Origin: Cercospora beticola
Lineage: Eukaryota > Ascomycota > Dothideomycetes > Mycosphaerellales > Mycosphaerellaceae
Assembly: GCF_033473495.1 (NCBI RefSeq)
Contig: NC_088940.1
Location: 992,001 to 1,056,000 of the forward strand
Direction of reading: 5' to 3'
DNA: 64,000 nucleotides
In this document: positions 1-64,000 of the stretch, piece by piece
Numbering within the stretch: position 1 is the stretch's first letter
Layout: each line of letters opens with the position of its first letter
Notes under the pieces: model-generated
Told to the model about the DNA's origin: nothing
The model's input: the letters and a program-made list of their open reading frames with translations, nothing else
Databases searched by the model: none
Made by a program: the position numbers and the translations under genes

Positions 1-1584
1 GACCCGGCACGCAAGACTTTGGTCGCAGAAGCATGGGCGCCAACTTGCAATCTCGGACTGATCAAGTCAACACTGCAAGATGTTAACGATCGCGCCGGCC
101 TCACCGTGCCGACCATCGTCAACCAGATCAAGACTTCGAAGACACCGCCAACTTACAACAAGACAAACAAGTTCACCCTCGGATTCCAAACGATTATCGA
201 TGCCTATGGTACCGCAAAGTACACTGAGGTCAACCCAGGCCTGCCGACCATTGTTACCTTCCCGTTCCTGTTCGCCGTCATGTTTGGTGATTTTGGACAC
301 GGAGCCATCATGACTCTTGCCGCCGCCGCCATGATCTACTTCGAGAAACCACTGCAGCGTGGCAAGCAAGACGAGCTTTTCGGCATGGCTTTCTACGGTC
401 GTTATATCATGCTCATGATGGGCATATTTTCTATGTATACCGGATTGATCTACTGCGATGCTTTCTCCAAGGAAATTCCATTATTCAAAAGTATGTGGGA
501 ATGGGACTTCCCGGACAACTACAACTCCACGAAAGGAGGAACCGTGAGAGCGCATCGCGTGGAAGGCTACACATATCCGTTCGGCATGGATTGGAGATGG
601 CATGACACCGACAACGACCTGCTGTTCAGCAACAGCTACAAGATGAAGCTGTCCATCATCATGGGTTGGGCCCACATGACCTACTCTCTGTGCCTTTCAT
701 ACATCAACGCACGGCATTTTAAGACTCCTATCGACATCTGGGGCAACTTCATTCCTGGCATGGTTTTCTTCCAAGGCATTTTCGGGTACCTCGTCCTGAC
801 AATCATCTGGAAGTGGGCAACAGATTGGTACGCCATCGGCCAACAACCACCTAACTTGTTGAACATGCTCATCTACATGTTCTTGTCACCGGGCAAAGTT
901 GAAGAGCCCCTGTACTCTGGACAAGGAGGAGTGCAGATTGTCTTGGTTCTTCTTGCTGTGGCCATGGTGCCGATAATGTTGTTCTTGAAGCCCTTCTACC
1001 TCAGATGGGAGCACAACAAGGCACGCGCTCAAGGCTACCGTGGCATTGGGGAGACTACCACCATCAGTGCTTTGGACGACGAAGATGAGTCTGGCCACGC
1101 AAACGGAGACGCCGGTCGTCCCAGCTTCGCAGAGAGCGACCTCGATGGTGCAGTCATCACTCAGGACATCGGCCACGGTGAAGATCATGAAGAATTTGAA
1201 TTCAGCGAAGTCATGATTCATCAGGTCATCCACACCATCGAGTTCTGCCTGAACTGCGTTTCTCACACAGCTTCCTATCTTCGTCTCTGGGCCTTGTCAC
1301 TGGCACATCAGCAGCTGTCCATCGTGCTGTGGACCATGACTCTCAAGAATGCATTCGGGTTTACAGGCGCAGTCGGCATCATGGTCATCTTTGTTGCCTT
1401 TGTCTTCTGGTTTGCCCTCACAATTGCAGTGTTGGTTGTCATGGAGGGAACGAGTGCCATGTTGCATTCGCTCCGCTTGCATTGGGTCGAGGCCATGAGC
1501 AAGCACTTCATCGGCGAGGGTGTCGCGTTTGAGCCTTTCAGTTTCAAGGCGATGCTAGACGAAGAGCTGACAGAGTTGAAGTAG
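1..1584 (+). CDS. V-type proton ATPase subunit a, C-terminal part (5' truncated by window edge)
   Basis: This is the membrane subunit of the V-ATPase Vo sector, which forms the proton path across vacuolar or Golgi/endosomal membranes. The frame is open from base 1 (first residues DPARKTLV), so the gene starts outside the window; about 527 residues are present of roughly 840 usual for the family. Visible are the family block around VMFGDFGHG, several hydrophobic membrane segments, an acidic cytosolic loop (DDEDESGHANGD, HGEDHEEFEFSE) and, near residue 425 of this fragment, SHTASYLRLWALSLAHQQ. That last stretch holds the arginine equivalent to yeast Vph1 Arg735, which is essential for proton transport. 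The stop is TAG at 1582-1584. No intron is seen in this part. Whether it is the vacuolar (Vph1) or Golgi (Stv1) form cannot be told; filamentous fungi usually have one gene, so Vph1-like is likely. Confidence 0.95.
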   Translation, partial: DPARKTLVAEAWAPTCNLGLIKSTLQDVNDRAGLTVPTIVNQIKTSKTPPTYNKTNKFTLGFQTIIDAYGTAKYTEVNPGLPTIVTFPFLFAVMFGDFGHGAIMTLAAAAMIYFEKPLQRGKQDELFGMAFYGRYIMLMMGIFSMYTGLIYCDAFSKEIPLFKSMWEWDFPDNYNSTKGGTVRAHRVEGYTYPFGMDWRWHDTDNDLLFSNSYKMKLSIIMGWAHMTYSLCLSYINARHFKTPIDIWGNFIPGMVFFQGIFGYLVLTIIWKWATDWYAIGQQPPNLLNMLIYMFLSPGKVEEPLYSGQGGVQIVLVLLAVAMVPIMLFLKPFYLRWEHNKARAQGYRGIGETTTISALDDEDESGHANGDAGRPSFAESDLDGAVITQDIGHGEDHEEFEFSEVMIHQVIHTIEFCLNCVSHTASYLRLWALSLAHQQLSIVLWTMTLKNAFGFTGAVGIMVIFVAFVFWFALTIAVLVVMEGTSAMLHSLRLHWVEAMSKHFIGEGVAFEPFSFKAMLDEELTELK

Positions 1585-2015
1585 AGCAATGTTAGCTAGC
1601 TGTAGATCTACCTTGTACAAACATCAATCACCACCTGTCCATTCACTTTTCGCTCAAGCATACAGAGTACTGCTTTCCTGCGAGCATAGACCATCTCGGA
1701 ACAATGCCGCTGCTAGTGCTGCACAGCTGCCATCCGCGCCACGAGCCAGACCCCTGAATAGATCTATATTCGCCGAACCTTAAGACCGCCGAACCTTGTT
1801 ACTAACACAGACAGCTCAACACCGGCCTGAGATCTTTCTCGATCTCCCGAGCGCGCAAACATGGCACCACACAACCGATGACCAGCAAGCAGATCGAGCA
1901 TGAAGCGCGGCGCGGCGGCGTAGACGGATACAGCATGACTCGATTCCGCCACAGGCCTTTCATGCGAAAATAAGCACACCGGCAAGCACAGACTGGCGAC
2001 TGTAACCAGAAGACC
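1585..2015. other. Intergenic region between two plus-strand genes
   Basis: It holds the 3' UTR of the V-ATPase gene and the promoter/leader of the next gene. I see no gene, repeat or clear regulatory motif in it. Confidence 0.6.
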
Positions 2016-3668
2016 ATGGCGCGTCCAGCAAACTGTTCCGCGCTGATCAGAACTGGAGTGGCAACGAGCGCAGACACAGACATTGCTGGGACAGGAATCC
2101 TGGTCGCTTTTCTCCTTTCGGCCTGTCTGACTCTTGGTGCCGTGCTGTTTGCATACTTCACCGGCCTTGTCGATGATGGCCTCTTGCGTCCGGTCGACAG
2201 ATTCGTCCTCAAGATTCCCTCCCGAGCCGCACGATTTCCAAGAGCACATGTCGCGCTGAGAAAAGCAATACTCACACTCAGCGACCAGCAAATCGTCACT
2301 GGAATCGCCATTCTCGGAGCTGGATTTTATGGTCTGCGGAATGGCACTATCAGTGTTTACCACTTCCAGATCGTCATATATCTGGCTTGGATGTCGAGTT
2401 CTGTTCACCTATCTGCCTTGACCATTCTACGACCATGGCTCTACCACCATCGCGGAGTCCTGGCATGGAGACTCATAGGAATGTTGACGCTTCTGGCTAT
2501 GCTGCTTGTGGCATTGGTCCCCACCGTGAGCAACAGTTGGGCTGTGATAAGTGTCAGACCCCCAGTCCCGGGTCCGATTCCATACCCTGAGCTGCCACTG
2601 ACGGCCTTCGGCGTGCCGGCGATATGTTTCTGGGGCACCACTTATGGCGATGGAGTGAATCCGGACTCTGTTTGGGCGTTTGTGGTGCTCTTCATCAGCT
2701 ACCTTTGGAAGTTGGGAGGCATCTTCATGCCAGTGAGAAGCACATTTGCCAATTATTTCCGCAATCCCATCGACTGTTTCTTCGAGGCGATTCTGGTTGG
2801 AATGGCTCGGAGCTACAACAGATTAGGGGGACGGAGACGCCTCTTTGCTTTCAGAATTGGACTGGCCCTGTACTTGCCTGTTGTCACTGTACTCGAAACT
2901 TTGGGATCGTTCAACGCAGCCCTCTGGGTGAGCCTCTTGGGCCTCATCTTCGGATGCATGCAAATCATCATACCACGTGAACTGGTGCAAGATATAAATC
3001 CAGATTTAGCCCAACAAGAGAACAAGATCGGATTTGGGCAATTGATGCCTCTGATCCTCCTCATCCAACCTCTTGGATCTATCTCGGAGCACATCTGGCT
3101 GAAAGCAAGAGACGATGAGCCGTTGTACCCAGATCCTTACAGCGCTTGCTTGGATATGTATCAAGCAGAGGGCACAACGGTTGGCGACTCCCAAAAATAT
3201 TTCCTGCAATTCATGGCAACATATCAGACACCCCCGCGCACATCACAGGCGCCTCAGCGGATCCAGTTGAAGGCATTTCTGTACAGCTCAAAGCTCTTTC
3301 ATGCTATGGTCTGGGCGCTGCAAGCCGCCGTGGCTGCAATCTCTGTCCTTATATTTGTGGTCGACTACGAAACGATAGGGTTTACAACTTCCGGCAACTG
3401 GCTCTACATGGCGTTCGCTGCAGCGGGGTGGCTTGCGTCGGCACCGTTGATCGTGTTGCTATTGGCACCGTGGAGCAAGCTTGGGCGATATACTAAGCGT
3501 GAGAGGAGAGCATCGGCGACTTCCCAGACAGAACCTCCGAAGAATCTCGAGGTCCTTCGACTGAAGGCGATGAGTCAATTTTGGAACAACAACCAGAGAC
3601 CTAGCTCTTCAGTTGAGCAGTATCTCCAATACGAAGAAAGCTTGTCTCGTAGTAAGTCGAGTCCATAG
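2016..3668 (+). CDS. Fungal polytopic integral membrane protein, function unknown
   Basis: A single-exon gene for 550 residues. The ATG at 2016 has a good context (gaccATGG). The protein has about nine hydrophobic segments, roughly at residues 25-47, 92-108, 116-138, 152-172, 219-238, 282-298, 302-320, and two near the C-terminus around 430-450 and 465-485. The block LSDQQIVTGIAILGAGFYGL followed by HFQIVIYLAWMSS and HLSALTILR is typical of a large family of uncharacterised fungal membrane proteins, known to me only as hypothetical proteins. The C-terminal tail after about residue 490 is basic and polar and likely cytosolic. No enzyme or transporter signature is recognisable, so I assign no function. 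Confidence 0.85.
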   Translation: MARPANCSALIRTGVATSADTDIAGTGILVAFLLSACLTLGAVLFAYFTGLVDDGLLRPVDRFVLKIPSRAARFPRAHVALRKAILTLSDQQIVTGIAILGAGFYGLRNGTISVYHFQIVIYLAWMSSSVHLSALTILRPWLYHHRGVLAWRLIGMLTLLAMLLVALVPTVSNSWAVISVRPPVPGPIPYPELPLTAFGVPAICFWGTTYGDGVNPDSVWAFVVLFISYLWKLGGIFMPVRSTFANYFRNPIDCFFEAILVGMARSYNRLGGRRRLFAFRIGLALYLPVVTVLETLGSFNAALWVSLLGLIFGCMQIIIPRELVQDINPDLAQQENKIGFGQLMPLILLIQPLGSISEHIWLKARDDEPLYPDPYSACLDMYQAEGTTVGDSQKYFLQFMATYQTPPRTSQAPQRIQLKAFLYSSKLFHAMVWALQAAVAAISVLIFVVDYETIGFTTSGNWLYMAFAAAGWLASAPLIVLLLAPWSKLGRYTKRERRASATSQTEPPKNLEVLRLKAMSQFWNNNQRPSSSVEQYLQYEESLSRSKSSP

Positions 3669-3822
3669 TCGAGTCTACACGAAGTATGCACCGCTAGCAA
3701 GTCTCAGCCCGTGCCCATTGCCGTAAATCTTGCCTTGCTAATTGAAAGTCTACCGGCCTATTTTGCCATCTGTAGGATCAAGCAAAAAGTACCGACAGCC
3801 TCAGAAACATCGAGCTTCATCG

Positions 3823-4791
3823 TCACCCTATCGACGAAGCCATCCCCAGAATCCCCCGCCTCTCTTGCTCATCCAACACAATCCCAAACTCCTTCTCCAG
3901 CGCCTCCACCCTCTCCCTCTCCGTCTTAAACTCCACCTCAACCTTCTTCATCCCTAAAACCCTCCTATACATCTTCCTCCCCATCATAACCGACTCCCCC
4001 ACAATCTCCCTCCCATCCTCACTCAAAACCCTCTTCACAACAAAAACCATCCATGTAAAAAACGAAGTCGAACTCGTACTCGTAAAAAAATTCATCGACT
4101 CAAAATCCGCCGGATGAAACTCCAAATCATCCGGAAAACAATACTGCGGCAACCAAGGCTTCTCCGGACGACTTCGAATTTCATAGATCCAGAGTTTGTT
4201 ATTACTTTCATTCTCACCAATGGTATCGAACCGTAATCGAACCTCCTGACTAGGTCTCGTATTCGAATGAACTCTTCCATCCTCAAGTGGTAAAGGTTTC
4301 GTAGGACCGCCTCCACCAAACGCCACATCAACATGGTAGCGTACGCCTTGGATGGTAACAATATTGATGTGGTGAGCGAATCCGAGAAAATGTACGTCGT
4401 CTGCATTGTCGGCGTCTGGGGAGGCTGCGGAGCTTACTCGACCGCTTGTGGAGTATAATTTGAAGCCTAGGGTGCGAAGAATAACGGAGAAGAGACAATT
4501 CATTTCCATGCAATAGCCTCCTCGTCCGGATTTCTTGGAAACGACTTTTCCGAAGAGGATTTGAGGATCGATGTCGACGACTTTGTTTCGGGCGTAATGG
4601 AGTGCTAGGTTTTCGAATGGGATGTTGACCAATGTGTATCGTTGGAGTATAGAGAGATATTCCAGTCCTCCGGGTCCTTGAGCGATTGCGGTGCTTGCTG
4701 AGCCTGGCTCATGTCGATGTTCGGCTGGGAGTTGAATACGGTCGTAGTATTGATGTATCTGATCAGAAGTATAGGTGGGTTTGGGTGCCAT
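3823..4791 (-). CDS. Arylamine N-acetyltransferase (NAT family)
   Basis: The enzyme transfers an acetyl or other acyl group from CoA to arylamines, used by fungi to detoxify aromatic amines. It is 322 residues, slightly longer than the usual 280-300. The catalytic Cys-His-Asp triad is visible: Cys94 in RGGYCMEMN, His141 in HHINIV and Asp155 in VDVAFGG. The N-terminal block NIPFENLALHY is also typical. The start ATG at 4791 has an accATGGca context. It is convergent with the membrane protein gene upstream in the window (154 bp between stops). The 3' half of the coding strand is much richer in G than the 5' half, a pattern seen in two other genes here. The family is secure; the substrate is not known. 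Confidence 0.92.
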   Translation of the reverse strand: MAPKPTYTSDQIHQYYDRIQLPAEHRHEPGSASTAIAQGPGGLEYLSILQRYTLVNIPFENLALHYARNKVVDIDPQILFGKVVSKKSGRGGYCMEMNCLFSVILRTLGFKLYSTSGRVSSAASPDADNADDVHFLGFAHHINIVTIQGVRYHVDVAFGGGGPTKPLPLEDGRVHSNTRPSQEVRLRFDTIGENESNNKLWIYEIRSRPEKPWLPQYCFPDDLEFHPADFESMNFFTSTSSTSFFTWMVFVVKRVLSEDGREIVGESVMMGRKMYRRVLGMKKVEVEFKTERERVEALEKEFGIVLDEQERRGILGMASSIG

Positions 4792-5429
4792 GGTGGCAAA
4801 TATCGAAGCTTCGCTGGAGCCTTAGTGGGTTTCGTCAGGATTTAACAGTCTTCTGGAAGCTGGTGTTCACTTGTACTTGTTGTGGCGAAGAGTTCTGTCA
4901 TACACCGTTGTTTAGCCTGTTCAGGTCGTGGAAAAGTTCCGAAAGTCCAATGGCGATCTCGAATCTCTCCTCAATTTCAGAGTGAAGTGGAAAGCTCACT
5001 GGCAATGCCATCGATTTATGTTTTTACGACCTTCTTACTGAATGCTATACTGCTTGCAAATGTCGTATTTCCAGTACGGCATTCTTGGCCGACTCAGGTG
5101 ATGATCGTTCCGCGTTACGGAATTTGAACCGCATCTGGCAATTTTTGAGCGAGACGACTTGGCATCGACCATGAGCATGGGCGCGGGCCGTGTCCACCGG
5201 AGGAGACAAGAATCAGAGATCAAATACAAAGAAGATAGAGAGGCACAAGCATTAAGGTAAGAAACGAACTTGTACAATGTAATATCTCTATATCACAGCC
5301 ATCGCAAACGAACTTCGCTAAGATCCACCATGCTCAACAAAAACGCCTCTCAATCATCAAACGCGAAGGGTATCTAAGTGCCAACACGTGAGTCCTGATC
5401 ATCATCATTCGTTTCCATCCCTATTCTCT
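4792..5429. other. Intergenic region: NAT promoter and acetyl-CoA carboxylase 3' UTR
   Basis: Both flanking genes are on the minus strand. Only short, unconvincing reading frames occur. No repeat or RNA gene was recognised. Confidence 0.55.
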
Positions 5430-8400
5430 CTATGACTTGGAAAGCCATTTGAGGACCTCCTCCTTCTCCTCAACAGGCAGCATGCCAAGCACTTGCGCCA
5501 CACCCTTCAATCCGCCATTCTTGTGGCTTCGCAACAGAGATGCAACGTCGTAAGCAATGGCATCGCCCTTCAGCGCCTCGATCTTGTCGGCGACCGTCTT
5601 GCGGTTCTCCTCGAACCACACTGCGACAGCCTGGTCGTCGGTGCTGTAGTTGGACACGCCGGACCAAGACTCGAGAGTCTTGAGGCTGTTGGCGCGGTTG
5701 AACAGCTCCTTAGCTTGCGCGCTCGCAAGGCGCTTGAGGATGTGCTCCTCGTTCAAACGGCGGCGCAGACGCCAGTAGAAGAAGCGGCGAGCCTCGGACC
5801 ACACGAGTGGCATGCGGATAGTATCCTTGGCCTTCATGCGGCCTGCACGGTCGTGCAAGTCGGCATATTGCAGAGAAATCTGCAGATAGACTGGGAGGAG
5901 TCTCTCCTCGCGCTCGGTCATCTTCTTGCGGATCTCGTTCTGCTGTTCAGCAGACAGGCTCTTGTCCGCAATCTGGCTCTTAAGCTGAGCGTACTCTGGG
6001 TCCAGGCGAGCCATGGTCTCGAGTTGACGCTCCTTGCGGTACTTGATGCCGACGATACCTTCTGGCTCAAGCACACCACCACGAGCCTCTTCATCAGCGT
6101 ACATTTCCATCATCTGTGGGTTGATGGTTGGGTCGACGACGACCCACGAACCACCACGAAGCTCGCCGAATGGTGGAATGTAGACAAAGACTGGCTGCTC
6201 GTACTTGACCAGGGCGTCAACGATGTACGAGCCGTACTTGAGGACCTCGTTGTACATGTCGCGCTGACCACCAGAGAAACCACGCCAGTTGGCGAGGATC
6301 ATCAATGGCAGCTGCTCACCATTGTTGAAGTCCTGGATGGCCTGAGCAGTCTTGAAAGCACTGTTGGGGTACCAGACACCACCAGCTTCGTTGGTGATCT
6401 GTTCAATAGAGTCTGGGTTGGCTGGATCGGCAGGAGAAACGTTCTCAACTGAGCGAGTCTCAACACCGATGACACCAATTGGAATACCACCAAGACGAGC
6501 GCGACCGACCACGACAGTACGAGCCCAGCCACCAAGAGCCTCCTCGAAAGAGCCCTTGTCGAACAGACCAGACTTGAAGCCCTCATCAGAGTCTTGTCCT
6601 GCGATGAGGTGGCGCACGTCGTATGGCGCCTTTTGTGGTGGGTAGAAGGTGATCTCACGATCCCAGGTATCTGCCGATGGTGAGATTGGCACTGGAGCAC
6701 CCTTCTTCTCAGGCACGAAGGACAGCCACTTGACCATCTTCGAGACACCTTCGAAGTCATCGCTGGCGGTCATGTGCGAGACACCGTTCTTGTACATGAT
6801 CTGAGTGCCACCAAGCTGCAAGTTAGAAGTGTAGACTTCGCGACCCAAGAGCTTGTTAATGGCAGGAGCACCAGTAAGGATGATCGGCTGGCCCTCGATC
6901 TGAATGGCACGCTGTCCGAGACGGACGAGGTAGGCACCAATACCAACCGATCGACAGGTGACGAGTGTGCAGGTGAAGATATCCTCGTATGCACGCGCGG
7001 TCTCACCAGCAATGAGACCAGAGCCCTTCAGACACTCGACACCAAGGCCATCCTCAGCACCAACGATAGTGGTAATCTTGTGTCGGACCTCGTTGCCAAC
7101 AGTAATCTGCTCGGTGATGACGTGCTTCAGAGCACCGTCCTCAAAGCGAGCCTTCTTCTCTGGAGTCAAGTAGAGGTAGTCGAAACCGGCCTCTTGCTTG
7201 CTTGGATCCTTCCAGGCAACAGAGAAGTGTGGGATGAGCTCTTCAGCCATACCAATGCGAGCACCAGAGTTGGCAGACAAGTACAGACGTGGAATGCCGA
7301 GCTTGCGAGCCAGCTCGGAGCACTTGTGGAAGAATCGATCCTCTTGAGGACCGAAAGAACCGATCTTGTGCGTAATGTCGTTGGCAATGATGATGAAGCG
7401 ACGCCCGCGTGGGTACTCAGGAGTCTTCGCAGTGATGAGCCAGCCAACCATTCCAATATTGTTGGCGCCCGGCTCACGATTGACCTCTGCAAGATTATCG
7501 GAGTCGTCCATAACGAGCTCACTATACTCAATGCACTCGCCCTTCACTGGCTGCTTGTCACGCATAGATGGGTGCTGCGCGGAGATGGCGTTCCAGGAGT
7601 TCTCGATGGCTTGACGGAAGAGCTCTGGGAAGTCGTACACGTACTGAGTGCCCATGATGTGAGCCTTATATCGCTTCGGCTGCAGAGCACCCTTGGTCTC
7701 GTAAGGAGTGCTGACGGGACGCAAGTGCATGGAACCGATCTTGGTGGTACCGCCGATGGAGTGGAAGAGCCACTCGTTCGTCTTCTCGGACTTGCGCTCT
7801 TCGTAGAGTTCCACTTGGACAATGTAACCAGATGTGTTGGTGATGTTGACGCGCATCGGGTATGGTGCGCCGGTCTGTGGGTTGGTGCAGACCAGGCGAA
7901 TCTCAGCACCGGTGACACGAAGTCTCCAGGCACGGCTGCCGAAGCGATCAAGGAAGCTTCCAAGTGCGTCTTCGACCTCCTTGGGATCGAGCGGGAAGAC
8001 AGCAGAGAAGTTGATGAAGATGTGGTTCATGTCTGAGCCATTGTTGCCCACGATCTCCATAGCGTCCAGAATATCGGTCATCAAGCGGTCGGCTTCAGAG
8101 ATCATGTACTCAGCAGTTGGCATCTCATCACGCAATTGGCCAGGCCTGACAGTGGCTCTAGTAAAGTACCGCTTGTCAGTCTCAACGCCCTTGCCGATGG
8201 CCTCGTACATGTGGATGTTGCGGTTCTCAGTGAACACCGGCTTGATGTTGAACTTCGCAAGACGTCCTAACTCAAGCTGGAAGGCAAGAGCAGGCTCGAT
8301 GTGACGAATAGAGCTGTCTTCCTCGTAGGTAGGTCCACGGAAAGTGTAGTAGCCGGGATAGGTGCCATCCTTGTGACCACAGATAAATGTCAGGCGGCGC

Positions 8401-11400
8401 ACACGACGAGCAAGAAGCTCCTCCTTGTACTCCTTGACGATAGGCAGGAGGCGAGACATGATGTCCTTGTCATCAACACTCTCCGCATCACGGACGGCCA
8501 CGTTGCATACTGCGGTAAGCTCCTCGTTGGGATTCTCCGGTGGTGGGACTTGTGGTGCTCGTCTCTTGGAGAGATCGGCCATAAGCCCACCCTGGTCAGC
8601 CTTGCTCTTTGCTCCCTTTGCTAATGGGAATGCCTCGAGCGCCTTCATCAGTGCCTCGTCGGCTTCGTCAATGAACGACACCGGGACGACAGCACCGCGA
8701 CGGTTTGGCTCACCGCCACCACCAGCTTGGCGGCCAATGTAGCTCATGTCACTGATGGAGTGCACGCGACCGAAACCTTCCGCGGGTGTGCCTGGAGTGG
8801 ATGGGTGCGAAGACTCTACTGGGAGACCAAACTCAGCCTCTCCGACCTTCCTCAGAGCAAAGTCCCAAGCCAGGACAAATGGCGCATCGCCCTCAGACAG
8901 GTAATCGATCGTCTTGAGCTGGTATGCACGGTACGCACGTCGCGTGTAGACTTCGAGTGCTGCCAACGACACCCAAGGATCCTGGTGGCCGAAGAATTGC
9001 GGAAGCACATCAAAGACAGTGTACTTCGAATCGACAACCTCCTTGATGACCTCGAAGTTTGGCTCCCGGTGGTCCCATCCGCTCTCGCCGTAACGAGATT
9101 CGAGCACGGCAGAACGTAGAATGTGCTCCATCTGCTGTGTGCGCTCTTCGAGAGATGGCATGGCACACTGGATCAAGAGCTCACGAGCCTTTAGTGCGAC
9201 CTTAGCAGTGGCTCGTCCCTCAAGCTCAGCAAGCTTCTGCAGCGCTGGACGCAGATACTTGGCAACATTGCCGACGCCTGGCTGATTTGGTCGATACCTC
9301 TGGAGAAGCTCAATAAGCAGCGAGTTCTTGGCGTTGTATCGAGTGTGTGACAGCACGGTAAGGACAACGTCGGCCGTCTTGTCCTTGTTTGCATCACGGA
9401 GCTGAAGGATGACTTCCTCATCGCGGTTTTGTCGAGCTGAGAAAATGCTCTCGATATCGTAGTACTGCTGGAGAAGCTCGCTGATGACCTGGAACTCGTG
9501 CACCTTCAGACCGTCTGTGTAGTTCTTGAGAATGTCCGTCAAAGGTGAAACCTGGCCGCGGAGGAGCTCCGCATCACCAGCAGACATTTCAGCCAGGAAG
9601 CGTTCGAGAGTCTTGCTAAGCTGCTTCGCAGGGAACTCCGATTGACGCGCATGAGCACGCTTGACAAGGTCCTCGAAAGCAGCGTCCAGCTTTTGTGGCA
9701 TGCGGGAGTGCAGGGCAGAAGCCTGCGCAGTCCATTCGCCATATGGAAGCTCTGGGTTGCGAAGAACAGAGATAAGCTCGTTGAGCGTCGACTTCATGAC
9801 CACGGAGTTATCGAAGCCCTGCAGGATGGACTCGACAATCTGGCGCAAGTACACGTATCGCTGCGGTGGCTTGTTCCCGAGCACAACTGGGGGTCCGACA
9901 TCTGGAAGTTGACCCAAGAATGGTTGCGCGCTCTTGACCTTGGTTGGGTCGTCAAGCTGGAGAACACCAAGGATATCACCGGCTGCCAAGGTGGCGCCCG
10001 GCTGCTTGATGAGATTGACAATACCGTCCTCCTGTGCAATGAGTGGCATGTACATCTTCATAACCTCAACTTCGGCAAAGGCTTGGCCCTTCTTGATGTG
10101 CTCTCCATTCTCGATTGTGTACTTGACGAGCTTTCCCGGGGATGGCGTTCTAAGCTGTGTCGGGTCATTCTCCTGTTCGAGGAGGCAGGTCTTGCCGTCC
10201 ACAGACATGCGAACAGCGCCGACCTCCTCCTTCCAGTAGACGTTGTGCGAGCGACCGCCCAGCAGTACGAGGAGACCGCCATCGGACAGCGCTCGGATGC
10301 CGACAGAGACCTTGCTGCCGTTGATAAAGAGAGTGTAGGTGTCCTTGCTCGAGCGTGTTGCGGTGAACTTGTACTTCGATCCCTCGTAGATGAATTCGAT
10401 GGGGAAAACAGTTCGCAAGATCTCCTTGCTTGGCGTCTGACCCTTGTCCAAACCCTTCTTGTACTCGTCGAGGCAAGCTTCACTCGCAATGTGAGCCTTG
10501 GTCACAGAGCCACAGATGACTGCAACCATAGGATCAGGTCGCTCGGCAGTCAACTTCTTGCTGATGAGCTCGTCGAGCCACCCTGTAGTGATGGTGTTCT
10601 CCTCGAAAGCTGGAGTCTCCAGCAGCTTCACGAGGTACTCGACTGTTGTCCTGAAGTCACCACGAATACTCAGCTCTTTCAACGCCACGACCATGTGCTT
10701 TCGCGACGCTTGTCGGCTCTCGCCATAAGCGAAGATGTGACCGAACTGCGAATCGGAGAAGTTGTGAATTGCGGATGCGGCACCGACGGAGAAGTATCCC
10801 CAGACGTTTGAACTGGATCGGAAGTTCAGTTCGTGCATGGTACCGGAAGATGGCTTGAAGCCCTCGCCAGGATCTTCGGATGTGATACGGCAAGCTGTGC
10901 AGTGGCCCTTTGGCTGTGGTCGTCTCTGCTTGCCCTCGCTGTCGGCCTTCTCAAAGTTGAAGTCAATCTGTGTCTGCGTGTGAGGATCCGCACCGTAGAG
11001 CAAGCGAATGTCACGGATGCGGTGAAGAGGGATACCCATGGCGATCATGAGCTGTGCGGCGGGAATGTTGACTCCAGAAACCATCTCGGTGGTAGGATGC
11101 TCGACTTGGAGACGTGGGTTCAGCTCCAGGAAGTAGAACTTGTCGTCCGCATGCGAGTACAGGTATTCCACTGTACCCGCAGACACGTATCCCACGAGAC
11201 GACCGAGCGACACAGCTGCATCTGCCATCTTCTGGAAGGTCTTCTGGCTGGCAATGGTGACAGGAGCCTCTTCGATAATCTTCTGGTGTCGTCGCTGAAC
11301 GGAACAATCACGTCCGAAGATTGAAATGTTGTTGCCATACTGATCAGCCATCAGTTGCACCTCCAAATGTCTGGCGTTGCCAGCCAACTTCATGACGAAG

Positions 11401-12403
11401 ATGGGTGAGCCGGGAATCTCGCTGGCAGCGGCCTTGTATAGCGATTCGAAGTTGGTCTCGTCGTCGACCTTTCGGATACCCTTACCACCACCTCCTTCCG
11501 AGGCCTTCACCATGACGGGGAAGCCGATCTTGCGCGCGGCCTCCAGACCTTCTTGCCATGATGTGACGCAGCCCTTCATGTAGGTATCATCTTTCACGGT
11601 GACAATGTTGTTATCATCCACCTCGACGTCCGAAACACCCGTACCGGACCACGGAATGCAAGGCACTCCCGCATGTTGTGCGACTATAGTCGAGGAGATT
11701 TTGTCACCGAGCGAGCGCATGGCAGATCCTGGAGGGCCGATGAATACGATCTTCTTCGGCGACGCGGCGAGGGACTCGGGGAGCTTTGGGTTCTCGGATG
11801 CGTGTCCCCTACAGATTGTTAGCATCTTCTGGAGGACTTGTTGTAGTCAGCTCCCACTCACCATCCTGCCCACACAGCTTGTACGTTCATACGCTCGGCA
11901 ACATCGACAATGAGCTCCACGTTGGCGTAGTTGTTGTTGTTCGTGCCACCGGGCACTTCCACGTACTGGTCCGCCATTCTGATGTAGTCGGCATTGGCAG
12001 CCAAATCCTCGGGCGTGGCCATCACAGTGAACTGGATGGCCCGCTCGTCGCCGAATGTCTCGTATGCCCATTTTCGTACAGATCGAATTTCCTTGACAGC
12101 TGCAATACCGTTGTTCGCAATCAGGACCTGCGGAGGTGGTCAGTTCGTGTGCTCCGCTGCAGGCAAAAGCCGAGCTCGAGTCTCTCAGCTCCAAACTCCA
12201 ACATTCTACCGGAAACTTACATTGGTGATGACAGTGTGACCGTCGTGTGCTGCCACAAAGTCCTTGACTTTGCTCGGCGGTGCTGTGGGCAGTGCGTTTC
12301 CGCCGATAAAATGTGAAGCCAAGTTGTATTTGGCGGCGTAGGCGCTGGGAAAGCCATTGCTGTGGCCGTTCACCTTGGCGGCTCCGCCCACTGCGTCAGC
12401 CAT
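5430..12403 (-). CDS. ACC1: Acetyl-CoA carboxylase (multidomain, cytosolic), complete
   Basis: It makes malonyl-CoA from acetyl-CoA, bicarbonate and ATP, the committed step of fatty acid synthesis. I derive three exons: 12221-12403, 11862-12127 and 5430-11808, with introns of 93 and 53 bp (gtaagt..cag and gtgagt..tag). They join in frame to 2275 residues, close to the yeast and Aspergillus enzymes. Exon 2 supplies the start of the biotin carboxylase domain ([17 protein letters not shown]), which is missing from the large exon alone. Next come the ATP-grasp region ([11 protein letters not shown]), the biotin carrier motif EVMKM with biotinyl Lys734 (codon 10056-10058), the long central domain, and the C-terminal carboxyltransferase ([25 protein letters not shown]). 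The start ATG at 12403 precedes a short non-conserved leader peptide. Long reading frames antisense to it are composition shadows. Confidence 0.97.
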
Positions 12404-14445
12404 GTTCGCAGTCGTCCCTCGAGGTGTGTTGTCGGGACTGGGGATTGTATTATTGGTGCTGGAGAAAAGTGCGGCAAACTGAGCTTTCCCGCAGAGTCTA
12501 TGCCCGAGTGCCCCAAGAAACGCCTGTCGCCGGGGAGTTGGCAGTTGCTGAAGCCCGAAACGCTGACGCGGTAACGTCCAGTGGCGAGATCAATGAAAGA
12601 GCAGGGGCGAGAGGTGCTCTTGTGTTTGAGAAGTGTTCTGTCTAGCTCAACCGTTCGGATGGAGAAATCGTCCCTGCTTTTGTGACGACGTCAATCGGCC
12701 CCAGGCGAGTTCTAGTGCCGAAAGCTGCAGCGAGAACGAGGCTTGCCCGAAAGTGAATTGGGCCGAATTCGTGCAGTGGTCTGCGTCGTCTATACACCGA
12801 CTCGACGAGTGCGGCGGTGGCAGCAATAGCAAAGAAGCTCGCTGCTCTATGGGAGGATGTAGAAGTGAGGGACGACGAGGATGCGTGTGGCAGGAAGAGA
12901 GATCAGTCGGGGAGCAGAGCAGGAGCGCATCCGCTCGAGCAGCAGGCCCGCTGGCTATATGAGCATTGAGCACTTGCTCGGCCTGTTGACACGGCGCTCT
13001 ACAACAATTTCCACGACACCCGATGGGCACTCGCGTTGAACAGAGGCCCCATGTCCGATGTGGCTAAGCGCTGCTGCAGCTCCCACTCCGCCGACCGTCA
13101 GCGCGTTGGAACTTTTTTCCAGAGCACCACGCTGCAGCGCGCAATGCCTCGTCGGGCGGATACGGATGTGCTCCCACGGTGCGCAATGGCCTGCGCGGCG
13201 CCTTATCAGCGTGTCGAGCAGCGTTTCGGGGGCAATTGAATTGCATTGAGCCACAACGCATCCACACCAGCTGCGGATGAGTACCAGCAGGCAGAGGGTT
13301 GAGCAGAGCTCGCCCATGCGGAGTGCAGACGGACCCTGCCCGCCAGCTCTGCGCATGCCTACTTTCGCATGGTTGGGGAGACATCACCGTGCAGCGGCCC
13401 AGCGGCCTGCAAGGTACGAAGGTACTCGTCCCACCAACCGATCACTCTCAACTCGTTCAGTCAAACCTCATCGTTGAGCAGACTCAGACATACTTAGTCC
13501 GCAGAGCCACCGCTCGCGATGCCCACGACCAACACCACCATGACTGCAGCGCGAAATGATCTTACCCACCCTCCCCTCCGTCGGCCCCAAGAATCGCTGC
13601 AAGGAACGTCGCTATCGTGTCCGGATCTCGCGAGCGGCTGAGGATCCACCACGAGGCACGATTGTCGCATGGATGCGCGCTTCGGCCGCCGGACGCTGAA
13701 CTCAAAAATAGCCTCTTTCACCACATTTATTACTTCCTCGACGAGAACCGTCAGCGCACATGTGCTGCTCACTCCCACACGCGCGCTCGGCTCTCCACTT
13801 TCGGTTCCTGTTCTAGACAATGTTGTGAGCCTTCCTGTGGCCCAAGTGAGACGTTTGTGAGTCCTGGTGTGGCCATGTGTCGATGACCAGTGTCCAGTAG
13901 CGTTGGAAACAACCCGATACATGTCCGGCGGGGTGTCGCGCTCGCTATCCGGGGTTGCTGAAATTCACATCGCGACTGGTTTCATCGGGCTTCACATCCC
14001 AAAACCCGGGCAAGGGCGTCGCGATCGTGACAGTATAAGAAAATAGCTTCGATCAGGCTTCGATCTGAAGAATTTCCAATAGCCTTCAATTGGCGCACTG
14101 TCTCATAGTCGAGCAGGCATCTTGGCATGCATGTTGACAGATCCTGGCACTTATGTTATTTGACCACGTCTCGGCAATAGCGTATTCACTTCATTTCATA
14201 TTTGCGAATTGCGAAGCACAGTCTGCGAAGGGAGTATCTCTAAACACAATCAATCGCCCTCTGACTCACTCGTGCACCACTTCAATCCTATGCGACACAC
14301 TTCCAGCTGTCCAACGTAACCCACGTCTAAAAGCGAAGTAGTAAGCAGCAGAAATCCTTCATCAGCCCTAGACACCATTCTGTATCCCCGCCAACTCCCG
14401 CTAAGCCACTGCAAATCCGCAATGTACATCTGCACAAGCTTTCTT
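12404..14445. other. 2 kb gene-free region upstream of acetyl-CoA carboxylase
   Basis: Both flanking genes are on the minus strand, so this holds the carboxylase promoter and leader and the 3' UTR of the nudE-like gene. A CCAAT box (14076-14080) and an inverted one (14089-14093) lie close together nearer the nudE end. Reading frames up to about 140 codons exist on both strands but show no domain, repeat or convincing start, and I reject them. Confidence 0.5.
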
Positions 14446-16284
14446 TCAATACGTCTCGCCAACATCTCCTGTTTCTCGTCTTCGCGGCGGAGGCATTCTG
14501 TCAGCATCGCTTTTCGGTGGGCTGAACCTGCTGCTTGTCCGTGAGGAAATGGTGTTTGTCCTGGGCTTCGTCGATGGTGGCTTCGCCCCTGGTCCCACAC
14601 TTTTGGATAGAAATGATGGCTGAGGCAGGCCCGACGGGGTCGGTAGCCCGCTTCTATCGAGTGTCGTTCTACGCTTAGGTGGCGTCGACAGCATCGAATT
14701 TTCACTCTCTGCTTCCTGCTTCCTCTCCTCGGCGATGCTGGAACTAGTTTTGTGCCCACGAGGCGTGCTCATCCCATAGCTTCCGGCCATACTAGACCGT
14801 GGTCTTGTTGATGCGGCTGCAGCGCTCGCCGTCGTTGGTCGCGAATAATGGCCGAGCTCGGTGCGCGCGCCTGTCCTACTCGGGGGCCTCGCTCCAGCCG
14901 CTCGGCTGCTAGGTCGCATGCCAGCTGCAGATGGCGGCCGATCCATGGCTGATGGAGGCCGGTCCGGTGCGTCTGATCGGCGTGACATTGACGACGCAGG
15001 TCTCGGTATGCCATATGACAGCCGGTTGACTTGGCTTTCCCGCCGTGCTCCGATACTAGGTGAAGAAGCATCTCCTTCATCCTCCTGCAGCACTGAAGAT
15101 GCGGTCGATGCACTCGGCCGCTTGCTGCTGCGCCGGACCGTGACTGAAGACGGGATGCTATTGTCGCCAAGTGCAGATCCAGCCCGCGGCGAACCACGAG
15201 GTGTTCCTGGGGCAGGCAACTTCGAGCGAGCAGAATGTACACGCTCCTCGATCTTCTGCATCCTACCGATGAGTCCTCTAATCTGGTAAAGGGAATCAGA
15301 GCGGGGTAATCTGTCCGGCGCATTGCTGGGCCGTGTCTTTGGTCTACTGGGTGGCTTCATTGTTCCAGAAAGTGCCGTGCTAGTACTCGAAGCAAACGAC
15401 GGGCCTCGAGAATGTCTTGGAATACCGCGCGAGCCCATGAGTGATTGCCGTGGCGTTGGCCCTGGGTCCGGTAATTGTGACCTCTTTCTCATCGGCACGG
15501 GCGTCTTTTGCTCCAGGTTCGCGGTTGCAGGTGCATCTGACAATGGTGGCGATGGCGGTGTTGGCGCATCTGATGCAGTGTCAGACTTTGGTGGTGGAGT
15601 CGACGCGGTTGGAGACAGAGGTGTCATACCGCTGGCTTCGCTGCCTGGGCTTCGCGCTCGTAGATTGCCCACTGCCAGCGACGATGGCCGGCTCGATCGA
15701 AGTTCTTCGATTGTCTGCTGAGCCAGGCGCAATTTCTCCAACGTGATCTCGTTCTCGACCTTGAGATCTCCCAGCTCATCCCTCAGTCGCTGAGTCTCCA
15801 CTCGCAATCCTTCTCTTTCTTGTTCTCCTTGCCTGATCGTCTCCTCGAACAAGACGCCGCGCTCGATTGCGGCATTATACTTGCTTTCCAAATCGTCCTT
15901 CTCGAATTCCGTGTTCCGTGCTTGTCGTTCATAATCATCATTCGTTACCTCAATATCTCGTAGTTTCAGTTGCAGTGTGCGGTTCTCTTCACGTATAGCC
16001 GTGATCTCCTTCTGTAGCGCATTCTGCGCCCTGTTGGCCTCATCCTTGGCCTGCTTGTGCTTGGTCTTCCATTCATCCACCTCGAAGTTCAGCTTCTCAA
16101 CTTGCTCCTTGAATTTGCGTTCGCTCTTTTCAGCCGCCTCTACATCCTTCTCCAGCTGCTCCTCAAGCTCTTTGCTCGAGGCTTGAAAGTCGGAAAGGTC
16201 GGTCTCCAGTTGCGCATATTGCGTCTTGTACCATTCCAGTTGCTCCTTGAGATCGGCGCCGGGTCGCAGCGGTGAGGACGACAT
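14446..16284 (-). CDS. nudE: NudE-like nuclear distribution protein (dynein/Lis1 adaptor)
   Basis: NudE links the Lis1 homologue NudF to cytoplasmic dynein and is needed for nuclear migration along hyphal microtubules. The single-exon gene encodes 612 residues. Residues about 10-200 are an almost uninterrupted coiled coil with family blocks such as LQLKLRDIEVTNDDYERQAR, ESKYNAAIERGVL and RLRDELGDLK, which closely match Aspergillus NudE. The remaining 400 residues are rich in Ser, Pro and Arg and probably disordered, with many possible phosphorylation sites. The ATG at 16284 gives MSSSPLRPGADLKEQLEWYK, which places the coiled coil right at the start as in other NudE proteins. The gene is divergent from the WD40 gene at 17224. 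Confidence 0.93.
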   Translation of the reverse strand: MSSSPLRPGADLKEQLEWYKTQYAQLETDLSDFQASSKELEEQLEKDVEAAEKSERKFKEQVEKLNFEVDEWKTKHKQAKDEANRAQNALQKEITAIREENRTLQLKLRDIEVTNDDYERQARNTEFEKDDLESKYNAAIERGVLFEETIRQGEQEREGLRVETQRLRDELGDLKVENEITLEKLRLAQQTIEELRSSRPSSLAVGNLRARSPGSEASGMTPLSPTASTPPPKSDTASDAPTPPSPPLSDAPATANLEQKTPVPMRKRSQLPDPGPTPRQSLMGSRGIPRHSRGPSFASSTSTALSGTMKPPSRPKTRPSNAPDRLPRSDSLYQIRGLIGRMQKIEERVHSARSKLPAPGTPRGSPRAGSALGDNSIPSSVTVRRSSKRPSASTASSVLQEDEGDASSPSIGARRESQVNRLSYGIPRPASSMSRRSDAPDRPPSAMDRPPSAAGMRPSSRAAGARPPSRTGARTELGHYSRPTTASAAAASTRPRSSMAGSYGMSTPRGHKTSSSIAEERKQEAESENSMLSTPPKRRTTLDRSGLPTPSGLPQPSFLSKSVGPGAKPPSTKPRTNTISSRTSSRFSPPKSDADRMPPPRRRETGDVGETY

Positions 16285-17223
16285 GCTGCTGCTCGTGGGC
16301 GCGCGATACTACCGGCGCATCCTCCAGTATGAGACGTGCGCGTGCAGGCGGAACAGTGCCGGCGCAATGCAGTCGGTCGCGGCGTCGTTATGATGTCGTT
16401 GCCTGGGGCGCTCCTGGCAGTGCGCTGTGTCGCGAGTGTCCAAGTTCCGGGAATTCAGTCCAGTCCAGTCCAGTCCAGTGTCCAGTGTCCGGAGTCGATC
16501 CGCTAGTTCGTCGTCGTCGGTGTCGGTTTGCTGGGCGTCGTCGAGTCCAGGTCCGCCATAGTCGGCGGTGGTGGCAGTTGGGACGGGAGCTTGTCAACAC
16601 CTGAAACAACAGAGAGGCAGGAGCTGGACGACCGATAGCGCCGTCATAGCGCACGTGCTCACGCGTTGATTTGCTTTAAATTACTCTTTCCTGTCTCCTT
16701 TACACCCAACTCCTGGCCAGCGAGGCCTGCAGCGGCCCGAGTGATATCGCATGCTGCTCGGGCATCACTGTGCTCGTCGCCGCCTCTGCAGATGTGAGGC
16801 AAACCACCAGACGGCCGTGGATTGCGATTGCATGGATGTGTGGTTCACTCGGAAACGAGCCGCAAGAGGCTAGCCATTTTCATCTCCTCCTCGCTGCCCG
16901 TTCAAACTCCTGTCGTGGTACGCGATTGCTGTTATATTGCCATCGCGGTCCCGCGTCTTCTTCCTCCACCACCTCTCCTTCGTTCCTTCTGACTTTGTAG
17001 CATTTGGGGAGTGGTGCGGGACTGCTGGTCATCCGGACTAACGACTTTTACGACTAACGACTGCCACGAAACAAAGACAAAGAAAAATCACCGCGGCGCA
17101 AGCCCGACATCTTGGAGGCTATTTTCGGCCGCGAAGGAATACATCACAGAGCCTTGAGCAGTGCAAACTTGACGACGCCTACCTAGCACCTCGTTCGAAC
17201 TTGCCGTCGTCTCACTCTTCACC
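16285..17223. other. Divergent promoter region between nudE-like and STRAP-like genes
   Basis: The 0.94 kb between two divergent start codons should hold both promoters and leaders. It includes a pyrimidine-rich stretch near 16960-16985 and the CAGTC short repeat listed separately. No gene was seen. Confidence 0.6.
16456..16490. repeat. CAGTC pentanucleotide tandem repeat
   Basis: About four to five copies of CAGTC in a row, ending in two imperfect units with an extra GT (CAGTGTC). It lies in the leader/promoter of the nudE-like gene. It may be length-variable between strains. Confidence 0.8.
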
Positions 17224-18362
17224 ATGGACTTCGCCTTCAAACGCCAAGACGACACTGGCATAACAACAGGTGTGTACAGCATCATCTCGCAAGGATGCTG
17301 CTCCAACAACGGAACTAACTTACAACTCCAGAGATCACCAAGATCGTGCCTCTCACATGTCATGGCCACTCCAGACCAATCACACATGTCTCTTTCTCGT
17401 CTGCGCTGCCGGGCTCTGGCTCGACTTCGCAGTTCTACATGATCTCATCATGCAAGGACAACAATCCCATGCTTCGCGATGGCCTTACTGGGGACTGGAT
17501 TGGCACCTTCATTGGCCACAAAGGTGCAGTCTGGAGTGCCCGGCTGTCTGATGATGCCACTCTGGCGGCCACGGGATCCGCAGATTTCTCTGCAAAGGTA
17601 TGGGACACCTTCACAGGAGAAACTCTTCACACGCTTCAGCACAACCACATCGTACGAGCCGTGGCCTTCCCACCGCAAGATCGTCCACAGGTCTTGGCCA
17701 CGGGAGGAATGGAGAAGAAATTGCGTATCTTCGATCTCTCGGGGACGAGCAGTAATCTGCGAACGCCTGGTGAAGAGCCGGGTGCGACTTCAGCACCAAC
17801 GGGCACCTGTAATCCAGACCCTCCTTCCTATGAGATTGGAGCTGGCGAGCATCAAGGTGCCATCAAGGCTATCATCTGGTCGCGCGATATTAACATCATC
17901 ATCACGGCCGCAGATGACAAGAAGATTCGCTGGTGGGATCTCCGATCGCAAACCTGTATTGCACGTTACGATATCGAAGGCCTACCGGGTTCTTGTGAGC
18001 TGAACTCGGGGTTGGAAGGGTACCCGGATGGGATCATCAGTGTTGCTGCTGGCAAGAATATCTACTTCTTCGATGGCGGTCGTCCTGGCCAGCTTATCAA
18101 ACACATTGCCACGGAGCGAGAAGTGGCGAGTGTAGCGCTGAATGGCGAGGCGAAGCGATTTGTGACTGGCTGCCCCAACGACACTTGGGTACACGTCTGG
18201 GACTTCGAGACTGGGAGGGAGTTGGAGACCGGCAGAGGACATCATGGACCGGTATGGACAACTTGTTTCAGCCCTGATGGAAGACTGTACGCCACCGGTA
18301 GTGAAGATGGCACTGTGAAGCTGTGGAAATTCACAGAAGGCGCCTACGGTCTGTGGAGATAG
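17224..18362 (+). CDS. STRAP/Unrip-like WD40 repeat protein
   Basis: Two exons, 17224-17269 and 17332-18362, around a 62 bp intron (gtgtgt..ccag, branch point ctaac) give 358 residues. The protein is a seven-bladed WD40 propeller of the serine-threonine kinase receptor-associated protein family. The block SCKDNNPMLRDGLTGDWIG followed by TFIGHKGAVW is nearly identical to the STRAP signature and separates it from the related eIF3i. In animals STRAP acts in SMN complex assembly and mRNP regulation; its fungal role is poorly defined. WD-type ends are seen at AKVWDTF, LRIFDLS, IRWWDLR, VHVWDFE and VKLWKF. The ATG at 17224 starts MDFAFKRQDD, and exon 2 restores EITKIVPLTCHGHSRPITHV. Confidence 0.92.
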
Positions 18363-19997
18363 GATGGTCAGATGATCCGACAAGGCTACAGCTACCATGC
18401 GCTGTCTTGGTATTGGTCGTCTGGTGTATGCTAGCAGAAGATCTTGGCTACGAATCGTCGTCAACTGTACTGTAGAAAATGGCATGTCAACACTGTACTT
18501 CACTGCGCCAGCGATGACTATCACGACCTTCCTCACGCTGAGCCACATACAACCAAATCTCAAACTTGAGCCTTGCGCAGCCGCGAGCACTTCGCACACA
18601 GTACAGTAACGATAGACTTTCCTTACACGCCAACCGCAACGATCGACACCACCAACCAGATCAGCACGCACGGCTCGGAAACAGAGCAGGAACGAGTCCC
18701 GCAGAAGGGTGTGGCTGAGGTCACACACACACAAACACAACCCATCGGCATCGCCGCCATCGCCACTCCCAAGCGGCTCGTCCAAAAACACATCCCTGTC
18801 CTATCACATCAACGTAAGCTTCTCACTGGTCACTGGGCTCACACACGAATACGACTTCTGAGGAGTCCAAAGAATCGTGTGGCTTCAAGGCGCTCGCATA
18901 CTTTCGCCTAAGTGCATGAAGATGTGTCGTTGTGTGCCGAATGACCAGTTTCCCGGGACGGGTTTTAGCGTATGCGATAGCGATTTTAGCTAGTCATGCC
19001 GACAGCAGAGTTGTTGCCCGCCGCTCGTCAGGCGGGAGGATGGTTGTAGAATCCGCGGACCGCATATGCATGACGATGCATACATTCTCAACTCTGATAG
19101 AGCACATTTCTTGGCTGAGTGGGATAGATGAAGTTGTGTGATTGTTCATCACGGCACAGGCAGCGGGATTTGATAATGAGTGTGAAAGTGGTGAGAAGAT
19201 CGTCAAGAAGCCAACATGTTCTTTTTTCCTCGCCTGTCCCTCCAAAATGCGACTGACACTACAGTATCGACTAAAGCCACGCTAAGCGTTTGATCTAAAG
19301 TGAGATGCTTTCTTTCACCGCCTATGTGCCCCCGCCAGTTTTTTGTATCGCTCGCAGAATCCAACAATGAACTCGGCCGTGTAAGTTGCGTAGCAGAAGA
19401 AGGATATTGCCAGATTCTCCTCCCCATTCCGCCTGAGCGGACATTTTCCTTGTACACATTTTACCCTGCTGTTTACGAGACGATTCATATCCTCAAATGT
19501 CTCAGTTCCTTTCCCACTCATTTCCAACTTGCGCTTGTACGCTTCCCATGCCTCAATGACTGATTGTGCCATGCTAATGAAGGACCTCCTCGAGTTCGCC
19601 GTGTGTCCAGGCCGCCATGATACTATTGCTATGCTGTTCGTGTGGAGCGCACCATCGCTCTGCTCATGCCATGTAGTCTTCATTAATGATAAAGACTAGT
19701 TCGTTTGAGAAAGTGTAGTACACGCCCTTTCAACGCCTGTCAAATGGATCCCGAGCTCTTGTCATGGTGCTCGCGCAAAGGGGGAATCTTGCAAAAATGA
19801 TTAAACCAAACAAATATCCGCCAGCGTTATAGGTCGTGTAGAGAGATGTCCCGCGTGCCGTGTAACGAGTAAAGCAAATCCAAATGCAGAAAAAAAAAAA
19901 GAAAGAAAACCCAAATGCCGTGTGATAGCTTGCGAATGGAGTTCACCAAATTCGCCTCGAAGCCAGTAGAGCACGGACACAGTCCATGTGGAGCGCC
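18363..19997. other. 1.6 kb intergenic region between convergent genes
   Basis: It holds the 3' ends of the STRAP-like gene (plus strand) and the RRM protein gene (minus strand). There is a short CA run near 18723 and an A-rich tract at about 19889-19915. A possible small gene at 19315-19572 is listed separately. Confidence 0.5.
19315..19572 (-). CDS. Possible small protein of 85 residues, unrecognised
   Basis: An ATG at 19572 in good context (agcATGG) opens 85 codons. The first half looks like a helical, charged protein (SVIEAWEAYKRKLEMSGKG). The second half contains a hydrophobic patch (ISFFCYATYTAEFIVGF) and a basic end. A GTAAAA sequence after the codons LVNSR could be a splice donor, so the true structure may differ. 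I recognise no family. It may be chance coding potential in the 3' region of the neighbouring genes. Confidence 0.28.
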   Translation of the reverse strand: MAQSVIEAWEAYKRKLEMSGKGTETFEDMNRLVNSRVKCVQGKCPLRRNGEENLAISFFCYATYTAEFIVGFCERYKKLAGAHRR

Positions 19998-21707
19998 TCA
20001 TCGGCTGAGATGAAAGTCGCTGTATCCGTCAGGAGTCTCCCTTCCGAACGTACCTGCGCCCAGAGGTTGAGGAACACCGCCAGAATAGTTGCGTGGGCCA
20101 AGCTGATGCAAAAACTCAGGATTAGTCATGCCAAAAGGATTGGCAAACATGCCGTCCATCCCCATTTGCCCTGCCCGATAATTTCCTGAAGGACCAAGTC
20201 CAGGTGGAGAGCCTAATCCAGGGGGCGGGCCAGAGACAGCACTAAAGTTGTTTGGAAGTCCAGGGAATCCAGGCGCCATTGCCTGCGGAGACATTGCTGC
20301 AGAAGGACCCAGTCCATTCGGCTGGACTGAACGAACACCGAGTGGATTTTTGGAGAAGCTCAGCCTGATACCACCCTTGGTACTGTTGTGGAGAGGATGA
20401 CCATAGAGCTCATGCAAAGCCTTGGTTGCGAAGCTGATATCTTCGAATTCGACGAAACACATGGGACCATTTGCTTTGGTCCTGAAACACAATCGCTTGT
20501 AGCCTCGCACCTTAGAGAAGAGAGCCTTGAGTTCGTCTTCGTTGGTGTCAATAGGCAAATTGCCCACGTAGAGAGTATTGCATGGAGGATTTTGATCGGC
20601 AGGATTCACAGCCGGATATTGTGGGCGGGGATAGTTGGAGACGTAAGTGCCATTTGCGCCATTGCTGTGACCATTGCTCATCTGCATCTGCCCAGGGCCA
20701 CCAGAAATGGAGCCATTCGCACGTGGAGGCGCATAGCCATTGCTTACGGGAGATGGAATGGCGTTGCTGTTGCCGTTGGGACTGTTGATGGACAGACTGC
20801 CAAAGCGAGAGACTGGGATGGCTGGATTGGTCGCACGACGAGTTTGCTGGCCATGCTTTGCATATGCGATCGGATCCTTGAGCAGCTCTCCGGTTTCGTC
20901 ATCAGCGTTGTCGTCGTTGATCATCGACTTGCCGCTGATGCGATGAGTCCCGTCAACTCCATTGGCCAACGGAGACTGTGGAGAGAACAGATTCTGGAAG
21001 TGTGCACTGTTCTCTGGGGTGGGAAAGTCCCCATTTGTGCCCGAGCTCCCGCTCTGCAGAGGCGGGGAAACTCGCTCCGCGGGTTGGAACGTGTTGTTGT
21101 ACCTGGAGCGTCCAGAAGAAGCAGAGCTCGTTTGCGTGCGAGAAGCAGTTACATCGATAGTGTTGCGCCTCTCGAAAACTCCGCTAATCGAAGTGGTGCT
21201 GTACGTTTCGACAATCATGTTGGCTTCGTTGGCGGTATTGGGTTTTCCGTTCAACCTCTGCTGCACCTCGATGGCGCTGCCTGTCGTTTGAAATCGCGCA
21301 ATCGCTGTCGCGTATTTTTGGTCGTCCGGATAGGGTGATTGAATGATTTCTGCGTCGATTAGATCACCAGCGAAGAGCAGCAAGCTCTTCACTGCGTCGA
21401 TGCCTATGTTACGCGGAAGCCTTCGAATCAGAACCGCGGGAGCAGGACGTTGATGCCAGGCGAAGCTGGAGGAATCCGCGGCCGCTGAGAGAGGCGCCAT
21501 CATGCCAACGCGATCAGCAGGGTGGCGCTCTGCAGTCGGCGAAGTGCTGTATAGCGGGCCGGAGCTGGACCCGGAGGCCTTTGCGAAGATGTCGGAGCGA
21601 AATGCGGGTGTGGGTGGAGACGTGCTGTTGGGACTGAAAGTGTTTCCCGCGTACATAGCACTGCCGGGCTTACGGATTTGGTGGTTGCTTGAGGTGAGGT
21701 CACCCAT
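19998..21707 (-). CDS. Whi3/Scw1-like RNA-binding protein with two RRM domains
   Basis: A single-exon gene for 569 residues. The RRM near residues 375-455 has the RNP2 motif TLYVGNLP, the RNP1-type sequence MCFVEFED and the block [17 protein letters not shown], which matches fission yeast Scw1 and budding yeast Whi3/Whi4. A more divergent RRM lies near residues 88-168 ([20 protein letters not shown]). The linkers are rich in Ser, Pro, Asn and Gly and likely disordered. Relatives bind mRNAs controlling cell-cycle start, cell wall integrity and, in multinucleate fungi, local cyclin mRNA clustering. Those functions are inferred from family. The gene has an unusually long gene-free region upstream. 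Confidence 0.88.
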
Positions 21708-24700
21708 CGGCCTCTACAGGTGGTCGGCGCACAATGCGACGCGGTCGGAGTAGGCCACGGGCAGCCGGCCTTGTTGGTGCCCGCGGGTGGACGGGGCGAA
21801 GGCGAGACGATGCCGAGTGCTAAGATCAGGTGAGAACGATGCAGATGGAGCGGGACCACGTTGCAGCGCCGAAGGAGGGTGTGGTGGAAAGCGTGGCATA
21901 TGAGTCGGCCAGTGCCTGGGCCGTCCGGGGATTTGCGGTCTGCGCCAGATCCGGGGCCGCCCACAGCTGCGAAGTGGAGCGTGAGTAACGATTGCGCGCG
22001 CTGCGGTCACAGTCGGGGGCGCACCAGCGATGGCAGTGGAGTGAATGCGCAGACGCGATGCTGGAGCGAGCAAAAGTGTTGCGCGACGGCGGACGGCGTG
22101 AGCGATGGAGGGAGACGCGACGTGCCGTGCAGCAAAGCGAGGTGTCGCCGGATTCGGCGGGCAGCAGACAAGGCGATGATAGCGATGCGGACGGGCGCGC
22201 GCGCAAGCGACAGGACGCGCGACAGTGGGCGGATGGTGGTGGTGGAGGAGGAGAGGCGGGTGGTGTGCGAAGAAAAGCGATGTGGTGTGCGAGAGGGAGG
22301 GAAAGTTGGGAAGGCACTCGCAGGTCGGCAGAGTCGAGAAGCAAGCGTGCGTCGGTCCATGGGCATCGAGTGTGCGACGGGCGTAGTGGGAAGCTCGAGA
22401 ACCGTTTGCTTGGGCCCAGCGGCACCTTACCTTCAGCCAATACCGTTGCGCGGTACTTCGTGCTCACACCGTTCCTGGGCGAATGCGCCACAGGTGAGAA
22501 AGGCTGTGGGGAGCTGAGACACCCTCGCACTCTCTCCTCCGTCGCGCTGCATCTCGTTGCCAGCGCCGCCAGCGATTGGTGAAGAGAACTCGCGCTAGGA
22601 TCGGGGAGATGAAGAGCCACTGGCTCCTCATCGGCAGAGCGTAGCCAGCAGCAGCGACAACGTTCCGTACGCCTGCGCCCATCGTGGTTTTGCGACGGCC
22701 ACCGTTGTCATCCTGCCTGCCACCACGATGCACCCTGCACCAGATAACCATGCCGCCGCCGCGCCTGGTGCATGCGCACATCCCATCGCATCGCGCACGT
22801 CGCATCCACCAACACCGACACCGCAGAGTCATACCTCCTAGCAGATGCTCACTCACGCACCAGACACGGCCTGCGTTAGAGTTATCTCCCCTCCTCTGAC
22901 CGGCCCAAACTCTGATTCTGACGTCCGTCGATGCTATTCGCTACTGTCGTACAAAAAACTAGGCAGCGTGACCTCGCTTTCTCGGTCGACGCTGCTGCCT
23001 TTGCCTGGAGACTTCCCTCGTCAGACCGCACCTGCCCGTACGATGCCGTGGATGCCACCTGTAGTATCCGTAAGGCGCAATCGCTTGCCTACCTGCCTGT
23101 CTGCTGGCGATGCCTTCCCGGCGCGCAGCTCCTGCCAGCGTCGCCTGTGTACCTCGCAGGATGTTCCCGGCTCCAGCTGTGCCAGCCCAGTTGTCCACAC
23201 AACTTCGACTTCACACCCTCCATCACGCCCAACGACCGCCCCACCAGCTCCTGCACGCCAACAAGCACGCGAGGGAGGGAGTCCAGTGCGACTCCTCGGC
23301 TTTGCCATGGTCGCGCACGCCGGACGTGCAGTTACGTGCCGTGCAATGCTGAGGTACCCTGCTGCCTCGAGAATTCAAAGTCTCCCGACTGCAGTCTAGC
23401 CGTGCGGGTGCGTTTCATGCACCAGCGTAACTCTGTCTACCCTACCTCTTCCCTCCCAGCATTCAGGGTGGACATCGAACGCGGCCATGCCGCCCGGTGT
23501 CAAGTCTCACGGTTCATGTTGTGCCTGGGATCCATTCGTTGCACAGCCTCGACACTATGCTTGCAACCCCGAGAAAGCGGGTTCTGTACGACAACTCATT
23601 CTCCTCGTGGCTTTCAGTCGTGACATGTTCAAAGGTGCGGGCGGCGCAGTGCTTACCAGGTTGCGAAGCGGTTTGCTTTTTCGACCCTTTTCCGCAGCAC
23701 CTTCTTTCCACCAGGTCGACCGGGATCGGAACGACCACGACGCGATTCACAACGAAGCTCGGAGTCAGTGTCGCAACAACGAGGAACGCTGAAAGCACAC
23801 GCATTCCTAGAGTTTGTCACAGTCTTATTCAGCACACCAACGATCGACTCCCTCACACACTCTTCAGTTGCACTGCTGCAACGTGCTTATCGCTCACCTC
23901 CTTGGTACCCAAGCCTATCGAGCGCCGTCATCCTGGGAAACTGCCATGCACTGGGATCGAATCAGGATCACCAAGTCCGAGACCAACCCACTGTTGGCCT
24001 CGAACTTGAAATGCATGTCACAACGCACTCGATTAACGTGTCAAGCTCGTCTCAGTCAAGCACACATGTACGAAGTCGATACGTCTAGGTGCGGCTGGTC
24101 TTCCCGGTGTCTCGTGTTGGCTCAACGAGTGCTTGAAGGAACGAAGCACGTTACGTACCTCGCTTTGACCTGAGGATGCTTTGATGCAAGCAGGCAACTC
24201 GGTCTGCAACACCGTGCTCCTGCTTTTACAGTTGCATCTCGTTCCTCTCGATAAATCTTGCGCAGGGATACAGAACCGCGCTGAAGTAATGCGTCCATGC
24301 GATGACGCCGTCGCGCGGTTTCGAGGACTTCGCAAGCATTGCAGCACTACCACTCTAGATTGGGGCGCACGAACTTCGTGTTGTTGCTTTCAGCCTGTCA
24401 CAGCAGTGCTCTGCTTGCGACTGATGATTTGCGCTGGCCCCGAACCCCCACCCCACACTTGATAATCTGATGACAAGACGTGCAGAATTAGGTCCACCGC
24501 GTGAGCTACCTACTCCTGTGGACAGCAACTCCACATCCTCTCTTTGTCGCTCCTGCGCCTTCTTCAATCCCCCCAAGAATATGGATGACGATACTCCGTA
24601 AGCAGCGGTTGATACTAAAGAGTCTCGACCTTTACTGTCGACCAGGATCACTCCCAAGTTCCAAAAGATTGACAAGGAGTCACAGGCTTGGAACGGTGCA

Positions 24701-25794
24701 TCGGTACCCACCCTAGTGAGCTCGGAGTGTGCGGCTCATGTGAGGGATCCCAGCGAGGTACAGTAGTCAAAGTAATCCGCATCACTCACGCTTACTTTCG
24801 TTCCTGAACTTACACCGGTGATCATGATCATGGAGGGTGTGGTCCTACAACACACTTTACTTTGGAGCAATGCACTGATAATAACTTTAAGCGAGCATGT
24901 CCGCGGTGTTGTGCGTGTGCGTGGTTGCTTTTGCTTCACATCCCATTCAAGGAGTTACAACGTGGCTATCTGCGACAGGTCCGCCGGAGAGAACTCCTAA
25001 TTTGTCTTTCTCTGAATAATCTTGCTCACTCTTCTCGTGTAGGGCATCTTTCACAAGCCGATCTGTTCCGAAGCTCATTGTTACAGTACAGCTAAATCTA
25101 TCGACTCACGCGTTGGTGCTGCTCGACTACTTCTATGCAGAAGCAAAGAAAGTGGCGTCGAATAGTGGGATTGTGCAACCGCTCGCAGTAATAAACCACT
25201 GTCGTGACATCCCTGTTCATTGAGGACCGTAGACAACAGCCCGCGGAAGCAGTCTTGATGCGGACTCCAACAAATCTCAAGTCAGATGCGCACTGCCATG
25301 TGAACCCAAGCACGGCCCGACAGCTTCGGAATGGTAGCAGAAATGCCGATGCAGCTGTCAGACCCAGAATGTCCTGTTGCTCATTAGTCTGACATATGCA
25401 TGTGGTTAGCAACAATTGACGTCCTCATGACAAAATGCACTTCCGTACTGTATGCAAGCCAGCAAGCTTCGACGAAAACATTACATGAACGCGCGGGATG
25501 TCTGCTTTCATACAAAGGTGAGCAATATCAACACTCTGGAAATTCATTGCTGTCAAAATGCAGGACGAACTAAAAACACGCAATGCAGGCGCAAAATGAG
25601 GTCAAGAGCAAAAGAAACTCGTATGCGTCGTGGAAAGTGCATTGCAATCCAATTCGAAAGGCAAGGCCCCCACCAAACTGCCTCCCTCGCGGGTATCACA
25701 TATCCCCATCCTGTCAAGAAACGCCCACCCCCACTCACTGGAAGATCTGATAGAAAAGTCAGCCAATTCGGCCCTGCAGCAGCCGGAATCATCA
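21708..25794. other. 4.1 kb gene-free region upstream of the Whi3/Scw1-like gene
   Basis: This is the longest stretch without a gene in the window. The first 0.9 kb (about 21840-22640) is strongly purine-rich on the plus strand, so the leader of the minus-strand RRM gene would be pyrimidine-rich, as is common in fungal promoters and 5' UTRs. Reading frames of up to 264 codons occur on both strands, but they are low-complexity (Arg/Ser/Pro) and lack domains. A 12 bp palindrome (TGATCATGATCA) sits near 24819-24830. I see no transposon ends or RNA gene. Confidence 0.5.
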
Positions 25795-27252
25795 TCACGA
25801 GACACATGCCACCATGAGATTCTTGTAATCCCCACTCGTCTCGCCCTGGACTCTAGCAGCGAGATCCTTCTTGTAAAAGTGCTTGTAGGCGGCTTTGCAT
25901 TGCTGCAAGCGCTGCTTGTCCCAGTGGATCATGACGACTCTCCGCACGAGGGCTTGGTCCTTGGTTCCGAGTCCTGCCATTGAAGCCTCGAGAAGGTCTG
26001 CGTCGTGCTTGGCGGGGTCGTTGGCCGCGTTGATGATGAAGAGTAAGGCATCTTCCATGTGCCCGGAGAATTCCTTTTTGATCACGGTCTCGAGGGAGCG
26101 GTGGTATTTGGCTTGGTATGCTTGGACAATGGCTCTAATTTGGCCATTGCTGCGAGAGGTCAAGATGGAGCAGACGGTCATTTGATCTGCGCCAGCTCGG
26201 CCTTCGGTAGCACCGTAGATTTCTTTGACGTCCTGATCAGTCTGTTGAGGGATCACAGGAGTTGACTCTTCGTTGCGTCGTGCAGACATGACCATGTCAA
26301 ACATTCGTTCGGTCTTCATGCTCAGGTCGCCCTTGACGGCAGACTCGAGCGATTTGCCGTACATTTGCTTGTAATGCTGCTTGATGGCATTCATGTCTGC
26401 ATTTGAGCGTGCAAGAAGTACATCGTCCAAAGCACTCTCCTTGGTGCCCATGCCTTTGAGTGCTTCGTAAATCACGAAGCAGTCTTGCTCTAGTGGTCCG
26501 CGGATGATCGCTTCACAGCCTTCGCGAAAGTAGCCGGATGTTTCGGAGTGCACATCTTTGAATAAGTCGCGCTTGTGTCGCTGCGTGTAGACTTGTTTGA
26601 CAGATGCAATCTCAAGAGGGCCGAGAGAGGACAGGACTTGGATCAGCTTAGTCTCGTTCGTGCCGAATCCCTTCATGGCGGCTCGAAGGTCATCCGCGGC
26701 TCGAGTCACATCCATGTTCGATCTCTGTCGCAAATCGTAACCCGGTGATGGTAGCGCCGCAGGCCCAGAAGGAGCACCGCCGTAGGGCTGTTGAGGGTAC
26801 CCTCCGGGCTGAGGTTGCTGCTGTGGGTGCTGCGGGTGCTGGCCATATCCGCCCTGTGCTGGCGGAGGAGGCCCAGGGGGAGGGCCTCCGAATCCTTGCT
26901 GCGGCGGCGGCGGAGGATCCCACTGGCTAGCACCTGTAGGGCTGATGTAGTACTGGCGCTGGCTGGCATGATCGAATTGAGACGTCCATCCTGGCGGCAG
27001 CTGTGGTGCTCCTCCTGGCGGCGGAGGTCCGGGCGGGGGTGCGCCGTAGCCTTGCGGTTGTCCGTATCCTTGGTTCATTGCAGGTTGTTGATAGTATCCT
27101 CCTGGTTGTGGATGCTCTGCGAGGAGAGGTCAGCGGGGTCGCCCTTTTATTGCTGGCTGCGTCTGGTGCGGGCAGCCTTGCGCCTCTTCTGAAGCTTGCA
27201 GATCGGACTGCTTACGTTGATAGGGTGCACCATAGCCTTGATGGTACGACAT
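25795..27252 (-). CDS. Annexin with N-terminal WW domain
   Basis: Two exons, 27216-27252 and 25795-27116, flank a 99 bp intron (gtaagc..gcag) and give 452 residues starting MSYHQGYGAPYQ. The first 130 residues are rich in Gly, Pro, Gln and Tyr and contain a WW domain at about 52-81: LPPGW, then QYY, then a second Trp (Trp56 and Trp78, 22 apart) followed by a proline. Four annexin repeats follow, with calcium-loop-like starts MKGFGTNE, LKGMGTKE, TEGRAGAD (degenerate) and MAGLGTKD. Annexins bind acidic phospholipids in a calcium-dependent way and act in membrane traffic and repair. The annexin assignment is secure. The WW assignment rests on residue spacing only. Confidence 0.92.
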
Positions 27253-28644
27253 GATTTGGGAAGTGGAGATGGGCGGAAGCTGTGCGCTTTGATCTTAGTG
27301 CGTTGCTCCTGTCAACGTGAATGGCTGTGTGGTATGCAGCAGCGATGGTCCAGCGAGCAGAGCGGAGGCATCAACGGCGACTTCAAAGACGAAGGATGTG
27401 GCGGAGTCACGCACACGCGCGAGCAAGTGACGCAGCGACTTTGATGGCGGGGCAGTGGGCAGTGCTGGAGACACCCAAAAGGCTTGTTTGTGCACAGCTC
27501 GTCGCCAGATGCACTACGCAGCTGAGGTCGGCGTGTGGCTGAAGCGGCTGATCAGTCACCGAAATGCCATATCATAAGAACGCCACTATGGTGAACGTGG
27601 CCAGGAGGTGAATGATGAAGTGCTTTCGAATGCCGTTCTGTTGATCGACATCAGGGCCGGCACGTGAAGAACATACGCCACACTTCACAGCCCTGTGCGA
27701 CGACAGAGGCCGGAGCGACCAACTGCCAAGAGAAATGACGCACCGACCAGCTACAGATTTGAGACCGTCTGATTCCGCCATCCGCAATCGTTCTCATCCA
27801 AGAGTGATCCTCCTCTGACCATTTCGATGATCACATCCGAAGGACAAGCTTTCCGGAAGGCAGAATCTGGAATGGGTCCATTTGCCGACTACCGTCTTCG
27901 ACGTTCAGGACGTGAAGCCAACGGGGATATCGCAGTCAACATCAGGCACCTGACACGAAGTTTGCTACCTGGTGACGCAATGTGGTTGATTGTATCGAAG
28001 CTCGAGATCACAGCATGGCGGCGGTTTTCCTCATCTGATCAATACAAGGTTGAGTTATAGCCAGTGGATGAGGGTTGTTGCACATAGCGAGGATATGGAC
28101 TCTCATTCGCGGGTACATATGTGGTGGTCTCCCGCCGAACCATGCGTACACATTCGCTTGCATGCATAGAATGTCCGCCTTGCAGGAATGAGCCCGCAGT
28201 CGGCTCCGAAGCGGTTCGCAGGACACTGCATGACATCTGTTGGGCTATGGTTGTTGAACAAGGTGGCAGAGCTGGTCAGCCGCCTGTAGCTTTGCCTTTG
28301 CGTCTGCCGCAGTGAACCAAAGAGCAATCTGCTGAGCCTGTTCTTTGACCTGTCACAGTGCCTGCAACTCCTTATTGCCTTAGACTCTTTTGATACAAAT
28401 GGTTGAAACGTGAAGGCCAAAGCGTCTTCCCACTACGTTCCCATACTGAGTTGCCTTTGTACAGTACTGGAGATCCTTGGATTACATCGCTCTGTCGACA
28501 TCACTCGATTACCCGTGGGCCAACTTCGCTAGAATTAAGCCACATCGCCACACCTATCATACATCAGAACATAAGGACCCGGTTCCGCGTTTCGATCCGG
28601 AAGCTACACGATCAGTACCTGAAACGCAATATTTGGACCCCAAT
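27253..28644. other. 1.4 kb divergent promoter region
   Basis: Lies between the annexin start (minus strand) and the next plus-strand gene. Short frames only; no repeat or RNA gene recognised. Confidence 0.5.
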
Positions 28645-29301
28645 ATGGCCTACGTGCATCCCCAGTATCCGCCTCCAGCACCCGGTAACAGATCAAGGGC
28701 AAGCTCCACAGCTTCTGGTAAATACCTTCCTCCAGGTTACAACGTTCCACACCAGCAGGCAAGCTCAGCATCGATGAGACCAGAAGTCGGGACTATGTCA
28801 CCAACTCACAGCTATCATCCCCCGAGGCCTGAGATATATCAAAGCAACCCAGACTATCAGCCACCACTAGCAATCGATGGCTACGGGCCTCCGGTTTCTC
28901 GTCGAGACGTGTCGGATAGGCCTCGCGTGAGCTCGGATTCCTATCGTGGATCTGATTCTGGTCGTTCCCGCAAGAGCTACCATTCTCAGCGACCTCGGCG
29001 CGAAGACCCAGACTCTGGCAGAAGGAGCCATGACAATCGGGACAGGCATCGTGCTGTGAGCGGAGACCGAGCTAGTGTCCGTTCGAAGAGTTCTCGTAAC
29101 CCGCATCATTCACTTCGCAATCATTTCGAGGATGATGTGGGGAGACCTACGCCGTCGAGACGCCATGAGCCGAGACATCCCACGTAAGCTCTTTCCAGCT
29201 GCAGCATCACGAAGTACTTACATTCTGCTAACTTACCTTTAAGATTGGGCGGCTCTCTATTTGCATTCTTTCACAATATCAAGAAGTCCTTGCAGAAGTG
29301 A
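28645..29301 (+). CDS. Disordered Ser/Arg/Pro-rich protein, function unknown
   Basis: Two exons, 28645-29183 and 29244-29301, around a 60 bp intron (gtaagc..taag, branch point gctaac) give 198 residues. The frame is open further upstream to 28477, but the ATG at 28645 (MAYVHPQYPPPAPGN) starts the compositionally uniform part, so I choose it. The N-terminal half is rich in Pro, Tyr and Ser. The middle is dense in Arg, Ser and Asp (for example DSGRSRKSYHSQ), and the second exon adds a hydrophobic-basic tail, LGGSLFAFFHNIKKSLQK. The tail may be an amphipathic membrane or partner-binding helix. I recognise no family. An additional upstream exon is possible. Confidence 0.65.
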
Positions 29302-29673
29302 TTGGCTCAATGCTGGTCTCAGACGTTGAACGAGCTAGAAAGTCATTACGCTCACAACGGCATGTTTGACGAAGTCATGACGGGAGATTCCCATATCATA
29401 CCCCAGGAGTAAAGGTCATCGGAATTTGGGCGCTGAGCCGGGATAGACGCTGAGCGGCACGCCGTCCAAATACAGGAATGGAGCGGCCGAAGAGGGATAG
29501 GACGATAGCAGCATATAGAGATGTCGCCAGGCGGAATGGTAGTGCGGCGTAGTTCCTCAACACAAAAGAAATCCGTAGTCCTCGATACTGGCTGATCTAT
29601 ACACGTACTTCTTTGCACTGCCTATCCGGAGCCATGTCGTTTCTACTCTTCCTCAGCGCGTTCCCTGGTGCAT
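29302..29673. other. Short intergenic region between convergent genes
   Basis: Contains the 3' ends of the Ser/Arg-rich gene (plus) and the Cox7 gene (minus). Nothing else seen. Confidence 0.5.
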
Positions 29674-30171
29674 CTAGAACCACGTCTTCTTGCCAAAGAC
29701 CATGCGGAACATCATGTACTGCGAAGCTGTGTCACGTGTGTTAGCAACCACACTCTCCCCGATTCTACATCATCCAGCACTCACCAGCAGTAGTCGCGAT
29801 CAGAAGACCGTAGTATGGGTAGAGCATGTACTTGGCACGTGGACCCTAGCAGAGCACGTTAGTCTCTGCTCAAGATATGTCCCATTCTCTCCCTCTTCTT
29901 GCTTCCCGAGCTCTTCGCGCTCTCTTTCCCGTCCGCTACTGTCCTTCATCCTGCTCAACGCACCTTGTTCCATTGTCTGACGCCATCGTGAGTCTGGTGG
30001 AGACGTTGCCAGGCTGGCACGTTGTTCTTGCGGTACATGCCAGGGAATTGAGGCATCCTGATGAAGACTGTTAGTCGCCATTGAGAGGCTCGGGAGGCGC
30101 AGCGCAGTCGCGGGACCGCGATTTTGAGGCTCGAGGACGTACCCTGCCCTTCGGACGAGTGTGGCACGCAT
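29674..30171 (-). CDS. COX7: Cytochrome c oxidase subunit 7 (Cox7/VIIa type)
   Basis: A small nuclear gene for a single-span inner-membrane subunit of mitochondrial complex IV. I derive four exons: 30143-30171, 29964-30057, 29785-29845 and 29674-29726, with introns of 85, 118 and 58 bp. All have GT..AG ends and two show a gactaac branch point. They join in frame to 78 residues. The central part GPRAKYMLYPYYGLLIATTA parallels yeast Cox7 (WWRHPRSALYLYPFYAIF), and the end MMFRMVFGKKTWF is of the filamentous-fungal type. The N-terminus MRATLVRRAG is basic and could act as a short presequence; alternatively translation starts at the Met beginning exon 2 (MPQFPGMY). It is too fragmented to appear as a single reading frame. 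Confidence 0.85.
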
Positions 30172-31101
30172 GATGGGTGATGTTTCGCGGTCGGAGTGGA
30201 GTGGTTGTGTTCGCAATGGCTGGTGATGGTGTGTATGTGGGAGCAGGAAGACCGACTGGCAATGCCGGATACTCCCGAGAATCGGAGCTCGGCCAATGAT
30301 CTCACTTCTTTCCTCTCATCGCGAAAGGCATTACAACGACAACACAACGCACATGGAAATATGCTGCGGACATCATATGGACTCGGGCACATTCGACAGC
30401 CTCTCACTGAGGTCCGGATCTGATGGTACTCCTCGTCAATGCCATTGCCCAAACTGCTCGGAAGCCCGCCCAAATAGGACACTGCCACATTTTCAAGCTG
30501 TTGCCATCGGACTTCTCCTCAGCCATCGATCATTCCCCGACTTTTGTAATCACTGACATCTGGAAGAACTGGATGACAGTGCGAGTACAAATATCTCTTC
30601 CAAAGTTGTAACCCAGGACGCGACAGAAGCAGTGGAAAGTCAATGGAAGTCGGCAGCATCTCTGCCTTGATCTCGCGTGACACAGTTGCACTACAAGCCG
30701 CTTCAGCACGGCATACTCACACTCTAGCATGCACGCTAGTTTATACGACATTGTCGCATGCGGAAACATAAAGCAAAGAAACGTGCAGTCGCATGGCAGC
30801 GTGGCATAATGGCTAATCTCTCACTGGCCAGCTCCCCTCAGCCAAGCAATGCCGAGACTCACTTCTCCCATCTAAGCACCAACTCTTTGGGAGCAAGCGA
30901 GAAGCGTGCTCAGGAACGACAGCATCTTTGGCTGATTCCCACAGGCCTCCATGCCGGACGAAGTGCTCCATGCTTGGCTCTAATTGTAGCAACGTCAGTG
31001 ATCTACGATCGGAGTGATAAGACAAACAGCAACTATAAAGTAAGTGAAGAACTGATTGCCGCGAGAGTCAGTCATCTTTCTCGTGTGCGTTTCTAGTCAC
31101 C
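30172..31101. other. Divergent promoter region between Cox7 and PhoD-like genes
   Basis: 0.93 kb with only short frames. No repeat or RNA gene recognised. Confidence 0.5.
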
Positions 31102-33230
31102 ATGCTGCGAAGTACAGCTTTACTCGCGTGCATTGCAGTTGTCTCCGCCGATTGGACTGGCAATGTCAACTATGGCAGTCCTTCACACAACCACAATCTG
31201 GGAATCTCACTCCCAAAGGTTAGGAAAAGGCACGAAGATGCTCAGTACATGAACGCCAGCACCCTAAGCTTTACTCATGGCGTAGCCTCTGGTGATCCGT
31301 ACCATGACAGTGTTATTCTATGGTAAAAGACATCCAATGTGCATGAGCAATCGAAACTGGAATACTGATTCACTAATAGGACCCGAGTCAGTCCAACCAT
31401 GGACAATGATGATAGCAACGTCACCGTTTCTGGCACGGCAGCTCTCTATAATCACGATACTCAACAATACGTAGAGGCCAGCAAGAACCCAATTTGTGTG
31501 GAGTGGGCAGTGTCGTGCAGCGAGAACATGACGAACTCTGTGAGCCAGGGCAGGGCCTACACATCCTCCGACATCGACTACACTGTTAAGGTAGAAGCTA
31601 CGGATCTGAAACCATTCACGTGGTACTACTATCAATTCACAGTATGTGGCAGCGACAACAAAAGCCCAGTGGGTCGCACGAAGACAGCCCCAGCTGCAGA
31701 CCAGGACGTTGGAGATGTCGGCGTCGCCGTCTTCTCCTGCTCCAACTTCCCTGTGGGCTTCTTCAATGCCTATGGCAACAGCGCACGCAAAGACAATGTC
31801 GACTATGTTATCCATCTCGGTGATTACTTGTACGAATATGGAACAGGCTCAGAGGCACGTCCAGTGCGACCAGAGCGCGAGATCTTCACGTTATACGACT
31901 ATCGAGCTCGGCTGGCAACCTATCGAACTGACGAGGATCTGCTTCTTTCACACTCGAAGTACCCTTGGATCCCAACCTGGGATGACCACGAGATCTCCAA
32001 CAACGGGTACCGAGACGGTTCTTCTGGGCTTAACAATACCGAGGAGTCTTTCGAGGAGAACGGCCGCGTCAGTGTTGATCAGCGAAAAATGAATGCAGTT
32101 CGTGCGTACTTTGAGTGGATGCCCATTCGCCAGGTTGACATGGATAACAATCTCAGAATTTGGAGGAGCTTCAGCATTGGTAATTTGTTCGACTTGATTA
32201 TTCTTGATACCCGCAACTATGATCGTAGCATTACTGATCTGGGCTGGAACGAGGATTGTGAGTGGCGCTACGTCTCATTTGGAAAAGTCGATGTCCAATT
32301 TGGCTAACACTCCGACAGATATTCCAGAGATTATGAACGATGCCGGACGAACGCTGATGGGATCGATCCAAGAAAATGTGAGTACCATCGCTTTCGCTGC
32401 CGGATCTTCATGCTCCAGAGCTGCGGCTGTAGAGCGGGCACCGTGGTCAAATGCTGCTCTATGGCCAGCTCTCCGGCAATCATCTCAAAAACATAAGCGC
32501 CTTGTGCTGACTTTTCCCTTGCTAGTGGTTCTACAACTCGCTCAAGAGATCGGCATCACGTGGCGCTACCTGGCGCTTGATCGGATCCCAGATCGTTTTC
32601 AGCACTATCAACTCCACCTCTTGGTTCGGCACTGCCTACAATACTGATGCCTGGGATGGGTACATGAGCAACAAGAATCGCACTCTGAAGACGCTGTATG
32701 ACAACAACATCGGCAACAACATTGTCATGGCTGGCGATACTCATGCCAACTGGGTCGCAGACCTGGTTTGGCTTGATGAGAAGGACTATGACTCTGAGAC
32801 AGGCGCTGGCGCACTCGGAGTCGAATTCGCAGGCACTGCTGTCTCAAGCACCTCTTCTTTCGGAGCCAACACGACGCTCTGGGAATGCAATAACCAATCC
32901 CGCGCTCTTGTTGCCGACAACGTCGAACTGCAATGGCAAGAGGGCTATTATCGTGGTTACTACGAGATGCAGATCTCGAAGGAACGCGTTCTGGCCCAAT
33001 ACTTTGGCACTCCAAATCTGCAGACTCGCAACGGTTACGAAGTCTCACTTGCCAACTTCACTGTCGAGAACAATGCCAATCGTTTGTCGAGGCCCGTTGG
33101 AGGCGGTGTCGTTGAGAACGGTGCGTTGCTCAGTGGTGGCACTGTCACCACGAGCAACCTGACACTGGACACCAACACGGGAGAATATTTCATCCACAAC
33201 TTTACCAGAATCAATCTGGTGGCATCGTGA
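31102..33230 (+). CDS. Secreted PhoD-like alkaline phosphatase/phosphodiesterase
   Basis: Four exons, 31102-31322, 31380-32257, 32319-32377 and 32526-33230, with introns of 57, 61, 148 bp, join to 620 residues. Residues 1-16 (MLRSTALLACIAVVSA) form a signal peptide. The PhoD-type metallophosphatase core is visible: FSCSNFP, then GDYLYEYG, WDDHEISNN and the late GDTHANW, all expected metal ligands. Several Asn-x-Ser/Thr sequons suggest glycosylation, fitting export. PhoD enzymes release phosphate from phosphomonoesters or diesters and usually need calcium and iron. In bacteria they respond to phosphate starvation; that role is inferred here. The length exceeds bacterial PhoD because of an N-terminal immunoglobulin-like region typical of the family. 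Confidence 0.93.
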
Positions 33231-33879
33231 TCCGATGTCATGTCTGGTGCGACCAGACGTAAATTACCAGGAAAGTTCTTCATCTCCTCAGATACAGGTA
33301 ACGCCCGCAGACACGTAGCCAGATAGCGAGCTTGCTCAGTCGACTTTTGACGAAGCCACGATGTGCCTGACGAACGATGCAACCGCATTCGTGCTGACAT
33401 GCACTGCACTACGTCGCTTCATCATATGGAATCTCGCGGATTAGGAACGTTCAAGACGGGAGATCGCCGCCGTTGAACGAGAAAACACAACAATTTCATA
33501 GCAGTCAGGTACTACTCATGACTGACTGGCGGTACTATGCTCAACCCGCCCCCGCTGAATGCAACAAATGCACCACACCCGAACGCCAGTCTACTATGCA
33601 ATGCCCAGATGCAACCCACCGACCGACCTCGCGTACGAGGCCATTGCAAACCCCACCTGAACGCCTTGCTTCTTGAGTTTTACCAGGAACAGGAATCCCG
33701 CCCTAGAGCCTCCAATAAAGATCACCTCAAAATGCCGAGAAAATTGACGCTCTGGTACCAGAGCGTCGATTTTCTTGGCAGCGTCCTTCCTGATCCAAGA
33801 ACATGCTCGCTTTTGCTATCCGCTTCCCATGACCCCGACCAATTGAAACGCCAGCAGAGACCATTGAAAAGGTCTTCGC
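33231..33879. other. Intergenic region between convergent genes, with hairpin
   Basis: Lies between the stops of the PhoD-like gene (plus) and Cdc27 gene (minus). It contains the strong inverted repeat at 33734-33781 listed separately and no convincing gene. Confidence 0.6.
33734..33781. repeat. 48-nt near-perfect inverted repeat (hairpin) in a 3' intergenic region
   Basis: Two 24-nt arms (33734-33757 and 33758-33781) meet at a central GGTACC with no spacer. Pairing is complete except at two positions, and both of those become G-U pairs in RNA on the plus strand. The outer bases just beyond do not pair. It lies about 100 bp past the Cdc27 stop and 500 bp past the PhoD-like stop. Possible roles are a terminator-like RNA hairpin for convergent transcripts, or the relic of a small palindromic mobile element. 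Confidence 0.85.
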
Positions 33880-36317
33880 TCAATCATCATCACTGTCATC
33901 GTCCTCGTCCTGGTCAAGAGCTTCCATGGCTTCTTTGATGAACGGTGCGGCCTGGACACTTCGTTAGTGAAACTACAGCAAAAACTCACGAACAAAGTTC
34001 TGCTCACCTTCACATCAAGATTCAGCGCGGTCGTGAAAGCACGCAAAGCCTCGCCCTTCTCCTGCAGACCCTTGTAGCACTTGCCAAGCAAGAACCACAC
34101 ATTCGCCTCGTCAGGCGCCTGATCACGCAAGATTTCCAGCTCGTCCAGGGCCTGCGAGTAATACTTCATGTGCATCAAAACTCGCGCCTTCTTGAATCTC
34201 GCAAGGGCAGAAGAAGGAGCGAGTTCCAGTGCCTTGGTATAGTTGGCCAACGCACCCTTCTTGTTCCGCATACGTTCCAACACGACACCAATACAGACCA
34301 GTAAAGTACTGTTCGTGGGGTTGATAGCAGCAGCTTTCCTGTAGTGGATTTCTGCGTCCTCATTCTTGCCCATGCGCTCGAAGCACTTCCCAAGGCCGTA
34401 CCAACCGTTGTAGTGCCGGAAGTCGATTGCGACAGCGCGTCTGAAAGCGGTGACAGCGGAGTCGAAGGCCTCATTGGCGATATATTCGTGGCCCATCAGC
34501 GTCCAAGCATAGGTGAAGCTCTCGTCAAGCTGCGTTGCACGTTTGAAAGCGCTAATGGCCTGATCATGCTCGCGAGCAAGAGAAAAGGCATTGCCGACAG
34601 CCACCCACGTCTGCGGTGCATCGAAATGATTGTCGCGCAAAACGCGGCACAGCATGGCCAAAGCTGTTTCCTTCTTCAGGTGCCAGAGTACGGTGGAGTA
34701 AATCTCCATATCTTCAATGCGTGAAGGCTGCATCTTGATCAACTTCGCGAAGCATTCTTCAGCAGCCTTGTAGTCCTGTTGTTCGTGATAAGCCTTCCCT
34801 AGCTGTGCCAGCACCCACGGAGTTTCGCGCTGCGCAGAAGGGAGAGAGCGAAATGCCATGACCGCGTTCTCCAGCTGAAAGGTAGCCGCTCCCTGGTAGC
34901 CTACCGCCAGCTGCCGGAAATTGTCAAGCAAGGAAGACATGGCCCGCCGCTCGGCTTTCAAATCTTCTTCTGACGGCGCAGGCGGTAGCTTCAGCTGTAC
35001 CACAGCAGACGGAGCTGAGGGCACAACGGCGCCCCAGTCCATAGCCCTGCTGAGCGTGCGCTTCTCCTTCTCCTTTTCTCGATCATCCGCAGGCATAATC
35101 TTTCTGTTGCCACTAACGACGCGACCAACCTGTGGACCGGTCCTACCTTTGGTGCCAGTGGCTGCTTTCGCGGTGCGAGACGCCCTATCAGCTCGCGCGG
35201 CAGCTGTGGATGCAGTGTCTGCCGTAGAACGGGTGGTCCTGGTCGAAGTAGCCTGCGTAAACAGCCGATTGCTCCTTCTCGGCGGACCAGAATCTGTGGT
35301 GGACGGTGGCGGGGCGCCAGATGCCGTGCGCTTTTGCCCGCCAGCACTTGGCTTGCGAGGAGCTTGCTGAATGTCTTCCGCAGGTTCCTGGGAAACAGCA
35401 CCCGCTCGCTGTGACGGCCGAGCGCGATCCTCGAACTGCTGTCCTAGCCGCGGACGCCTCACAGGTGCTGCTGGAGGATCCACAAACACGTCGCTCTCCT
35501 CAGTAGGGAAGTCATCATCCGCCATCACGATATTACCGGTTGGCGTGTCCCATTCCGAAAGTGCTGGCCGTACTGCATTTCCTGCCGTCAGCTTGCCCTT
35601 GATCCTCCCAAGCGCATCCTCAGATCCTATCCTGCTCCCAAGTACGAATGGATCATCCATAAAACTGCCCACGGGGAAGCTGGGCTGAGAAGCAAGCGGT
35701 AGCCGCGAGTCTTTGTCCACGTAGATAGTTGGACCTTCGGACCCTTCAGAAGTCCCAGGAAGGTCTCCTGCGGCCTTAAACATGTTCTCTGTCTTGAGAT
35801 CTGCGCCGATTTTGCAAAGGCCGTCGAACGCATCCCAGGTGAAAGCGTTCAGCTTGTGCGCCTCCAGGTACGCATCACCCGCCTTCACATAATTCGCGTT
35901 CGCTCGATGTAAATGTCCCAAGAGGGTCAGCACAGCAGGCGCGTCTGGTGTGTGCCGCCGTGAGGTCTCCGAGTGTTTTTGCCAATCATTTCTCCCTGCC
36001 CATTGTGCGCGTGACTTCTCGAGGGCAGTCACACCTTCCGAATAGCGTCCCAGATGTAATGAAGACTGCGCGAATACATAGGCGCATCCCAAGTGGCGAC
36101 CAGTGGAACCAAACTTGGTCGCAAAGTCGAAGGCTGCCTTGTAGCGGCAGGAGCGGTAGTAGGTCAAAGCGAGTAGATGCGCGGCATCGGGGTTCCGTGG
36201 CTCGAGAGCATGCAGGCGCCCGGCGAGGAAATTTGCGTTGTCGAGGAGGTCATTATCGAGTTGGTAGTAGATCAGCTGCTTCAGCTGGGAGACAGCGATG
36301 CCCGTGGACGGCGACAT
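33880..36317 (-). CDS. Anaphase-promoting complex subunit Cdc27/APC3 (BimA, Nuc2)
   Basis: Cdc27 is a TPR scaffold subunit of the APC/C ubiquitin ligase that binds the IR tails of activators and drives mitotic exit. Exons 34008-36317 and 33951-33880 around a 56 bp intron (gtgagc..tccag) give 793 residues. The N-terminal TPR block (residues about 10-180) has the family sequence LAGRLHALEPRNPDAAHLLALTY-like. Then follows a disordered Ser/Thr/Arg-rich linker (about 240-450) and a C-terminal superhelix of TPRs (about 460-765; AWCANP-like repeat loops such as NPTNSTLL). The last exon adds only 23 residues ending in an acidic tail (DQDEDDSDDD). An AG seven bases before the chosen acceptor would shift the frame, so the acceptor choice rests on the conserved-looking KEAMEAL end. 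Confidence 0.93.
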
Positions 36318-36789
36318 GGTGCGCGGTGGCAGGAAGGGCTATGGATGCAGGAGGACTCGGGGCCTGAATGTGGCGCATTGGGCATGCGTCGCGCAGCACG
36401 CAGTCGAAGATCGTGTCGTGTCTCAAGTGCAGCGTAGAGTGCCGCGCCGGGCGTGTCGAAGAAGACGGTGGGAGGAGTAGCAGCAGGGAAAGGTCTATGG
36501 CGCGCAAGATTAGTGTGCTGCCGAGAAGCGGATCATGGCAGCGGAAAGTAGGCGGGCAAGCAGGCAGGCAGCGGTCGGTGGGCCACGAGGCAATGCGTGC
36601 TCGCCGTTGCGCTGTTTGTTGCTACGGGAGGAAGTGACGACTTTGTTTATGCGCCCGCCCCGGAAAGCACGCACGAGCCAGCCACCGCCAAGACCGATGC
36701 ACCGCATGCATTACATTGCTTCTACTGCACTGCTGCTCCTACTCACGCGACCCCAACTAAGCGCATTCCGTTGATCTGACATTGCCATC
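36318..36789. other. Divergent promoter region between Cdc27 and Snd2 genes
   Basis: 0.47 kb. Contains short G/C-rich runs such as repeated GGCAGGCAAG-like units near 36548-36575. No gene seen. Confidence 0.5.
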
Positions 36790-37366
36790 ATGGCCAAAGT
36801 GAGTACTCACAAAACCCCCCTCTGCATAACACCGCATTGACGAAACTCCACAGAAAGCATTGAAAACACAAGCACAGTCCAATGCGGCTACTCTCAATCG
36901 CACCCACCAAATCTCCCTCGCCATCAATGCTCTGTATCTGGTTTTGAGCCTGCTGGTCTTCCGTCGACGGAATCTCTTCCTCTACTTCCTGTTCAATGCC
37001 CCCGCTCTCATCATCGAATTCTGGTTCGATCGCATTGCTCGTCCTACCTATGTCGATGGAGAGCTGAAGCGAGCTGGCGAGGACCTCGATGCCAAAGGAC
37101 TGACCGAATTCATGTGGGATGTACTTTATTGGACGTGGGGTACCATTGCCCTTGTCTCTCTGGTCGGAGACTACGGGTGGTGGGTTTACGCTGTCGTTCC
37201 GTTGTACAGCATCTGGAGCGCATGGACCACCTACAGTGGATTCAAAACTGGAATGGGAGGCATGATGCCCGGTGGCGCGACCGAGCCGGCAGCTGCACAA
37301 GGCGGGCAGAGTAAGCGACAAGCTAAGTTGGAGAAGAGAGGAGGGCAGAAAGTGCAGTACCGGTGA
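36790..37366 (+). CDS. SND2: SRP-independent ER targeting protein Snd2/TMEM208
   Basis: Snd2 is an ER membrane protein of the SND pathway, an alternative to SRP and GET for delivering membrane proteins with internal or C-terminal signals. Two exons, 36790-36798 (MAK) and 36854-37366, around a 55 bp intron (gtgagt..acag) give 173 residues, like yeast Snd2. Hydrophobic segments are at about 22-38, 44-64 and 104-140. The family pattern KALKTQAQSN followed by LNRTHQISLAINALYLV, and the tail rich in Gly, Gln and Lys, are clear. The three-codon first exon leaves only 9 coding bases before the intron, so the gene is easily mis-started in automatic annotation. It converges with the small gene at 37468-37758. 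Confidence 0.93.
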
Positions 37367-37467
37367 GGAGGGGAGCGCACTCAGCTGAGGTAGGTAGGCT
37401 GCTACTATCACTTCCTACCAAATTCGTATTGCTGCTACATCATTCCAAGAGATCCACTACTGCATGG

Positions 37468-37758
37468 CTAAAACCATCCTCCTGGATACCCACCTGCGCC
37501 TGGCATCTGCATGCCCATGAACTGATTTAAGGCATTTTCATACCACAGTTGGTCAGCCATCGCACCTCTCTCACCTCCATACGCCGACTCATACAACCAT
37601 GAGCCTTCTGGGCCATACCGTTGGAGGTTGTTCGCCAGGGCTTGCTCCTCGCGATGATAGATGCCCGAGTGGAATCGAGGGTCCTGTAATCCACGATAGA
37701 ATGGAAGACGTGCATCGGAAGAGAAGCGTCGACCACGCGAACCTGGCCACGGTTGCAT
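37468..37758 (-). CDS. Small YPGG-tail protein, paralogue 1 (96 aa), unknown function
   Basis: A single-exon gene for 96 residues, ATG at 37758 with A at -3. It has no signal peptide or membrane segment. The protein is rich in Gly, aromatic residues and charged residues and ends FMGMQMPGAGGYPGGWF. The same tail pattern ends the two plus-strand proteins at 38239 and 38862, so the three form a local family. This copy is the most divergent: it has GPEGSW where the others have SGxPSGW, and an N-terminal part (RRFSSDARLPFYRG) the others lack. It faces copy 2 across a 480 bp divergent promoter region. I recognise no known family. Confidence 0.72.
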   Translation of the reverse strand: MQPWPGSRGRRFSSDARLPFYRGLQDPRFHSGIYHREEQALANNLQRYGPEGSWLYESAYGGERGAMADQLWYENALNQFMGMQMPGAGGYPGGWF

Positions 37759-38238
37759 TTTGTAGGTTGTCCTGGACTGTTGTGAGATTGGTTCTGGATT
37801 TGCTGTGGGCCGATTCGATCTGGGAAACCGTGCTGTGGATGAGAAACCAGCCAGCTGGAGGATCAGTCGACATATATGCTTCTTTCCAAATCACATTCAC
37901 AGCACTGGGAACTGTAGCGCAGAATGGCATGGTGAAGGACGGAATCAAAAGCCCACTCGCCACCTCTGCTCGCCTCGTTCACAGTTTCGAGAACGATATG
38001 CTTCACGACACTTGATGCTTTGGCTACTATTGTATCGTGCAGAGACGCTAATTATCAGTATTGCATTGCGGACTTTGATTTTTACTACTTCCTGTGAAGG
38101 TAGTGAACATCAACTCGCACGACAAATATCCGTATATTCTCCAGTTGAAAGCTCTTTTCGAGATTCCTTTCCATCATAATCTGCGTCGGCTCCACCAACT
38201 TATTGCACAACCAAAACAAGGCAATTCAATTCACAATC
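37759..38238. other. Divergent promoter region between YPGG-tail paralogues 1 and 2
   Basis: 480 bp between two divergent start codons of related genes. It should carry both promoters and could allow shared control. No specific motif was identified. Confidence 0.5.
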
Positions 38239-38502
38239 ATGTCCTGGTACGTCTGGCCAGGTACCCGCGGTCAACCAATACCCTCCATGCCACAAGGCTA
38301 CTACGGACCTGACGATAGTTCCTTTCGAGGACATAACCACATCGTGACAATGAACGAAGTGAACAAACTCCGTGCAAGCGGACAACCTTCAGGGTGGGTG
38401 GGCTATCCCGGCGCTGAGCGAGCGTGGACGCAGGATGCGAGGAATACGTTCATGGGTATGCAGAGGCCACAAGGAGGCGTGTATCCTGGTGGATGGTTTT
38501 AG
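38239..38502 (+). CDS. Small YPGG-tail protein, paralogue 2 (87 aa), unknown function
   Basis: A single-exon gene for 87 residues. The frame stays open to 38203, but the ATG at 38239 (A at -3) gives the compact start MSWYVWPGTRGQP. The middle carries SGQPSGWVGYPGAERAW and the end is FMGMQRPQGGVYPGGWF. Paralogue 3 aligns over both blocks (SGxPSGWxGxPxAExxW and the tail), and the 3' flanks of the two genes are also similar, pointing to tandem duplication. No signal peptide, membrane helix or cysteine is present, so it is probably cytosolic. Function unknown; the Trp/Gly/Pro-rich conserved parts could be a small binding module. Confidence 0.75.
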   Translation: MSWYVWPGTRGQPIPSMPQGYYGPDDSSFRGHNHIVTMNEVNKLRASGQPSGWVGYPGAERAWTQDARNTFMGMQRPQGGVYPGGWF

Positions 38503-38861
38503 ATAGGCTGTTTAGTTGCCAGTAGGAGACCCATTCTTGAGTTCGTAGGAACATGATATCGTGTTGACTCAATTGGGTGTTTCTTCACTGACGTATCATG
38601 GTAGTATTCTTCTGTCGTGAATGCCTCTGAAAGTGGTGGCTGAACAGTGGCAACATTGACGCCACGGGCATAACAGAATGACGGCGCAATTCTGTTTTGT
38701 GCTCAGTGTAGTGAAGAGTGAGAGCCTTCCATTATACATACCCCTTCAGCGCTCTCTCCTTCTGCTCGCCCTTGCAACAACATCTAGCAGCCCCAGACAA
38801 CGTTGTCACGCGAACTCTCACATTCCCGAAACTCAAAGCAACCCTCTGACAATCAGCAACC
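38503..38861. other. Spacer between YPGG-tail paralogues 2 and 3
   Basis: It includes, at about 38539-38572, a block (gagttcgtaggaacatgata) that recurs with few changes after paralogue 3 at about 39129-39160. The rest would be the promoter of paralogue 3. No other gene is seen. Confidence 0.6.
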
Positions 38862-39107
38862 ATGATGCCTCGCAAGGGATCAACCTACTCCGGCCCCCAC
38901 GACTACTCCTATCCAGGCCGAAAAGGGTTTCTGCAGGACAGCTGGCGTACTGGCCTCGATCGCGAGATAACTCGCGCTTCTGGTCCACCAAGTGGCTGGT
39001 CGGGTAGCCCTCGTGCGGAATCGATTTGGCTGTTGGACGCACACAAATCTTTTGAGAAGATGAACAAGCCGAAGGGAGGAGTGTACCCTGGTGGGTACTA
39101 CGGGTAG
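38862..39107 (+). CDS. Small YPGG-tail protein, paralogue 3 (81 aa), unknown function
   Basis: A single-exon gene for 81 residues, ATG at 38862 in a strong context (caaccATG); a second ATG follows directly. It contains SGPPSGWSGSPRAESIW and ends FEKMNKPKGGVYPGGYYG, aligning with paralogue 2 from about residue 30 onward. The final WF of the other copies is replaced by YYG. The N-terminus (MMPRKGSTYSGPHDYSYPG) is basic and Tyr/Gly-rich. No signal peptide or membrane segment. It lies 359 bp after paralogue 2 on the same strand and is convergent with the reductase gene (85 bp gap). Confidence 0.75.
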   Translation: MMPRKGSTYSGPHDYSYPGRKGFLQDSWRTGLDREITRASGPPSGWSGSPRAESIWLLDAHKSFEKMNKPKGGVYPGGYYG

Positions 39108-39192
39108 GTGTATCTGAGTGTCATATGTGAGCTTGTAGGAATATGATAGTGTGCTGAACTAGCTTCGATGGATCTTTGCTTCCTTCTCAGAC

Positions 39193-40215
39193 TCATTTCT
39201 CTATTTTGACGACAATTTTGCCCCTTGTCCTGCCCGATTTGAGCTCCACGAATGCGGCCTTGGCGTCTTCGAGGTCGTAAGTCTTTGAGATCACAGGCTT
39301 CAACTTGCCTTCTGCAATCCATTGCGCAAGTTTCGCATAGTCTTCTGCCTTCGTGACACGTCGCAAGAATTCTGCCTTGCGAGGCACGCCGCCGAGCAAG
39401 GTGGGCAGATACATCATCTTCCACATTTCAGACCAAAATGCCCATGTCAATGTCGCAGCAATGGTGATGTATCGGCCTCCGGGCTTAAGATATGCTGATG
39501 ACTTCCAGAAGATGGCAGGGGTACCAGCACAGTCCACCAGCAGATCGTATTGCGTTCCTTGTCGTGTAATGTGAGCTGTGACATCGGTGTTGCGATAGTC
39601 GATGACTTCGTCCGCTCCTAGTTGTTTGCACAGCTCGACGTTTGCAGAAGAGCACGTTGTCGTAACATAACATCCTAGTGCTTTGGCGATCTGGATTGCA
39701 AATGTACCCGTTCCGCCGCTACCGCCATTGATTAGAACTTTGTTGCCGGATCGTACATTTGGTGCCAGGCATTGATATGCTGTGAGCCCAGCGACTCCCA
39801 GCGTTGCTCCATCTTGAAATGATACTGCATCAGGGAGCTTGACGACATTTTCGACACCTCGAACAACAAGATATTCAGCCAAGGAGCCGAACAGCGGAGG
39901 ATCGCTGCGGCCAAAGACGCGGTCTCCAGGATTGAGGTTGGGAAGATTCGTCGATACGATCGTTCCCCCAAAATCACCACATGGAATGAATGGTCTTTGC
40001 TTGATGTTCAGGGTGCTATAAATGCTTGATTCGGGTAGCTTGTAGTCCACTGGATTGGGAGAGGCGTATGCCACTTTGACCAGTGCTGAGTTCGAAGGGA
40101 GTGACGCCGCTTCTGCAGGTAGTGATGCGTCTGTAGTGTAACGGATGTCCTTATCGATGCCTCTCGTCTGGTCGCTGCATTGTGAGGCTCGCATGGATTG
40201 AGGAAGGGATGCCAT
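39193..40215 (-). CDS. Zinc-independent MDR reductase (quinone oxidoreductase-like)
   Basis: A medium-chain dehydrogenase/reductase of 340 residues that probably reduces quinones or enones with NADPH. The frame continues to 40302 but only from a GTG; the ATG at 40215 (accaacaATGG) gives MASLPQSMRASQC, a normal family start. Visible are the catalytic-domain blocks NPVDYK, PFIPCGDFGG and NPGDRVFG, the Rossmann motif NGGSGGTGTFAIQIAKALG, the site FGSLAEYLV, and the end KSGRTRGKIVVKI, all of the ZTA1/RTN4IP1-like group. Zinc ligands of alcohol dehydrogenases are absent. The physiological substrate is unknown. Confidence 0.9.
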   Translation of the reverse strand: MASLPQSMRASQCSDQTRGIDKDIRYTTDASLPAEAASLPSNSALVKVAYASPNPVDYKLPESSIYSTLNIKQRPFIPCGDFGGTIVSTNLPNLNPGDRVFGRSDPPLFGSLAEYLVVRGVENVVKLPDAVSFQDGATLGVAGLTAYQCLAPNVRSGNKVLINGGSGGTGTFAIQIAKALGCYVTTTCSSANVELCKQLGADEVIDYRNTDVTAHITRQGTQYDLLVDCAGTPAIFWKSSAYLKPGGRYITIAATLTWAFWSEMWKMMYLPTLLGGVPRKAEFLRRVTKAEDYAKLAQWIAEGKLKPVISKTYDLEDAKAAFVELKSGRTRGKIVVKIEK

Positions 40216-40814
40216 TGTTGGTAGATTCCTGGACTGCGAGTGAGCTGTCTGGTCAAATCGGATATATCTGAAAGCCGCCTGCTGTGCAAAAATTTCTACC
40301 ACGTGCTAAGTGTCGCGGCTAATAAGCCTTTGCCAGTTCCATATAGCCACTGTACCTCGGCCGTGTGACCAGCGTTCTGTGATCCGCGAGCATGTGCAGT
40401 CAAGCAAGAAGCAAAGTGGAGGATGGAGAGATTGATCGTGCCGTTCGCCGTCGGAGGAACTTGCTTCGGTATTAGATAGCACGCTGAACAGTGTCAGAGG
40501 GATCCACTGCTCACATCCAGCACAATTGCACTATGCTGAGCCGCAAATGTGCACCGATACTCTGGCCACGAGAGGGAACAGCTGATGAAGTGAAGTGAGC
40601 TGAGGTGAGGCGTGGTGGTGGTGGGAGAAAGGCGCCGCTCGGGCCACCGCACTGGAAAGTGGGTCCTTCGAACGCGACGCGGTCGCGTACTTCGATCGCA
40701 ACACTGATTGATGCGACAACATTTGCGATCGACCGTCGACGACTCTTCACAACACAGCGCCGAGCTGGCTGAATCGTTGGGCGCGCGCTGTTGAGCGCCT
40801 TCAACACTCTCACG
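40216..40814. other. Divergent promoter region between reductase and Smc3 genes
   Basis: About 0.6 kb. Nothing specific recognised apart from general promoter-like sequence. Confidence 0.5.
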
Positions 40815-43800
40815 ATGTATATCAAGCAGATCATCATTCAAGGCTTCAAGTCTTACAAGGACCAAACGGTGATCGAGCCATTCTCTCCCAAGCACAATGT
40901 CATCGTCGGGCGCAATGGCTCTGGCAAGAGTAACTTCTTCGCCGCAATTCGATTCGTGCTCAGCGACAAGTACACGCAACTTGGTCGCGAGGAGCGACAA
41001 GGACTGCTCCACGAAGGCACCGGCTCAGCCGTGATGAGTGCTTACGTCGAACTCATCTTTGACAATAGCGATGAGCGATTTCCAACAAACACCCCCGAAG
41101 TCATCTTGCGTCGAACGATTGGGCAAAAGAAGGACGAGTACAGCTTGAACCGCAAGAACACCACCAAGCAGGAAGTGCTCAGCCTGCTCGAGAGTGCCGG
41201 CTTCAGTCGCAGTAATCCGTACTATATTGTGCCTCAAGGCAGAGTAACGGCGATCACCAACATGAAAGATCAGGAGCGACTCAATATGCTGAAAGAAGTG
41301 GCGGGTACTGGTGTCTACGAGAGCAGAAGAGCAGAGTCATTCAAGATCATGGAAGAGACCAAGCAGAAGCGGGCCAAGATCGACGATTTGCTTGAGCACA
41401 TTCGTGGCAGACTAGGAGAGCTTGAGGAAGAAAAGGAAGAGCTGCGTCAGTTTCAGGAAAAGGACCGCGAGCGAAGGTGTCTTGAGTACACGATTCACCA
41501 CAAGGAGCAAGAGCGACTGGAAGAACAAATCGCACGAATCGACGACGATCGCGATGGCGGAATGGAGCAGAACGAGGAGAACCGCGACAACCTGAAAGCC
41601 GCTGAACAACAGATGGACGCGATTGAGGCCGAAATCACCAGTCTCCAGGGCAAGATGAAGCTACTGGCGCAGGAGCAATTACAATACAAGGAGGAGCGTG
41701 TCGACATATCGCGAAGCAAGGCACAGATCGAATCAGAGGTACAAGCTATGCAAGACAATCAAGCAACGGCTCAGCAGGCGCAGGATCAACGTGCGAATGA
41801 GCTGCGTAATGTGCAGAAACAGATCAAGAAGCATGAATCCGAACTTGCTCAATTATTGCCGCAGTATCAAGCGAAGAAAGATGAAAACAAAGCTATCCAG
41901 CAGCAAATCAACGATGCCAATGCCACGATCCAACGTCTGTATGCTAAACAAGGACGCCCCAACCAATTCCGCACCAAGAAAGAGCGCGACGATTGGATGA
42001 AGCAGGAAATCGCCTCGATCAATGAAAGTCTTGCCACAAGAAAAGCTATCCGCATGCAGACTGAAGAAGATATTAGCGAGTTCGAGTCGCAGATCTCACA
42101 ATTGGAAGCTGATATTGGTGAACTGCGACATCGGATCGAAAACCGTGGCGACGAGCAACAAAACATTTCCTCAGAGGTTCAACAGGCGAAGGACGCAGCG
42201 GAGCAGCTCCAGGATCAACGTCGGGAGCTGTGGCGAGAGGAGGCGAAGCTCGGCACTGTCATTGACAACGCACAAGCGGAATACGATAAGGCCGAGAGGG
42301 ACTTGGGTGGCATAATGGACAGCAATACCGCTCGTGGACTCGCATCAGTTCGGCGTATCGTCGCGAAGCAAGAGATAGAGGGCGCCTATGGTCCCCTCGG
42401 AGAACTTTTCGATTGCAACCCAAAGTACAAGACCGCAGTGGAGGTCACAGCAGGCGCTTCGTTATTTCACTATGTCGTCGACACTGACGAGACTGCCGAA
42501 AAACTCATCAAAGTCCTACAGCACGAGAAAGGTGGACGAGTGACCTTCACTCCGCTAAACCGGATCAAAGCACGGCCAGCCGATGTTCCGAAGGCCAGCG
42601 ATGCGGTCCCATTGATCAGCAAGCTGAAATACAATTTGGAATTTGAGAGTGCCATGCAGCAAGTCTTTGGCAAGACTATTGTCTGCCCGAACCTGCAGGT
42701 CGCAGCTCAATATGCTCGCAGTCACTCTGTCAGTGCTATTACCCCTGATGGAGATCGATCGGACAAGAAGGGTGCGCTCACAGGCGGATACTATGACACG
42801 AAACGCTCGCGCATTGACTGCATGAAGCGTCTCGTGACCGCGAGAGCAGAGCTCGAGCGTGTTAGTGGTCGGAAAGATGAGATTCGACAAGAGCTCGAGA
42901 AGCTTGACCAGAAAGTCACCAAAGCAAGAACTAACTATCAGAAGATCGAGCAAAAGCGAGAGCAGCTTGAAGGTGGCTACGGTCCGCTTCGGGATGAGCT
43001 ACGACGTAAGGAGCAAGACCTGAACAAGCGACGTGACGAACTTGAAAGCAAGCAACGCTCATTGGAGAATCTCGACTCTTTATTGGGTGCTCTCAGCACT
43101 CAGCTCAGCAGCTATCAGTCCGAGTTGCAGGCAGACTTTAAGAAAGCACTGAGCAACCAAGAGGAGCAGGAGTTGAATGCAGCGAACGGCCAGCTACCAG
43201 ATCTGAGGAAGCAATATGCGGAGCTTGGCCGGGAATTGTCAGACTTGGAGGTTCAGAAGCGGAGTCTTGAGGATATCCTGAATGTTAACCTTCGACCTCG
43301 CCTCTACGAACTACAAGGCGCAGAACTGGATGCCAATGCCGATAGTACCGGCAAGGTCAATGCCAGGCTGACAGACCGAAGCAACGATCTCAAGCGCGCC
43401 ACTAAGACGCTGAACAGTATCGACAAGAGGCTGCAAGAGATTGAGGGCTCGATTGAGAGTGCACAGGAAGAACTGCAAAGCCTAGAGACGAAGCGCACCG
43501 AGCAGCGAGCGGAACTAGAGAAGCTTGAGCAAGCCATTCGTCGTCACCAAAACAGAATCGAAAAGGGTGCGGAGAGGCGGGGACAATTCCAATCGCTGCT
43601 GAACCAGGAGCTTGCAACCATCCGCAATTTGGGCGTGCTGCCGGAGGCTGCGTTCACGCCGCAATATGCGAACCTCAGCTCTGACAATGCCACCAAGCGC
43701 CTGCGCAAAACACAAGAAGCTCTCAAGAAGTACGGCCATGTCAACAAGAAAGCCTTCGAGCAGTTTGCACAATTTGAGCGTCAACGTGAGGAGCTCGAGA

Positions 43801-44429
43801 AGCGTCGTCGCGACCTAGATAACAGTGACAACTCCATCAAGGAGCTCATTGAAGTCCTTGACCAGCGCAAAGATGAGGCCATCGAACGAACTTTCCGACA
43901 GGTCAGCAAGGAGTTCCACACTATCTTCGAAAAGCTCGTGCCAGCTGGTATGGGAAGGTTGATCATACAGCGTCGCAGCGATCGCCAAGCAAATGGAGGT
44001 GCAGAAGACGACAGTGACGATGAAGGGCGCGAGAAGGACAGCGTGGAGAACTACATCGGCATTGGTATTTCCGTCTCTTTCAACTCCAAACACGACGAGC
44101 AGCAACGTATCCAACAACTATCGGGTGGACAAAAGTCGCTGTGTGCTCTGGCGCTCGTGTTTGCCATTCAGGCTTCAGATCCTGCACCTTTCTATCTCTT
44201 CGACGAGATCGATGCCAATCTGGACGCACAGTACCGCACGGCTGTGGCTCAGCTTCTGCAAGAATCAAGCCAGACTGGGCAGTTCATCTGCACTACGTTC
44301 AGGCCGGAGATGCTGCACGTTGCCGAGAAGTGCTACGGTGTCAGTTATCTGAACAAAGCCAGTAGTATCGATGTCGTTTCAAAAGAACAGGCGTTGGACT
44401 TTGTCGAGGGACAAATCAGTGGGAAGTAG
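40815..44429 (+). CDS. SMC3: Cohesin subunit Smc3, complete, intronless
   Basis: Smc3 pairs with Smc1 and the Scc1 kleisin in the cohesin ring that holds sister chromatids together. The ATG at 40815 gives MYIKQIIIQGFKSYKDQTV, the universal Smc3 start; the short upstream extension of the frame lacks an ATG. The protein is 1204 residues. Walker A is GRNGSGKS at 32-39. The acetylation pair Lys105-Lys106 (KKDEYS) targeted by Eco1 is present. A long coiled coil is interrupted by the hinge near residues 515-680 (GGRVTFTPLNRIKARP, DGDRSDKKGALTGGY). The C-terminal head has the signature LSGGQKSLCALAL and Walker B FYLFDEIDANLD. It is uninterrupted over 3.6 kb, in contrast to several short intron-bearing genes here. 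Confidence 0.98.
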   Translation: MYIKQIIIQGFKSYKDQTVIEPFSPKHNVIVGRNGSGKSNFFAAIRFVLSDKYTQLGREERQGLLHEGTGSAVMSAYVELIFDNSDERFPTNTPEVILRRTIGQKKDEYSLNRKNTTKQEVLSLLESAGFSRSNPYYIVPQGRVTAITNMKDQERLNMLKEVAGTGVYESRRAESFKIMEETKQKRAKIDDLLEHIRGRLGELEEEKEELRQFQEKDRERRCLEYTIHHKEQERLEEQIARIDDDRDGGMEQNEENRDNLKAAEQQMDAIEAEITSLQGKMKLLAQEQLQYKEERVDISRSKAQIESEVQAMQDNQATAQQAQDQRANELRNVQKQIKKHESELAQLLPQYQAKKDENKAIQQQINDANATIQRLYAKQGRPNQFRTKKERDDWMKQEIASINESLATRKAIRMQTEEDISEFESQISQLEADIGELRHRIENRGDEQQNISSEVQQAKDAAEQLQDQRRELWREEAKLGTVIDNAQAEYDKAERDLGGIMDSNTARGLASVRRIVAKQEIEGAYGPLGELFDCNPKYKTAVEVTAGASLFHYVVDTDETAEKLIKVLQHEKGGRVTFTPLNRIKARPADVPKASDAVPLISKLKYNLEFESAMQQVFGKTIVCPNLQVAAQYARSHSVSAITPDGDRSDKKGALTGGYYDTKRSRIDCMKRLVTARAELERVSGRKDEIRQELEKLDQKVTKARTNYQKIEQKREQLEGGYGPLRDELRRKEQDLNKRRDELESKQRSLENLDSLLGALSTQLSSYQSELQADFKKALSNQEEQELNAANGQLPDLRKQYAELGRELSDLEVQKRSLEDILNVNLRPRLYELQGAELDANADSTGKVNARLTDRSNDLKRATKTLNSIDKRLQEIEGSIESAQEELQSLETKRTEQRAELEKLEQAIRRHQNRIEKGAERRGQFQSLLNQELATIRNLGVLPEAAFTPQYANLSSDNATKRLRKTQEALKKYGHVNKKAFEQFAQFERQREELEKRRRDLDNSDNSIKELIEVLDQRKDEAIERTFRQVSKEFHTIFEKLVPAGMGRLIIQRRSDRQANGGAEDDSDDEGREKDSVENYIGIGISVSFNSKHDEQQRIQQLSGGQKSLCALALVFAIQASDPAPFYLFDEIDANLDAQYRTAVAQLLQESSQTGQFICTTFRPEMLHVAEKCYGVSYLNKASSIDVVSKEQALDFVEGQISGK

Positions 44430-45467
44430 ACATGCTCGCGGTGAGCGAAAGGGCGAATCTCTTTTGCGAACAATGCTTCGTTGTGGATGGAGAGGTCAGA
44501 TGCGCTTTCTGTGCGTGATGTAAACGGATGCCTTGGGCAGGAACGTCGATACCCGTATGTATTATGTCGAAATGCTACGCAATAATGCAATGATCTGTGC
44601 TTCTCGAAATGCTACATTTCACCCAAGTCAGCTTCTAATGCTACATTTTCGCAATTGCATTGTAACAAGAAATATACGGGTGAATCAGGGCTCTCTTTGA
44701 TCACGCATGTAGCTCAAGATCCAATAGATTTTGGCAGAGCGACTGGTGCGCTGTCCAGTGCCCGGCGGGTTGCTTCCAGGATGGAGCGACCACAACCGGA
44801 CACTTTGCGGGCTTTGGTTTGCATCATGTGAGTTGGAGGCTAGGGTGATGGAGCTTACCTGGAAGAATGATGTCGACATGGAACTCTTGGAAGGGCTCAT
44901 CTGTTTGGAGAGAAACATTCAAGACCGATGACAGATTCTGGCTTGTGATTGGTGCGATAAAGCCTCACGCTAGACGATAGCCAAAAACTTCGAGTCGACT
45001 CGAATCCGACTCGAATCTGACTCGGCTTCGAAAGAGCTTTTGGACGCCCGCTGGCTTTTTCTGCCAGGTTCTGCTTGGCGCCAGCGCACGGCCTTTGTCG
45101 GCTTTGCGAGTTGTTCCGACGTGCATCGTGCCTCCTGACCTCACGGCAGCCAGTGAGCATTTTGAAGGGGTAACAGCTTTCTCATAGCGCTGCATTATCA
45201 CGCCTGCACTTACTCTTCGGGCTCACTGTGGCCTTGTTCGCAAAACGCCCGCTCTCAATGCTGGTCCACTACACACGCCATAGCTTTCCCCAGATGGAGC
45301 AAACTCTGGGTTTCGCGGTGAGGATCGAAAAGATTTTTCCCGTGCTCTCTCATGTCGGGTCTTGATAAGGACCATTGACTTTCCTTGCTCTCTTGATAGA
45401 CTATTTTCCTTTCTGAGATCAGTGTATACTCTACTACTACTCGAGCATAGATCTTACTTACATACAC
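44430..45467. other. 1 kb intergenic region upstream of L-asparaginase
   Basis: Holds the Smc3 3' UTR and the asparaginase promoter, plus the short tandem repeat at 44991-45029 listed separately. No gene or RNA gene recognised. Confidence 0.55.
44991..45029. repeat. Three 11-bp tandem units overlapping a 12-bp palindrome
   Basis: Two near-identical units GACTCGAATCC/T (44997-45007, 45008-45018) and a third degenerate unit (GACTCGGCTTC, 45019-45029) run in tandem. The first overlaps a perfect 12-bp palindrome, CGAGTCGACTCG (44991-45002). It lies about 450 bp upstream of the asparaginase start and could be a regulator-binding site, or simply a local duplication. Confidence 0.75.
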
Positions 45468-46841
45468 ATGTCTCCGAGGCCATCAACCTCGTCATCATCC
45501 AGAATGCCGGACATGTCATCCGGGATATACAGGCTGCTGTCCTTCGTCTCAGCAAACAGAAGATCATACTTGAGCGGATCACGAGGCACAAGCACACCCA
45601 CGAACAGCTCAAATGAACCTCAGATCCTTCTCGTAGTCGCCGGCGGCACGATTTGCATGCAAGACTCCGAAGACGGCTTGGTGACATCGAAACTTTTCCT
45701 CGACGAATGCTTGCGACACAATCCTACATACGACGACGGCACACCGGTTTTATCTACGAAGGTAACAAACGAGCACGGCAAATTGATCGAGGCTCCGACG
45801 CTTCGACTGCCCAGAGATCGAAACGGCGAGAATGTGCGCTGTTCTGTGCTCGAATTCGATCCTCTACTAGACAGCTCGACGGCTCATGCTCCAACCTGGA
45901 ACCAACTCGCCCAGACAATCCGAGCCAACGAGGACAATTTCGACGCATTCGTAATCTGCCACGGCACAGACACACTAGGCTACACTTCCGCCGCACTCTC
46001 CTTCATGCTCATGGACAACCTCCAAAAAACCGTAGTCCTAACCGGCGCCCAACGCAGCATGTTCTTCGCCGACTCCGACGGATCCGACAACCTCCTAGGC
46101 TCCATCGTCCTCGCCTCCCACCTCAAAATCCCCGAAGTCTGCGTCTACTTCGGCCACAAACTCCTCCGAGGAACGCGAATCACAAAAATCAGCGCAAGTT
46201 CCTATTCTGGTTTCGAAAGCCCCAACGCAGGTCCATTAGCCACCGTCTCTGAAACCGGAATCGTAGTCCACTGGGACAATCTCCTCCACGATCCTCCGCC
46301 ACAAGTCGGAAAAGCAGTCCCAGTCATGGACTCATCCAAAGTCGTCGTCATTAAAGTCTGGCCAGGAATTACCTCCCAAATCATCGACGCCATCTTGTCC
46401 CCTAAAACAATCCGAGGCGTAGTCCTCGAAACTTTCGGCGCAGGAAATATGCCTTTAAGCATAATCCCTGCCCTCTCAGCCGCCGTTCAACGCGGCGTGG
46501 TAATCGTCAACGTCACGCAATGTCTTCACGGCAGCGTGAGCGATTCTTACGAACCAGCGCGAAAACTCGTCGAAGCTGGGATACAACTTGGACACGATAT
46601 GACGACTGAAGCAGCATACACGAAACTCGTTTATCTGTTGTCATCGAAAGGCGCGACACCGGAGAATGTCGCCAAAGATATTTCGCAGAATATTCGTGGA
46701 GAATTGACGCCTCCGAGTGAGCATTTGAGCGGTGGGCCGATGAGTATTGCGCAGCTGCCGATTCGATATGAGAGGACGATGCCAGGACATGTGAACGTGG
46801 ATCATGGAACGCATCATCAATTTCACCTTGGACATTTTTGA
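45468..46841 (+). CDS. L-asparaginase (bacterial-type I/II fold)
   Basis: It hydrolyses L-asparagine to aspartate and ammonia. The single-exon gene encodes 457 residues. The two active-site threonine motifs are present: AGGTICM with Thr61 and CHGTDTLGY with Thr167-Asp168. The block VVLTGAQRSMFFADSDGSDN and the C-terminal domain (VVLETFGAGNMP) follow. Residues 1-50 are Ser/Arg/Thr-rich and unlike the enzyme core; they contain in-frame Met13 and Met16, so a shorter form may be made. There is no clear signal peptide, hence probably intracellular. Around 45950-46480 the coding strand is very rich in C, then switches to G/A-rich toward the stop. Confidence 0.94.
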   Translation: MSPRPSTSSSSRMPDMSSGIYRLLSFVSANRRSYLSGSRGTSTPTNSSNEPQILLVVAGGTICMQDSEDGLVTSKLFLDECLRHNPTYDDGTPVLSTKVTNEHGKLIEAPTLRLPRDRNGENVRCSVLEFDPLLDSSTAHAPTWNQLAQTIRANEDNFDAFVICHGTDTLGYTSAALSFMLMDNLQKTVVLTGAQRSMFFADSDGSDNLLGSIVLASHLKIPEVCVYFGHKLLRGTRITKISASSYSGFESPNAGPLATVSETGIVVHWDNLLHDPPPQVGKAVPVMDSSKVVVIKVWPGITSQIIDAILSPKTIRGVVLETFGAGNMPLSIIPALSAAVQRGVVIVNVTQCLHGSVSDSYEPARKLVEAGIQLGHDMTTEAAYTKLVYLLSSKGATPENVAKDISQNIRGELTPPSEHLSGGPMSIAQLPIRYERTMPGHVNVDHGTHHQFHLGHF

Positions 46842-47249
46842 AGAATGCTTTGCTGGATATGACGAATTTATCGAGGAAGCATCTTGATTGCCGGAAGAGC
46901 CTGAGGCCTGAGACTGAATTATGCTCAGAACACAACGCTTGGGGCATGCTGCCGGACATAAAAGGAGCACCTTGCAATACAGCTGGCCGCGATCTGGAAA
47001 GTCTGTGAGCTTGTGCAAGACGACGGAGCAACTTTTGATGTGCAGAGCACATGTTATGGGGCGCTGCAGTAACCATTCGTGGCGAGCCAAGTGAGATTGT
47101 GCAAGCCGCCCTCCAGACTTTACTGGACCAATATGCAGTCGTGCAAGCGATAGCAAACGACACGAGATCATGATAAACACGAAAATGAAAGACCTACCGT
47201 ACTATCTGCACTTCGATTCTGTTTTGATTTGTGACTACGTACTGTTGGT
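46842..47249. other. Intergenic region between convergent genes
   Basis: Contains the 3' ends of the asparaginase gene and of the DNA polymerase eta gene. Nothing else recognised. Confidence 0.5.
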
Positions 47250-49265
47250 TTAACCGAACGCCAGTCTGCGCTGTCCCTTCTCAGGTTGTCCGACGCCGCT
47301 GCTGCCAGGTTTTCCTCGCCCTTTCCCCTTCGCCTTCGACGATGAAGCAGGCTTTGCCAAAGGAACCGGCTTGGGTGGAGGTCTGCTAGGACTCGTTTGT
47401 CTTTGCAGGTCCTGTGCGAAATGAAAGTCTTCGTGCTCGGTGCGTTCCGCTGTCGATGTTCTTTTATTGCAACGATCACAAGTGTACAGATCGTCAGAGT
47501 CATGTTCCTCCTCGTCAAGGGCAGCGGGTGTGGGTGAGTCGTGCCCGCGTGCCCAGAGAGGGATTCCGTCATCAGCGTGTGCTGAAGTAGGAACATCCAG
47601 AAGATCCTCCTCCTTGATCTGAGTGCCTTCGGAGGGAGGGATGCCCTCTTCGTCTTCGTCTTCCACATCGCTGCCCCAGCTATTGTACTTGTGTGCAAAT
47701 ACAGTGGGAATTCCGCCAACTTTGATGCGCCGCTTTTTCTTGGAGGGCCCGTTCTCCAATGATTCTTCGCGATGAAGGGTGGCAGCCTGCATAGCCCTGG
47801 CCTCCTCACCGCGTACCAGAAAACCATTGATGCCCATGTTGCCAGTAACACCATCCTCAAAGCCGCCCACTTGCATGGACAAATTGGCGCACGGCCAGGC
47901 TCTTCCGTCAACAATGACCTGCGCTAGCAAATTCTTGGCCAAGTCGAACAAAATCTCTTCCGAAATAGTCTTGCCCATTGGGATCGGTCCTGATTTGCTT
48001 CTTGTCTGCTGACCTTGCCGATGATGTATACTGATGGTCTTCGGCCGGCGCTTGTTCTCGAGCACACCCTCCTCAACCAGTCGGCCGAATATGTCTGCAA
48101 CGAAAATTCGCAGCCATTTGCAAGCTACTTCGAAACTGTTGATCGATGGTCTAAAAGACTTGGCAGACAGCATAGATTTGATTTGTGTGCGTGGATTGAC
48201 CTCGCTGTTGTCTTCGCCTCGCAGGACATCGTATAGCCAGGACCCGGTATCGTCACCAAGCTGCTTCTTCAACTGTTCGATCGGAACCGGCAGAAGCTCA
48301 GCGACAGTATCCGTGTTGAAGGCGGCAACGACTTGATCGCCCAGTTTGCCGCCTAGGTTGCGAATTTTGGTAAACTTGTAGCCAGATAGAAAGTGCTGAA
48401 CTGCTCGATTGCGAATCACAGTTTGTGAGTTGGGTTTCTTGTGACCGGAGCCCAGCTTTGCCAACATCTTGTTCCTGCTGACTCCGGCAGACATGGTATA
48501 CTTCAGTTCTCTGAACACCGCAGCTCGCACGTCTCTCACAATCTCGGACGCAACCAACATTACGATGTCGTCCCAATCCGGATCGTCTTCTTCTGTATGC
48601 TTCTCATCCAGATCGACCAGAGCATCTGCTTTCCAATCCAGCACAGTCGTCGGCGGCTTTGGCAGCGGTTCCGAAGGATCATCATACGGCGGTGGCCCCT
48701 TCAACTCCGGATATCTCTCCAACAAAATACCGTGTACCTGCGCAGACAAGTCCAAAAACACCTCATCAATACTCGCCTTCTCCACTCTTTGCTTATCCGC
48801 AGGCAACGTATCTTTAATACACTTCAAAATCTTCCTGCTCTCAATCCGATATGGATCCAAGCTGACCTTCCTGACGGCAATCTCCTTGAACGCATCATCT
48901 GCATATTCCCATTTCGCGTTTCCCTCTTTCCATGTCGCGACGTGCTGGCATATGATGTCTGGGCATTTCTCTTTCGCTTCGGTGATGGTGACGTGGCGGT
49001 TCAGACCATATGCTCTGGCGGGATAGTTGATGGCGATGAGGCCTTGCCACTGCTGAACTGCGAGCGGCTGGTCGTTGTCCACGCCCAGCCGGACCATCTC
49101 GCATTGTGCGTAGAATGCATCGAGATCGATATGCGCTATCACGCGCAGAGGACAGTTCGTGGCGGAATGGGCGAGCGTAGACAGGTGCTTCCATGTGAAC
49201 TTGCTGCGTCGAGCGCGGTGCGTATTGGGAGATATGGGCGAGGAGATGAAGTTCTGGGAGGACAT
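47250..49265 (-). CDS. RAD30: DNA polymerase eta (Rad30), translesion Y-family polymerase
   Basis: Pol eta copies past UV-induced cyclobutane dimers. The single-exon gene encodes 671 residues. Catalytic motifs are HIDLDAFYAQCE with Asp47 and KASIDEVFLDL with Asp167-Glu168. The helix-hairpin region is KFTKIRNLGGKLGD, and TMSAGVSRNKMLAKLGSGHKKPNSQT is typical of eta. The C-terminal region is acidic and disordered, then carries a ubiquitin-binding zinc finger CDRCNKRTSTAERTEHEDFH (C-x2-C-x11-H-x3-H with the conserved Asp). A basic tail ends QRRLAFG. That end resembles only part of a PCNA-binding PIP box, lacking the second aromatic residue. Confidence 0.96.
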   Translation of the reverse strand: MSSQNFISSPISPNTHRARRSKFTWKHLSTLAHSATNCPLRVIAHIDLDAFYAQCEMVRLGVDNDQPLAVQQWQGLIAINYPARAYGLNRHVTITEAKEKCPDIICQHVATWKEGNAKWEYADDAFKEIAVRKVSLDPYRIESRKILKCIKDTLPADKQRVEKASIDEVFLDLSAQVHGILLERYPELKGPPPYDDPSEPLPKPPTTVLDWKADALVDLDEKHTEEDDPDWDDIVMLVASEIVRDVRAAVFRELKYTMSAGVSRNKMLAKLGSGHKKPNSQTVIRNRAVQHFLSGYKFTKIRNLGGKLGDQVVAAFNTDTVAELLPVPIEQLKKQLGDDTGSWLYDVLRGEDNSEVNPRTQIKSMLSAKSFRPSINSFEVACKWLRIFVADIFGRLVEEGVLENKRRPKTISIHHRQGQQTRSKSGPIPMGKTISEEILFDLAKNLLAQVIVDGRAWPCANLSMQVGGFEDGVTGNMGINGFLVRGEEARAMQAATLHREESLENGPSKKKRRIKVGGIPTVFAHKYNSWGSDVEDEDEEGIPPSEGTQIKEEDLLDVPTSAHADDGIPLWARGHDSPTPAALDEEEHDSDDLYTCDRCNKRTSTAERTEHEDFHFAQDLQRQTSPSRPPPKPVPLAKPASSSKAKGKGRGKPGSSGVGQPEKGQRRLAFG

Positions 49266-49718
49266 GGTCGTGTCCTTTGCCGTGTCATGTTATCGCATGC
49301 TGGGGTGCTGGGTCGCATAAAAGTGTCAAGAAACAATCTGCATGTGGTGGGAAGCGCATGTCGCGTCGTGTCGCGGCGCGTGTCAAAGTGGATGACGTCG
49401 CTCTTGACGTGGTGGTGAATTGAGGACAACCAACGGCAGATCAAAGCGAACATGAACAAAGCAATAGTCAATTTCTATTCAATTGCATACACGCTCACAC
49501 CCAAGCTTTCGTTGCTGTACCATATTCTTCACTCCACTCTTAACTCCGCCGTCTGCTCAATGCTTTCGTTACTTCGTAGGCTGCTTGCTTTTCTGTCGTG
49601 CCTGTCTCTATTTCCTTCCCAGGGTTTCGCTATGATCGTGCAACGCTCGTGGCCGCTTCGCTTGAACGCTGTCTCTCTCAATGCATGCATGGTATCGCGC
49701 TGCTCAATCTCGAAATCA
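49266..49718. other. Intergenic region upstream of DNA polymerase eta
   Basis: Both flanking genes are on the minus strand. Holds the polymerase promoter and the 3' UTR of the charged-repeat gene. Nothing else recognised. Confidence 0.5.
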
Positions 49719-51963
49719 CTAGCGTCGGTATCTTCGACCATCACGGTCAATGATATATTCTCGTTCGTAGATGCGCTCGTCGTAAACAGATCTTGGTGGC
49801 GCTGGGATCGGAGGAGGTGGGGGCAAGGCCTTCATTGGAAGTCTTTCTCGCTCTTCTCTTTGCCACTGGATCTCTCGAATTCGTTCGCGACGCTCGCGCT
49901 TGATGTCTTCCGTAATCTCAACGAGGCGGAGAACATCCTCCTGTGCAATTGTTAGCTGTTTGCCAAGAGCGATTCAGTCCGACGATTTTACTCACGTATT
50001 TTAGGTACTCCATGACATAGAAGTGGTCGTCGCTCTCTTCAAACTCATATCCCATCTCGTCGATAGCCTCTTTGATTACCAAATCCTTGGTCACCTCAGT
50101 CCACATCTTATCCCGCTTCTTTTGTCGGGGCCTGTCATCGCCACCAGTCCGACGGTCCATAGTGATCCTAATCTCTTCTTTCGTGTCCCTGCGCTCTTCA
50201 CGAGGCGGCGCCGGAGCTGGAGCTGGAGCTGGAGCTGGTAGTGGTGGCGGTGACGCGTAGCCATTGCCATAAGGCGACTCGTACACGCGATCACCGGAGA
50301 TGAACTTCCCGCGCCTCTCGCCGTTGTAGCGCTGCCAGGTGATCTCTTGCGCACCTCCGCCAACACCGTCCATACGCACTCGTTCAGTTCCGGGAGGCAC
50401 ATCCACAAGGCTCCAATCCCTGGTCGCGCCGTTCCAGGCTTCACCGGGGTATGCTCGAGAGGCGATTTTGCGATTGTAGTACTCTGCCTCCTCGTCGAGT
50501 TCGTCGTCGTATCGGCGATGATCACGAGAGGGCGAGCGGCGGCGGGTGGAAACACTCATGGACCGCTTGCGGTCTACACTGACCGAACGCTTGCGCTCAA
50601 CTGCACGATCCTCACGCTCCCAATTGTCCTTCTCGATATGGATGTCTTCTTCGTAGGCCTTGCCGTTGCGGGTGCCTTTGCGTCGGATCTCAATTTCAAG
50701 GTTCTCTTCTTTGGTTTCTGGTGGCGGACTAGGTGGCGCAGGAGCAGGTGGTGGCGGGGGTGGAGTTGGCGAGCGAGCGCGCTCGACGCCGTGATCAATG
50801 TGTCGGTGGTGGGTGATGACTTCTTGAATGATTGGCGGCCTGTAGATTGGTTCCAACGGCGGTGGAGGCGGGGGTGATGGCTCTGGCGTTGGCTCTCGAG
50901 GCGGTTCAGGCTCCGGCTCAGGCTCTGGCGACGGTGATCGCTCTTTCGTGCGTCGGATGATAATCTCCTCTTTCTCGTAGTCACGTGGGGGTGGAGGCGA
51001 TGGAGTTCGAGGCCTCCGAACTACCCACTCCTCTTCTTTCCTTGCGACTAGCTGATGTCGGCTGACTGAACGGTGCCGTGGGGGAGGAGCGCTGCTCTCC
51101 CGAATATCGATTTCTTCGAATTTCGCACGCCCTCTGCCAGGCGGCGAGCGACGCTCTCGGAAGATGATCTCCTCTCGTTCCACATCCCCTCGCTCACTTC
51201 GAGGAGGCCGAGGAGCTGGCGAGAATCGCTCACGTATGTCAATTTCTTCGCGTTCCACTCGTGACCGGCTAGGTGCAGCACTGCGTTCGCGCTCTCGAAT
51301 GTCAATCTCCGTCTTCTCGACAGTCTTGGGCGGAGGTGCTGGTCGATCACCGCCGCCTCGTCTGAAGCGAATCTCTTCCACGGGCGGGGGATCGCTCCGA
51401 GAGGCCTGTGAGCGGGCTTCATGCTCCTCACGGCTGATCTTGATGTCGATTTCTTCCTTCTCGCTCACCCTTTCACGTGGAGGCGGGCGTGATCGGGTAC
51501 GTTCCCGATAAATGATCTCCTCTTTCTCGTCTGCCTGGCTGGCAGGATACGGTGGAGCTCGCTCGCGCTCGCGCTCACGATACACGATCTTGGTCTCTTC
51601 TTCCGTTGCAGCTGGAGGGGGCCGACTTCGTGCTGACTCTACGCTTCGCCTTCTACGTGACACTCTGCTATAATTGTCATCCTCGCGACGCTCCTCACGC
51701 ACGACGAGAGGTCCTGCCGAGGACTTGCCATAGTCTTCTCGCAAGAAGTCCGGCTGGCGGGGTGCACGGCGCTCGCTGAGGACGGAATCTCGTTCCTTGA
51801 CCACAGTCTCGGGTCGGTATCGGCGTTCGTCTGGGTAGCGTTCGCGAGTGATGTCTACTTCCAGGTCATCGTAATCGCGGTCCCGTCGGGGTCTTCTGTA
51901 GAAGTCGCTCTGGGAGTCATCGTAACGGTCGGCTACGGGATACTCTCGAGGATGCCGTGACAT
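49719..51963 (-). CDS. Highly charged repeat protein with conserved fungal C-terminal domain, unknown function
   Basis: Exons 49996-51963 and 49719-49940 around a 55 bp intron (gtgagt..acag, branch point gctaac) give 729 residues. Most of it is disordered and dense in Arg, Glu and Pro. About ten copies of a short motif such as EREEIDIRER, KEEIIYRER and EEIIFRERR recur every 20-30 residues between about 120 and 430. After proline runs (PPPPPPAPAPPSPPP) and an SR-like stretch, a conserved-looking C-terminal domain follows: TEVTKDLVIKEAIDEMGYEF then DDHFYVMEYLKYEDVLRLVEIT. The last exon is needed to complete it. I know this domain only from uncharacterised fungal proteins (DUF8035-like). It is divergent from the RNA cyclase gene. 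Confidence 0.85.
50212..50240. repeat. GGAGCT hexanucleotide repeat in coding sequence
   Basis: Four to five units of GGAGCT (AGCTCC on the coding strand) encode an Ala-Pro run in the charged repeat protein. Likely length-variable. Confidence 0.75.
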
Positions 51964-53456
51964 GGTGACGAGAAGCTATCGGCCGTTAAAATGGTATATA
52001 GTGAGAGGGAGTTTGGTTGATATGCACAGTCGGAGAGGCCAACAGGTTCTGGAGCAAGGCCAAGTGCGCGCGGTCTGGCAGTGGCCTGCAGCGCGTTCCG
52101 CTGCTGCTGTGTCAGGTGAGCTCAGCTGGTGGCAGCGGCGTTCGCCAGAGTGGTGCAGTGGAGCAGCTGCGAATGCGGGCAGACAAACGACAGGAAGAAT
52201 GAGCAACCGTGGCGCGCGATGGCAGCGGCGGTGGGCGGAGGGAGAACTGCAGCGCACGACGACGAAGAAACAGTGCAGTGCAGCGGGTACGACCGCATCA
52301 TTTCTGTTGCTTTCACCTGCTGGCTCCGCTGGCTGGACGTCGTGAATTGGTGGAGGGATCAGCCTGCTTCACCGTCTGGACAGCTGGGTATATGATGTAA
52401 TGCTGCAGGAGTGAATGGGCACCATTGATTGATTTTCTTGCACCGGGCGCTGCAGCGCGCTCGGCTGGGCAGCAGCAGCACATGCGCGAAGCTTTGTTGC
52501 CTGAGTTGCCCTCGCCGGCGCAAGCTCGCGTGTGGTGAATAGTGATGGAGAGATGACTGCGTCGCGGGTGAGTCCCGCCGCTCGCAGCCAAGGCCATGTC
52601 TCCCTCTGCACTCTGCACTCTGCACACACAGTCGAAACTCTCGTAGCTGCAGACCAGCGCATCCGCGTGCCACCCACAACCTTGACCTGTTTGCGAGCGC
52701 CGTCAGTCTGAGCTGGGGGGATGAGGCCGTGTTCCGCTCTGCCCGCCCGCCCGTCGTTGGGCGAGATGGGCCTCGTGCGCAGCCTTCACATGAACCAGAC
52801 ATCCTGGTCCGTCATCGCGACGAGTGCGCGAGCCCAGCCGAACCAACCTCCTTCACTGCAACCACTGCAGTGTGACGTCTCGGACAATTGCTGCCATCTT
52901 GTTTGGCGGCACTTGTCTCTGCCATTCCCGAACATGACCACGCGTTCAATCCGCGACCCCATGTGAAGACGTGCAGTGCAGCACGTTACATATCCAGGTT
53001 GCCCATGCCTCGGAAGGTAGCAGCAAGCAGAAACTCTGCCCAATTCCAAACAACGCATCGCATCACTCCCGTCCTTCGCATCAGAGTTCACCGGCAAGTT
53101 GACGCGGAGGATGGCGACAAGCATTTTGCTTGATCTGCGACTCAGCTGGCTGGTGTCGCATGACAAGAAAAATGCGCCTTCGATGTGCAGAATCGCATAG
53201 CAAAATCTCTCCGTCTGCCGGCTGCCTCTCAGGATGAGGAAATCAATGTGTGGCGGAGCTTTACAATGCTGAATTGCTGCTTTGGATCACCGCGCGTGAG
53301 TCACGGGCCTCAGCCTCGATCCAGCGTATCAAAAGGTCATTGGTAAAGCGAATGCTATGCTTCAACTACTTGTCTTGCGCCTGCCATTGAAGAAAGTGGC
53401 GGCAAAAACACTGATCACAGCACAGCACTGCGGCTGACGACCATCTTTTCGTGACC
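51964..53456. other. 1.5 kb divergent promoter region
   Basis: Separates the charged-repeat gene (minus) from the RNA cyclase gene (plus). It has several short G/C-rich frames on both strands, which I reject, and a TCTGCACTC direct duplication near 52606-52625. No RNA gene or element recognised. Confidence 0.5.
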
Positions 53457-54885
53457 ATGCCAAGACATGGAGCAAGATCAAAGGAGTTGTTAAAACTGGA
53501 CGGGCGAACACGTAAGTGTGGTCGAGATACTCCGGCAGCCTTGACTGCAGCTACTGCACCAGCACGCCGCGGTTGCAGTTGTGCTGTTTGAATGGCTGAA
53601 ACGCAGTGACGAACCCAAGACACGTACTTACTTACTGCACCTGCTTCTAGTGGAAGGAGGAGGTCAACTGCTTCGTATCGCCTTCTGTTTATCAGCACTC
53701 ACTGGCACGCCAGTCCATATTCATGACATACGAGGAGGCAGAAGCGGCGGCGGCGGCTTGAAACCACAACACCTAGCATGTGTCCAATGGCTTGCGCAAG
53801 CATGCAATGCTCGTCTCTCCGGCGCAGGCAAGGGAAGCAAGACTCTTACCTTCACACCCGGGACTCTCGAGAGTGAAGTGCCGGCAGTGTTCAAGAAGAT
53901 TTCCAAGAACGAAGATGGCCAGTTTTACGAATGTCATCTTGATATTGGCACCGCAGGCAGTACTGGTCTCGCCCTCCAGGCCATACTACCTTTCGTTCTG
54001 TTCACGCACCTCCCCACGGAATCTCCCATGTATCTGCGTATCAGTGGAGGCACCAATGTTTCTGGCTCGCCATCGTACGAATACATCAAGCATGTGCTTC
54101 TACCAACACTGAGGTCCATCGGCTTTCCAGAGATCGAATCAGTCCTGGCGAAACGTGGGTGGAGCCAAGGCGGTACCAGAATAGGCAACTTCACGCTCAA
54201 GATTCCTGCTCGACTGGAAATCACACTGCCCGCATTCCAATACAGGCCACAGAACCTCGAAACCAAGCCGCTGGAGCCGAGCAATCTTCGTGCAATCTTT
54301 ATTGGACCAACGAGCTGTCATGAGCACTTCCGCAAGGTGCTTCTGCCCGCCGCCTCGCACCACTTTGGAGATTCCATATTATCCGACATAGGTTCGAAAG
54401 CCTCAAACAAGCTCATCATCGAGTGCGAGAACAGTCAGCATGATAAGCGCATGTACTTCATACTCGTTGCGACTGTCCCCCGCCCAGATGGCCAAGGATC
54501 ATATACGCTCGGCAGAGACTGGCTTTACCAGCGCAAAATCTCAAGCCATCAACGAGCAACAACTGAAATGGTTGAGAAGGTTACGAATGACCTGGCAAAC
54601 GAATGGGCTTCCGGTGCTTGGGTCGACGAGCACATGCGGGACCAATTGGTCATTTTCCAAGCTCTAGCGAAAGGACGATCTGAGGTCTTCGCAGGTTGGG
54701 ATCTAGATGAGAGTGAGCAGTTGAGGGAGCCCAGTCTGCATGCAAGGACGGCTGAATGGGTTGCAAAGCAATTGCTTGGCGTGACATTCGATGTTGAGGG
54801 CAGCTGCGAGGGTATTGGATTTGATGGGAGTAGGCGCGATGAGGCAGATGTGGCCGCTGGAATTGCAAGTCTTGACCTGGGCTGA
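53457..54885 (+). CDS. RNA 3'-terminal phosphate cyclase (RtcA family)
   Basis: It converts an RNA 3'-phosphate to a 2',3'-cyclic phosphate using ATP. Two exons, 53457-53511 and 53651-54885, around a 139 bp intron (gtaagt..ctag) give 429 residues. The first exon supplies MPRHGARSKELLKLDGRT, and joining restores the hallmark DGRTLEGGGQLLRIA, which neither exon holds alone. Further family blocks are IRGGRSGGGGLKPQHLA, the ECHLDIGTAGSTGLALQ stretch, and the C-terminal VDEHMRDQLVIFQALAKG with the histidine expected for adenylylation in the RtcA branch. That histidine favours the cyclase over the ribosome-biogenesis paralogue Rcl1. The protein is longer than the bacterial enzyme (about 340 residues). 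Confidence 0.92.
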
Positions 54886-55874
54886 ACTTGATGCGCACAG
54901 ATGCCTCGGAACACATGACTGCTCTTTGGATGTAAGGCTCAGAGTGAGGCTGAGTTGCAAACCCCATCTGCACACTGCACAGCGTCGGATGACACTCATC
55001 CAGATGGTAGCAGTTGTTGCACTCAGCACTTTCATGGTGCCCTCGTAAGATCTCAGGTCACAAGATCGAAGATTGAGAGGCCGAGACCGCGAAGTCACTG
55101 ATGCCCAGTCTATTCTGGTGCTCCTGCCGGCATCAAGACCAGCATCTTCGGTCTTCCACATTCGGTGGTACGAGTGTCAGCCGGCAACCTGGTGATGTCG
55201 ATGCCGGTCGCTCGGCGCAGCGTCGTCGTTGCTTTGGAGGTCGCCATTGGACTGTAGAGTACAAGTCAGAATCCATACGGCGGTTCCAGTTCGAGTGCGA
55301 CCCGCGAATCCGTTGCAAGGGCACACAGATAAATAAATGTTTGAAGAACTTTGCGACTCCGCGAAACTTGACGCGTGCCAGCCTAAGCTCGAATGGGGAT
55401 CCCACGAGTCGGGGCTCGACGGTCCGCACCCTTGTCTCGAAGTCTGTCCCTGCATCGATCTAGCCAAGGCTAGCTCATTGAGGCTCTCGTGAGTAAGCTA
55501 CGTCAAAGCTCCAGGTGGTCGAGAAAATGTTGAACAGATCAGCGCGCATGCTGTTGAGGGGAGCTCGTTAGTCCGCAGTCGAGTAGAGAAAAGAACCAAT
55601 CCCTCCAGAGCAGCATCTCCACGCCCTCTCGCCAATCCGTCTTATCATACGTTTGCGAAACAGCGGTGGAGCTCGCAGCTCGACTTACATCATATACGGG
55701 CGCCCAGTCCCTGGAGTGCATGTCGACGTCAAGGTGAGCTTCATTTTCTGATCTCTAGTATTCGCGTACCCACGACTTCTCTTCTCTCTGCCAATAATCA
55801 AACTTCTTCACTCTCCACTTCTTCCTCAACATCAGCTGAGAGAATTCATCTAATTCCCTCCGCCAGCTGTCAAA
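54886..55874. other. 1 kb intergenic region between two plus-strand genes
   Basis: Contains the RNA cyclase 3' UTR and the promoter of the dehydrogenase. The last 100 bp before the start are rich in C/T, typical of a fungal leader. Small frames on both strands were rejected. Confidence 0.5.
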
Positions 55875-57103
55875 ATGTTCAAACATAATCTCCTGAGGCA
55901 AATTTCAAGAGCTTCCACCACCGCAGCTCGCCCACCAACTGCTGCAACCCTCACACGGCAGACGACTCGAGGCATCCGCATCACACCCACTGTCAAGCGG
56001 GCAGACGATGCTACAAAGGACAAACATGACGAGTACTCGACTGCGGGGAAGCCAGGTGCTTTCGCCCACGAGGGAGAGTTCTCGCGAACAGATAACACAA
56101 TTCGTGTAGAATACCCAGAGGAGGACAACCTCCCAAGCTCTCAGCCAGTCCAAGGCCGTGGTGGTTTCCACTTCAAGAGAACCCTCGAGTCTTTCAGTTT
56201 GGAGGGCCGAACGGGAGTTGTTACTGGTGGAGCTCGTGGTCTTGGTCTCGTCATGAGCCAGGCATTGGTGATCAGCGGCGCCAACATTGCCATTGTTGAT
56301 TTGAACAGTATGTCCAATTTGATAGATGGCTTGACTGACGACCACTGCTGACTGATGATTTTCAATAGAGGAGGAAGGCGAGAAGCAAGCGAAGCTTCTC
56401 ATGGAGACCTTCAAGAAAGAGAATCCAGGTGCGACCGACAAGGACGTCCCAAGGGTTACAGCGCACTACTGCGACGTCTCATCACCAGACTCCGTCAACG
56501 CCGCCATGGCGGAGATCCTCGAATCCCACGGCCAGGTCGACCACCTCGTCACCTCTGCCGGTTTCACGGAGAACTACGATGCGATCGAGTACCCGCACGA
56601 TCGTATGCAAAAGCTGTGGGGAGTCAACGTGGATGGCACATACTTGTGGTCTTGCGCCGTTGCGAAGCACTTGATGGCTCGCCAGGCCAAGGGCAGTGTT
56701 GTCATGATTGGCAGCATGAGTGGTGCTATCGTCAACGTGCCACAGCCACAAGCACCGTACAATGCAGCGAAGGCTGCTGTGCGACACTTGGCTAGCTCGC
56801 TTGCTGTTGAGTGGGCTCATGCTGGTATCCGCGTGAACTGCATTAGTCCTGGGTACATGCTTACGGCACTGTGAGTATCGTCTGAGAAAGGAACTGTGAA
56901 GGCTGAGCTAACATTTTGGTAGCACCAAGAAGATTCTCGACGATAACCCGGAGCTCGCACAGAAGTGGACCAGTTTGATTCCACAGGGTAAGATGGGTCG
57001 TCCAGAAGATCTCATGGGTGCTGTGACTTTCCTGCTGTCGGACGCTGCGGGATATGTGACTGGTGCCGATCTCCGTGTCGATGGTGGCTACACTGTCACT
57101 TAA
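55875..57103 (+). CDS. Short-chain dehydrogenase (polyol dehydrogenase-like) with presequence
   Basis: Three exons, 55875-56307, 56369-56870 and 56923-57103, with introns of 61 and 52 bp, join to 371 residues. The first 40 residues (MFKHNLLRQISRASTTAARP and on) are basic and hydroxylated without acids, a likely mitochondrial presequence. A roughly 70-residue polar linker precedes the dehydrogenase domain. The NAD(P) motif TGGARGLG is at 117-124, and the active site has Ser260/Ser262 and Tyr275-x3-Lys279 (YNAAK). The end VTGADLRVDGGYTVT is the usual one. It resembles fungal mannitol/arabinitol/xylulose-type reductases (Sou1 group), which are normally about 270 residues without the extension. 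Substrate and location are inferred. Confidence 0.9.
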
Positions 57104-57357
57104 GCGACAGCTTGATGTATCATACTTGCGGAGGGTGGTATCGAAAACAATTGCATAGCTTGAGCAAAGCAATAGAAGAAGGCGGATGTGCGATAGAGGA
57201 CAGCATGCCAGCAGGCAGGTTGCAATAGGCGTTCGGCGTGTAGCGATACTTGAAATTGAGCTCTCAAACGAGCATGTGCTCTACTAGAAAAGCTTTCTTC
57301 CATCACACAAGACACAGCAAAGTCCCAAAGCCCGACTGAGCCCCCATCTCCATCGAA

Positions 57358-58188
57358 CTAATAATACATCCTCGTCGCCCTAACATCAGGATTAACCTCC
57401 TCCAACTCCACACTATCCCTCAACCCCTCCATCAACGGCAAAATCCCCCTCATATAACTCTCCTCATCAACAAACTCCTTCGGCTCCCCCGCCTCAAGCC
57501 AAAACCTCTCCCCAACATCATCAAATTCCCACCTCCACCACGTCTTTTCCAAATTCGGCGGAATTCTATCATACCTCTCCTGATGATCAATTTTCAAAAT
57601 CAACCCCACCAATCGATTAAACCAACTCCTAAAACTTCCTTTCACCATTGCGGAATTTTTTACGAAGACTAGTCGCTTGACATTTCGTAGAATTCGTAAG
57701 AGGTGAACGATGTCGGATGTGTAATCGAACATGTAATGCCATGAACTGGAGCGGTGGAGGATGATTGTTAGGGTTGAGAGGTTGAGGGTTGGAATTCCGA
57801 AAGGGTGGTTGGACCATTCTGAGAGTTTGCGGAAGTGGCGTTTATCTGCTACGAAGGCTAGAGAGCGGATTGCGGAGATTTGTTTGGTGTGGAGTAATGT
57901 TGTTAGTCGTGAGGGAATGTCGCAGAATGGATTCGAGACGAGGAAGGGGGTGTGGTTGAAGGCTATGAGGCTTGCGTCTTGGTACCAGGTTCGGCAGACG
58001 AGGAGGGGAAGGAGGTTTTGGCTGGATTTGTAGGTTTCGTTCATGCAGATGCTTCCGGAGGAGGTTTTGGTGAGAGAGGTGCTGTTGTTGGAGGTGGTGC
58101 TGAAGACGTATTCGAGAATTGTGGTTCTGATTTCGGCGGGGAGGGTGGAGAATGTTGAGATTTGATATTTGTTTTGTGAGTCGGCCAT
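57358..58188 (-). CDS. F-box-like (LPAEIR) fungal protein, unknown function
   Basis: A single-exon gene for 276 residues. Near the N-terminus, STLPAEIRTTILEYVF resembles the degenerate F-box start seen in a very large fungal family. LLPLLVCRTWYQDA follows where the second F-box helix would be. The rest contains no recognisable repeat. Proteins of this kind may act as substrate adaptors of SCF ubiquitin ligases, but many are uncharacterised. The coding strand changes from C/A-rich in the 5' half to G-rich in the 3' half near 57700. It converges with the dehydrogenase gene at 55875-57103. Confidence 0.75.
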   Translation of the reverse strand: MADSQNKYQISTFSTLPAEIRTTILEYVFSTTSNNSTSLTKTSSGSICMNETYKSSQNLLPLLVCRTWYQDASLIAFNHTPFLVSNPFCDIPSRLTTLLHTKQISAIRSLAFVADKRHFRKLSEWSNHPFGIPTLNLSTLTIILHRSSSWHYMFDYTSDIVHLLRILRNVKRLVFVKNSAMVKGSFRSWFNRLVGLILKIDHQERYDRIPPNLEKTWWRWEFDDVGERFWLEAGEPKEFVDEESYMRGILPLMEGLRDSVELEEVNPDVRATRMYY

Positions 58189-58488
58189 GTCTGTTCAACG
58201 GCTTTCTGAGCCTAATCCAACGTTGTTGAAGCTGAGTGTAGTCTGTAGAGCATGCGTGGTGCACAACACATCAGTTCTGCCCCACGCCTCGGACCCTTGG
58301 AGCTTCCAAGTCCAAGTCGCCACTATGGATGCGGGGCAAATATGAGTTGCACTAATGCGAATGTGGTCGATGTTGTGAGCTCAAAAGGCTAGAGATAGTA
58401 GTAAATGCTTCGAGACGTTGCGTATCTATCCTGTCCCCTATACCATACTTTGAAAGAAAACAATACTGTTACATTACTCACAACAAGC
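58189..58488. other. Intergenic region between two minus-strand genes
   Basis: Promoter of the F-box-like gene and 3' UTR of the next. Nothing specific seen. Confidence 0.5.
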
Positions 58489-59463
58489 TCAGATCTTCCA
58501 CTCTTTGAATTCCTCCTCGGTCCAGTCCCACAGTTGCTTCTCAAGCTCCGGATCATTTCCCTTCTTCGTTGTCGTGCCCTTCTTGGCCACTGGCATATAG
58601 AATGTGCCCGTCTGGACTTGCCTCTCTCCATCACCAAGCGGCGCAGTCGCAGCCCATTGCTGGTTCCAGGCACACATCTCAGCTGGTATCATTATTGTAT
58701 AACTCGTCGCGTACACAAACATCCTTTGTGGCAGACTAAGCCCTCCTACCAAGCCAGTCGCGCTTACTCCAGGATGAATCGAGACGCTTGTGATCTGTGG
58801 GTAATGCTTCGCATACGCGCGGGCGTAGATGAGGTTCGCCAGCTTCGACTGAGCATAGCGGATCCAGGGCCCAACTGAGCCTTGCATACCGCAAGGCACA
58901 ATATCCTCGTGCTTGGTCTTCAGCTTTGCGAAGTCGATTCCCTTGGGGTTGTGCCCTTTGTGTCCGAGCGAAGTGTCCCAGACTATTCGCACATCTCTAC
59001 TTTCGGGTCTCTCAGCAGTCTGAAGCAGAAGAGGTGTCAAGAGCTTGACAAGTAGTGCGTGGCCCATGTGGTTGGTCCCGAACTGCAATTCGTAGCCGTC
59101 TTCGGTGAGACCAGGTGGATGGGCCATAATGCCCGCATTTGCCATGAGAATATCGAGTCGCTGGGTTCTCGAAATCAAATCTTTGGCTGCTTTCTCAACT
59201 GATGCGAACGATGCGAGGTCACATCTGATAAAAGTCACCGAAGCGGCTGGACTTGCTGCTTTGGCCAGTCTGATCGTCTCTTCTGCTGATGGCTGGGAGC
59301 GTCCAGTGAAGTAAATGTGCGCTGCATCGTGTTTCGCAAACGACACTACTGTCTCACGACCCAGTCCACCAGTTCCACCGGTGATGAGGATGACTTTGCC
59401 TGCTAGACTTGGAATTTCCTTGTCGGCGTCGAACACTGGTTTCCGGAACATGTCGAGCGCCAT
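58489..59463 (-). CDS. Short-chain dehydrogenase/reductase (retinol dehydrogenase/WWOX-like)
   Basis: A single-exon gene for 324 residues. The frame runs 40 codons further upstream only from a GTG, so the ATG at 59463 (MALDMFRKPVF, A at -3) is the likely start. The Rossmann motif TGGTGGLG is at 28-35, NAGIM at 109-113, and the active site has Ser165 and Tyr203-x3-Lys207 (YAQSK). The catalytic serine sits in WDTSLGHKG rather than the usual VSS, a small departure. The C-terminal DWTEEEFKEW is typical of fungal members. Substrate unknown; the group acts on varied aldehydes, ketones and steroids. Confidence 0.9.
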   Translation of the reverse strand: MALDMFRKPVFDADKEIPSLAGKVILITGGTGGLGRETVVSFAKHDAAHIYFTGRSQPSAEETIRLAKAASPAASVTFIRCDLASFASVEKAAKDLISRTQRLDILMANAGIMAHPPGLTEDGYELQFGTNHMGHALLVKLLTPLLLQTAERPESRDVRIVWDTSLGHKGHNPKGIDFAKLKTKHEDIVPCGMQGSVGPWIRYAQSKLANLIYARAYAKHYPQITSVSIHPGVSATGLVGGLSLPQRMFVYATSYTIMIPAEMCAWNQQWAATAPLGDGERQVQTGTFYMPVAKKGTTTKKGNDPELEKQLWDWTEEEFKEWKI

Positions 59464-60216
59464 TGTTTCGATGTTATTGTCTTTTTGCTGATGAGAATGT
59501 GATTGATGTGATGGCAGGCGGGAATGAACTGGGTTGTCCTGTCTGTACTTGAGAGAGGTATCGGCTTCGAAAGTGCCGCTCACCTGTCACGTCGTGAAGC
59601 CGAACTTGTACCTACTGCCCTTAGTCGCACAGCATTGCGTGCAGTATACACGGATTGTGAAAGTTATGTCACCGCCAGGCAGACAACATTGGCGCTCGAG
59701 GATGTTGGACCGATGGCTCTTGCACAAAGGAGAGAGGGAAGCGGCTGTGCCCATCTTGCCCAATCAACGCTCCTGCCAAGCAGCGAGATGTTCCGGCGTC
59801 TGGACTTTGGTCGCGTCTTTCGTCCGGACTGGCCTGGACAACGGATATCACCAGCTTACAAGTTCTCGTCCCCTCCGCTGCCCTAACACCATGGCACAGG
59901 ATTCCACAATGTGCAGCTGCATGCCTCCGAGGGCCCAGAAGCCCAGGAAACGTGTGACGGGCGCCCGACATCATCGATGGATATATGTCGCGGTTCTGCC
60001 GTGTCTGGACTCGAGCTCTGCATCTATCTGTTACACGGCACGAAGAGAGAGCGATCAATCACGCGCGTAGGCCCGACAACTCGCTTGAGAATGTCAGTCT
60101 CGACTAGGATGCATAGCCAGAGGCGAGTAATGCTTCTCCTTTTACTTGAGTATTGATTCTTTTCCTTTCGTTCCAGTCTTCGCACACTGCACCATGAGCT
60201 TGCGGCACACTTGAGC
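59464..60216. other. Divergent promoter region
   Basis: Lies between the dehydrogenase (minus) and the LPAEIR protein (plus). At 60194-60214 a six-codon upstream frame (MSLRHT, then stop) ends two bases before the main ATG at 60217 and could reduce its translation. No other feature seen. Confidence 0.5.
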
Positions 60217-61078
60217 ATGACAATGAATACAGGAACCACGAACATCGCCGATCTTCCGGCCGAAATCAGACTACTGATATATGAGCAAGTCTTGCAAGAT
60301 GCTTCAGTGTCTGTGGAATGCTTCGAAAATGACAGAGTCACGACGAGAAGTCCTTGGGCCTTGCTGTCCGTCTGCCGGTTGTTTCGACGTGAACTTGGCC
60401 CGATGATGCCAGAAATCTCTTGCGTCCCGTTTCACTTTTTCGACGTTAGCAGAGACTCGCTGTGGCGATGGTGCCGCCGCATGGGCCTAACAAGACTGAG
60501 CCAGATGCGAAGATGGACAATGAGTGGGGCAGGCGTGTGTTTGACTGGGTGGGATGAAGCGTAAGTTGGGAGGCACCTTTAATTCTGGGAGCCTGGCTTA
60601 CATTCTCTGCAGCACAAGAACAATAGCGGATGCACCATTGTGCTTTCGATCAATCACTGTGGACTTGGATCGTGGCTTCGAAGAATTTCATCAGGATGGA
60701 GACGATCAAGCAAAGCACTCCGAGAACACAACTCTTGGCTGTTCTCCGCGGAGCTGGTCGAGTCTCAGAGCAGTCGTTGGTGGCTGCTACTGCAATCGAG
60801 AATGCCTGGGCTGTCGCTACTGTACTCAAGTCGTTGCTGTGGGACAGGTGTCGAAGATGCAATGGAGTGCCGAGGGCACGCCGCTTCCGACCACTCAACT
60901 ACTGATGAACCTCGTCGACACCATCACCCGAAACCTGTCCGAATGTCTCTGTCCGCAAGGCTGTGGCATAGCGGGCTGCAATCAGCACAGAGGCGAGCTA
61001 AATCCCGGCGCATCAACGGACCCTTTACTGCAGCTGCTGAGGCTACGAGACTACAACGAGCGATACCTGGTGGAATGA
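60217..61078 (+). CDS. Fungal LPAEIR-type protein with cysteine-rich C-terminal half
   Basis: Two exons, 60217-60560 and 60613-61078, around a 52 bp intron (gtaagt..gcag) give 269 residues. The N-terminal part (IADLPAEIRLLIYEQVL, then ALLSVCRLFRRE) matches the F-box-like fungal family also seen at 57358-58188. Exon 2 holds two cysteine clusters: CYCNRECLGCRYC, and CLCPQGCGIAGC. Their spacing (C-x-C-x3-C-x2-C-x2-C and C-x-C-x3-C-x4-C) could bind zinc. The exon 2 frame was chosen because the splice phase and the charged, structured sequence (ITVDLDRGFEEF) fit. An overlapping frame with no such features was rejected. Function unknown. Confidence 0.68.
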
Positions 61079-61232
61079 GCTGAGGACGTATCCACGGTCT
61101 GCGTCATAATTGTTCTGAAGATTTCGTCATGCTTCTATCTATCTTACAGAAGCGGGCTCTGTCTTGTGAGCGGGACTGGACTTGGCAGCCGCCTCTTCAA
61201 TGCTCTGGTAGTGAGTTGACGCAGAAGCAAAT

Positions 61233-62065
61233 TTACGCGGCCCAGGTCCTGCTACCCTTCAAGAACTCGTCGAACCACGCAACTGCCTGCAAGAAAGCAG
61301 CTTCCTTGGCGTATTTCACCTCTGGCTTGCTGGTGTCTGCTCGGACTGCGAAGCCATGCTCGACACCACTGTAGAGAGAGATCTGGTATGGAATAGTGTG
61401 CTCCTTGAGAAGATCCTCAGTCTCCCGTCTCTTCTCAGCTGGGAAGATCTGATCCGTCTCAGCAGCAGCGATGCTGAAAGGACCAGCCAACGCCTTGATC
61501 TCATCTGCGTCGACGAACGAAGGGTGTGCAACGTAGCCGACATCGACACCCTTGCCCTTGGCCTGGTATCGTGCAACATACTTAGCACCAAAGCAATAGC
61601 CGACAGCGCCCAACTTCTTCACGCCATATTCCTCCTTGAGAGCCTTGATGACCTTCTCGACGATAGGGTCAACTTGCTTTGGAGTGTGGCCTCCGCTGGG
61701 GCCCGAGGTTGTGAGCCACTTCATGATGTCGAAGTCATCTGGTCTGTTGAGCGGGATCGGGTCGCCCTCGAAGAGATCAGGCATGGCCACGAAGTAGCCA
61801 TTTGCGGCGAATTGATCGGCGATGAGCTGGGCGTTCACGAAGTCGTGACCGATGACATCGGTGAGGATAAGGATTGCGGTATCGGTCTGCTTCGACTCTG
61901 GGTAGGCAAAGTATGTGTCGACTAGAATTGTCTTTGTCAGCATGGGGAATCAATTGCCTACGTCGGGAGAACCTTACTGCCACCAGCATTCTTCTTGGAG
62001 CCTGTTGGAGTGCCTTCATGCTTGACACCGATGGTGCAGCATTTTCCAGGTGGGTTGGACGCCAT
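61233..62065 (-). CDS. Dienelactone hydrolase family protein
   Basis: An alpha/beta hydrolase of the carboxymethylenebutenolidase family. Two exons, 61978-62065 and 61233-61921, around a 56 bp intron (gtaagg..ctag) give 258 residues starting MASNPPGKCCTIGVKHEG, the usual start of fungal members. The ATG inside the intron side of exon 2 (at 61943) is not the true start. The catalytic triad is Cys139 in GYCFGAKY, Asp186 in ETDQIFP and His218 in VEHGFA. Family members open cyclic esters such as dienelactones in aromatic catabolism. In fungi the substrate is usually unknown. Confidence 0.92.
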
Positions 62066-62808
62066 TGTGAGGAGAGTACGTAGAGAGTGTTCGCGACGAG
62101 ATTGTTCTGATGTAAGAAGCTGGAGATCAGAGCACAAGAAAACAGCTCAATAGACGTGGCGCTACCAGCTATTAGTACTCACTCAAAGACAACCGGAGCT
62201 CTAACCACAAAATTTCTACTAAGCACGCCGTCAAGCCCTGAAGAACTTTGGCTGGCTCGAGATGCTGCAAGCTTCTGTCATCATCGTTGCCGATGGGCAT
62301 GCCCCACCTATGTCTCGAGCCGCCCCTCATTCGCACAAGCAAGTCCTTATCCGAGCACAGGCGAGCAACAGCCCACTTCCGACTCTCCAACCAGCTTGCA
62401 AATGACAGACGCGTAATCAAGCTTTGCAGTTAAGCTTGAATCCGACGCCATTTGCGCGGGTTATGAGTTGATTGAAAAGCACTGCGACGAATTTTTGTTG
62501 TTATTTCTGTGCAATTGGACATGTGTGAGTGTGGTACCTGTCAGCATTGACATCGCGGAATAAAGCTTCGCCAGCGCCGGGGAGTTTATGGACTTTAGCT
62601 GTTCTGTTTCCTCGGAATTACCGATACGAGGTTCACTCTTAGCAACGCTGGCGGTGACTTTCCGCTGATCAGGTAATGCATTGGCAGGCAGAAACAACAC
62701 AGACCTGAGTTTGTTGTACATACTATGCTACACATTATGTTGATGATTAGTCTTACCTCTATCATTAAGTACGGGGTATCATGGTTTCTCGCTGCTCTTG
62801 CACGACTC
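62066..62808. other. Intergenic region between two minus-strand genes
   Basis: Promoter of the dienelactone hydrolase gene and 3' UTR of the alpha/beta hydrolase gene. Small frames only; nothing specific recognised. Confidence 0.5.
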
Positions 62809-64000
62809 TCACTGTCCTCGGCAGTATTCTTCTATCACCTTGATGAGTCTTGCTCGATGATCTTTTCGCACATAGACATCGCCATGATCGTGGCCTTGCC
62901 ACCAAATAGTCTCCAACCCCGAGCCGCGCCATGGCTTTGAAGTGGCCACATCGGTGGGCTCCAGGTCCATCGTCTTCCTCCCTTCTTCATCCTTTGTGAT
63001 GACAGGGTCGGACTTGGTACCATTCTCCAGATATGCTCGCACTGCCTTCGCATTCAATATGAGATCATCCGATGAAATGGAAGCTGTGAAGCGCATGCCA
63101 TGATTCTCGATCAAATGATCGATCTGGTCCCGCCAGAGCACGTTCTCGGTCCAGAAGAAGTGACGTCCCAAAGTGTGCGCGATTTGGGGATCCTTGGAGG
63201 CAAAGTACCAGAGAAGCCACTCAGGCGCACGTACTGGTGGTCGGCAAGTAAAGTTGTAAGCCACATCGGGCATATGCAACATGCAAGTGACTGGATCAAC
63301 GAGCAGTGTGCCAGAAATGCGTGGAGAAAGATTCTTGTCGCGAAGGATCTGGGCGCTGAGAATGGTTCCATACGAATGCGCACCCAGAACAAAGCGGCCT
63401 TCACCGAAGTGGTGATTGATGACGGTGGTGAGCTGCGCGAGGAGTTCAGTCCTTGTGGGAATCGATTCTGTCAAGCGAGAGGAGATCTGGAGGACTTCCA
63501 ACGCGAGGATTCCCACCTGATCGTCTTCGCTGCGTCCGTCATTCAATTCGTGGTTGAGCTCGGCCAGAAAGGTCACAGACGGCAGAAGTCCAATCCCTAT
63601 ACCATGGATATACACAACCGGAAGGCGCGTCTTTGATGTGTGCTCGCGTAAGAAGTATGAAAGCCTGGAAGCCACAGAGGTCTTGCGGGTGAAGAATGCC
63701 GCAGGGCGCGGCGGAAACACTGCCAAAGCCTTCCAGAAAGTACGCCGGTAGTAGCTGTAGCCTTTGAGATACAGCAGCAAGAGTGTGAAGGTGTCGGCCA
63801 GCATGATCAAGCTGTACCACATCAGGCTCCTGGGCTCGATCTCAATCGGATCCAGCGTCAGGCGCAAACTGCGCGCTTTGCCCGGGCCTTTCTGGAATGG
63901 CTGCGGCATCATGATCTCCATCTTGTTCATATACTCCTCAATCTCTGCGTTATCTCCATCTTTCTCGCTAGCCAGTTCTGCACGCCCTTCCCAAAAGCTC
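62809..64000 (-). CDS. Membrane-anchored alpha/beta hydrolase, 5' end beyond the window
   Basis: The frame is open to the right edge: 23 more codons (SFWEGRAELASEKDGDNAEI and on) precede the Met codon at 63930, so the gene starts outside. At least 396 residues are present. A hydrophobic segment (MWYSLIMLADTFTLLLLYLKGY) lies just before the hydrolase domain and probably anchors it. The core shows the oxyanion strand VVYIHGIGIG, the nucleophile elbow GAHSYGTI with its serine, a DPVTCML turn and a late GHDHGD with the likely catalytic histidine. It resembles uncharacterised fungal lipase-like hydrolases. Substrate unknown. Confidence 0.88.
   Translation of the reverse strand, partial: SFWEGRAELASEKDGDNAEIEEYMNKMEIMMPQPFQKGPGKARSLRLTLDPIEIEPRSLMWYSLIMLADTFTLLLLYLKGYSYYRRTFWKALAVFPPRPAAFFTRKTSVASRLSYFLREHTSKTRLPVVYIHGIGIGLLPSVTFLAELNHELNDGRSEDDQVGILALEVLQISSRLTESIPTRTELLAQLTTVINHHFGEGRFVLGAHSYGTILSAQILRDKNLSPRISGTLLVDPVTCMLHMPDVAYNFTCRPPVRAPEWLLWYFASKDPQIAHTLGRHFFWTENVLWRDQIDHLIENHGMRFTASISSDDLILNAKAVRAYLENGTKSDPVITKDEEGRKTMDLEPTDVATSKPWRGSGLETIWWQGHDHGDVYVRKDHRARLIKVIEEYCRGQ

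Follow-up and report, generated by a model that had tools for sequence, protein, structure and literature searches.

A 64,000-nucleotide stretch of the Cercospora beticola genome (C6:992001-1056000, hereafter the window) contains three small genes, A, B, and C, which together with a fourth copy elsewhere, D, appear from their sequences to make up an undescribed protein family. The reading we lean toward, tentatively, is that A to D encode regulated, mostly disordered intracellular docking peptides, that their transcription is driven from TATA promoters, and that the clustered mRNAs carry a common 3′ element. As a protein family it would be of an ordinary kind; the 3′ element is its unusual part, and it would repay a specialist's attention, as would the C-type copies, which change fast.

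The first-pass annotation had described three single-exon genes of 96, 87, and 81 amino acids, one on the minus strand followed by two on the plus strand. All three are intact there, each frame being open from ATG to stop:

37468..37758, minus strand: gene A, 96 amino acids, uninterrupted frame, N terminus MQPWPGSRG, C terminus YPGGWF (ORF list; relatives P0002 and P0003)
37759..38238, no strand: divergent intergenic region of A and B, 480 bp, presumably holding both promoters (sequence)
38239..38502, plus strand: gene B, 87 amino acids, uninterrupted frame, N terminus MSWYVWPGTRG, C terminus YPGGWF (ORF list, own-genome search)
38862..39107, plus strand: gene C, 81 amino acids, uninterrupted frame, without WPG[ST]RG, C terminus YPGGYYG (relatives P0004 and P0005)

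A six-frame search of the organism's own genome (36,074,111 bases) added D, a 94-amino-acid copy on contig C9 (L004:1498-1782). Similarity in this search was strongest between B and C (E 9.0e-12) and between A and D (E 4.4e-9), followed by B and A (E 2.8e-6) and B and D (E 2.6e-4); by these scores, the four are homologous beyond chance. In addition, A and B have in common a 22-nucleotide stretch coding for WPG[ST]RG, at 82% identity. Among the four detected copies, A and B are divergent, C lies in tandem after B, and D stands by itself. No fifth copy was found among the best-scored candidates when the genome was queried with P0012, P0013, and P0008. A match on C5 (E 0.11) was rejected as low-complexity Pro/Gln/Gly sequence by eye, and one on C2 (E 3.4), with two stops inside, was set aside as weak. 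An SND2/TMEM208 gene (36854-37363; Pfam E 6.3e-54) converges on A, a zinc-binding dehydrogenase gene (39193-40215) converges on C, an APC3/CDC27-like gene and an SMC gene are more distant neighbors of the cluster, and D adjoins a SWIB-domain gene. Neither neighborhood hints at a metabolic or mobile cluster.

Protein searches covering 5.77 billion sequences returned 13 identifiers, of which P0001 is B itself and P0013 is not significant (E 2.2). Each of the remaining 11 had an E value of at most 2.4e-3 in one or more of the searches, the better value for P0010 coming from a profile that already contained P0010. A later search came back without P0004, P0005, and P0009, the listing varying with the words used. 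Homologues in related fungi, proposed as a check at first pass, were thus obtained, and three of them carry organism names. CBER1_01740 of Cercospora berteroae (P0007), a hypothetical protein of 141 amino acids as annotated, is the probable orthologue of D and not of one of the clustered genes; after removal of its first 47 residues, it matches D at 87 of 94 residues (93%). SMMN14_04237 of Sphaerulina musiva (P0008) resembles the family in its size (84 amino acids), its MQPWPGSRG start, its W-A-F-M segment, and its GG-aromatic end; it differs in having YAGG in place of YPGG, and it too is a hypothetical protein. M409DRAFT_24376 of Zasmidium cellare (P0011), likewise hypothetical, has two tandem family-like units, each starting with WPG[ST]RG, but these sit in one model of 201 amino acids that lacks a YPGG end. 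Possibly, P0011 represents two neighboring genes fused by the predictor, and neighboring copies may therefore exist in Zasmidium too.

Sphaerulina musiva and Zasmidium cellare belong to the Mycosphaerellaceae, as does Cercospora, so that as far as named matches go, all three organism-named outside members come from this one family of fungi. Of the earlier description of an expanding, lineage-restricted family, the core (a small-protein family in several copies) holds up, and the lineage restriction holds for these named matches. Genes of such small size often go unannotated, and we therefore make no claim of absence from other fungi. As for prokaryote or viral relatives, one peptide pattern matched 13 stretches in viral contigs and two patterns matched 487 stretches in genome contigs, pattern matches only, and tblastn confirmed none of either set.

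In a tree of 17 rows, in which 6 of 14 inner branches are left open, A groups with P0002 and P0003 (100/99), C with P0004 and P0005 (97/93), and D with P0007 (99/98); B stands next to the C group (89/93, not starred), and P0008 and P0006 form a group of their own (98/96), apart from the four genes of this genome. A is identical to P0002 and to P0003 at 94 of 96 residues each, and C is identical to P0004 at 75 of 76 and to P0005 at 48 of 81; no close outside relative of B was among the protein-search matches. P0002 and P0005 were each recorded from a 3290-base contig of the same source and are probably on the same one, which would make A-type and C-type genes neighbors there too. Given that P0002 differs from A at 2 of 96 residues and P0005 from C at 33 of 81, a shared contig would mean either that C evolves much faster or that P0005 is a further copy.

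Are these real genes? The proportion of nonsynonymous differences is below that of synonymous differences in all six copy pairs (pN, 0.38 to 0.51; pS, 0.64 to 0.88). The comparison of dN/dS between copies called for at first pass gave values below 1 in all three defined pairs of the six (B-C, 0.17; A-D, 0.23; A-B, 0.41), dS being undefined in the other three. This shows amino acid constraint on the copies rather than its exact strength, dS being near or past saturation. Synonymous sites between B and C are near saturation (pS 0.74), and only 6 of 30 same-residue codons are identical. Over their last 30 codons, A and B have diverged less (pS 0.48), a possible sign of a younger tie or of local gene conversion in the cluster. 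Codon usage lends weak support to coding status: in-frame scores were low (A, 0.06; B, -0.08; C, -0.01; D, 0.01) compared to three genes at 0.16 to 0.43 that had themselves trained the score, and in B the +1 frame scored slightly above the coding frame. Against random synonymous choice, codon adaptation gave fractions of 0.017 for C, 0.008 for D, 0.10 for A, and 0.12 for B and is clearly beyond random in C and D only. This weak codon bias is what one would expect if A to D were spurious open reading frames without function; we consider that extremely improbable, given that other species have homologues resembling them at the ends, and given the amino acid constraint, the TATA sequences, and the 3′ element. 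Overall, all four copies look like genuine protein-coding genes maintained by selection. Starts at the family methionine are supported in D, where a TAG lies in frame 20 codons before MQPWPG at a place that the C. berteroae model translates through, and in A, where the 44 open codons upstream contain no methionine.

Each of A to D shows homology along the greater part of its length and has a GG-aromatic C terminus. The first-pass annotation had put the weight on the C terminus. Its pattern FxxMxxPxxGxYPGG followed by aromatic residues does fit A, B, and C, the tail of D (PRQEMYPGG) departing from it, and SGxPSGWxGxPxAExxW fits B and C. An invariant C terminus, however, did not survive comparison with the wider family: P0006 and P0008 have YAGG, and P0010 and P0012 end in GGFI. 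In an alignment of 14 rows, which includes the near-duplicates A/P0002/P0003 and C/P0004 and leaves out D and P0011, the N-terminal WPG[ST]RG is found in 11 rows and YPGG in 8. By this count, WPG[ST]RG, which is present in A, B, and D and lacking in C, P0004, and P0005, is the most widely shared family motif, and YPGG is clade specific. Four positions are invariant across the 14 rows (G8, Y21, F71, and G84 in B numbering), and G23, G48, and G85 are nearly so.

The earlier view that the proteins belong to no known family and lack a signal peptide, a membrane segment, and cysteine agrees with what we see. A to D contain no cysteine, and their highest 19-residue Kyte-Doolittle means fall below zero (-0.03 to -0.40), so that, by this measure, they would have neither a membrane segment nor an ordinary signal peptide. 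Pfam-A gave no family for A, B, or C at E up to 10 and none for any of nine aligned family members at E up to 1, in searches whose filters may drop weak matches; Con-6 and KGG, fungal families associated with stress and conidiation, would be likely candidates among Pfam-A families. In the Protein Data Bank, B had one match, not significant (E 0.93), and the family profile had none at E up to 1.

In composition, the four proteins are rich in Gly (15.6 to 18.1%) and in Tyr, Trp, and Phe (together 13.6 to 18.2%), with net charges of 0 (A), +2 (B), +5 (C), and +1 (D). By charge and hydropathy, all four come out as disordered, though A, B, and D narrowly; when their doubtful N-terminal extensions are counted, P0007 and P0010 come out as folded. 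Prediction of structure was another of the suggested checks. The AlphaFold models of A and B agree on two helices, the second of which spans the W-A-F-M segment (B, residues 57 to 75; A, residues 66 to 83), but confidence is low, with mean pLDDT values of 50.5 for A and 51.9 for B. By hydrophobic moment, none of 10 members fell below 0.05 against shuffles for an amphipathic helix.

We imagine the proteins as short, probably disordered, intracellular chains made up of an N-terminal WPG[ST]RG (missing from C), a middle rich in Gly, Tyr, Pro, and Arg, a possible helix that places W, A, F, and M at positions i, i+4, i+8, and i+11, a proline, and a GG-aromatic end. The two ends and the helix would bind a partner protein, and the differing middles of the copies may tune that binding. 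It is the conservation of single points within a probably disordered chain that leads us to the docking-peptide reading; the conserved end may be a binding module, as suggested at first pass, the structure models being of low confidence.

Composition could also be read differently. Aromatic, Arg, and Gly residues may act as stickers between spacers, in which case A to D would be condensate-type proteins that enter RNA-protein or stress granules instead of docking to one partner. The residue frequencies, the lack of cysteine, the net charges, and the placement on the disordered side all suit such proteins, yet the chains are short, and composition-driven condensation has no need of the four invariant residues; we think this rather unlikely. 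Hydrophilins are defined by Gly over 6% and a mean Kyte-Doolittle value below about -1. Gly in A to D lies above the first limit, but the rescaled hydropathies of A (-0.86), B (-0.80), and D (-0.93) do not reach the second, and C (-1.01) is borderline.

Small proteins in several copies also bring to mind effectors, and A to D might be unconventionally secreted or surface acting and work on the plant host. The far greater divergence of P0005 from C than of P0002 from A would fit this. However, A to D do not resemble cysteine-rich secreted effectors, having no cysteine and no signal-peptide-like hydrophobic segment, and a relative is present in Zasmidium cellare, a cellar saprotroph; an effector role is improbable. 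The family also resembles the lineage-restricted (orphan) small-protein families of fungi, which are short, have no known domain and a narrow known distribution, and come in tandem copies. It shares these features and differs from such families in its conserved terminal motifs and the cluster-specific 3′ sequence.

Turning to regulation, a single TATA is present within 250 nucleotides upstream of each of A to D, that of D lying at -142 from the ATG:

37873..37876, minus strand: TATA of A, -118 from the ATG (sequence)
38133..38136, plus strand: TATA of B, -106 from the ATG (sequence)
38733..38736, plus strand: TATA of C, -129 from the ATG (sequence)

A TATA between -145 and -102 was found in all four family genes and in 1 of 20 other ORFs of the window. 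The range was set after looking, and for some of these other ORFs the ATG used may not be the real start. The 20 remained from 21 picked out of 25 (four overlapping ones omitted) after one was lost at the window edge. A random 40-nucleotide stretch has TATA with a frequency of 0.035. Over 250 nucleotides upstream, none of the six pairs was significantly similar (lowest P, 0.068, for C and D). We imagine that A to D are transcribed separately from these putative TATA promoters. In yeast, TATA is reported to be enriched in promoters of duplicated genes, and genes with TATA are linked to variable expression (PMC3553024).

On the sense strand, GTAGGAA-N1-2-TGATA occurs 27 to 49 nucleotides beyond the stop codons of the three clustered genes:

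37406..37418, minus strand: 3′ element of A, GTAGGAAGTGATA, 49 nucleotides past the stop (sequence reading, pattern search)
38545..38558, plus strand: 3′ element of B, GTAGGAACATGATA, 42 nucleotides past the stop, core of a 30-nucleotide block at 38538-38567 (pattern search, block comparison)
39135..39148, plus strand: 3′ element of C, GTAGGAATATGATA, 27 nucleotides past the stop, core of a 30-nucleotide block at 39128-39157 (pattern search, block comparison)

The 36-Mb genome has four exact sites, three of them in the cluster; neither the genome pattern search nor a reading of its 3′ side found the element at D. The fourth site (C8:1573257, plus strand) we take as chance; it lies about 205 nucleotides past a 308-amino-acid ORF and before one of 349 amino acids, both on the plus strand and neither with family motifs. 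The motif was picked by eye before testing, and a later test let any two-part word be chosen: the longest such word that all three 3′ regions share was 12 nucleotides, compared to a maximum of 10 in 1,000 shuffled triples and 9 in 1,000 random real triples. The blocks of B and C are identical at 24 of 30 positions, a score reached by 2 of 10,000 shuffles and 14 of 10,000 random real pairs. For the 3′ side of A, the score against B was unremarkable (reached in 1,654 of 10,000) and that against C borderline (457 of 10,000). Genome-wide, the motif was not enriched, with 4 exact sites versus 8 for a reversed control and, allowing one mismatch with two-base spacing, 31 versus 99; being rarer than its control, it is not a general 3′ signal. 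RNA structure in the 3′ regions did not go beyond shuffles (z, -0.94 for B, 0.78 for C, and 1.26 for A), and the single Rfam match, outside A, B, and C, stayed below the gathering score (16.7 versus 40; E 0.28). In all, a short and rare sequence soon after the stop codon is probably common to the mRNAs of the three clustered genes.

How did this sequence come to be shared? A, B, and C each end in TAG, and each element holds a TGA in the reading frame of the ORF before it (37406-37470, 38500-38558, and 39105-39148), so the block could be the end of an extension made by stop-codon readthrough (...ILEFVGT in B and ...ICELVGI in C). This seems very improbable: in A another in-frame TAG precedes, the six B-C differences of the block are spread over codon positions, and B-C identity runs on beyond the TGA. 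Nor is it likely, though it deserves more weight, that the block is without function, left over from the duplicated unit or brought about by local gene conversion. It does stand at the corresponding end of all three clustered copies and is lacking at D, which lies elsewhere, and the lower saturation of A and B at the ORF 3′ end would suit conversion; on the other hand, an unselected relic as old as the near-saturated synonymous sites of B and C should not keep 24 of 30 positions. Both judgments apply to the block alone and do not add to those on the proteins as a whole. Given that saturation, selection on the element would be the simplest account, with local gene conversion as its main alternative.

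In the docking-peptide reading, the 3′ element of the three clustered mRNAs would probably fix stability, 3′-end formation, or translation of these messages together. One can also envision, with considerable doubt, that the cluster is a posttranscriptional regulon, in which divergent paralogues come under one control through a linear 3′ element and a dedicated RNA-binding factor, and the disordered peptides are alternatives that dock onto one conserved hub. The cluster-specific element would then have outlived the saturation of synonymous sites. If it is functional, the element would be a directly testable mRNA tag that outlasts the synonymous sites of its own genes.

In the library searched, no paper was found for five family peptides or for CBER1_01740, and the openings of abstracts on related topics do not name the A-D family; it is by these searches, together with the Pfam and Protein Data Bank results, that we call the family undescribed. 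The clustered genes seem to have been missed by annotation, since the named records comprise only the orthologue of D, one Sphaerulina protein, and one Zasmidium protein. A family of such short proteins may thus go almost unseen in crop-associated fungi. The annotation of CBER1_01740 probably includes 47 residues too many.

The surroundings of D hold a few further features. A stretch on the minus strand (L004:1783-1923) matches the N-terminal extension of CBER1_01740 and is closed by an in-frame TAG. A 374-amino-acid ORF (L017:3588-4712, plus strand) that has no Pfam match adjoins D, and before it lies a small ORF (L004:6-203) that resembles the start of a Zn2Cys6 transcription factor.
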